This document shows, one piece after another, positions 1-29,800 of a stretch of DNA of 29,800 nt. A program made the translations under genes and the position numbers. Within the stretch, counting starts at the first letter, position 1, and each line of letters begins with the position of its first letter. The notes under the pieces were generated by a model. It was not told the DNA's origin. It did no database searches and was given only the letters and a program-made list of their open reading frames with translations. Source of the DNA: a virus; IMG/VR virus record IMGVR_UViG_3300044730_001496, positions 1 to 29,800 of that record. One strand, 5' to 3'.

Positions 1-279
1 AAGTTACAAGAGGAGATATACGGAAGTATTCTCACTTTTGGTGTGATGTCCCGTGAGACCAAACTGGAACACATTGAAAAACTTGAACTCTTGCTTGAAA
101 AGCAAAGAGTGATGTATACTAGGTTATCTCTCTCAGACGATCCGCAAGCGGTTGAAATGAAAGAGAACCTACGCAAGTCAGTTGCCCTGATGGGATTCCC
201 ACCAGAAACTGATATGAACATATTATTCAGTAGTATGAACAAAACCATTGAGTCCCTTAAGCAGTACATTGACCGCTGA
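1..279 (+). CDS. 33: gp33-like / DUF1825 family protein, 5'-truncated by window
   Basis: The reading frame is open from the first base of the window, so the gene starts upstream; a GTG at 43 is only an internal candidate start. About 92 residues are visible. The pattern (helical N-part, IEKLELLLEKQRVMYTRLSLS, then MKENL, MGFPP, a final helix ending in IDR) resembles the cyanobacterial DUF1825 family, a small all-helical protein. In T4-like cyanophages a protein of this type next to gp32 is, as I recall, annotated as gp33, the coactivator linking RNA polymerase and the sliding clamp at late promoters. Its stop codon lies inside the gp32 promoter spacer. Base composition resembles gp32 rather than the AT-rich genes downstream. 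The family resemblance is from memory; the gp33 role is inference. Confidence 0.55.
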   Translation, partial: KLQEEIYGSILTFGVMSRETKLEHIEKLELLLEKQRVMYTRLSLSDDPQAVEMKENLRKSVALMGFPPETDMNILFSSMNKTIESLKQYIDR

Positions 280-297
280 GGCAATCTCTGTTATACT
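269..297 (+). promoter_or_regulatory. sigma70-type promoter for gp32
   Basis: TTGACC (269-274), exactly 17 nt, then TATACT (292-297). The -35 box lies in the last codons of the upstream gene. Predicted start is near 303-305, giving a leader of about 37 nt before the gp32 ATG. This is a host-type promoter, suited to early or middle expression of gp32. Confidence 0.75.
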
Positions 298-299
298 AT

Positions 300-338
300 C
301 CGAGTAATCCCCCGAATCCAATTAATCCGAGGTAATCC
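300..338 (+). promoter_or_regulatory. gp32 leader with four AATCC repeats (possible translational operator)
   Basis: AATCC occurs at 306, 315, 324 and 334, spaced 9, 9 and 10 nt. The outer units extend to CCGAGTAATCC (300-310) and CCGAGGTAATCC (327-338); the second contains the likely Shine-Dalgarno GAGG before ATG 341. T4 gp32 is known to repress its own mRNA by cooperative binding to an unstructured leader, so a repeat array filling this leader may be the equivalent operator. The repeats are seen; the function is inference. Confidence 0.5.
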
Positions 339-340
339 AA

Positions 341-1261
341 ATGTCTTTTGCTGACCTTAAAAAGCAGTCTAAACTTGGTTCTTTGACCGCCAAACTGGTT
401 AAAGAAGTTGAAAAAATGAATACGAGTAGCGGTTCTAGTGACGACCGCGTATGGAAATTAGATGTGGACAAAAGCGGCAATGGTTATGCCGTGATCCGTT
501 TCCTTCCTGCTCCGAACGGTGAGGACCTTCCGTTCGTGAAACTCTACAGTCACGCATTTCAAGGTCCTGGTGGTTGGTTCATCGAGAACAGTCTGACTAC
601 TCTGGGTCAGAAGGATCCTGTGTCTGAACTGAACTCTGAACTGTGGAACAATGGCACTGATGCTGGTAAGGAACTGGCACGTAAGCAGAAGCGTAAACTG
701 ACTTACATCAGCAACATCTATGTGGTGAAGGATCCTGCTAATCCTGAAAACGAAGGTAAGGTCTTCCTGTTCAAGTATGGTAAGAAGATCTTTGATAAAC
801 TCACCGCTGCAATGCAACCTGAGTTTGAAGACGAAGAGGCAATCGATCCGTTTGATTTCTGGCAAGGTGCCAACTTCAAACTGAAGGCGAAGAACGTTGC
901 TGGTTATCGTAATTACGACTCCAGCGAGTTTGCTGCTGCTGCTCCTTTGCTGGACGATGATGACGCAATGGAAGCAGTGTGGAAGAAGCAGTATTCGCTT
1001 GCTGAACTCGTTGCTGCTGACCAGTTCAAGTCTTATGATGAACTGAAGAAGCGCCTTGACTATGTGCTTGGCACTAAAGGCACTCCTCGCTATCAGGATC
1101 CTGAAGATCTGGATGAAGATAACACCCGTGGTTCTACCCGTGAACTGACTGAGGATCTTCGTGAGGAACTGTCTTCTCTGAAACCCACTCGCCGTGCTGC
1201 GGTTGAAGAAGATGAGGATGACGATGCGTTGTCGTATTTCGCCCGTCTTGCCGAAGAGTGA
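341..1261 (+). CDS. 32: single-stranded DNA-binding protein gp32
   Basis: 306 aa, close to T4 gp32 (301 aa). It coats ssDNA during replication, recombination and repair and coordinates the replisome. The N-terminal basic segment (MSFADLKKQSKLGSL) is the cooperativity region, followed by the OB-fold core (LPFVKLYSHAF, SNIYVVKDPANPENEGKVF, FKYGKKIFDKL), and the C-terminus is strongly acidic (EEDEDDD, LAEE), as in the protein-interaction tail. The T4 zinc ligands (His64, Cys77, Cys87, Cys90) have no equivalents: the whole region is cysteine-free. ATG 341 follows GAGG at a good distance. It has its own sigma70-type promoter and overlaps the next gene by four bases. Codon use is much richer in CTG, GCT and CGT than that of the tail genes. 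Confidence 0.96.
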   Translation: MSFADLKKQSKLGSLTAKLVKEVEKMNTSSGSSDDRVWKLDVDKSGNGYAVIRFLPAPNGEDLPFVKLYSHAFQGPGGWFIENSLTTLGQKDPVSELNSELWNNGTDAGKELARKQKRKLTYISNIYVVKDPANPENEGKVFLFKYGKKIFDKLTAAMQPEFEDEEAIDPFDFWQGANFKLKAKNVAGYRNYDSSEFAAAAPLLDDDDAMEAVWKKQYSLAELVAADQFKSYDELKKRLDYVLGTKGTPRYQDPEDLDEDNTRGSTRELTEDLREELSSLKPTRRAAVEEDEDDDALSYFARLAEE

Positions 1262-1848
1262 AGTCTGATTACACCATTGATCGTGTAAGTAAGTCCGAAG
1301 CCGCAGAGTTACTTCTGCGGTTTCATTATCTTAAGGACTTTTCTAAAACTTTCAAATCGGGTTGGAACTATGGTCTTTATAAGAATAATGACTTTTGCCC
1401 ATTAAATATTGGTGGTATTCAGGGAGTCTGTGTGTTCACTGGACTCCCTGTTCCTGAGATTGCTAAAGGAGCATTTGGATTAGAACGAAATGAGCAAGAA
1501 GGACTCTTTGAACTTTCACGACTTTGCATACATCCTGACACCCAACAGGGAGAGCATAATATCACTTCTTGGTTCGTTTCAAGAGCGATTAAACAGTTAC
1601 GAAAGGATACTGAAGTTAAAGCAATCATCTCTTACGCTGATAGTGATTTCCATTTTGGTACAGTCTATCGCGCTCTTAATTTTAAATATTGCGGACTCAC
1701 AGACCCAAAGAAAGATTTCTACTATGCAGACGGAACTAAACACTCTAGGGGCAAAATTAAAGGTGCTGCAGGAGAATGGAAAGACCGTTCCCGCAAGCAC
1801 CGATATGTGATGATGTTTGATAAGAATCTAAAACTCTTATGGGTTTGA
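1258..1848 (+). CDS. Mom-like DNA-modification protein (GNAT fold)
   Basis: 196 aa, starting at GTG 1258, which overlaps the gp32 stop (GTGA) and so is translationally coupled. The core LFELSRLCIHPD, then a helix SWFVSRAIKQL, then KAIISYADSDFHFGTVYRALNF matches the arrangement of the phage Mu Mom family, GNAT-like enzymes that modify adenine in DNA to resist restriction. The C-terminal end (RKHRYVMMFDKN) is also typical of Mom-like proteins. Probable role: modification of phage DNA, or another acyl-transfer reaction. No Com-like translational activator is visible. It runs into the convergent gp53 gene, with a 12-base tail-to-tail overlap and no terminator between. The family call is fairly sure; the actual base modification is unknown. 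Confidence 0.7.
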   Translation: MKSDYTIDRVSKSEAAELLLRFHYLKDFSKTFKSGWNYGLYKNNDFCPLNIGGIQGVCVFTGLPVPEIAKGAFGLERNEQEGLFELSRLCIHPDTQQGEHNITSWFVSRAIKQLRKDTEVKAIISYADSDFHFGTVYRALNFKYCGLTDPKKDFYYADGTKHSRGKIKGAAGEWKDRSRKHRYVMMFDKNLKLLWV

Positions 1849-2484
1849 TGCTTTAGTATTTTCAGTTTTAATTAGTCTTCCATTCACATACTGAGATGAC
1901 TTATCATAGTTCATCTCTTTTCTTGTATCTAAAATTATTTGTTGTAGATATCTTGGTTTTAAGACGTAGATTCCTCTTTTTTCGTTATTTTTTCTAATCT
2001 CATACTCATAGTTACTAATTCCAATCACAGGATTTAGTGTTGATGTTGGTGAACTTGGATTTGGAATCGTGAAGTTTGAATCAACAACTTTGCCAGCAGG
2101 AAGAATCAATCTGTCTTGGGAATCTTTAACTTCTGTAGTTTCATAATGATGAACTGAATTTAAATCATTTCCATAAAGTTCATAAGCATAATTATAAATT
2201 TCTTTATCTGAAAGTGGCCACTGGTCTCTGACTCTCGTAATTCCTGCACAGACCAGAACAACCCAATCATACTGAGAACTTCCATAAAGTTCCTGTGCAA
2301 CTGTTTCTGGTCTTGCACCATCTACAATCTGATACTTATCAAAAATAGTGAAAACATTTTGCAAGTCATCACGAAGTTTAACTCGACGAAATAAATTTTT
2401 AACAAGTAAGTAATCATCAGATGACTTACTATCTGATAAGAACGATTGATATTCTAGATTTGGTAACTCTCTAAAGTATGACAT
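1837..2484 (-). CDS. 53: baseplate wedge subunit gp53
   Basis: 215 aa (T4 gp53 is 196 aa). gp53 is the last wedge component added and locks wedges together around the hub. The N-terminal MSYFRELPNLEYQSFL, followed by VKNLFRRVKLRDDL, YQIVDGARPETVAQELYGS and YDWVVLVCAGITRVRDQWPLS, is characteristic: the phage gp53/LysM-like segment with a conserved YDWVVL and W-P. It is the last gene of the minus-strand operon gp4, 124-aa protein, gp48, gp53; its ATG overlaps the stop of gp48 by one base. Late expression is expected from the CTAAATA box upstream of gp4. Confidence 0.88.
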   Translation of the reverse strand: MSYFRELPNLEYQSFLSDSKSSDDYLLVKNLFRRVKLRDDLQNVFTIFDKYQIVDGARPETVAQELYGSSQYDWVVLVCAGITRVRDQWPLSDKEIYNYAYELYGNDLNSVHHYETTEVKDSQDRLILPAGKVVDSNFTIPNPSSPTSTLNPVIGISNYEYEIRKNNEKRGIYVLKPRYLQQIILDTRKEMNYDKSSQYVNGRLIKTENTKASNP

Positions 2485-3407
2485 TAGTAACCAACTCCAT
2501 CTGAACCAACAGTTGTATTATAATCCTCAGCATAAATTGGTGTGAGTTCTTGAAATCCTAATCCCAACTGAACATTAACTGGTGCTCCATCGGAATATGT
2601 TGCGTAAGTTCCACCAGGTGCATAATTAACTGACATACTTGTAAGAGCACAGATTTTAAACTTATTCAAATATGGATGTGGTTTAGACCCACTCATATAT
2701 TGAATTCTAAAAACTTCAGGTGCTTGTAGAAAAAATCCTGCGGCACCTTCTCCAGTTCTTCCTTTTTTTGCAGCACTATGAATTTTAAATTTTCTAATAA
2801 TTTGTTTAATTACTTCTGCTTCTTTCTGTGAGCGAGGAGTCATATCAAATCCAAAAGAAAATCCATCTCTTAGATTAACCCCAGTAAATACTAATTCTAA
2901 GTTTGGATTTGATATTGTTCCAGTATATCTTGATGGTATTTCTGCACCTTGCCCTGGTAACAATGCATTAATCGCTGCTTGTATTCCAATAGCTTTAATA
3001 TAATTTTGAGCTGTTGCTGACTTTGCTGCTTGAAGAAATTTTTGTCCAGTTGCACTTAATTTATTTTGAAGATCTGTAGCATTTTTTGTTTCTAATAATC
3101 CAAAACCTCCTGCGGCAAGCAAAGCTCCTCCTATATTAAAAGAACTTGGACCCCATTGTGCTTTGTTAGTATCTCTTATATCATCAGGTATTGGGAGAAT
3201 AATAGTTCCTTCTATTTTTGCAGTATCTCCGCTCAGTTTATCAATGTATCCCACATCATCTGAAGAAGGTAGAGCAAAAGTTCCTTCTTCAGGAACAAAT
3301 CCTGGTGGAATATATTTAACAATATCAATTTTCAAATAATCATCCGATGATGTAAGTTTTGATAATGGATATCTATAGTTAAATGGTGCTGATGCCGGTT
3401 CTGCCAT
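2484..3407 (-). CDS. 48: baseplate tail-tube cap protein gp48
   Basis: 307 aa. In T4, gp48 and gp54 sit on the central hub and form the platform from which tube polymerises. Visible features: early YRYPLSKL and DYLKIDIVKYIPPGF; a Gly/Ala-rich middle (GGALLAAGGFGLLETKN, QAAINALLPGQGAEIPSRYTG); then NPNLELVFTGVNLRDGFSFGFDMTPRSQKEAEVIKQIIRKFK, and a C-terminal tube-like beta domain (FRIQYMSG, LNKFKICALTSMSVNYAPGG, GAPVNVQLGLGFQEL). The F-x-L-TPRS-x-EA motif is typical of cyanophage gp48. It lies 14 bases downstream of the 124-aa gene and overlaps gp53. Confidence 0.87.
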   Translation of the reverse strand: MAEPASAPFNYRYPLSKLTSSDDYLKIDIVKYIPPGFVPEEGTFALPSSDDVGYIDKLSGDTAKIEGTIILPIPDDIRDTNKAQWGPSSFNIGGALLAAGGFGLLETKNATDLQNKLSATGQKFLQAAKSATAQNYIKAIGIQAAINALLPGQGAEIPSRYTGTISNPNLELVFTGVNLRDGFSFGFDMTPRSQKEAEVIKQIIRKFKIHSAAKKGRTGEGAAGFFLQAPEVFRIQYMSGSKPHPYLNKFKICALTSMSVNYAPGGTYATYSDGAPVNVQLGLGFQELTPIYAEDYNTTVGSDGVGY

Positions 3408-3421
3408 TTATCCTTTTCTAA

Positions 3422-3796
3422 TTATTTAGAACGAATATTGCTAAAAGGCAGTCTTCTTAAGTCTGCAAGTTCTTGCTGATAGACTTCATATAAACCGCCA
3501 GCAACTTCATCCCAAGTATATTGTCTAGATTCTCCCCAGTGAAAATTAATTCCTTTAAATCCCCAGGTATAAACTTCAGTAACAGCAACTAAAGGATTTT
3601 GGTCATATTGTATTCCAGTTGTTTTGGCATTATAAACAAAAATATAAAACTTACCAGCAACAGGACGGGTTTTTGTTTCTAGTAGAATACTCATCAATTC
3701 AATCATTAAATCATCAGAACTTTCTGTTCCGATTAATTTCCTAACAAGAGGGGCAATTCGATTTATTTTTCTTTCTTGAAGCGTTTTTCTAGGCAT
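3422..3796 (-). CDS. conserved structural-region protein of unknown function
   Basis: 124 aa, basic N-terminus (MPRKTLQERKINRIAPLVRKL). The middle (PVAGKFYIFVYNAKTTGIQYDQNPLVAVTEVYTWGFKGINFHWGES) has the look of a small family common in marine T4-like phages, with a K-x-Y-x-F-Y-x-A-K-T segment, P-L-V, and G-x-N-x-H. I recognise the pattern but know no function. The stop of gp4 and the start of this gene share a base at 3796, so it is translated with the gp4-gp48-gp53 operon, which suggests a head-completion or baseplate role. No membrane segment or signal peptide is seen. Confidence 0.75.
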   Translation of the reverse strand: MPRKTLQERKINRIAPLVRKLIGTESSDDLMIELMSILLETKTRPVAGKFYIFVYNAKTTGIQYDQNPLVAVTEVYTWGFKGINFHWGESRQYTWDEVAGGLYEVYQQELADLRRLPFSNIRSK

Positions 3797-4233
3797 TATT
3801 TAATACCAAGTTCTTGTTCGGTAATAACTTTAAACTCATATCCACGATCTTCACACCATTCTTTTGCCGCTTCCCATTTTGCTTGGTTCTTAGCATACTC
3901 GTAGACTTCACTAATATATTTTTTAGTTTGTCTTTGGGGTTTTTGGGGAGGTAGAGTTTGTTTTTTAGGTTTGATCTCGATCATATATTTTTTAATCGTA
4001 CCATTAGATTCTTTAACTTTAATAAGAAAATCTGGAAAGTACCGATGTATCTTACCGTCTATTGGTGAACGATATGCGATTGCTTTTTCTTCTGATGACC
4101 ACGATAAAATATTTTCATTTAAATCGCAGTAAACGCAAAACTTTCTCTCCCATAAGGAACGATAGATGATATTTGTTGGGTCACCATTATATTTTTCTGG
4201 AAACGATGGCTTGTATTTTCCTTTATATGACAT
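3796..4233 (-). CDS. 4: head completion protein gp4 (nuclease-like)
   Basis: 145 aa (T4 gp4, also called gp50/65, is 150 aa). It finishes the packaged head before tail joining. Almost every block of the T4 protein is present: MSYKGKYKPSFPEKYNGDPTN, IYRSLWERKF, WSSEEKAIAYRSPIDGKIHRYFPDF, YMIEIKPKKQTLPP, KKYISEVYEYAKNQAKWEAAKEWCEDRG, F-VITE. The E-x9-Y-x-P-D-x-PDF...EIKPK arrangement is that of a TnsA/PD-(D/E)xK-like nuclease fold, with D after the RYFP, and E and K in EIKPK as probable catalytic residues. It is the first gene of the minus-strand operon; the ATG lies about 20 nt after the predicted late start site. Confidence 0.92.
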   Translation of the reverse strand: MSYKGKYKPSFPEKYNGDPTNIIYRSLWERKFCVYCDLNENILSWSSEEKAIAYRSPIDGKIHRYFPDFLIKVKESNGTIKKYMIEIKPKKQTLPPQKPQRQTKKYISEVYEYAKNQAKWEAAKEWCEDRGYEFKVITEQELGIK

Positions 4234-4240
4234 CTAAATA
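4234..4240 (+). promoter_or_regulatory. T4-type late promoter, plus strand
   Basis: CTAAATA. Predicted start is about 6 nt after the box, leaving roughly a 28-nt leader before the GTG at 4274. It forms a divergent pair with the minus-strand box at 4266-4272. Confidence 0.6.
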
Positions 4241-4265
4241 CTTATACTATCCAAATCATATAAGG

Positions 4266-4272
4266 TATTTAG
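4266..4272 (-). promoter_or_regulatory. T4-type late promoter, minus strand
   Basis: The minus strand reads CTAAATA here. Predicted start is near 4260, with gp4 beginning at 4233. It faces away from the plus-strand box at 4234-4240; the two transcripts would overlap by a few bases at their 5' ends. Confidence 0.6.
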
Positions 4273-4273
4273 A

Positions 4274-5104
4274 GTGCCCGCTACACCACGTAGAATATCT
4301 GATATCAAACCATTATTTTCAAATCTTGCTCAGACATCTCATTATCAGGTAATATTTGGTGGATTGCCAACGGCTTTGATTTCTTATTTAAGTCGTAGAG
4401 GTGTTAACTCTTTCTTTATTGCCGATACTGCAGGATTGCTGTGCTATTCCGCATCATTACCAACAACATCATTTAGTACAAAGACTGTTGATGGTAATTT
4501 TATGGGCATTCAAGAGAAGTTTGCGATGTCGAGATTGTATAGTGAAATTAGTTTAGAATTTTATATTGATAGTAATTACTATAATCTAAAATTCTTAGAG
4601 CATTGGATGGAGTTCATTGCTAGTGGATCTCATAATCCAGTTGATAATGCTTCTGCTGGTTCTGTAAGTCAGGCAAATACAAACTATTTTGTAAGAATGC
4701 AGTATCCAGAACATTATAAATGCAATTCTACCAAAATTATTAAATTTGATAGAGATTATCAGGCTGAGATTGAATATACTTTTATTGGATTATGGCCAGT
4801 TTCATTAAGTGCTCCATCGGTTTCTTATGTTCAGTCTGATGTTTTAAAAGTATCAGCATCATTTCAATATGATCGTTATATTGCAGGTAGACCGCTCAGT
4901 ATTAACAGATTTAGAGGAGACTTTAATAATAACCAATCATCATCTTCCTCTACAACCAAACCCGCAAATGTTGAACAGCAAACGTTAGTTCCAGTTCGTG
5001 GTCAGAGTGGTGTTGTTTTTTATAATAGTAGTGTAGATACCAGGACTACCGCAGAGGTTAATAGAAGATTTTATGATTCGCAAGGTCGTCCAATTATCAA
5101 CTAA
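4274..5104 (+). CDS. 54: baseplate tail-tube initiator, gp54-like
   Basis: 276 aa, GTG start chosen because MPATPRRISDIKPLFSNLAQ begins just after it and a late promoter sits 34 bases upstream. The body (QTSHYQVIFGGL, FIADTAGLLCYSASLPTTSF, FMGIQEKFAMSRLYSEISLEFYID, FLEHWMEFI, YFVRMQYPEHYKCNSTKIIKFDRD, EYTFIGLWPVSLSAPSVSY) is the tail-tube fold shared by T4 gp19 and gp54. The extra C-terminal region (QYDRYIAGRPLSINRFRG and a Ser/Thr-rich tail) and the baseplate neighbourhood favour gp54, which nucleates the tube on the gp48 platform. It could instead be annotated simply as a tube-like protein. In T4 genes 48 and 54 are adjacent and co-oriented; here they are divergent. Confidence 0.7.
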   Translation: MPATPRRISDIKPLFSNLAQTSHYQVIFGGLPTALISYLSRRGVNSFFIADTAGLLCYSASLPTTSFSTKTVDGNFMGIQEKFAMSRLYSEISLEFYIDSNYYNLKFLEHWMEFIASGSHNPVDNASAGSVSQANTNYFVRMQYPEHYKCNSTKIIKFDRDYQAEIEYTFIGLWPVSLSAPSVSYVQSDVLKVSASFQYDRYIAGRPLSINRFRGDFNNNQSSSSSTTKPANVEQQTLVPVRGQSGVVFYNSSVDTRTTAEVNRRFYDSQGRPIIN

Positions 5105-5107
5105 ATA
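5101..5107 (+). promoter_or_regulatory. T4-type late promoter for gp26
   Basis: CTAAATA, which contains the stop codon (TAA 5102-5104) of the gp54-like gene. Predicted start is near 5113, about 16 nt before the gp26 ATG. Confidence 0.6.
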
Positions 5108-5128
5108 TCCATATCTGATTAGATTATT

Positions 5129-5848
5129 ATGCCATTACCTAAAATATCTACACCAACATATGAGTTGGAAATTCCTTCATTAGAAAAACAAATTAAGTAT
5201 CGCCCCTTTCTAGTTAAAGAAGAAAAGATTCTCATTATTGCAATGGAAAGTGAGGATCCAAAGCAAATTGCAGAAGCAGTTAAAACAGTAATTGGAAACT
5301 GTATTTTAACTAGAGGAATTAAAATCGAACAATTATCTACATTTGATATTGAATATCTTTTTCTAAACATTCGTGGAAAGTCTGTTGGAGAAGAAGTAGA
5401 AGTTCTGATTACTTGCCCCGATGATGGTGTGACGCAAGTTCCAATATCAATTAGTTTGGATGAAATTAAAGTTCAGGTAAAACCAGAACATACAAAAGAT
5501 ATTAAACTTGATGATAATCTGACATTAAGAATGAAGTATCCTTCAATGCAAGAATTTGTTAAAAATAATTTTTCAAGTGATGGGGATATGTCAGTTGATG
5601 ATACTTTTAGTATGATTTCTTCTTGCGTAGAGCAAATTTATAGTGAAGAAGAATCCTGGTCTGCTTCTGATGTAACCAAAAAAGAAATGAATGAGTTTCT
5701 AGAACAGTTAAGTTCAAAGCAGTTTAAGCAGATTGAAAAATTCTTTGAAACAATGCCCAAACTTTCTCATACTGTATTTGTAACAAATCCGAATACTGGT
5801 GTGGAAAATGAAATTCTCCTGGAGGGACTAACATCTTTTTTCGGTTAG
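5129..5848 (+). CDS. 26: baseplate hub protein gp26 (tail-assembly-chaperone-like)
   Basis: 239 aa (T4 gp26 is 208 aa). The opening PLPKISTPTYELEIPSLEKQIKYRPFLVKEEKILI, then TVIGNCI, IEQLSTFDIEYLFLNIRGKSVGEEVEV, and YPSMQEF are the hallmarks of the T4 gp26 family. gp26 is needed for hub assembly. The protein ends with an acidic helical region. The last codons (TCT TTT TTC GGT TAG) contain a canonical slippery heptamer in the correct phase, so a fraction of ribosomes may shift -1 and continue into the next ORF. The following genes look like tape-measure proteins, the usual place of the G/GT chaperone pair in other tailed phages. Driven by a late promoter at 5101. Confidence 0.78.
   Translation: MPLPKISTPTYELEIPSLEKQIKYRPFLVKEEKILIIAMESEDPKQIAEAVKTVIGNCILTRGIKIEQLSTFDIEYLFLNIRGKSVGEEVEVLITCPDDGVTQVPISISLDEIKVQVKPEHTKDIKLDDNLTLRMKYPSMQEFVKNNFSSDGDMSVDDTFSMISSCVEQIYSEEESWSASDVTKKEMNEFLEQLSSKQFKQIEKFFETMPKLSHTVFVTNPNTGVENEILLEGLTSFFG
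5836..5842 (+). other. predicted programmed -1 ribosomal frameshift site
   Basis: T TTT TTC, with gp26 read as TCT TTT TTC GGT TAG. Slipping back one base gives TTT TTT CGG TTA GGT ATG and enters the 57-aa ORF without a stop. The heptamer fits X XXY YYZ and lies three bases before the gp26 stop. I did not identify a firm downstream stimulatory hairpin. Confidence 0.6.
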
Positions 5849-5850
5849 GT

Positions 5851-6024
5851 ATGGCGCACGTTGATCTTGCGTCATATTATAAAACTAATTTTGCCTTGAT
5901 TCAGCATCATCATTGGTCTTTAACTGAAATTGAAGAAATGTTACCTTGGGAGCGTGAAATTTATATAAGTCTACTTCATCAATACATTGAAGAAGAAAAT
6001 TTAAAAAATCAACAACATTCTTAA
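5851..6024 (+). CDS. 57-aa C-terminal extension ORF of gp26 (GT-like chaperone / gp51 position)
   Basis: 57 aa from ATG 5851, two bases after the gp26 stop; the -1 frame is open through CGG TTA GGT into this ATG, so it may be made mainly as a gp26 fusion of about 298 aa. The sequence (ASYYKTNFALIQHHHWSLTEIEEM, PWEREIYISLLHQYIEEEN) is helical and resembles second-frame extensions of tail-assembly chaperones: aromatic/His helix, S-L-x-E-I-E-x-M, W-E-R-E, and an acidic end. In T4 gene 51 follows 26, but T4 gp51 is far longer, so homology is not claimed. The last residues (KNQQHS) follow a point where a second copy of the gene's 3' end is found 0.8 kb downstream, beyond an inserted endonuclease. 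Confidence 0.7.
   Translation: MAHVDLASYYKTNFALIQHHHWSLTEIEEMLPWEREIYISLLHQYIEEENLKNQQHS
5978..6009 (+). repeat. upstream copy of duplicated 3' gene end
   Basis: 32 nt matching 6766-6797 at 28 positions. In frame both copies encode QYIEEENLKN, and all four differences are synonymous third-position changes (TAC/TAT, TTA/TTG, AAA/AAG, AAT/AAC). The two copies flank the GIY-YIG gene. Confidence 0.8.
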
Positions 6025-6042
6025 ATTATTTCTGATTGAAGT

Positions 6043-6657
6043 CTATTTTATTTTTTCAACCTTCATAATGTCTTTATGTCTTTTTCGTTTTCCTTTATAT
6101 ACATTATGAATATTACCATTACTATAACCACTATTTTTGCACCAAGTAGATAATCCACATATTATAGTTACATCTCCATTTGAATGTGTAATTTTCCACC
6201 AATTAGATCTTAAATGTTTCTCTCCTAATTGCGCCATTTTCATTTTTTCTCTAGTTTCTGGTGAAGGGGATTTTCCATATCTTGGATTATTTTTTCCAAT
6301 GTTAGCTTTTCTTAATTTTTCTTTATGTTCTTTCAAAAGAATTTTATTTTTATTTGCTCTACTTAATTTTTCTTTAAACTCTAAAGAACGAACTGCTCCA
6401 CTTGCACCATCTCCACCATCAGTTCTATTATGTAAAATACCAGTACCTAAATCTTTTCTACCAAAAATAGAAATCATATATATTTCGTGTTTGAATGCTT
6501 CTTCTTCAGTTAAATTTTGTTTAAGAAATATAATTCTTGATCTATCTTTTGGTAGTTTTGCCCCTTGATATCTTTTATTAAATGCTCTCCTATCCTTACC
6601 CTTTCCAATATAGTAAGGTGTGCCGTCTTCACGCAAGTAAGCGTAAGTATAATACAT
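6043..6657 (-). CDS. GIY-YIG homing endonuclease (copy 1)
   Basis: 204 aa from ATG 6657 on the minus strand. An in-frame ATG at 6678 is rejected because it lies inside the inverted-repeat arm and upstream of the predicted late transcript start (~6676). N-terminal GIY-YIG nuclease: YYTYAYLRE, YYIGKGKDRRA, IIFLKQNLTEEEA, catalytic Glu in KHEIYMI, and HNRTDGGDG. The middle holds NUMOD3-type DNA-binding repeats (FKEKLSRANKNK, EHKEKLRKANIGKNNPRYGK, ETREKMKMAQLG). The C-terminal part (TIICGLSTWCKNSGYSNGNIHNVYKG) looks like a helix-turn-helix. It is free-standing, antisense to the tail operon, and closely similar in its nuclease domain to the copy at 16808. Confidence 0.9.
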   Translation of the reverse strand: MYYTYAYLREDGTPYYIGKGKDRRAFNKRYQGAKLPKDRSRIIFLKQNLTEEEAFKHEIYMISIFGRKDLGTGILHNRTDGGDGASGAVRSLEFKEKLSRANKNKILLKEHKEKLRKANIGKNNPRYGKSPSPETREKMKMAQLGEKHLRSNWWKITHSNGDVTIICGLSTWCKNSGYSNGNIHNVYKGKRKRHKDIMKVEKIK

Positions 6658-6681
6658 TTCTACTCTATTGAACCGCAATAA

Positions 6682-6689
6682 TATTTATA
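6682..6689 (-). promoter_or_regulatory. T4-type late promoter P2 of endonuclease 1
   Basis: The minus strand reads TATAAATA. Predicted start is near 6676, inside the proximal arm, so the late transcript lacks the distal arm and cannot form the hairpin. Confidence 0.65.
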
Positions 6690-6696
6690 ATAATAA

Positions 6697-6717
6697 AGGA
6701 GGGAATTTCACCCTCCT
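6697..6717 (-). terminator. terminator-like hairpin in cassette 1
   Basis: On the minus strand: AGGAGGG, 7-nt loop, CCCTCCT, followed by TTATTATTA. A 7-bp GC-rich stem with a T-rich tail lies just upstream of the endonuclease late promoter. Confidence 0.55.
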
Positions 6718-6746
6718 CCTGCGAATTGCGGTTCAACAGGTACCAT

Positions 6747-6753
6747 TATTTAT
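6747..6753 (-). promoter_or_regulatory. possible late promoter P1 of cassette 1
   Basis: The minus strand reads ATAAATA; predicted start ~6741 is at the beginning of the distal arm. RNA from here would begin with the distal arm and meet the hairpin terminator after about 25 nt. The same arrangement recurs at 16715. Confidence 0.35.
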
Positions 6754-6759
6754 GGGATA

Positions 6760-6766
6760 CTAAATA
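6760..6766 (+). promoter_or_regulatory. T4-type late promoter for the tape-measure-like genes
   Basis: CTAAATA, about 39 bases before ATG 6805, located between the endonuclease cassette and the recoded gene end. It would keep downstream tail genes expressed despite the antisense insertion. Confidence 0.5.
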
Positions 6767-6812
6767 TCAATATATTGAAGAAGAAAATTTGAAGAACTCA
6801 TCTAATGGCTAA
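6766..6812 (+). pseudogene. recoded, detached 3' end of the 57-aa ORF
   Basis: In frame from 6768 this encodes QYIEEENLKNSSNG and a TAA at 6810-6812, overlapping the ATG of the next gene by 8 bases, the coupling style used elsewhere in the operon. It is most likely the original end of the 57-aa ORF, cut off by the endonuclease insertion. No start codon or initiation site is apparent for it alone. Confidence 0.6.
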
Positions 6813-8055
6813 CGGAAACACCGCATCACTTGTAGGTCTCCAAGATCAATTAAATACTGTACGTTCAGAAGTTTTCACGATTAATTCTGGACTGCAAAAT
6901 ATTGCGGGTTTAATTCAGACTGATAGTTTTCTTGATCAACAAAAACTTCGTGATGAAAGGGAGCAGCAAAGACTATTAAACGAAAGAGAAATAAGACTTG
7001 GGCAGGAAGAACAACTCCAACAAAGAGTTTCTGCATCTTTGGTTCAACCTGTAGTTAAACTTGAAAATAAGATTACACCAATATTTGAAAGAATTACAAG
7101 TGTTCTTAAGTATTTGTTCGTTGGATTTTTGGGGAAAAATATATTAGGTATTTTAAACGCAGGTGCTACTAAAAGTGTTCAAGCAATAACTTCAATTGGA
7201 AGTGTTGTTAGAAATGCTTTTGGATTTATTGGATCTGGATTCGCATTATTGAAAAGCGGATTTTCTTCAATAATTAATGGGGTCCAATCAATTACATCAA
7301 AAATTGGAAACACCGCAATTAAACTTGTTTCATCACCTTTTAAAGCAATTTCTGATATTTTTAAAAATTTATTTAAAGTAGGTGGGACAGGTGGAGGTGC
7401 TGCTGCTGGGGCTGCTGCAACTACTGCTGAATCTGGATTATTAAAAATTCTTCAAACGGTTGGTAAAGTTGGTGGAACTGCCTTGGGTGCAGTTGCTACA
7501 GCACAGAACATCAAAGAAGGTGATGTTGCTGGTGCGGCGTTAAGTGGTGCTGCAACAATTCCAAATCCTTTTCAAATGCCTGCGATAATTGGAAGTGTTG
7601 CGTATGAATTATCTACTGGTGGTGGAATTGATTTTGGAAAAATGTTATCAAGTGGAAAAGAAGCAACGCAAAAATTTAATTTCAATATTAATCAATTTAA
7701 TCCAATGAATATTGATTTTTCCCAAATGGGTAAAAATCTTTTTGGAACAGAAACAACAAATCTTGATGCTCCAGCTAAAGAAGTTAAAGGTAAGGTAGAA
7801 ACTCCAAAAACCACATCTACAAAACCAGTTAAATTAGAATCAATACCACAGCAATCAATTAAGCAACAACCAAACATTGGCGCACTGCCAGAACCAGCTC
7901 CAGATATTGTTTATTTGCAAAATAGTCAGAAAAATAATACCTCAGTTGCATCTGGTGGAACACAGACACTCACAGATGTACCTTTGATTCCATCTTCTAA
8001 TCCTGATAATTTTTATGCATTGTATGCTCAGGTTAGTTACAACGTGGTGATGTAA
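6805..8055 (+). CDS. tape-measure-like tail protein 1
   Basis: 416 aa. Residues ~5-95 are helical and probably coiled coil (DQLNTVRSEVFTINSG, then a run of E, R, Q: DEREQQRLLNEREIRLGQ). A hydrophobic segment follows (VLKYLFVGFLGKNILGILNAG, ~102-122), then Gly/Ala-rich amphipathic stretches (TGGGAAAGAAATTAESG; VGGTALGAVATAQNIKEGDVAGAALSG), and a low-complexity Pro/Gln/Thr tail. This composition and its place directly after the gp26 chaperone pair suggest a tape-measure or hub-internal role, like T4 gp29 (590 aa), but no sequence match to gp29 is claimed. The ATG overlaps the original end of the preceding ORF. One base separates it from the next gene. Confidence 0.6.
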   Translation: MANGNTASLVGLQDQLNTVRSEVFTINSGLQNIAGLIQTDSFLDQQKLRDEREQQRLLNEREIRLGQEEQLQQRVSASLVQPVVKLENKITPIFERITSVLKYLFVGFLGKNILGILNAGATKSVQAITSIGSVVRNAFGFIGSGFALLKSGFSSIINGVQSITSKIGNTAIKLVSSPFKAISDIFKNLFKVGGTGGGAAAGAAATTAESGLLKILQTVGKVGGTALGAVATAQNIKEGDVAGAALSGAATIPNPFQMPAIIGSVAYELSTGGGIDFGKMLSSGKEATQKFNFNINQFNPMNIDFSQMGKNLFGTETTNLDAPAKEVKGKVETPKTTSTKPVKLESIPQQSIKQQPNIGALPEPAPDIVYLQNSQKNNTSVASGGTQTLTDVPLIPSSNPDNFYALYAQVSYNVVM

Positions 8056-8056
8056 G

Positions 8057-10072
8057 ATGGCAATATCATCAGGAATTTCAGTTAAAACAATATCAGATTC
8101 CGTTTCAAAAACCAGAAGCGCAGCAGCAGAGACTGGCAAAACAACGATAAAAATTTCCAATCTTTTGAATAAAAATATAAGTGATAAAAGAAATATATCT
8201 TCTGATATTAAATCTCTAAAAAATAAAAGAATTCAGAGAGAGAAAAGAAATATTTTAATTGATAGAATGTCTGCGCCGATTCTTGCAGTTAAACCAAGAG
8301 GTGCGAGAATATTATCTGCGTCTGATTCTGGAACAAGTGTTATAAATCGTCTTCTTAATTTTGTAGGATATCTTACCGGTGGTTGGATACTTGGGAACTT
8401 GCCAACTTGGATAGGTTTAGGTGAGCAATTTATAACCAGACTTACAACTGCGGGATCAATTTTAAGTAATTATGGTGATGAATTAGTCAAAGTGATGACT
8501 GATACTGGTGATGTTTTTATGGCAGCTATGCAGAACATATCTAGATTTGATTTTTCCGATAGTTCATTTTTGGTTAGAAGTTCTTTGAATGAATTAAAAC
8601 TTTCAATTGATTCTCTAGGTGATGGTATTAATTCTGCGTTTCAAGTTTTGATTCAACCTTTCAAAGCACTTGAAAAAGTTCCTGATGCTTATGGAAAACT
8701 TCCTTCAATCTTACCAGGATTTGAACCACCTGAACCAAGTCCTGGAGGAGGTGGTGGAGCAGGTGCTGGAAGATGGAAACCGTTATTAGATATAATCGCT
8801 TCTGGTGAAGGTGGATATACTTCTATAGCACCTGGAGATCAAAATCCAAATCTTACAAAAATGACAATTGCTGAAGCAAATAGAGCAGTTGGTTTAAAGG
8901 GTGGTAGGGGAGCAATAGGAAGATATCAATTTACTAGTCCAATATCTCAAGCAAAATCTGCAGGGTTAAATCCAGATAAAGATTTATTCAATCCTGATAA
9001 TCAAGATAAAATGGCAGTTGCTATTATTGAAAAGAAAAGGGGGGGTAAGGACTGGTTATCTGGAAAAATAACAGATGAACAATTTGGATATCAACTAGCA
9101 AGAGAATTTGCTGGATTAAAACAACCCAATGGTGTTGGATTTTATGACGGTGATGGGAGAAATAAAGCAACTGTTAACTGGAGTTCTACAAAAATATCTT
9201 TAAAAAAAGTAAAATCAGCATCAGCAACAGCAAAAATAACACCATCGCCATCAAACTCTCTATTAAACTTAGGATCTCCAGCAGCAGCAATTACAAGTTT
9301 ATTCACAGGTCAAAAACCTGCAGCAATTCCAGCAGGTCAGAGAGCACTTGCAAAAGGAGATATATTCACAAAATCTCTTGGAAAAGGAGTTGAATATGTT
9401 CAGATTGGTGATTTATATGGATCTAGAGGTGGAAAACACGGTGGAATTGATATACTAGCACCAAATGGAACTTACATTGCTTTAAGAGCAGACTGTGAAG
9501 TTGTAGGGCAAGGAATTTATGGTAGTTATGGATTGGTAATGGATGTGTGGGTTCCTGCATATGGAGTTCAATTAAGAATGGCACACTTAAGTACAGTTTT
9601 AATTAAATCTGGAAAAATACCAGCAGGAACTTCTTTTGCTAGAGTTGGAGTAACAGGTAATGCCACTGGTCCTCACATTCACTTTGAATATGATACTAAA
9701 AAAGGAAGGATGGTTGGTGGTGGAGCAGGAAACCCAGAAGCGTATGTAAGACTATTATATCTTACAAGCAAACCAATTGGACGTGCATTTTCTGGAACAA
9801 CGCCTTTAGTTCCAGGGGCTCCATCAATTCAATCCCAACAAGCAGCGGAAGTTGGTATGGAATCAACATCTTTATTAGAAATGTTGCTTGGAGGATTATC
9901 CCAAGAAAGAGAAGGTAGAAAGGTTGTAGTAGTTGATGATAGACAACCAAATAATATGGCAATGATTCCTACAAGTGGTGGTGATATGATAGGCGATATA
10001 TCAATTGATGAATCTTCCTTATTAAATACCTTTATTAAAAACAAATTCCTCTTAGATTTAACCTACGTGTAA
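8057..10072 (+). CDS. tail lysin / tape-measure-like protein with muramidase and M23 peptidase domains
   Basis: 671 aa. Residues ~1-75 are a basic helical region. A hydrophobic segment (INRLLNFVGYLTGGWILGNLP, ~97-117) parallels the one in the preceding protein. A Gly-rich linker (~228-236) leads to a muramidase-like domain (~238-370) with candidate catalytic Glu in IASGEGGY (~250) and GAIGRYQFTSP. After a Ser/Ala-Pro linker comes an M23/LytM endopeptidase domain (~435-560) with complete zinc and catalytic motifs: HGGIDI (~460), MAHLS (~508) and GPHIHFEY (~539). It should cut both glycan and peptide bonds of peptidoglycan during injection. This replaces the lysozyme domain missing from gp5 below. 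Its stop overlaps the next ATG (TAATG). Confidence 0.85.
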   Translation: MAISSGISVKTISDSVSKTRSAAAETGKTTIKISNLLNKNISDKRNISSDIKSLKNKRIQREKRNILIDRMSAPILAVKPRGARILSASDSGTSVINRLLNFVGYLTGGWILGNLPTWIGLGEQFITRLTTAGSILSNYGDELVKVMTDTGDVFMAAMQNISRFDFSDSSFLVRSSLNELKLSIDSLGDGINSAFQVLIQPFKALEKVPDAYGKLPSILPGFEPPEPSPGGGGGAGAGRWKPLLDIIASGEGGYTSIAPGDQNPNLTKMTIAEANRAVGLKGGRGAIGRYQFTSPISQAKSAGLNPDKDLFNPDNQDKMAVAIIEKKRGGKDWLSGKITDEQFGYQLAREFAGLKQPNGVGFYDGDGRNKATVNWSSTKISLKKVKSASATAKITPSPSNSLLNLGSPAAAITSLFTGQKPAAIPAGQRALAKGDIFTKSLGKGVEYVQIGDLYGSRGGKHGGIDILAPNGTYIALRADCEVVGQGIYGSYGLVMDVWVPAYGVQLRMAHLSTVLIKSGKIPAGTSFARVGVTGNATGPHIHFEYDTKKGRMVGGGAGNPEAYVRLLYLTSKPIGRAFSGTTPLVPGAPSIQSQQAAEVGMESTSLLEMLLGGLSQEREGRKVVVVDDRQPNNMAMIPTSGGDMIGDISIDESSLLNTFIKNKFLLDLTYV

Positions 10073-11421
10073 TGTCAATCAAGCAGTCAATATTTGAAGT
10101 AATAACAATTGAATCAGCAGACAGGCAGAGAGTAGTAGATATTACTTCTGGATCTGTAATGATTGATTATTATGAAGACGTATTTTCTCCTACAATTACT
10201 GCAAAAATAAGAGTCATTAACGCCGGTAATACAATAGTTGGTCCAGATAGCAAAGATGGGCAAAAACAATCACTTTATGATGGACTTCCTTTAAGAGGTG
10301 GAGAAAGAGTTTCGATTAAAATTGCTGGAAATCGAAATGGAAATCCAGGATTAGATTTTTCTACAGATCCCAAAACACACTTGTATGTTTCAAGTATTAC
10401 CGATGTTATTTCTGAGAATAATAAGGAAAGTTTCACATTAAATCTAGTTTCAAGAGAAGCAATTACAAATGAGACTAGTCGTGTGGTGAAAAAATATCCT
10501 GCAACATCATCAATTGATCAGTCTGTTAATTTAATTCTAAATGATGTATTAAAAGCAAATAAGATTGGAACTATTGATCAAACTTCAAATCGATATGGAT
10601 TCATTGGAAATCTGAGAAAACCTTTCACGGTTTTAACTTGGTTGGCATCAAAATCTGTTCCTTATGATTCTGGAAGTGGTAATGCTACTGCAGGATTCTT
10701 TTTCTATCAAACTAAAGATGGTTTTCAGTTTCGTGCCATTGACAATTTAAGTGATAAAGAAAAAAATAAATCAAAAGCAACTTACATTTATAGTGAAGCG
10801 ACAGAATCTTATGATGTTGATGGAAATAAACCAAGTAATAATAATGACTTTAAAATTTTAAATTATAGAACAGAAAAAAATCAAAACTTGATTGAAAAAT
10901 TAAGACTAGGAACATATGCAAGCAATCGGACGTTTTTTGATCCTTTGCGCCATACAATATCAACGCCAGTTTATACTCCAAACAGTTATCAAGGAAAAAC
11001 TAAAAGATTGGGTAAGGAAGAAAACGTAAGTCTCCCATTAGTCGCAGAAGGATCGAATCAAACTTTGGCAGATATTCCTTCAAGAATTATTACAGCAATT
11101 TATGATATTGGAACACTAGATCCAGAAGTTTCAACCAAACTTAACTCTGATCAAGCAGAATATCAATCTCAAATCTTAATGAGGTATAATACTTTATTCA
11201 CTCAAACTTTAAGTGTTATGATTCCTTCAAACACCAATTTAAGGGCTGGAGATGTTATTGAATGTCTATTCCCTAAAATTATGAGAGGAGACGCAAGAGA
11301 GTATGATTACGATCAAAAAAGCGGTCTATATATGATTAAAGAGGTGTGTCACCATTTTGACACTAGAAATTCATATACATCACTTAAATTGATTAGAGAT
11401 ACATTTGGAATTAGAAAATAG
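10072..11421 (+). CDS. 27: baseplate hub protein gp27-like
   Basis: 449 aa (T4 gp27 is 391 aa). gp27 trimers form the ring on which the gp5 spike sits. Features: VVDITSGSVMIDYYEDVFSPTITAKIRVIN at ~22-51, GLPLRGGERVSIKI, LYVSSITDVISENNKESFTLNLVSREAI, SIDQSVNLIL, FTVLTWLASKSV, FFFYQTKDGFQFRAIDNL, YRTEKNQNLIEKL, and C-terminal IPSNTNLRAGDVIECLFPK, GLYMIKEVCHHFD. This is the tail hub 'gp27/VgrG N-terminal' organisation, with the 'S.G.Y.I..V.H.F' ending found in hub proteins. It is followed without a gap by gp5. Confidence 0.83.
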   Translation: MSIKQSIFEVITIESADRQRVVDITSGSVMIDYYEDVFSPTITAKIRVINAGNTIVGPDSKDGQKQSLYDGLPLRGGERVSIKIAGNRNGNPGLDFSTDPKTHLYVSSITDVISENNKESFTLNLVSREAITNETSRVVKKYPATSSIDQSVNLILNDVLKANKIGTIDQTSNRYGFIGNLRKPFTVLTWLASKSVPYDSGSGNATAGFFFYQTKDGFQFRAIDNLSDKEKNKSKATYIYSEATESYDVDGNKPSNNNDFKILNYRTEKNQNLIEKLRLGTYASNRTFFDPLRHTISTPVYTPNSYQGKTKRLGKEENVSLPLVAEGSNQTLADIPSRIITAIYDIGTLDPEVSTKLNSDQAEYQSQILMRYNTLFTQTLSVMIPSNTNLRAGDVIECLFPKIMRGDAREYDYDQKSGLYMIKEVCHHFDTRNSYTSLKLIRDTFGIRK

Positions 11422-13473
11422 ATGTTAGATCAGTCACTGCTTCAAAGTAATTTCATAGGAAGAGATGGATTCCGTTGGTGGATAGGGCAGGTTGCCCCAA
11501 TGTCCACTATGAAGGGACAAGTTTCTGAAGGACAGGGTTGGGCTCACAGATATAAAGTTAGAATTATTGGTTATCATCCAGGTGAAGCAGAACTTCCAAA
11601 TAATGATTTGCCCTGGGCGCAAGTTATGCTGCCTACAACTGCAGGAACTGGCGCAGCAAATTATGCAGTTAATCCAAAAATAAGTCCAGGTGATGTTGTC
11701 ATTGGATTTTTTCTAGACGGTGATAATGCTCAAGTTCCAATTATTATGGGAGCTTTGCCCAATACATCTCAAGTTGCAACTCTGAATAATGAATTCACAT
11801 CTCCGTTTGTTCCATTCACTGGGTATACAACAAATATTCCAAAACCAAATGGAAGATTAATACCAGACCAAACAAACGAATCAAACGTTAAATCACAACC
11901 AACTCCTGTCCAATTACCACCAGAAAAAACTCCAGCAAATAAAGTTACTGCATATACGGGAATCGGAAAGGAAATTGTATTTGCAGACACTTGCGAAGAC
12001 ACATCAATCAAAACAATTAAAGCAGAAATCAATAATCTTCTAAAAGATATTCAAGATGCTAAAAATAAGGTAAGTGACTATAAGCAAAAGGCAGATGCTG
12101 TTGTAGATATTATTGTAGCGAGTATTGAATGGCAAGTTGGTCAGATGTTTGATGGTTTGTTTGTTTTATTATGTGGAGATGAGACTGCAACACCACCAAA
12201 ACCAGGATTAATACCTGAAGGATTGGATGCTTTATATAAAAGTGTATTTGGTGCAACGTTAGCAGCAACTGGAAATCCTGGTGCTGCACACCAGGCGGGT
12301 GTTGCATCCAATGAAGCATTTGTAGAACCAGTTAAGGTTTTAGAGCAGGCAATCTCTTGCGTTGCTGCACAAGTCATTAATGGATTAAAAGCACTTGTTA
12401 AATCCTTACTTCAAGCATTAATTGATAATGTTAAAAACTTTGTATCCTGTGCTGCAGAACAATTTGTTGGCGCTCTTTTAAATGCTGTGGTTGATGCAAT
12501 TGCAACTGGACTTTCAACTGCCCTGGATGGTGTTGCAAGTCTTTTAGGAACTGCATTGGATGTTGCTGATTTCCTTCGCAGCACAAATGATTTGATTAAA
12601 TCAATTGGTGGTCTTTTTGATTGTAACCAAAATCAAAATAAGTGTTCGGGACTTGTAAAGGAATATGTAATTGGGCAGGGACCAAAAACTAGTACCAACG
12701 GAACTTCCACGTTTGAAAATATCTACAATAATATGAATACAATGGTTGCAACTGCTGGTGATATTGCTGGACAGGTTCAGGGATATATTGGTAGTTTTGA
12801 AAATATCACACAAACCTTAGATATTTTCAATCCAGAGATAGCACTTCAAAATGCTCTAAGTGGATTGGAGGGTTGCTATGCAGGAATTCCATTCACCTGT
12901 GGTTCACCTGTTGTAAATATTTTTGGTGGCGGCGGAACAGGAGCTTCAGCAATTCCAGTTTTTGGTTCAATCATTAATAATGAATTGATTAATAATGTTC
13001 AAAGAACTGCGAGTATCATTGGAACAATTGTTACAGATGGTGGTTCTGGTTATACTTATCCTCCATATGTGGAGTTTGTTGATAACTGTGGGCTGGGTTA
13101 TGGCGCTGTTGGAAGAGCTTTAATCAATGATCAGGGGCAAGTTACATCAATCTATATGGTTTCATCTGGAGAAAACTATCCTGTTGGTGATACAGATTCT
13201 TATGCAGTAACAGATGTTTATGTAGATTCTCCTGGATATGATTATTCAAATGGAGATACTGCAACGGATAATTTAGGAAATACTTATTCTCTGACGATTG
13301 ATAACGGTGCTGTGATTTCTGCCACACCAATAAATAAAATTGAAGTGACAGAAGAAGTTACAATTCAAATCAATTCTAAAACTGGTGTCGGTGCAATTCT
13401 GAAACCAATTATTGGTCTCTCCTCAAGCATTCCAAATAAAAAACTTCAAAAACAAATAGATTGTATCACATAA
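11422..13473 (+). CDS. 5: baseplate hub gp5, OB-fold, without lysozyme domain
   Basis: 683 aa. N-terminal gp5 OB-fold (~1-115): FRWWIGQV, HRYKVRIIGYHPGEAELPNNDLPWAQVMLP, NPKISPGDVVIGFFLDGDNAQVPIIMG. A Pro-rich linker follows. T4 gp5 has a lysozyme domain next; here instead there is a long helical/coiled-coil region (~195-400; IKTIKAEINNLLKDIQDAKNKV, repeated Ala/Leu/Val helices) with scattered cysteines. The C-terminal ~150 residues carry GSGYTYPP / YDYSNGD repeats, a beta-module also seen in the 2278-aa protein. The triple beta-helix of T4 gp5 is absent and appears to be encoded by the next gene. Directly adjacent to gp27 (TAG ATG). Confidence 0.85.
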   Translation: MLDQSLLQSNFIGRDGFRWWIGQVAPMSTMKGQVSEGQGWAHRYKVRIIGYHPGEAELPNNDLPWAQVMLPTTAGTGAANYAVNPKISPGDVVIGFFLDGDNAQVPIIMGALPNTSQVATLNNEFTSPFVPFTGYTTNIPKPNGRLIPDQTNESNVKSQPTPVQLPPEKTPANKVTAYTGIGKEIVFADTCEDTSIKTIKAEINNLLKDIQDAKNKVSDYKQKADAVVDIIVASIEWQVGQMFDGLFVLLCGDETATPPKPGLIPEGLDALYKSVFGATLAATGNPGAAHQAGVASNEAFVEPVKVLEQAISCVAAQVINGLKALVKSLLQALIDNVKNFVSCAAEQFVGALLNAVVDAIATGLSTALDGVASLLGTALDVADFLRSTNDLIKSIGGLFDCNQNQNKCSGLVKEYVIGQGPKTSTNGTSTFENIYNNMNTMVATAGDIAGQVQGYIGSFENITQTLDIFNPEIALQNALSGLEGCYAGIPFTCGSPVVNIFGGGGTGASAIPVFGSIINNELINNVQRTASIIGTIVTDGGSGYTYPPYVEFVDNCGLGYGAVGRALINDQGQVTSIYMVSSGENYPVGDTDSYAVTDVYVDSPGYDYSNGDTATDNLGNTYSLTIDNGAVISATPINKIEVTEEVTIQINSKTGVGAILKPIIGLSSSIPNKKLQKQIDCIT

Positions 13474-13474
13474 T

Positions 13475-14020
13475 ATGGCAGTTAATTACGAAGCTAGAGA
13501 TATTTTTAGTCTAGGACCAAAATTCAGAATCACAACAAATGATATTGAAGTTGGTGCTGATGGAAAGTCTGTATATTCATTGTATTCTTACAATGATAAC
13601 AATGACGTTAATTTAATGTCATTCAGCGAGTCTGGTGCTTTTAGAATTCTAAATGATCGAACAATTGAAATCATTGCTGGAAATAAGTCCTCTGGAAAAA
13701 GTGTAGACATTGTAATTGCTGGAAGAAATGGTGATGTAACAATCACTGCCTGTGGTAATGGCGCGATTCGTATTAAAGGCAAAAGTGTAATGATTGAAGC
13801 TGTCGAAGATTTGGATCTAAAGGCAGGAAGAAACATTACAGCATCGTGTGGATCTGGAAGAATACTGATGAAGGCAAACAAGATTGATCAGGTTGGTCTG
13901 ACAGGAAATGCCATTACAAATACCTTTGGTGCTCGTTGTTTCGCCAAGTCTCCTGTTGGTGCAGAGTATATTACTGATGTCTTTGTTGGTGGAACTGATG
14001 TTAACATAGGTATCGCATAA
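13475..14020 (+). CDS. beta-helix membrane-piercing spike (gp5 C-terminal/VgrG-like)
   Basis: 181 aa. Residues ~45-145 consist of short beta-strand repeats: IEIIAGNKSSGKSVDIVIAG, NGDVTITACGNGAIRIKGKSVMIEAVEDLDLKAGRNITASCG, RILMKANKID. This is the periodic pattern of the triple-stranded beta-helix needle of T4 gp5 and VgrG proteins. The role is the puncturing tip below the gp5 hub. It lies one base after gp5 and its stop overlaps the next ATG (TAATG). In T4 the needle is part of gp5, so here the same function appears split into two polypeptides. No metal-binding HxH tip motif is seen. Confidence 0.75.
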   Translation: MAVNYEARDIFSLGPKFRITTNDIEVGADGKSVYSLYSYNDNNDVNLMSFSESGAFRILNDRTIEIIAGNKSSGKSVDIVIAGRNGDVTITACGNGAIRIKGKSVMIEAVEDLDLKAGRNITASCGSGRILMKANKIDQVGLTGNAITNTFGARCFAKSPVGAEYITDVFVGGTDVNIGIA

Positions 14021-14682
14021 TGGCAGTTAATCTTTTTAATTTTCTAGAACCAAAAATTGGTCAGCAGAAATATTATCACGATAATTCCACATTCAATCAA
14101 GACCTCACAATCTGTGGCAGTACTGCTACATTTGGAGAATCTTTCACATTAGGTAAAGCAACAATATGTGGGGATGTTTTTATTATTAAAAATCCAATAG
14201 CAAAAAATCCAACTACACCAAATCTTTTTGTATCTGGATCAATCTTTGGCACAAAAAGTCTTTCAATTACGGGAACATCACTTTTCAATAATTTGGTTAC
14301 GATAAACAAAAACCTAATTGTAAATGGAAAACTCACAATTGCTGGTGTTGCTGATGTTGCTGCAGAGATACAACTTGCAAAAACTCTTCCAACTCCTTCA
14401 GACGAACGTTTAAAAGAAAATATACATACAATTACAGATCCAATTGCAAAAGTCTGTGCTCTTCGTGGAGTATCTTATGATCTTATCAAAGACCAAAAGA
14501 AACAAATTGGTGTAATCGCACAAGAAGTTGAACAAGTTATTCCAGAAGTTGTTGCTGATATTCCAGATGGATATAAAGGAGTTCATTATGGAAATCTTGT
14601 TGGACTTTTAATTGAAGCGATCAAAGAACAGCAAAAACAAATTGATGAACTGAAAGAAAAATTGGAGAAAATAAATGAGTGA
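14020..14682 (+). CDS. beta-structured tail protein with S74 intramolecular chaperone domain
   Basis: 220 aa. Residues ~25-115 are beta-rich repeats (FNQDLTICGSTATFG, LTIAGVADVAAEI). The C-terminal ~90 residues are a Peptidase S74 auto-processing chaperone: SDERLKENI (Ser ~127 and Lys ~132 as the expected cleavage dyad), VCALRGVSYDL, KKQIGVIAQEVEQVIPEVV, GVHYGNLVGLLIEAIKEQQKQIDELKEKLEKI. In endosialidases and other fibres this domain trimerises the shaft and then cuts itself off. The mature product would be ~126 aa. It sits between the spike and an unknown structural gene and overlaps the latter by 8 bases. Confidence 0.82.
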   Translation: MAVNLFNFLEPKIGQQKYYHDNSTFNQDLTICGSTATFGESFTLGKATICGDVFIIKNPIAKNPTTPNLFVSGSIFGTKSLSITGTSLFNNLVTINKNLIVNGKLTIAGVADVAAEIQLAKTLPTPSDERLKENIHTITDPIAKVCALRGVSYDLIKDQKKQIGVIAQEVEQVIPEVVADIPDGYKGVHYGNLVGLLIEAIKEQQKQIDELKEKLEKINE

Positions 14683-15358
14683 ATTAACTGATCTTCTTTC
14701 TAATAAGAGAAGTGGAAATGCTGATGCAATTGAAACGATAAAAGGAAGACAACCAGAAACTCAAAAAAACGTTGGACTTTTTTCTGGGATTTCATTAAAT
14801 GTTGATAGTCGCATCGTTGCAATTGCTGCCAGTATCGTAACTCTTCAAAATGAAATCGTAACATTATCCAATAGCGCCTTTGCAGTTGGTTGCGGAACGA
14901 CTGGAGGGGTAACAACAGTTTATCCAGATAGTGTTAAGAATTATAGTTATAATATTTGTACTCCTTCTTATGATGGAAATAGTCCATATGATGTTACCGT
15001 GAGTACTTTAAGTGTTTCTAATGCTGGTATTGGAACTCTCTTAATTTATACTCAAAATGATTCAACTCAGTCTGGTATTGGATCTCTTTATGGTACAATA
15101 AATACGTGTTTTAGTCCTCTTTCTGGTTGTAATAGTGGCATATGCGTTGCATTTGCATCATCAATTACATCCAAACAAACTGAGATTACAAATCTTAGAA
15201 CACAATTAACTGATTTGGTTTCAACATCCAATAAGATCAGAGGTGAAAGAGTTGATTATGAAATTCAAAGATATGGTGAAAATTATGGTATTCGTATCTT
15301 AGGTGAGGAAAATACCAGAATATCCCTGGCAATTACCGCAATCCAAAATTATTCTTAA
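14675..15358 (+). CDS. unknown structural-operon protein
   Basis: 227 aa, not recognised. The N-terminus is polar and helical (MSELTDLLSNKRSGNADAIE), then a helix (VAIAASIVTLQNEIVTLSNSA), a beta-rich centre with six cysteines (VGCG, YNICTPSY, INTCFSPLSGCNSGICVAF), and a C-terminal helical region (KQTEITNLRTQLTDLVSTSNKIRGERVDYEIQRYGENYGIRI). ATG 14675 overlaps the S74 gene (ATGAGTGA), so it is co-translated with the baseplate spike genes. It ends the late plus-strand operon; the next base run is an early promoter. A virion or assembly role is likely but unproven. Confidence 0.7.
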   Translation: MSELTDLLSNKRSGNADAIETIKGRQPETQKNVGLFSGISLNVDSRIVAIAASIVTLQNEIVTLSNSAFAVGCGTTGGVTTVYPDSVKNYSYNICTPSYDGNSPYDVTVSTLSVSNAGIGTLLIYTQNDSTQSGIGSLYGTINTCFSPLSGCNSGICVAFASSITSKQTEITNLRTQLTDLVSTSNKIRGERVDYEIQRYGENYGIRILGEENTRISLAITAIQNYS

Positions 15359-15364
15359 GACCCC

Positions 15365-15393
15365 TTGACACCCCGCCCTAGGCGCCCTATAAT
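15365..15393 (+). promoter_or_regulatory. consensus sigma70 early promoter
   Basis: TTGACA (15365-15370), 17 nt, TATAAT (15388-15393): a perfect match on both boxes. The spacer is unusually GC-rich for this genome and contains the dyad CGCC-CTA-GGCG (15374-15384), a possible operator. It drives the small genes and tRNAs that follow. Confidence 0.88.
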
Positions 15394-15419
15394 ATGGGGG
15401 TAATCAAACAAACCACATT

Positions 15420-15623
15420 ATGAATACTGAATGCGTACTGGGCATCGTCATTGACGTTTGCACCAAGTCCTTTCTACTCCTTAGCGATCAAGGTAATGAA
15501 AAGCACGTTCAGTGTGATACGACCGAAGAATTTATGAACGTACTGGAAGTTGTAACCAGTAATCTTGAACCAGATCAAATCGAATATGCCGATCTTGCAA
15601 TCTATGAAAAAACTTACGATTGA
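15420..15623 (+). CDS. small early protein, unknown function
   Basis: 67 aa, acidic (MNTECVLGIVIDVCTKSFLLLSDQG, TTEEFMNVLEVV, PDQIEYADLAIYEK). No family recognised. It is the first gene after the perfect sigma70 promoter, about 20 nt from the predicted start site, with no clear Shine-Dalgarno. Its last 20 bases overlap the start of the antitoxin-like gene. Gene status is supported by position and overlap; function is open. Confidence 0.65.
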   Translation: MNTECVLGIVIDVCTKSFLLLSDQGNEKHVQCDTTEEFMNVLEVVTSNLEPDQIEYADLAIYEKTYD

Positions 15624-15774
15624 AGACCTAGAAAACAACTTTGATGAGTATCTCGATAAGGTAGAGCAAGGTGAATCCTACCTTATCGAGAATGAAAATG
15701 GCAGTGTAATGCTCGTCAAGTATGAAGAAGAAGAACTCTTACGAATATACACTGACCACGACGAAGCATCATAA
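15604..15774 (+). CDS. Phd/YefM-like antitoxin-fold protein (orphan)
   Basis: 56 aa. Start taken at ATG 15604 because MKKLTIEDLENNFDEYLDKVEQGESYLIENENGSVMLV matches the N-terminal fold of Phd/YefM antitoxins (M-K-x-h-T-x-x-x-h-x-x-N-F-x-x-h-L-x-x-V-x-x-G-E-x-h-h-I). In-frame upstream ATGs at 15565 and 15586 lie within the preceding gene and add unrelated residues. The family normally binds DNA as a dimer and neutralises a toxin with its C-terminal tail, which here is short and acidic. No toxin gene is adjacent. It may counter a host toxin or act as a small regulator. It is followed eight bases later by a tRNA. Confidence 0.68.
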   Translation: MKKLTIEDLENNFDEYLDKVEQGESYLIENENGSVMLVKYEEEELLRIYTDHDEAS

Positions 15775-15782
15775 CCTATAAG

Positions 15783-15874
15783 GGGGGCATAGTTCAACGG
15801 TTAGAACAGCAAGCTTATACCTTGTATTAGCGGCAGATTACCGCGAGGTCCTGGTTCGAATCCAGGTGTCCCTA
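15783..15874 (+). tRNA. tRNA with apparent anticodon UAU and a long variable arm
   Basis: The acceptor GGGGGCA/TGTCCCT pairs except for G-U wobbles (including the first pair), discriminator A. D-arm GTTC-AACGGTTA-GAAC, anticodon arm GCAAG-CTTATAC-CTTGT (anticodon TAT, reading AUA Ile), T-arm CCTGG-TTCGAAT-CCAGG. The variable region is 24 nt (15826-15849) and contains its own GCGG/CCGC hairpin. A long variable arm is normal only for Leu, Ser and (bacterial) Tyr tRNAs, whereas the D-arm is of the short class I kind. No CCA is encoded. It is clearly tRNA-derived; identity and function are uncertain. Confidence 0.68.
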
Positions 15875-15876
15875 TT

Positions 15877-15899
15877 GCTATTCTTTATTTGCGAATAGC
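15877..15899 (+). other. hairpin between tRNA genes
   Basis: GCTATTC, 9-nt loop, GAATAGC: a 7-bp perfect stem between the first and second tRNA. It may separate or mark processing of the tRNA transcript. It has no T-run, so a terminator is unlikely. Confidence 0.4.
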
Positions 15900-15903
15900 G
15901 AAT

Positions 15904-15976
15904 GCTCGTTTAGCTCTCTGGCGAAAGCGCGGTCCTCATAAGACCTGATAGACTGGTTCGATCCCAGTAACGAGCA
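15904..15976 (+). tRNA. tRNA-Met or tRNA-Ile2 (anticodon CAU)
   Basis: 73 nt. Acceptor GCTCGTT/AACGAGC is perfect, discriminator A. D-arm GCTC-TCTGGCGA-AAGC (one mismatch), anticodon arm CGGTC-CTCATAA-GACCT with anticodon CAT, variable GATAG, T-arm ACTGG-TTCGATC-CCAGT. No CCA is encoded. The anticodon fits elongator Met or, if lysidine-modified, an AUA-reading Ile. Sequence alone does not settle which. Confidence 0.85.
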
Positions 15977-15977
15977 C

Positions 15978-16006
15978 TTGCCGTGGTTCAAAACTTATGA
16001 TAGAAT
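15978..16006 (+). promoter_or_regulatory. possible sigma70 promoter in tRNA island
   Basis: TTGCCG, 17 nt, TAGAAT. Moderate match; the predicted start is near 16013, upstream of the tRNA-Leu gene. Confidence 0.4.
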
Positions 16007-16061
16007 CCAGTGGGGCGTCTATCAAACGGTTTTGATTTAGTCTCACAAACACACGGCATTC

Positions 16062-16090
16062 TTGACCACTACAACTCTCTGAGTTATAAT
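16062..16090 (+). promoter_or_regulatory. sigma70 promoter for split tRNA-Leu
   Basis: TTGACC, 17 nt, TATAAT. The predicted start is 4-6 nt before the mature 5' end of tRNA-Leu, so this tRNA has its own strong promoter. Confidence 0.75.
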
Positions 16091-16101
16091 GGTCTTATCA
16101 A

Positions 16102-16383
16102 GCGAGTATGGTGGAATCGGTAGACACACCAGACTTATGAAAATTGAGCCTCATTTGGGAAACCTTATGAGTGTAATTCCTCAAATTCGGTGAAACCTGT
16201 AAAATGGCAATACCGAGCCAAGCATCATAAGATGAAGGTGTAGAGACTAGACGGGGAACACCTAAACCGAAAGGTATGGTGAAGGTATAGTCCAGACCAC
16301 AAACCGAAAGGGTAGTGAAAACTATAGTGGTACGAAAATCTGTTGGGGGCAACCCCGTGGGAGTTCAAGTCTCCCTACTCGCA
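16102..16383 (+). tRNA. tRNA-Leu(UAA) interrupted by a group I intron
   Basis: Exon 1 is 16102-16136 and exon 2 is 16335-16383, giving an 84-nt spliced tRNA. Acceptor GCGAGTA/TACTCGC is perfect, discriminator A; class II D-arm (GTG...CAC with GAATCGGTAGA); anticodon loop CTT+AAAA = CUUAAAA, anticodon UAA; variable arm GGGG-GCAA-CCCC; T-arm GGGAG-TTCAAGT-CTCCC. The intron is inserted after U34, the same place as the tRNA-Leu(UAA) intron of cyanobacteria and chloroplasts. The tRNA reads UUA, a frequent codon in the AT-rich genes here. Function depends on self-splicing. Confidence 0.92.
16137..16334 (+). other. 198-nt group I intron in tRNA-Leu(UAA)
   Basis: No ORF. Elements found in order: internal guide UUGAGCC after the splice site; P2 CTCAT/ATGAG capped by a GG-GAAA-CC loop; P3 TTCCTC (5') with GGGGAA (3'); P4 TCGGT/ACCGA; J-segments GAAACC and GAGCCAAGC; P6 CATC-ATAA-GATG; P7 GACTA/TAGTC within GAGACTAGACGG and GGTATAGTCC; P8 CACC...GGTG with a GAAA-capped inner stem; P9 ACCAC/GTGGT. 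It ends in G (omega-G). This is the complete group I core in the compact cyanobacterial tRNA-Leu style; cyanobacterial examples are usually longer. Confidence 0.9.
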
Positions 16384-16388
16384 TAAAA

Positions 16389-16395
16389 ATAAATA
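16389..16395 (+). promoter_or_regulatory. T4-type late promoter motif
   Basis: ATAAATA just after tRNA-Leu; predicted start ~16401, 16 nt before the ATG of the 100-aa gene. It sits in an A-rich stretch, so chance occurrence is possible. Confidence 0.45.
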
Positions 16396-16416
16396 TAAGA
16401 TATCGGGCACACCCCT

Positions 16417-16719
16417 ATGTCTTATCGTATCGATCACGCATACTGCTGGTACAATAATGGCAGTATGATCGTGAAGATGTACTTTATTAATCACGTTCCA
16501 TTCACATTCGACGAACTTCCAGAAGGGCATTTATATGACCAAGATCTTTGTAGAGCAGCAGACAAAGAAAGATCTTTCGAACCAGAAGACTTATATAAAA
16601 ACTCGTTTTATCTTATAGATGAACTAGTGCATCCGTGCTTTTTTCCAGTAGATTTGGAGAATCCAGAAGATATGCCTGATGATATTATTGAATATGATGA
16701 GGAAGATTTAATGGGATAA
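16417..16719 (+). CDS. small acidic protein, unknown function
   Basis: 100 aa, ATG 16417, no obvious Shine-Dalgarno. The N-terminal half (MSYRIDHAYCWYNNGSMIVKMYFINHVPFTFDELPEGHLYDQ) is beta-like and aromatic; the C-terminal third is strongly acidic (DLENPEDMPDDIIEYDEEDL). No family recognised. It lies between the split tRNA and endonuclease cassette 2, has a late promoter motif upstream, and is followed by a good intrinsic terminator at 16753, which supports its being an independent transcription unit. Confidence 0.7.
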   Translation: MSYRIDHAYCWYNNGSMIVKMYFINHVPFTFDELPEGHLYDQDLCRAADKERSFEPEDLYKNSFYLIDELVHPCFFPVDLENPEDMPDDIIEYDEEDLMG

Positions 16720-16722
16720 ATA
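16715..16722 (+). promoter_or_regulatory. possible late promoter P1 of cassette 2
   Basis: GATAAATA overlapping the stop of the 100-aa gene; predicted start ~16728 coincides with the beginning of the distal arm of the inverted repeat (TGC 16727, then 16730). Confidence 0.4.
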
Positions 16723-16752
16723 GTGATGCTTAATCGTGGTTGTTTAAGCTGG

Positions 16753-16773
16753 AAGGGGTCTTACGACCCTTTT
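16753..16773 (+). terminator. intrinsic terminator after the 100-aa gene
   Basis: AAGGGGTC-TTAC-GACCCTTT followed by TCTTG: an 8-bp stem (one G-U) with a tetraloop and T-rich tail. It lies inside endonuclease cassette 2. Confidence 0.7.
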
Positions 16774-16777
16774 CTTG

Positions 16778-16785
16778 TATAAATA
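16778..16785 (+). promoter_or_regulatory. T4-type late promoter P2 of endonuclease 2
   Basis: TATAAATA; predicted start ~16791 at the proximal arm, 17 nt before ATG 16808, so the late mRNA lacks the distal arm. Confidence 0.7.
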
Positions 16786-16807
16786 ATTGTAACCACGATT
16801 AAAGCAG

Positions 16808-17356
16808 ATGGAATACTACACTTACGCTTATTTGCGTGAAGATGGCACACCTTATTATATTGGTAAGGGAAAGGCAGGAAGGATCAATAATAAACTCCAC
16901 GCAATTCACCTACCTCCAGAAGAAGGAAGAAGAATATTCTTAAAGCAAAACCTTACAGATGAAGAAGCACGTAAGCACGAGGTTTATATGATTGCTGTGC
17001 TTGGTAGAAAAGATTTAGGTACTGGCATTTTAAGAAATGTGACCAATGGTGGAGAAGGATGTTCTGGACGCCGTTTAAGTGATGAAACTAAAAAGAAGTT
17101 AAGTGATAGGCATAAGGGAAGAGAATTCACGAAAGAACATAGAAGAAAATTAAGTGAATCTGCGAAGAAAAGAAAGGCAAGTAATGAAACAAAAGAAAAA
17201 ATTAGGAAGTCTTCAATGGGGAAAAATAATCCCTCCTATGGAAAAAAATGGTGGAATAATGGTGTAGAAAATAAACTCTGTAAAGAGTGTCCTGGTGAAA
17301 ATTATGTCTTGGGATTTTTGAATAAGCACTGGATAAAAAACATAAATAAAGAATAA
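16808..17356 (+). CDS. GIY-YIG homing endonuclease (copy 2)
   Basis: 182 aa. GIY-YIG nuclease domain residues ~1-85: MEYYTYAYLREDG, YYIGKGKAGRI, RRIFLKQNLTDEEA, Glu in KHEVYMIAVLG, and RNVTNGGEG. Then NUMOD3-like repeats (DETKKKLSDRHKG, EHRRKLSESAKKR, ETKEKIRKSSMGKNNPSYGK) and a C-terminal Trp-rich end (KWWNNGVENKLC, LNKHWIKN). The nuclease domain is very close to copy 1 at 6043-6657, but the DNA-binding ends differ, as expected for different targets. It is free-standing between the 100-aa gene and the 2278-aa structural gene and co-oriented with both. Its last codons contain the late promoter for the next gene. Confidence 0.92.
   Translation: MEYYTYAYLREDGTPYYIGKGKAGRINNKLHAIHLPPEEGRRIFLKQNLTDEEARKHEVYMIAVLGRKDLGTGILRNVTNGGEGCSGRRLSDETKKKLSDRHKGREFTKEHRRKLSESAKKRKASNETKEKIRKSSMGKNNPSYGKKWWNNGVENKLCKECPGENYVLGFLNKHWIKNINKE
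17342..17348 (+). promoter_or_regulatory. T4-type late promoter for the 2278-aa structural gene
   Basis: ATAAATA within the last codons of endonuclease copy 2; predicted start ~17354, then AGGAG and AGGA purine runs before GTG 17385. Confidence 0.55.
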
Positions 17357-17384
17357 GACAGATAGTTGTAGGAGTTAGGATACC

Positions 17385-20300
17385 GTGCCTTTGAATAAAT
17401 TGGACAATTTCATCAAGAATACAGAAGGTCGTATTCTTTATGTAAATCCAAATGACCTTGACGCTACTGATGCGATTACAAATCAAGGTAATTCTCTTGC
17501 TCAGCCATTTAAAACAATTCAGAGAGCACTGTTAGAGGCAGCAAGATTTTCATATGTAAAGGGTGATAATAACGACTTAGTTGAAAAGACTACAATTTTG
17601 CTCTTTCCAGGCGAATATGTTATCGATAACAGACCTGGATATGCGATTTATGATAACAGTGGAACCGCTTATGCAGTTCCAAGAGCAGGTGGAGTCGGAT
17701 CTATTGCTGCGTCAGTACTTTCTTTAGGTCTTGATTCAAACTTTGATTTAACGCAAGAAGATAATATTCTCTATAAGTTTAATAGTGTTTATGGTGGTGT
17801 TGTAGTCCCAAGAGGAACTTCAATTGTTGGACTCGACCTCCGTAAGACTAAGCTACGTCCAAAATATGTACCAAATCCTACTGATTCAACTGTAGATACT
17901 GCAGCGATTTTTAGAATCACTGGTGCTTGCTACTTCTGGCAGTTTTCGTTCTTTGATGCCGATTCGACAGACGTAGTTTATACAAACCCTGATAACTTTG
18001 CATCAAACTATCGTTCAACACCAAACTTCTCACACCATAAACTTACTTGCTTCGAATTCTGTGATGGTGTAAATCAAATTACTTTATCTAATGGTGCTAC
18101 AACGGGTCTGACTGACCTTGATATGTATTATAGCAAAGTATCAAATGCTTATAATCAATATCGTGACATTGATCAGAAGTTTCCAAGTTCTCCTAGAGGA
18201 TTCAATAAGAGAAATCCTGAGTGGCAAATTGTTGGTGCTTTTGCTTCAGATCCAATTAGTATTTCATCAATTATCTCTGGAAATGGTGCAACTCCAACAA
18301 GCGTTGTAACAGTTATCACAGCAGTTCCTCATAATTTAAACCAGGGAACTCCAATTAAGATTAAAGGAGTCAGTGGTTCTGGTGTTGTTGCTCCTTATAA
18401 TATTTCTACAATAGTTCAGAATGTTGTAGACGCGACTACATTCACATATCTCCTGCCATCACTTTCATCATATCCAAACATTAACCCAAGTCCAAGTGCT
18501 TCTGGAGCGACGGTTACTGTTGAAACTGATACTGTATCTGGTGCATCTCCATACATCTTTAACTGCTCCTTACGTTCAGTATGGGGTATGAATGGACTTC
18601 ACGCTGATGGTAATAAGTCTGCTGGATTTAGAAGTACTGTTGTTGCACAGTTCACGGCAATCTCTCTACAAAAAGATGACCGTGCTTTTGTAAAATACGA
18701 TAAGTCTTCTAGAACATATCAGGGAGTTAATTATACGACTGTTTATGGATCTTCACTTCCAGAAGGTGCATCACAGACAGACTCTACAAAGGTCTATCAC
18801 TTAGACCCAGACGCTGTTTATCGCAGAGGATGGGAAACGAGTCATATGAAAATTTCAAATGACAGTTTCATTCAGATTGTTTCTGTTTTTGCAATTGGAT
18901 TTAATCGTCACTTTGATGCAAATTCTGGTGGTGATGGATCGATTACAAACTCCAACTCCAACTTTGGACAGATTTCACTGACGGCAACTGGATTTAAAAA
19001 GGAAGCATTTAGTAAAGATAACAAAGCCTTCATTACATCAGTTCTTCCTCCAAGAGCAGTTTCGGAAACAGAAACAGAAGTTCAGTGGTTAGCATTTGAT
19101 GATGCATTAACGAAGACCATTGGCATTTCAAGTCACCTTTATCTTTCTGGATTTAACTCTCCTGATGTGCTTCCACCATCTCAAGCGCAAGGTTGTAGAG
19201 TTGGTGCAAAAACAAACGATACTCTATACTTAGTGTCTGCTGGATCTACATTCTCAGCATCCATTTATATGTGCGATAATGTGATCAGCACAACTGGACT
19301 TACAACAGCATTAGGAACTACAAGTGCTGTAAAAATTTATGATGTTACTTCTGGACCTACATCTGATTCATTCACAATTGGTGCAAACAACCTCTTAACT
19401 GGAGAAAAGGTTAAAATTATCAGTGACGATGGAGATCTTCCAGAAAATATTACTGAGCACGTAACATATTATGCTATTAACAATGGTGATAATAATACTG
19501 TTAAACTTGCTTCTTCCTTCACGAACTCTTCTCAGGGGCAAGCAATTACAGTTTATGGTGGTACAAAACTTCATATCCTAAGTCGAGTATCAGATAAGGA
19601 TTCTGGAGAACTGGGTTCACCAATTCAATATGATGCTCAAAATAGAAATTGGTTTGTTCACGTTAATGCAAGCAATGACATTTATAATGCTTTCGTAAAT
19701 GATACAATTCCAAATTATTCTTCTACAAGAGAACTTGGATATCTTAAGAGAAAGATTGATCAAAGAAGTCTAGATGAAAGACTTTATAAGTTCCGTGTTG
19801 TTATTCCAAAAGAGCAGGAAAATGCTAGAGATCCTGAGATTGGATTTGTAATTCAAGAATCAAGTACAACAGGTGCAAGAAGCAATGTTGATTTCACAAG
19901 AACAAGCATTGCAACTACAGATTATGAGTATAACAAAAATCCAAGATTCATTGCAACGTGTTCATCGAGTTCTGGAACAATCACCGTATTAACAGAACTT
20001 CCTCATAATGTTCAAATTGGTGAAATCGTTAACATTAAGAATGTTCAATCCACTACAAATGCAAGTGGTGTTGGAAATAGTGGATACAATGGTACCTTCG
20101 TTGTTACTGGAGTTCCGAACTCATATTCATTCCAGTATGGGCAAACTGATATTGATGGAACTTCCCACTTAGTAGGAACATTCTCAAATAATGTTGGAAT
20201 CAGAAGTACAAATCTTCCAAGATTCGAAAGAAATGATTTCCAGAGCAATCTCTACATCTATGATCACGATGTCATTTCTCCATACATTTATAATCAACAA

Positions 20301-23300
20301 GACGGCATTTATCACCTTTATGTGTTGAATGCAAGCAATGCAATGAACGCCGAATTCACAAATCTTGAATTTGGTCAGTTGGCGACGAATCTTTATCCAG
20401 AATTGGATAGAGATAATGTTACATCAAACCCACCAACAGCAAAGACATTTGCAAAGCGTTCTCCAATCGGTGCCATTGTTACAAATGATCTGAAGAAGAG
20501 TATCACTAGAGAAAGTGCAGACCTTCTTCTAAAAACAGTTGGTTTGGGTCTTACAATTTCTTCGGTTTCAACTGGTGGTGGAACCGCAACACTTACATTC
20601 CCAAGATTCCACGGTCTTTCTGGAATTGCAACAGGTACAGTTACTGGAGGCAGTGGATATGTTGATGGAACCTATTATAATGTAAAACTTCTAAATGGTT
20701 CTCAGACTGGAACTTGGAATGGTGCTACTGCAAAAGTAGTTATTTCTAGCGGTGTAGTCACTTCTGTTGATATCATTGCACCAGGTTCTGGATACAGTGC
20801 TGCTGGACTGTACTTTGATCAAACTGCAATCGGTGCTGGAAATGGTGCCGCAAGATATACGATTGCTACGACAGGTATTTCGACGAATGTTGGTGACGTT
20901 GTTCAACTCGCTGGTATTGGAACTACTGCAAGTAATCACTATTTGATTACCTCAGTACCTTCATCAACTCAAGTTGCAGTTGCAAAAACCACAGGTGACC
21001 CAGATATTCTACCAACACAATATGCATTTGTTGTTGGACCATCCTCACGTGTTCTACTGACTTATTATGATTCTGTATCTGGAATTACAACAGTTAGAAC
21101 AACTGCTGCACACGGTCTATTATCTGGAAACAGATTCCAAATTCTAGATTCTTCTTATAATAATGTTGGGGAGTATGTTGTAAAAGAAAAATTAGCATAT
21201 AATCAATTCACAATCACTACAAATAAGCAGTTATCCATTACAAATGGATTTGTAATGAAGCACGGATTATCTGCAAATGATGGTATATCCGATAGTTCAC
21301 AAGAAAATTATGGAATCAGACACGTATCCTTCTATGGAAACGATAAATTCACACTAAGTTCTGCAATTACTACAGGAACATCTATTAGTATTCAGAGCAC
21401 TGGAATTGGTACTGCTGTAAGACTTCCTCTTGGTTCTTACATTCAGATTGATAATGAAATTATGAGAGTGGTCAGTAGCAATAATAATTCTACTGCAACT
21501 GTAATTCGTGGTTCTCTTGGAACTCGCCAAGAAAGTCACGATGCAAACTCTTTAATTCGCAAAATTGAACCTCTAGCGATTGAATTCCGTAGACCTTCGA
21601 TTCTTCGTGCTTCTGGTCATACATTTGAATATCTTGGTTACGGTCCTGGTAACTATTCAACAGGTCTCCCTCAAGTACAGGTCAAAACACTCAATGAGCA
21701 AGAAAACCTCTTAGCGCAGGGTCAGAAGCGTTCCTGTGGACTTGTAATTTATAGTGGTATGAATAATGCTGGAGAAATCTTCAGCGGTAAGACGAAGTTT
21801 GATATACCAGCTCCAACTGAAACTGGTGAAGATCCAGAATCTGTCAATGTTATCTTTGATAATGTTACGATTAGAAATAGACTTTGGGTTGAAGGTGGAG
21901 CATCAGGAACTGTTCTGTCTCAGTTTGATGGTCCAGTTAGCTTCAATAAGCAAGTCAGAGCAAAGAACATTGATGTTGCAGAATCAATTCGTGCCGCTAC
22001 TTATGAGAATTTCAAGCTAAGCGATCTTCCAACAACAGATGAACCAACATTTGCTCAGGATCGTGTTTTAAAAGTTAATGATGCTGCAACTGGATATGAA
22101 TTAACTGATCCTCACGAATTAGACATCTACAAACTCAGAAGTTTTGGTGTAAGCAATGATCCTACAGTTTATGCTGGTATCGGATCTACAGTTAGCAGCC
22201 GTCTTCAAATTAGTGGAATTTCTACTGCTAAGTTTGCAATCAATCAAAGAGTTAAGGTTTTTGGTGCAACTGATTTTAGTGACAGCACTTTAGTTGAAAG
22301 TCCAGTTACAGCATCTTGTAGTGCTGTAAAAGTTGGAACTGCGGCAACTGTTTCGACATATTTTTATTGGGTTGCTCAGTATCACTTTAGAAATGGTAAG
22401 GTTGGACCTGCAGCACAGATTGCACCACTTGCAGGAATTGGTCAAGTAGATATTGCAAACTGGAATGACCTAAACAACATTACATTAACTCTTGCCAGAA
22501 CGAACACAAATTATGGTATTCTGGTTTATCGTCAAGAAAGTGCTGGAACAAGTGGAACTGCAAATATCAACAATGCAAAACTTGTTGGAATTCTTGGACC
22601 AAAAGAACTTGGATCTTCTACTTCAGGAATCACTTGGATAGACTACGGTTTATATGAGAAGACTGAATGGTCAACAAAGGGAACTTCAAATGAATATACA
22701 AGTAATCAAGTTCACTTCCCACTTGTTGGTGTTACAACATCTAGAAGAGGTTGGGCAATTGATCGAATTGTTGGAATCGGTGTAAGTTTCATTACCCTAA
22801 ATGGACAGTATCGAGTTAATCCTGATGGAGCAGTTAAAGTTGTTCACGATAATACCTATGCAATTACTCAAGCAATTAATTCTACAGTTGCAAATGGTGG
22901 AAATCAACTTGATCTTTCAAGTGGAACCTATTTGGTTAATAACATTACAATTCCAACTGGATTTAGTTTGAAAGGTAATGGCAAGAACACTGTTGTTAAG
23001 TTGCAGTATTTTGCTACTGATTTAACAGATGGTGGTGGAAATTCGCTAGAGTTTAATGGTAACTTAGTTGGTATTGCAACCACAAATCCAACTGACATTA
23101 CAATTAGCAATCTGACAATCGACGGAAACTCTGGAAATAATATCCTGTTTAATGATGATCTTGATAATTACTTGATGTACTTCCCAGAAATAGATTCATC
23201 ACTTATCAAAGGAATTGAAGTTCGTAACTCATCTGGACACGGATTATATGTCTATGATTCTAGAAGACTTTCAATCGAGGATTCATCTTTTGTTGATGGA

Positions 23301-24221
23301 TGTATTACTGATAGATATTCATTCCAACCATTGAATGCTCAACAGTCACAAACTCTGAGAGTCAATGATTCTTTATTCGAAAACTATCCAGGACCTGTTG
23401 ATCTGTCTGTAACTTCGGTTGTTTCAACGAGTGGTAATATTATTCGCAACTGTGGAACTGGTCTTAGAACGTATGCTTCTGGTAAGATTACAACCACAAA
23501 CAATATCATTCTTGGACCATCTGATGAGTGGATTCCAACACCTGACATTTATGATAGTGACTACAACTCAGTGAACTTTACTATTCAAAGAGGAGTTACT
23601 TTTAATAGCCCTGTACTTCTTTATGTTGAAGATGGTGACGCTAAAGATATTAGCAGCACTCAGGTTTCAATTATTTCCGCTGGAATTGGTACTGTTGTTG
23701 GACAAGGAACTACAAATGAAACTCTTGGATCAAGATTCTTGAACTTCAATATTACAACTCCAGATTCTGGAACATTTGGAAGACAGAATGGATATATTCA
23801 ACTGAGTCTCACATCAACTCAAACCAATACTCTTGGATTAAGTTCTTCTCTTGGTTATGATATTATTGCCAAGGAGTTTCTTACCCAACCAGCAGGATTT
23901 ACTACATATATTGGTATTGGTACAGGAACCTGGAATACAATCGGTGCTGGAGCAACCCAATACACGGTAACTCTTGATGATTATACACAATTCAGTGGTA
24001 TTTCAACAGGGGATATCGTTAAATTGGTGAACCACTCAGTTTCACCAGATCTATCAACAACTGAATTTACAGTTGCTGAGAAGATTGATGCAGGAGCTAT
24101 AACGAAGAGACTTAGACTTACTGGAATTACAACAACTTCAGTAACTAACGGAGCTCAGACTGGATATATATCTATAAGGAACATCTTTACCATCGCAAAA
24201 GGAAGAGTCGGAGTAATTTAA
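17385..24221 (+). CDS. very large virion structural protein (2278 aa), pectate-lyase-like modules
   Basis: GTG start; AGGA lies 6-9 bases upstream. The N-terminus (GRILYVNPNDLDATDAI, QPFKTIQRALLEAARF, ILLFPGEYVID) is a pectate-lyase-like opening common in cyanophage tail and baseplate proteins. A repeat of the form PHNL-x2-G-x-x-I-x-I-x-G-V...Y-N-x...F-x-Y occurs near residues ~305, ~865 and ~1240. GSGY beta modules occur near ~1088 and ~1135. Near 1825-2045 is a right-handed beta-helix: AITQAINSTVANGGNQLDLSSGTYLV, ITISNLTIDGNSG, GIEVRNSSGHGLYVYDS, LSIEDSSFVDG, GNIIRNCGTGL. Such proteins form baseplate periphery or fibre parts and bind or cut host polysaccharide; catalytic activity cannot be judged here. 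It is separated by one base from the next gene, in the same late operon. Confidence 0.85.
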   Translation: MPLNKLDNFIKNTEGRILYVNPNDLDATDAITNQGNSLAQPFKTIQRALLEAARFSYVKGDNNDLVEKTTILLFPGEYVIDNRPGYAIYDNSGTAYAVPRAGGVGSIAASVLSLGLDSNFDLTQEDNILYKFNSVYGGVVVPRGTSIVGLDLRKTKLRPKYVPNPTDSTVDTAAIFRITGACYFWQFSFFDADSTDVVYTNPDNFASNYRSTPNFSHHKLTCFEFCDGVNQITLSNGATTGLTDLDMYYSKVSNAYNQYRDIDQKFPSSPRGFNKRNPEWQIVGAFASDPISISSIISGNGATPTSVVTVITAVPHNLNQGTPIKIKGVSGSGVVAPYNISTIVQNVVDATTFTYLLPSLSSYPNINPSPSASGATVTVETDTVSGASPYIFNCSLRSVWGMNGLHADGNKSAGFRSTVVAQFTAISLQKDDRAFVKYDKSSRTYQGVNYTTVYGSSLPEGASQTDSTKVYHLDPDAVYRRGWETSHMKISNDSFIQIVSVFAIGFNRHFDANSGGDGSITNSNSNFGQISLTATGFKKEAFSKDNKAFITSVLPPRAVSETETEVQWLAFDDALTKTIGISSHLYLSGFNSPDVLPPSQAQGCRVGAKTNDTLYLVSAGSTFSASIYMCDNVISTTGLTTALGTTSAVKIYDVTSGPTSDSFTIGANNLLTGEKVKIISDDGDLPENITEHVTYYAINNGDNNTVKLASSFTNSSQGQAITVYGGTKLHILSRVSDKDSGELGSPIQYDAQNRNWFVHVNASNDIYNAFVNDTIPNYSSTRELGYLKRKIDQRSLDERLYKFRVVIPKEQENARDPEIGFVIQESSTTGARSNVDFTRTSIATTDYEYNKNPRFIATCSSSSGTITVLTELPHNVQIGEIVNIKNVQSTTNASGVGNSGYNGTFVVTGVPNSYSFQYGQTDIDGTSHLVGTFSNNVGIRSTNLPRFERNDFQSNLYIYDHDVISPYIYNQQDGIYHLYVLNASNAMNAEFTNLEFGQLATNLYPELDRDNVTSNPPTAKTFAKRSPIGAIVTNDLKKSITRESADLLLKTVGLGLTISSVSTGGGTATLTFPRFHGLSGIATGTVTGGSGYVDGTYYNVKLLNGSQTGTWNGATAKVVISSGVVTSVDIIAPGSGYSAAGLYFDQTAIGAGNGAARYTIATTGISTNVGDVVQLAGIGTTASNHYLITSVPSSTQVAVAKTTGDPDILPTQYAFVVGPSSRVLLTYYDSVSGITTVRTTAAHGLLSGNRFQILDSSYNNVGEYVVKEKLAYNQFTITTNKQLSITNGFVMKHGLSANDGISDSSQENYGIRHVSFYGNDKFTLSSAITTGTSISIQSTGIGTAVRLPLGSYIQIDNEIMRVVSSNNNSTATVIRGSLGTRQESHDANSLIRKIEPLAIEFRRPSILRASGHTFEYLGYGPGNYSTGLPQVQVKTLNEQENLLAQGQKRSCGLVIYSGMNNAGEIFSGKTKFDIPAPTETGEDPESVNVIFDNVTIRNRLWVEGGASGTVLSQFDGPVSFNKQVRAKNIDVAESIRAATYENFKLSDLPTTDEPTFAQDRVLKVNDAATGYELTDPHELDIYKLRSFGVSNDPTVYAGIGSTVSSRLQISGISTAKFAINQRVKVFGATDFSDSTLVESPVTASCSAVKVGTAATVSTYFYWVAQYHFRNGKVGPAAQIAPLAGIGQVDIANWNDLNNITLTLARTNTNYGILVYRQESAGTSGTANINNAKLVGILGPKELGSSTSGITWIDYGLYEKTEWSTKGTSNEYTSNQVHFPLVGVTTSRRGWAIDRIVGIGVSFITLNGQYRVNPDGAVKVVHDNTYAITQAINSTVANGGNQLDLSSGTYLVNNITIPTGFSLKGNGKNTVVKLQYFATDLTDGGGNSLEFNGNLVGIATTNPTDITISNLTIDGNSGNNILFNDDLDNYLMYFPEIDSSLIKGIEVRNSSGHGLYVYDSRRLSIEDSSFVDGCITDRYSFQPLNAQQSQTLRVNDSLFENYPGPVDLSVTSVVSTSGNIIRNCGTGLRTYASGKITTTNNIILGPSDEWIPTPDIYDSDYNSVNFTIQRGVTFNSPVLLYVEDGDAKDISSTQVSIISAGIGTVVGQGTTNETLGSRFLNFNITTPDSGTFGRQNGYIQLSLTSTQTNTLGLSSSLGYDIIAKEFLTQPAGFTTYIGIGTGTWNTIGAGATQYTVTLDDYTQFSGISTGDIVKLVNHSVSPDLSTTEFTVAEKIDAGAITKRLRLTGITTTSVTNGAQTGYISIRNIFTIAKGRVGVI

Positions 24222-24222
24222 G

Positions 24223-27200
24223 ATGCCAGATAACACAAACGTTAATAATAATGCAGCAGTTGTCGTTGTAGGTAGAACTGCTCCGGTACCTCCTGGGCAA
24301 CAAACGTCTGAAAAATCTATTCCTGTTGTAATTGCAAGTGATCAATCAACAATTCCAGTTGCTGAACAAAATAAAGTTCAGTCTGAAGTTGCTCTTTCTC
24401 TTCTTGGTATTCCCCGTTCCGAAGTTGCTCTTGGTATCTTTGCTGACGTTAACACTTATGATGTGAACCCAACTGAGTGGGCATCAAATCCTGAACAATA
24501 TTCTACAGTTTCAAATACTGGAGTTTATGCTGGTGTTGGTCAGACAATGGGTTGGGGTCTGACTCACGTTCCTGAAGAATCTGGAGCATTGGTCGAAGGT
24601 CCTGCAGATAGAACCGCAGTTTTAACTTCAAAAAGATTCTTTAGATATCAACCAGGTCGTGTATCTTCTGCAACGTTTGGTGTTAAGACTTCGCTCATCA
24701 GTGATGATGGAGCATCAGTACAAAACCCTGCAGTTCGTAAGTATGGAATTTTTGATAATTACGATGGATATTATTGGGAATCTAGAAATGATGGAACCGG
24801 AGATAACTTCAGTGTCGTTAGAAGAACACAGTCTATCATTTATGAAAACGCACTAACTTTTGGTACTGGTGCTGGGCAACAAACTCAAGATTATGGAAGA
24901 ACAAACCCATTAGATCCATTATCTGCAAGAGGATCTGAGTCGCAATCTAATGCAACGGCACTTCAAAACCCTGTTGCAACACCTAAGAAATTCGGTGATC
25001 TTGTAATCTTAAGAGATAATCTGCTGATGACTCACGCAGCAGTTTATGATCCATCTTTACTTCAAAATGAATCTCAAGTTGGTATTTCAACTGTAACTGG
25101 TGGAAATACGATTTCAATTGCTGGACTTGGAAAAACCATCACTAATGCCACATATGACATTAGTACTGGATTAATGGTCATTACCACTTCTGCAGCTCAC
25201 GGATTTGAAGAAGGTAAGTTTATTACCTTAACTGGTATTGGAATGACTTGTTATTTGAATCCAACTACTCCTATTAGATATCCAAACAGAACTTTTGGAT
25301 ATAATGTGCTTCAAGTGAATTCTAGCACTTCTTTTACTGTTAACATTGGTATTTCAACCGTTCCAACTTACTATCAATCAGGTGGAATGGCAGTTGGTCT
25401 TTCTACTGGACAGTATGTATCCTACTCCAAAGGAACAAACGTTGGAGTGATTACTGGACTCACAGATACTAAGATTTATAGACTTGCTTCTGTTGGTATT
25501 AACACTACAACAGGTCTAGGAACACTTACACTCAATAATCTTGATGGAAGCTCTGTAACTGGCATTACAAATGTCAGTGGTATTTCTTCTCACGTTTTAA
25601 TTACTCCAGTTCCTTTTGTACAACCTACAAGCGGTGCTTTAATTAATGCATCGAGAACAAAATATACAACTGTTAAAGCAACAGGAATGTTCCCATATAT
25701 GTACGAAGATGGTGATGGGAATAATGAAGGATATGTCGATACAACTTTAGGAGCTTCAGATACATCAACTCTAAAAGATCAAATTGATGCAGTTAATACT
25801 TATTATGATAAGTGGGTCAACCAAAACGTCAGTATGGATTATTGGAACGTCTACGAGTATCGTGTTCCAAGATCTAGATTTAGTGGAGATAGACTAGATG
25901 GTGAAACTGAAGATCTACTCTATAGTGATGCTGTAAGCGATAAGAGAGCAGGTCAAAATGTCACTGATGCAGATACTGGAGAGTTATTAACTGATACAAG
26001 TATCTGGGACATTGATCTTACCAAGGTTACAATGTATAAGATTGAATTCTCTTGGTATGGTGCTGTTGGTGCTCTATTCCTTGCTTATGTTCCTGTCAGC
26101 AACGGTGAAGCAAGATGGGTTCGTGTTCATCATTTAAGAGCATCGAACCAACTTAAGGTTTCATCTCTTGGAAATGCAACTCTACCAATTACCTACCTTG
26201 TTTATGGTGGTGGAGGTGCAAACAGATTTGGTTATACAAATACGAAGAGACTTGCATCAACATTCTCTTATGGTTCGGCATCTGAGCACATTGTTAAATA
26301 TGGTGCTTCTTACTATATTGATGGTGGAGACAGAGGAACCGTTAAACTGTTTAGTTACTCTACGCCATCAACTTTAAGCGTTTATGGTTCAAAGAGATTG
26401 TACACTGTAGGTGCTGGAGTCACCGAAGTTGTACTTACAAATGCCACAAGTGCATCTGATCCATACATTACTGCGGGAACTTCTGCTGGTCTTTCTACAT
26501 CTTTCTATGTTGGATCTCAAGTTATTACTTCAAATGTTCTAGATCAAAACATTAAAGTTAACTTTGTAGATACATCAAACAGAAGACTTTATTTAAATGC
26601 TCCATTAAATTCAACTTCATTATCTACGATTACAATTATTCCAAATCGTCTCACACCTTTAATTGGATTAAAGTGTAGAGACTTTATTCAAAGTAGCACT
26701 GGAAGAAATGTAAGAAACAGAACTCAGGTTTATCCAACACGTCTTTCTTCTGGTTCCACTGGAGTTCTTAAACTAGATCTTCTGAAAACTCCTATTTTCC
26801 AGACAACTGCTTCAACAACTGGAACACTTGCTCTTTCTTCTGATACAAATATTGGAAAGACAGGTAATCCAACTCAGGTCGGAGTTAGCAATTCAAGTTA
26901 TCTTTCAGATAATACTGGTGTTTATGGTTATTTCAGAGGATACTATCAAAATGATGTAACTCAAAAACCAATTTCAGTTCTTGGATATCTTGAAAATAGA
27001 GGAACAGTCAGTGGTTATTATTTCTATGCCTTAAATTCAACCTCAGATAATATTATTCTAACCACCAGCAATGACTTCCTGAAAGAAGAGAATAGTGATC
27101 CAACTGGAAATGGAGTTTCTGGTATCACAACTGAATTCACTCTTGCACAATTATCTTCAATTAAGGTTAATCCTCAAGTCAGAAGCCCAATTCCTGGAAC

Positions 27201-27408
27201 TGGAACTGTAGTTTCAAGTATTTTCGTACCTGCTTCTGGAGCACAGTATGATTTATCACCATACTTTGATTATAACAAAGAATATCTTTCCTTCCCACTT
27301 ACAAATCAAGTAGATAGTTTATATCTATGCGCTTCAACACAATCAATATATAATAGCGGAGCAGCATTTGCAGATATCTCTGCAAGCATCACCTGGGAGG
27401 AGCAGTGA
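24223..27408 (+). CDS. large virion structural protein (1061 aa), paralogue A
   Basis: 1061 aa. N-terminal AVVVVGRTAPVPPGQ and SIPVVIASDQSTIPV; then LLGIPRSEVALGIFADV (~60-76), FFRYQPGRVSSATFGVKTS (~138-156), an AAHGFEEGKFITLTGIG beta module (~325), KVTMYKIEFSWYGAVGALFLAYVPV (~601-625), RWVRVHHL and KYGASYYIDGGDRGT (~690-710), and a beta-rich C-terminus ending ITWEEQ. The LLG-RSEV, YQPGR, MYKIEF-WYGA and YGASYYIDG blocks all recur in the next gene, so the two are paralogues. Likely a baseplate or fibre component of the virion; no T4 counterpart is assigned. Three bases separate it from the next gene. Confidence 0.82.
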   Translation: MPDNTNVNNNAAVVVVGRTAPVPPGQQTSEKSIPVVIASDQSTIPVAEQNKVQSEVALSLLGIPRSEVALGIFADVNTYDVNPTEWASNPEQYSTVSNTGVYAGVGQTMGWGLTHVPEESGALVEGPADRTAVLTSKRFFRYQPGRVSSATFGVKTSLISDDGASVQNPAVRKYGIFDNYDGYYWESRNDGTGDNFSVVRRTQSIIYENALTFGTGAGQQTQDYGRTNPLDPLSARGSESQSNATALQNPVATPKKFGDLVILRDNLLMTHAAVYDPSLLQNESQVGISTVTGGNTISIAGLGKTITNATYDISTGLMVITTSAAHGFEEGKFITLTGIGMTCYLNPTTPIRYPNRTFGYNVLQVNSSTSFTVNIGISTVPTYYQSGGMAVGLSTGQYVSYSKGTNVGVITGLTDTKIYRLASVGINTTTGLGTLTLNNLDGSSVTGITNVSGISSHVLITPVPFVQPTSGALINASRTKYTTVKATGMFPYMYEDGDGNNEGYVDTTLGASDTSTLKDQIDAVNTYYDKWVNQNVSMDYWNVYEYRVPRSRFSGDRLDGETEDLLYSDAVSDKRAGQNVTDADTGELLTDTSIWDIDLTKVTMYKIEFSWYGAVGALFLAYVPVSNGEARWVRVHHLRASNQLKVSSLGNATLPITYLVYGGGGANRFGYTNTKRLASTFSYGSASEHIVKYGASYYIDGGDRGTVKLFSYSTPSTLSVYGSKRLYTVGAGVTEVVLTNATSASDPYITAGTSAGLSTSFYVGSQVITSNVLDQNIKVNFVDTSNRRLYLNAPLNSTSLSTITIIPNRLTPLIGLKCRDFIQSSTGRNVRNRTQVYPTRLSSGSTGVLKLDLLKTPIFQTTASTTGTLALSSDTNIGKTGNPTQVGVSNSSYLSDNTGVYGYFRGYYQNDVTQKPISVLGYLENRGTVSGYYFYALNSTSDNIILTTSNDFLKEENSDPTGNGVSGITTEFTLAQLSSIKVNPQVRSPIPGTGTVVSSIFVPASGAQYDLSPYFDYNKEYLSFPLTNQVDSLYLCASTQSIYNSGAAFADISASITWEEQ

Positions 27409-27411
27409 TCT

Positions 27412-29800
27412 ATGTCCGGAGGTGGTAAGGATATAAAAATAGGGGACGATAAACGCAGAATATCGATCGTCCCCAGTAATCAACAAGACTTATATAATAT
27501 ATCAAACGGTGAACTTTTAACTGATGAATTTGGTAATACTTTAATTACTGAAGTTGATACTTATTATACTCTAGATGCAAGCAAAAAAAGATCAACCTCA
27601 ATTGTTTTTAATGATCGTGATGCAGCATATACTAGACTTCAATTTCGGCAAGTTGGTATTGTAACTGCAGTTTATGGTGATTTGGATGTTGATGTTTCTA
27701 CTGGTGTCGGTACAACAGGTGGTGGAACAGTAGGATTTGGAACCACTGTTGCAGATGCAGTTGGTATTGCTGTTACTCTTGCAGAATATCCATATCTAGA
27801 AGTTAGAGTTGTTGATAGAGTTACTCTGCAGGGAAATAAAATTTATTTTGATAGTTCAATTTCAAATTTAGATGTAAGAGTTGGGGACCAAATTGACGGT
27901 CCTGACATTCCTGATGGTACTTTTATTTCAAGAATCGTTGGTCTTGGTAATACATACACGGCATTCTTATCTAATAATATATCATCATCTCAAGTTCAAT
28001 CTGCTCAAGTATTAATTAAAAGGGCAACAGAGACAACAAGAAAGTCTGATGTAATTTGGAAGATTGAAGAGCAATTCAAAGAACAAAGTGAAGTTAGTAC
28101 AACATTACTTGGTGTCAATCGCTCAGAAGTTCAATTAGCTTTATTTTCAAACGTTTCATCTTATGGACTAGATCCTGATGAATTTGAATTTTATTCATAT
28201 GATGCTGGAGTTAGTTTTGGTTCTTGGGATAATAGGGGAAATGAAATTTATGGAAATCGTTATGATGCAACGAGAACTGAAGAAATTCAAGAATCTGCAA
28301 TTAAAATTACTGCGTTTCCTGTACCATATTCTTTTCCCTTTGGACCAAAGTTTGAAAAACTAGGATTGTATAACAATACACTCTTTAGTCAATATATAAC
28401 TTTTATTCAACTAGGAAACGATCTTTATAATTACTTCAATGGTGCAGGTGGAACAGCATATCCATCTGACTGGAAAGATAAGTTCTTATCACCTGCTTTT
28501 GCTTATGTTTCTGGAGGAGACGTTGTTTATGCTGCAGGAACTGAAGCAGCATTTAGGCAGATTGATACTTGGACTGATACCTGGAGAGATATAAAAGATA
28601 GTCTTCTAGTTGATCCTGTAACTGGAAACAATTTTACGTTTACTACAATTATTTTACTTTTGAATTATTATGTAGATTCCACTACAACTAGACCTGGATA
28701 TTCTGATTCTGATCAAAGATATGCATATCTACAATCAAGAAGAGTTTTTAGATATCAGCCTGGTAGAATTAGTGGATTTACATTTGGTTTAAGATCTTCT
28801 ACAGAACCTGTTACTGGTATTACTCTAGAATGGGGAATTTCTAACCCAACAGATCAATATGTTTTTAAAATTGATGCTGGACAGTTTTATATTGTACGCA
28901 GAAGTACAATTCCACTTGAAAGCAGTGCTTTAGCAAGAAGTGGTTTAACTATTGCAGATCAAACACGTATTGTAAGTGGAGATCCATTTGATGATACTCT
29001 ATATTGGACTATTCAAATACCTAGAGATAAATTCAATGGTGATCCATTGAATTCAAATGGACCTTCTGGATATTTGTTGAATCCAGAAAAAGTTACAATG
29101 TATAAGATTGAATTTGGTTGGTATGGTGCTATCGGTGCAAGATTCTATGCTTATATTCCTACAGATAATGGTGATGCAAGATGGGTAGTTATTCATACAT
29201 TAGTCATTGAAAACTCTCTAGGTTCTCCTTGTTTACAAGATTCTTATTTTAGATTTAAGTATGCTCTTAATGTTGCAAACACTGGAGATGTTAGAACACC
29301 ACAGTACATCTATAAGTATGGTGCTTCTTATTATATTGATGGTGATGATGAAGGAACATCTCAAATCTATTCAGCAAGTTCTAAGCAAAGAACAATAAGT
29401 TCTTCAAAAGTTAAGTCTCTTCTTGGAGTTACACCGAAAGATTTTATTCTAAATCGTGATGGAGTTCCGATTCAGAATAAAAAGATTATTGTTCCTACAG
29501 AGTTAAATGTTTCCACAGATTCACTAACAGAAGTTAAGGTTGTAACTTGTACTGCCTGCCCAGGATTTGGTCACGTTTATACACCAGGAATTGCAAAAAC
29601 CGAAAGTGGAAGATATTTGGATATTCAATTTAGTGATCCAAATACAATTACAACAGTTGGTGTAAGTTCTTTTACTGCGGATGATGTTGGTGCTAAGATT
29701 ATTGCCCCATCAATTTATAATGCTTATATTACAAGTGTGAATGTGAACACTCAAACTGCAACTGTGAAGGGATTTGGTGGTTTAGCTAGTTTCTCTTTAA
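27412..29800 (+). CDS. large virion structural protein, paralogue B, 3'-truncated by window
   Basis: ATG 27412; frame open to the last base (at least 796 codons). N-terminus basic and short (MSGGGKDIKIGDDKRRISIVPS). Shared blocks with paralogue A: LLGVNRSEVQLALFSNV (~231), RVFRYQPGRISGFTFGLRSS (~445-464), KVTMYKIEFGWYGAIGARFYAYIP (~560-583), RWVVIHTL, YKYGASYYIDGDDEG (~635-650). A 20-nt stretch is identical between the genes (26029-26048 and 29095-29114). An inserted region of ~200 residues between the RSEV and YQPGR blocks (SYDAGVSFGSWDNRG, FINLGNDL-type helices) is absent from A. Probably a neighbouring subunit of the same virion structure. Confidence 0.82.
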   Translation, partial: MSGGGKDIKIGDDKRRISIVPSNQQDLYNISNGELLTDEFGNTLITEVDTYYTLDASKKRSTSIVFNDRDAAYTRLQFRQVGIVTAVYGDLDVDVSTGVGTTGGGTVGFGTTVADAVGIAVTLAEYPYLEVRVVDRVTLQGNKIYFDSSISNLDVRVGDQIDGPDIPDGTFISRIVGLGNTYTAFLSNNISSSQVQSAQVLIKRATETTRKSDVIWKIEEQFKEQSEVSTTLLGVNRSEVQLALFSNVSSYGLDPDEFEFYSYDAGVSFGSWDNRGNEIYGNRYDATRTEEIQESAIKITAFPVPYSFPFGPKFEKLGLYNNTLFSQYITFIQLGNDLYNYFNGAGGTAYPSDWKDKFLSPAFAYVSGGDVVYAAGTEAAFRQIDTWTDTWRDIKDSLLVDPVTGNNFTFTTIILLLNYYVDSTTTRPGYSDSDQRYAYLQSRRVFRYQPGRISGFTFGLRSSTEPVTGITLEWGISNPTDQYVFKIDAGQFYIVRRSTIPLESSALARSGLTIADQTRIVSGDPFDDTLYWTIQIPRDKFNGDPLNSNGPSGYLLNPEKVTMYKIEFGWYGAIGARFYAYIPTDNGDARWVVIHTLVIENSLGSPCLQDSYFRFKYALNVANTGDVRTPQYIYKYGASYYIDGDDEGTSQIYSASSKQRTISSSKVKSLLGVTPKDFILNRDGVPIQNKKIIVPTELNVSTDSLTEVKVVTCTACPGFGHVYTPGIAKTESGRYLDIQFSDPNTITTVGVSSFTADDVGAKIIAPSIYNAYITSVNVNTQTATVKGFGGLASFSL

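Follow-up and report, generated by a model that had tools for sequence, protein, structure and literature searches.

A cyanophage gene 26 very probably encodes two tail assembly chaperones through -1 frameshifting at a conserved T TTT TTC heptamer

Introduction

The closest described counterparts of the locus analyzed here are the gpG/gpGT chaperones of phage lambda, the dnaX frameshift cassette of E. coli, the tail assembly chaperone (TAC) genes of the Vandenendeviridae and Andersonviridae, and the gp26/gp51 pair of T4. The lambda genes share with our locus the order tube-like, chaperone, tape-measure-like but use a different heptamer, and the likeness seen is one of gene order and frameshift layout. 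The lambda ratio of 30:1 (PMC5009743) is not known to apply to the phage studied here. The dnaX cassette likewise combines a Shine-Dalgarno (SD)-like sequence upstream, a slippery heptamer and a stem-loop downstream; however, its heptamer is A AAA AAG rather than T TTT TTC, and there the -1 shift yields the shorter product (PMC5009743), unlike the long -1 product proposed here. In the Vandenendeviridae/Andersonviridae scheme, described for phage Adele (PMC12846349), the 3' end of TAC-N carries a poly-T stretch, and an open -1 frame leads towards the tape-measure gene, but the motif is GTTTTT and the phage families are others than that of our phage.

In T4, gp26 and gp51 both belong to PF12322; gp26, the short form, stops at the junction, and gp51, the long form, continues into the same C-terminal domain that is considered here. 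In T4 each form has its own gene and there is no slippery heptamer, whereas our phage has a single gene with a proposed frameshift. A passage of PMC12846349 credits Vladimirov, Gautam and Davidson (2022) with poly-T -1 frameshift signals in the TAC-N genes of T4-like phages, and a passage of PMC10885494 credits the same authors with T4-like phages that have one short and one long fused gene instead. On the strength of these two citing passages, the case presented here is a further instance of that published scheme.

Results

The window, by which we mean the whole stretch of DNA analyzed, is a 29.8-kb viral record from a cyanophage. The gp26 encoded in it shares 78% identity with its counterpart in Synechococcus phage S-SRM01 and 73% with that in P-SSM2. 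The features of the locus, with positions in the window, are as follows.

4274..5104, + strand: tail-tube-like gene, upstream (PF23849 Phage_TTP_2)
5129..5848, + strand: gene 26, 239 aa, probable TAC-N (short form), assigned from PF12322 T4_baseplate, phrog_150 and the predicted fold
5821..5826, + strand: SD-like GGAGGG, probable 5' frameshift stimulator; 10 nt from GGAGG (5821-5825) to the heptamer
5836..5842, + strand: slippery heptamer T TTT TTC in the phase for -1 slippage (X XXY YYZ), conserved
5842..6024, + strand: -1 frame extension (probable TAC-C), RLGMAHVDL...QHS, homologous to the C-terminus of T4 gp51; a slip would fuse it to gp26, giving the long form TAC-NC
5848..5878, + strand: downstream stem-loop; 5848-5858 pairs with 5868-5878, with a conserved 8-bp core (5851-5858/5868-5875)
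5851..6024, + strand: 57-aa ORF with its ATG at 5851; relatives have it annotated separately, as 'gp51 / baseplate hub assembly catalyst'
6043-6678, - strand: homing-endonuclease-like gene (NUMOD3-containing, GIY-YIG-like), separating the extension from the tape-measure-like ORF
6805..8055, + strand: tape-measure-like ORF, downstream (weak PHROG tape-measure matches; phrog_305, 1.9e-5)

The 3' end of gene 26 reads ACA TCT TTT TTC GGT TAG, with the single codon GGT, three bases, between the heptamer and the stop. Read in the -1 frame after the heptamer, the sequence (FFRLGMAHVDL...) is open until the stop at 6022-6024, and its translation, FFRLGMAHVDLASYYKTNF..., runs through to 6024 with the 57-aa ORF included. 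The 3' end, the phase of the heptamer, the distance to the stop and the open -1 frame were all confirmed as the first-pass annotation had described them; since the -1 frame enters the 57-aa ORF in frame, the junction peptide SFFRLGMAH that it had forecast also agrees with our reading. The PF12322 domain of gp26 was recovered with an E-value of 3.1e-74 and 249.8 bits (cut-off 24.5). The extension matched phrog_634 ('baseplate hub assembly catalyst') as well as the final 40 columns of phrog_150, indicating that other phrog_150 members hold both parts in one protein. It is conserved at the protein level, the Arg of the -1 frame that precedes the ATG is conserved in at least 90%, and the whole is predicted to be all-helical. 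We set aside the NCBIfam matches, which fell far under their cut-offs, and the PDB sequence matches of the extension, which look like chance coiled-coil hits. Existing records hold two annotation traps: S-CAM4 (L094) carries no feature at all for the extension, and DSL-LC03 (H77) labels this stretch 'lysozyme C'.

We collected related loci with single proteins as queries, giving a total of 270 loci that encode a relative, with named phages and distant groups included. TTTTTTC lay exactly at -10 from the stop in 252 of them; 15 others had another slippery T6N run at this point or close to it (seven TTTTTTA, four TTTTTTT, three TTTTTTC at -7 and one TTTTTTT at -13), and three had no such run. 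The run comprised six Ts at most sites and eight in L268. Codons were counted in 83 representatives with <85% identity, which are related and hence not fully independent rows; the site held TTTTTTC in 68 of these, compared to one in-phase occurrence among the 18,822 remaining codon positions of these genes. Taken with the counts for the 270 loci, this shows that the heptamer is conserved beyond chance. Phe-Phe was present in 72/83 representatives and was written TTT TTC in 68 of the 72, when the codon usage of these genes would predict 21% each; because the sequences are related, we did not use a nominal probability for this bias as a test. The codon before the TTT TTC position ended in T in 78/83.

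We ran the orthologue check that the first-pass annotation had suggested, and it did not refute the frameshift: heptamer, offset and open -1 frame were kept across the cyanophages. Among IMG/VR relatives at least 77% identical, TTTTTTC was kept in 79/80, the remaining one being L005, and the extension stood at the same two-base offset wherever it could be located. The cultured phages P-SSM2, S-SRM01 and S-SKS1 share this offset between gp26 and extension. The same three features were kept in distant T4-like phages of Vibrio, Aeromonas, Rhizobiales, Stenotrophomonas, Variovorax and Desulfovibrio. A slippery T run was present in phiM7 (Sinorhizobium), BUCT608 (Stenotrophomonas), 7757 (Desulfovibrio), V45v66 (Variovorax), ValKK3 (Vibrio), AsFcp_1 (Aeromonas) and Atu_ph04 (Agrobacterium), whose gp26 proteins are only about 21-35% identical to that of the window.

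Several loci depart from this arrangement. At positions 2001-2888 of L005, a 236-kb contig, the site reads TCT TTT TGG TTA and gp26 and the extension are fused in frame, which is possibly a natural loss of the frameshift. Cyanophage S-SCSM1 (L092, 2215-2404) has kept the heptamer, with its extension in the +1 frame and provided with its own ATG, and in the metagenome contig L045 the -1 frame is truncated; both deviations may be sequencing errors, as may any variant seen in a single contig. Vibrio phage K355 and Aeromonas phage phiA8-29 (the L087/L090 pair) both read A CTT TTC, without a T6 run and with the -1 frame open, and A CTT TTC is possibly a non-canonical shift site in these two phages.

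The heptamer is flanked by two elements. The predicted anti-SD duplex energy of the 18 nt examined had a mean of -6.43 over the 78 representatives with the site, compared to -5.06 (sd 0.14) after synonymous recoding (z -9.4). On the 3' side, the stem-loop of the window begins 5 nt past the heptamer and encloses the ATG of the 57-aa ORF; the spacing overall is 5-8 nt. In the relatives, the 45 nt after the heptamer gave a mean folding z of -2.86, compared to -0.7 to +0.3 at nine other offsets. Within the window's clade, the covariation score of the stem was 0.150 against 0.063 in shuffled alignments and was reached by 0/500 shuffles, which relatedness inflates; sliding the partners by 1-3 columns cut the score to 0.05 or less. 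In this clade 98.8% of cells were paired, with compensatory changes of C-G to U-A and of G-C to U-A or A-U. The covariation claim covers the window's own clade; other cyanophage clades have different stems at similar spacing. RNAalifold found just a weak common stem in the S-CAM4-type set, owing to two stem registers being mixed. A single-sequence fold of the 101-nt stretch was unremarkable (z -0.79), the signal showing in the 45-nt stretch and across relatives, and an Rfam search matched no family. We infer that the SD-like element and the stem-loop both stimulate slippage.

Gene 26 is placed between the tube-like gene and the tape-measure-like ORF, with the endonuclease gene inserted. The statement that tape-measure-like genes follow holds for the plus-strand ORF at 6805-8055, on weak matches, with the qualification that in the window phage the minus-strand homing-endonuclease-like gene intervenes. 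Just ahead of the tape-measure start, positions 6766-6812 hold a remnant similar to the extension's original 3' end (QYIEEENLKNSSNG), and the extension of the window now terminates in a diverged copy (QYIEEENLKNQQHS) of that end. In L004, L006 and L018, which have no insertion, the extension and the tape-measure-like gene overlap by 8 nt. Further upstream, the minus-strand stretch 3796-4233 matched the Pfam TnsA-like endonuclease N-terminal domain (E 8.9e-25). It is more likely a gp4 homologue than a transposition gene, since P-SSM2 has head completion gp4 at the same place, on the minus strand directly before its tube-like gene.

We modelled gp26 and the extension separately. The gp26 model had a pLDDT of 87, and its top solved matches in VIA-align, over residues 1-95, were the HK97 tail assembly chaperone 2ob9 (Z 7.8), 3fgx (7.7) and YqbN 3klu (7.1), values below 8 that lie within the chance range for a single match and are weak alone. 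We take 3fgx and YqbN to be chaperone-family proteins. Foldseek returned no significant solved match for the gp26 model and nothing for the extension. The fourth solved match of the gp26 model (residues 6-92) was 5ir0, ORF19 of a Vibrio cholerae PICI-like element (Z 5.0), and on this model comparison the satellite protein may share the chaperone fold.

The profile of the extension aligned to residues 200-244 of T4 gp51 (E 1.3e-5) and gave no alignment to T4 gp26. As to the proposal that the extension resembles the T part of G/GT chaperones, the homology found is to the gp51 C-terminus rather than to lambda T itself. In T4, S16, Roth01, SA35RD and PSD2002, which have separate genes 26 and 51, Phe-Phe is written TTC TTT and the heptamer is absent; it is likewise absent from Acinetobacter 3014, Makalu and UP87. 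The homology to T4 gp26/gp51, the absence of the heptamer from the T4-type genes and the fold match of gp26 make it most likely that gp26 is TAC-N and the fusion TAC-NC.

Discussion

We consider it very probable, from the sequence comparisons and the predicted fold, that gene 26 and the 57-aa ORF form one gene for two tail assembly chaperones, TAC-N and TAC-NC, made via -1 frameshifting. The majority of ribosomes would halt at the TAG and yield gp26 (TAC-N). A fraction would slip by -1 on T TTT TTC, aided by the SD-like sequence 10 nt upstream and the stem-loop 5-8 nt downstream, and would read on in the -1 frame, producing a fusion protein (TAC-NC) about 300 aa long. Both slippage in infected cells and its rate are predicted here from sequence. 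By analogy with lambda gpG/gpGT, the pair would act on the tape-measure/hub protein and the tube subunits. The first-pass proposal of a -1 frameshift joining gp26 to the extension, as in tail-assembly chaperones, is supported by the conservation, the flanking elements and the T4 homology.

The 57-aa ORF could instead be a separate gene (gp51) with its own ATG, perhaps coupled to the gp26 stop, the T run being merely a conserved Phe-Phe. Its ATG (5851) does lie two bases past that stop, P-SSM2 and others are annotated in this way, and the S-SCSM1 extension sits in a different frame with an ATG of its own. However, the window's ATG is inside the downstream stem, and 27 of 78 diverse representatives with the site lack all three start codons (ATG, GTG and TTG) in the -1 frame as far as 36 nt beyond the gp26 stop, so that in these the extension can hardly be an independent gene; a further count gives GTG or TTG as the sole start candidates in 18 of the 78. 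Phe-Phe conservation alone would not account for TTT TTC at a frequency far above codon usage, when several T4-type gp26 genes use TTC TTT for the same residues, and T4 gp51 is itself a natural fusion. We therefore regard two separate genes as highly improbable.

Slipping of RNA polymerase on the T run, in place of the ribosome, would give an identical protein outcome, and the site does offer six Ts (eight in L268). Six, the usual length, is short for polymerase slippage, and an SD-like element with a spaced, covarying stem-loop is of the kind that acts on ribosomes; transcriptional slippage is the least likely of the explanations weighed here. A different objection concerns function: gp26 might be a structural hub component, with the extension a minor product that has no role in assembly. 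The annotation 'baseplate hub subunit' reads this way, and some genetic studies put T4 gp26 in the hub (PMC3004832). That review nevertheless lists both gp26 and gp51 in a table as hub assembly chaperones and describes gp51 as essential and absent from the final particle (PMC3004832), and the protein-level conservation of the extension argues against a minor product; we consider a purely structural role very unlikely.

Returning to frameshifted chaperones as our preferred reading, the full dnaX-like tripartite signal in cyanophages may mean that the long form is made at a much higher ratio than lambda gpGT and that the ratio was re-set in evolution, a suggestion that we find rather doubtful. 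The 2022 Virology abstract of Vladimirov, Gautam and Davidson reportedly names genes 26 and 51, with frameshifting in some T4-like groups. In the literature searched, we did not find the tripartite signal (SD-like sequence, heptamer and stem-loop) or its covariation, nor the relatives lacking a start codon or the natural variants (L005, S-SCSM1, K355/phiA8-29 and L045).

Many cyanophage records list 'gp26' and 'gp51' as two genes, or omit the second part, where there is most likely one frameshifting chaperone gene. The tripartite signal with its covariation is a testable addition to the scheme already proposed for T4-like phages, and the T4 gp26/gp51 pair is tied to the logic of lambda G/GT through an independent comparison. 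If the long form is indeed made at a higher ratio, T4-like tails would use a different chaperone stoichiometry, and separate genes (T4), a change of frame (S-SCSM1) and in-frame fusion (L005) may be routes by which the ratio has been re-set.

Follow-up and report, generated by a model that had tools for sequence, protein, structure and literature searches.

Organization of the gp51 locus

The stretch of DNA analysed here, called the window throughout, is a 29.8-kb IMG/VR virus record with a tail gene order as in T4-like cyanophages. Alleles of gp51 with a homing endonuclease gene (HEG) behind them are termed occupied, those without it empty or uninterrupted. The upstream copy of the gp51 3' end is called the tail, the downstream copy the remnant. 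The following features were assigned.

5129..5848, plus strand: gp26 baseplate hub gene, short form of the gp26/gp51 pair (PF12322, E=3e-74; phrog_150, E=6e-81)
5836..5842, plus strand: slippery heptamer T TTT TTC ahead of the gp26 stop, with gp51 in the -1 frame
5851..6024, plus strand: gp51, baseplate hub assembly catalyst, a hybrid (phrog_634, E=1e-25)
5905..5916, plus strand: site with CATCATCATTGG (HHHW) in the window gp51; empty alleles have CATCATAAATAY (HHKY) with the late-promoter motif CATAAATA
5980..6009, plus strand: upstream copy of the gp51 3' end, QYIEEENLKN, the imported tail
6010..6024, plus strand: element-specific last codons QQHS and stop TAA, not present in the empty relatives L009 and L018
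6043..6657, minus strand: GIY-YIG/NUMOD3 HEG of 204 amino acids, antisense to gp51, assigned by profile matches
6668..6736, minus strand: HEG leader hairpin, outer stem 6668-6679 with 6725-6736, inner GC hairpin at about 6698-6718
6682..6689, minus strand: TATAAATA, putative late promoter within the hairpin, pointing to the HEG
6747..6754, minus strand: second late-promoter-like motif (CATAAATA) pointing to the HEG, outside the hairpin
6759..6766, plus strand: ACTAAATA, late-promoter-like motif carried in by the element and directed at the downstream gene
6768..6812, plus strand: native gp51 3' end (remnant), now leader and ribosome-binding-site region of the next gene, ending in SSNG and a stop over the next ATG
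6805..8055, plus strand: tape-measure-like downstream gene (phrog_305, E=2e-5)

The window gp51 is still intact with 57 amino acids (phrog_634), its reading frame being restored by the inserted end. It is made up of about 20 native first codons, the imported part and the element-borne stop.

Of 68 distinct cyanophage loci, 67 have the heptamer T TTT TTC. Its distance to the gp51 start position is 26 nt in one of these 67, S-SCSM1 (L172), and 15 nt in all the others. The codon ahead of it varies (TCT, AGT, GCT, GAT) with a constant final T, and the gp51 frame is open from the heptamer onward. CTC, CTT or CTG replaces the usual gp51 start in L206, L063, L117, L095, S-T4, Bellamy and DSL-LC03. 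Probably, gp51 is a -1 frameshift extension of gp26, of the tail-chaperone G/GT type.

The endonuclease and the occupied loci

Profile searches with the HEG product yielded matches to NUMOD3 (E=2e-10), the homing endonuclease family phrog_314 (E=3e-13) and phrog_15526 (E=2e-27), while among the GIY-YIG profiles LEM-3_GIY-YIG stayed below the cut-off (E=0.24). The protein carries the motif YTYAY...YYIGKG, and R24, E58 and N77, invariant in 15 homologues, correspond to the conserved catalytic Arg, Glu and Asn. A structure model reached a pLDDT of 68 with I-HmuI and the I-TevI DNA-binding domain as best, weak fold matches; it was considered too weak for a fold assignment, which was dropped. A group I intron or intein around the HEG was rejected: no Rfam intron family was found at E up to 1, and gp51 is closed by its own stop ahead of the HEG.

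Besides the window and near-identical copies of it, scans located a related HEG behind gp51 at 18 further distinct loci (L087-L095, L097-L102, L117, L182, L206). All relatives of full length with more than 62% identity sit behind gp51. The occupied loci are all metagenomic contigs, with the same architecture recurring in independent assemblies; none was found among cultured phages, which we counted against the explanation preferred below. At L182 (1895-2850) the HEG lies behind gp51 in sense orientation, opposite to the window type. Here, its frame is fused in phase through the displaced native gp51 end and its stop overlaps the next start, so that the coupling to the next gene is kept. A scar of HEG loss is seen in L072, where tail, promoter motif and remnant are kept without the HEG, and probably L080 retains the three in the same way. 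Pattern scans for such scars matched only L258, which is the same contig as L072.

Two copies of the gp51 end

Two 32-nt copies at 5978-6009 and 6766-6797 (coding parts 5980-6009 and 6768-6797) flank the antisense HEG. They differ at four positions, all of them synonymous (TAC/TAT, TTA/TTG, AAA/AAG, AAT/AAC), and both encode QYIEEENLKN. In these respects the original prediction was exact. The synonymous match stops at LKN; beyond it the upstream copy reads QQHS and a stop, the downstream copy SSNG and a stop, running on as TCA TCT AAT GGC TAA to 6812 across the ATG of the next gene at 6805. When gp51 was aligned locally to the sequence behind the HEG, the score was 47. As this exceeds the maximum of 2,000 shuffles (29), the similarity is not due to chance. 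Flanking copies were alignable at 16 of the 19 distinct loci with a HEG beside gp51 (the window and 15 others).

The empty relatives closest to the window, L009 and L018, end in LKNSSNG and a stop over ATGGCTAACGG, as the downstream copy does, and the same gp51 end was found in uninterrupted S-SRM01 and P-SSM2. Cultured cyanophages have a 4-14 nt overlap between gp51 and the gene that follows, an arrangement detected in S-SRM01, P-SSM2, S-SKS1, SynMITS9220M01, S-SCSM1, Bellamy, ACG-2014f and S-SCSM2R. Since uninterrupted relatives end as the downstream copy does, this copy is evidently the native gp51 end, and the upstream tail ending in LKNQQHS is foreign to the lineage of the window. The original prediction had placed the insertion near the 3' end of the gene, with the downstream copy as the original one, and had proposed a comparison with cyanophages lacking the insertion. 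In that comparison the empty alleles of L009, L018 and S-SRM01 agreed with it, their gp51 ends matching the downstream copy.

The imported tail and the upstream patch

The near-isogenic pair L206 (occupied) and L061 (empty) is about 99% identical in gp26 and 99.2% identical over 600 nt right of the junction, while gp51 is diverged over its full length, the first codons included. The L206 tail GAAGAAGAAAATCTTAAAAATCAACAATCCTAAT is identical in its last 34 nt to the native ends of L008, L017, L019 and L020 and unlike the native QANG end of its own lineage. In NG-type native ends the lysine of LKN is encoded by AAG in 49 of 50 empty alleles; the tails of the window, L102, L117 and L206 have AAA-AAT at LKN instead.

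A trough of divergence was observed further upstream. Compared to L009, the window gp51 showed 93-97% identity in the first 60 nt and 67-73% in nt 60-120, with 87-91% in the flanks. Codons 20-40 of gp51 (22 codons from HH) were 71-76% identical to the nearest empty allele in the window, L087, L100, L102 and L117, against 84-95% in gp26. For the same stretch, pairs of empty alleles never fell below 74% when gp26 was at least 80% identical, and never below 77% when it was at least 85% identical. The loci L100, L102 and L117 have common gp51 patches (92-97% identical) at 83-88% identity in gp26. HEG and gp26 identities were uncorrelated (Spearman 0.05, 17 loci), with for example 82% in the HEG at 60% in gp26, which indicates that the cassette moves horizontally. 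No divergence trough was seen right of the native copy. The patch drop was not seen in L089 versus L001, nor co-conversion at either flank in L097/L019; both results were counted against our explanation.

We consider both the tail and the upstream patch as imported, in a stretch of about 100-175 nt. Import of the 32 nt only was ruled out by the trough and by L206/L061. Thus, the original prediction of one imported copy holds for the upstream one, gp51 being replaced between neighbours of about 99% identity in L206/L061, but the size of the import had been set too small: the stretch is larger and includes a Y-to-W change. This change removes the late-promoter motif within the gene.

Hairpin and promoter motifs

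The cyanophage late promoter is NATAAATA (PMC2984593). In an alignment of 17 sequences of the HEG leader hairpin 96.7% of cells were paired, with compensatory changes in 6 of 9 pairs, and none of 500 shuffles scored as high. The ATAAATA inside the hairpin was invariant in all 17 aligned leaders, and the predicted stem ends a few nt upstream of a weak ribosome-binding site of the HEG. From this analysis, expression of the HEG seems to be confined to the late phase by a hairpin with a predicted late promoter inside it. The inner hairpin with its T-rich tail is also terminator-like.

A second set of motifs concerns the next gene. Every antisense locus with a long enough contig has [ACT]TAAATA at a distance of 97-126 nt behind the start of the HEG, and L206 has it as well; the motif stands just ahead of the remnant and is directed at the next gene. 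Within gp51, CATAAATA occurs at the codons H-K-Y in 44 of 45 distinct KY-type empty alleles. AAA was used at this site in 44 of 45 cases versus 68% elsewhere, a difference whose significance is only indicative as the sequences are related. At 17 of 19 occupied loci the site has a tryptophan codon and no motif. In the simplest reading, the insertion parts the next gene from the promoter within gp51 and the cassette supplies a new one. The remnants of L087 and L100 are eroded as coding sequence, which fits the role of the remnant as a leader.

A probable homing cassette that replaces the gene end

We consider it likely that the element is a free-standing homing endonuclease cassette whose movement entails replacement of the 3' part of the target gene. 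Its enzyme would cut an empty gp51 allele, and repair of the break would copy in a donor module made up of most of gp51 (starting at codon 20 or so, or before it, and including the donor stop), the antisense HEG and the promoter region. On the right, copying would stop at the conserved GAAGAAGAAAA block. The product is a gp51 that is hybrid yet complete. The native overlap of gp51 with the next gene means that the original 3' end has to be kept in front of the latter; there it would no longer be translated as gp51 and would act as a leader, transcribed from the late promoter brought by the cassette, whose activity we infer. The evidence for the insertion, the native end, the import of tail and patch, the horizontal movement and the covariation of the hairpin comes from sequence comparison.

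The silent differences between the copies had been explained in the original prediction as recoding that may shield the site. In this reading the silent changes of the upstream copy destroy the recognition sequence and spare the occupied allele from cutting. The differences between tail and remnant are indeed mostly silent (53 synonymous versus 8 non-synonymous in 159 codons, 16 loci). However, in a core of seven codons the mean number of differing codons is 2.43 for tail versus remnant and 2.47 for distinct empty alleles compared with one another, so that there is no excess to be explained. Moreover, the two copies are identical over 24-27 nt in occupied L088, L094 and L097, and the insertion alone splits any site longer than the shared block, the upstream copy being without the native right flank and the downstream copy without the native left flank. 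Protective recoding is therefore improbable; the silent differences are ordinary divergence of functional orthologues under purifying selection. It is likewise improbable that copy divergence mainly serves to stabilise the element, with identical direct repeats permitting its loss by recombination. L097 with identical 26-nt copies and 99%-identical L019, the exact product of loss between the repeats, would fit such a role, but this single pair is equally readable as gain, and the divergence of the copies is again not above that between empty alleles.

In intronless homing the HEG cuts a neighbouring gene. Similarly, the protected target may lie upstream at gp51 codons 20-26 or so (HHKYS in empty, HHxWS in occupied alleles), resistance being carried by the co-converted patch. 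The divergence trough is centred on these codons, with KY in 45 of 48 distinct empty alleles and W in 17 of 19 occupied ones. On the other hand, L091 and L206 are occupied and retain the KY/CATAAATA allele, so loss of the site is not required, and W-type alleles are also present among empty ones (L008, L019, L022). As the same change deletes the late-promoter motif, an equally good reason for the association exists, and we regard the upstream target as possible but rather unlikely. A simple tandem duplication or an assembly artefact around an unrelated gene insertion is extremely unlikely. The repeat is short and the contigs are metagenomic; nevertheless, 19 distinct loci from independent assemblies share the architecture, the tail resembles other lineages instead of the own end of the phage, and HEG, hairpin and promoters travel with the tail.

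Similar elements at other genes

The same plan was found at L255:2219-3700 for a phrog_512 gene, annotated in relatives as tail tip lysozyme or virion protein. The HEG lies behind a hairpin with TATAAATA; the gene tail ends in GHHGARTQYAHDYAKRLVLADV and a stop, and the displaced end GHHGARTSYAHEYASKLITVEV, also with its stop, matches uninterrupted DSL-LC02. Over the 23 codons of the duplicated end, 9 differences are synonymous and 8 non-synonymous. A related GIY-YIG HEG, gp035 (L001:5601-6300), lies behind gp4 in S-SRM01, a cultured phage. It ends in GGTATCAAGTAATGG, where the uninterrupted window has GGTATTAAATAATGC, while gp4 of S-SRM01 ends in FGSK and a stop. The last codons of gp035 are GIK and a stop placed across the following ATG; they resemble the native end of gp4, a suggestive if short match. 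S-SRM01 gp279 was also suspected to be a HEG and found not to be one.

In a flank-duplication scan over other HEG loci, L255 was a real case, L116, L223 and L224 were ambiguous, and most loci showed no such duplication. L156 and L195 were rejected as gene-end replacements, having a dispersed repeat and a duplicated terminator-like block, respectively. At L104:3743-5181, 77 nt from the 5' part of the gene downstream (phrog_32546) are duplicated on the flanks of a GIY-YIG gene, possibly a mirror image at a gene start. The window itself harbours a second GIY-YIG/NUMOD3 gene at 16808-17356, about 57% identical to the first over the N-terminal part, which has its own hairpin leader with TATAAATA and precedes a large tail-fibre-like gene; no duplicated gene end was apparent on its flanks.

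The chances are about even that homing cassettes rewriting the 3' ends of structural genes form a general class in cyanophages. Such a class would comprise gp51 in both HEG orientations (window type and L182), the phrog_512 virion gene (L255) and perhaps gp4 of S-SRM01. Each member would carry a stand-in for the gene end, its own late-gated HEG and a new promoter for the gene that follows, and would in this way drive mosaicism within essential tail genes.

Significance and comparison with known systems

A selfish gene that makes good the missing end, and apparently the missing promoter too, can invade a tightly overlapping pair of essential phage genes free of cost. The virus is left with a functional gene, and the parasite is able to pass from one virus to another, distant one. 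This accounts for mosaic gp51 sequences, and phage ancestry cannot be read from the 3' part of such genes. The many natural replicates and the near-isogenic empty and occupied alleles make questions of homing site and co-conversion testable. No report of replaced gene ends in phages was found in the literature searched, with most subscription journals outside its scope.

Mobile ORFs of fungal mitochondria are known to replace C-termini, as in atp6 of Allomyces and in atp6, atp9, cox2 and nad3 of Glomus sp. (PMC3630166). There as here, an endonuclease ORF is bracketed by two versions of a gene 3' end: a foreign one, inserted and joined in frame, and the native one, which has been pushed downstream and matches relatives. 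Most of the differences between them are silent (PMC3630166). The gp51 element would extend this mechanism to phages. In contrast to the fungal cases, it resides in a phage instead of a mitochondrion and its HEG is antisense; gp51 overlaps the next gene, the displaced end serving as the leader of that gene with a promoter supplied by the cassette; and the imported patch spans most of a small gene.

The free-standing HEGs of T4 (Seg/Mob) likewise combine a GIY-YIG nuclease beside an essential phage gene with co-conversion; the inserted DNA can contain promoters of downstream genes (segG), and segD is an antisense example (PMC2988022). A duplicated or replaced gene end, unlike at gp51, is not described in that review (PMC2988022). 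F-CphI of cyanophage S-PM2 is also a free-standing HEG adjoining its target in a T4-like cyanophage, but it belongs to another nuclease family and targets the psbA intron insertion site (PMC6083498). For I-TevI, SegB and Aeh1 MobE, a hairpin before the HEG encloses a late promoter, as predicted here, and only late transcripts escape the structure (PMC2988022); compared to these, the stem of the gp51 HEG ends just upstream of a weak ribosome-binding site.
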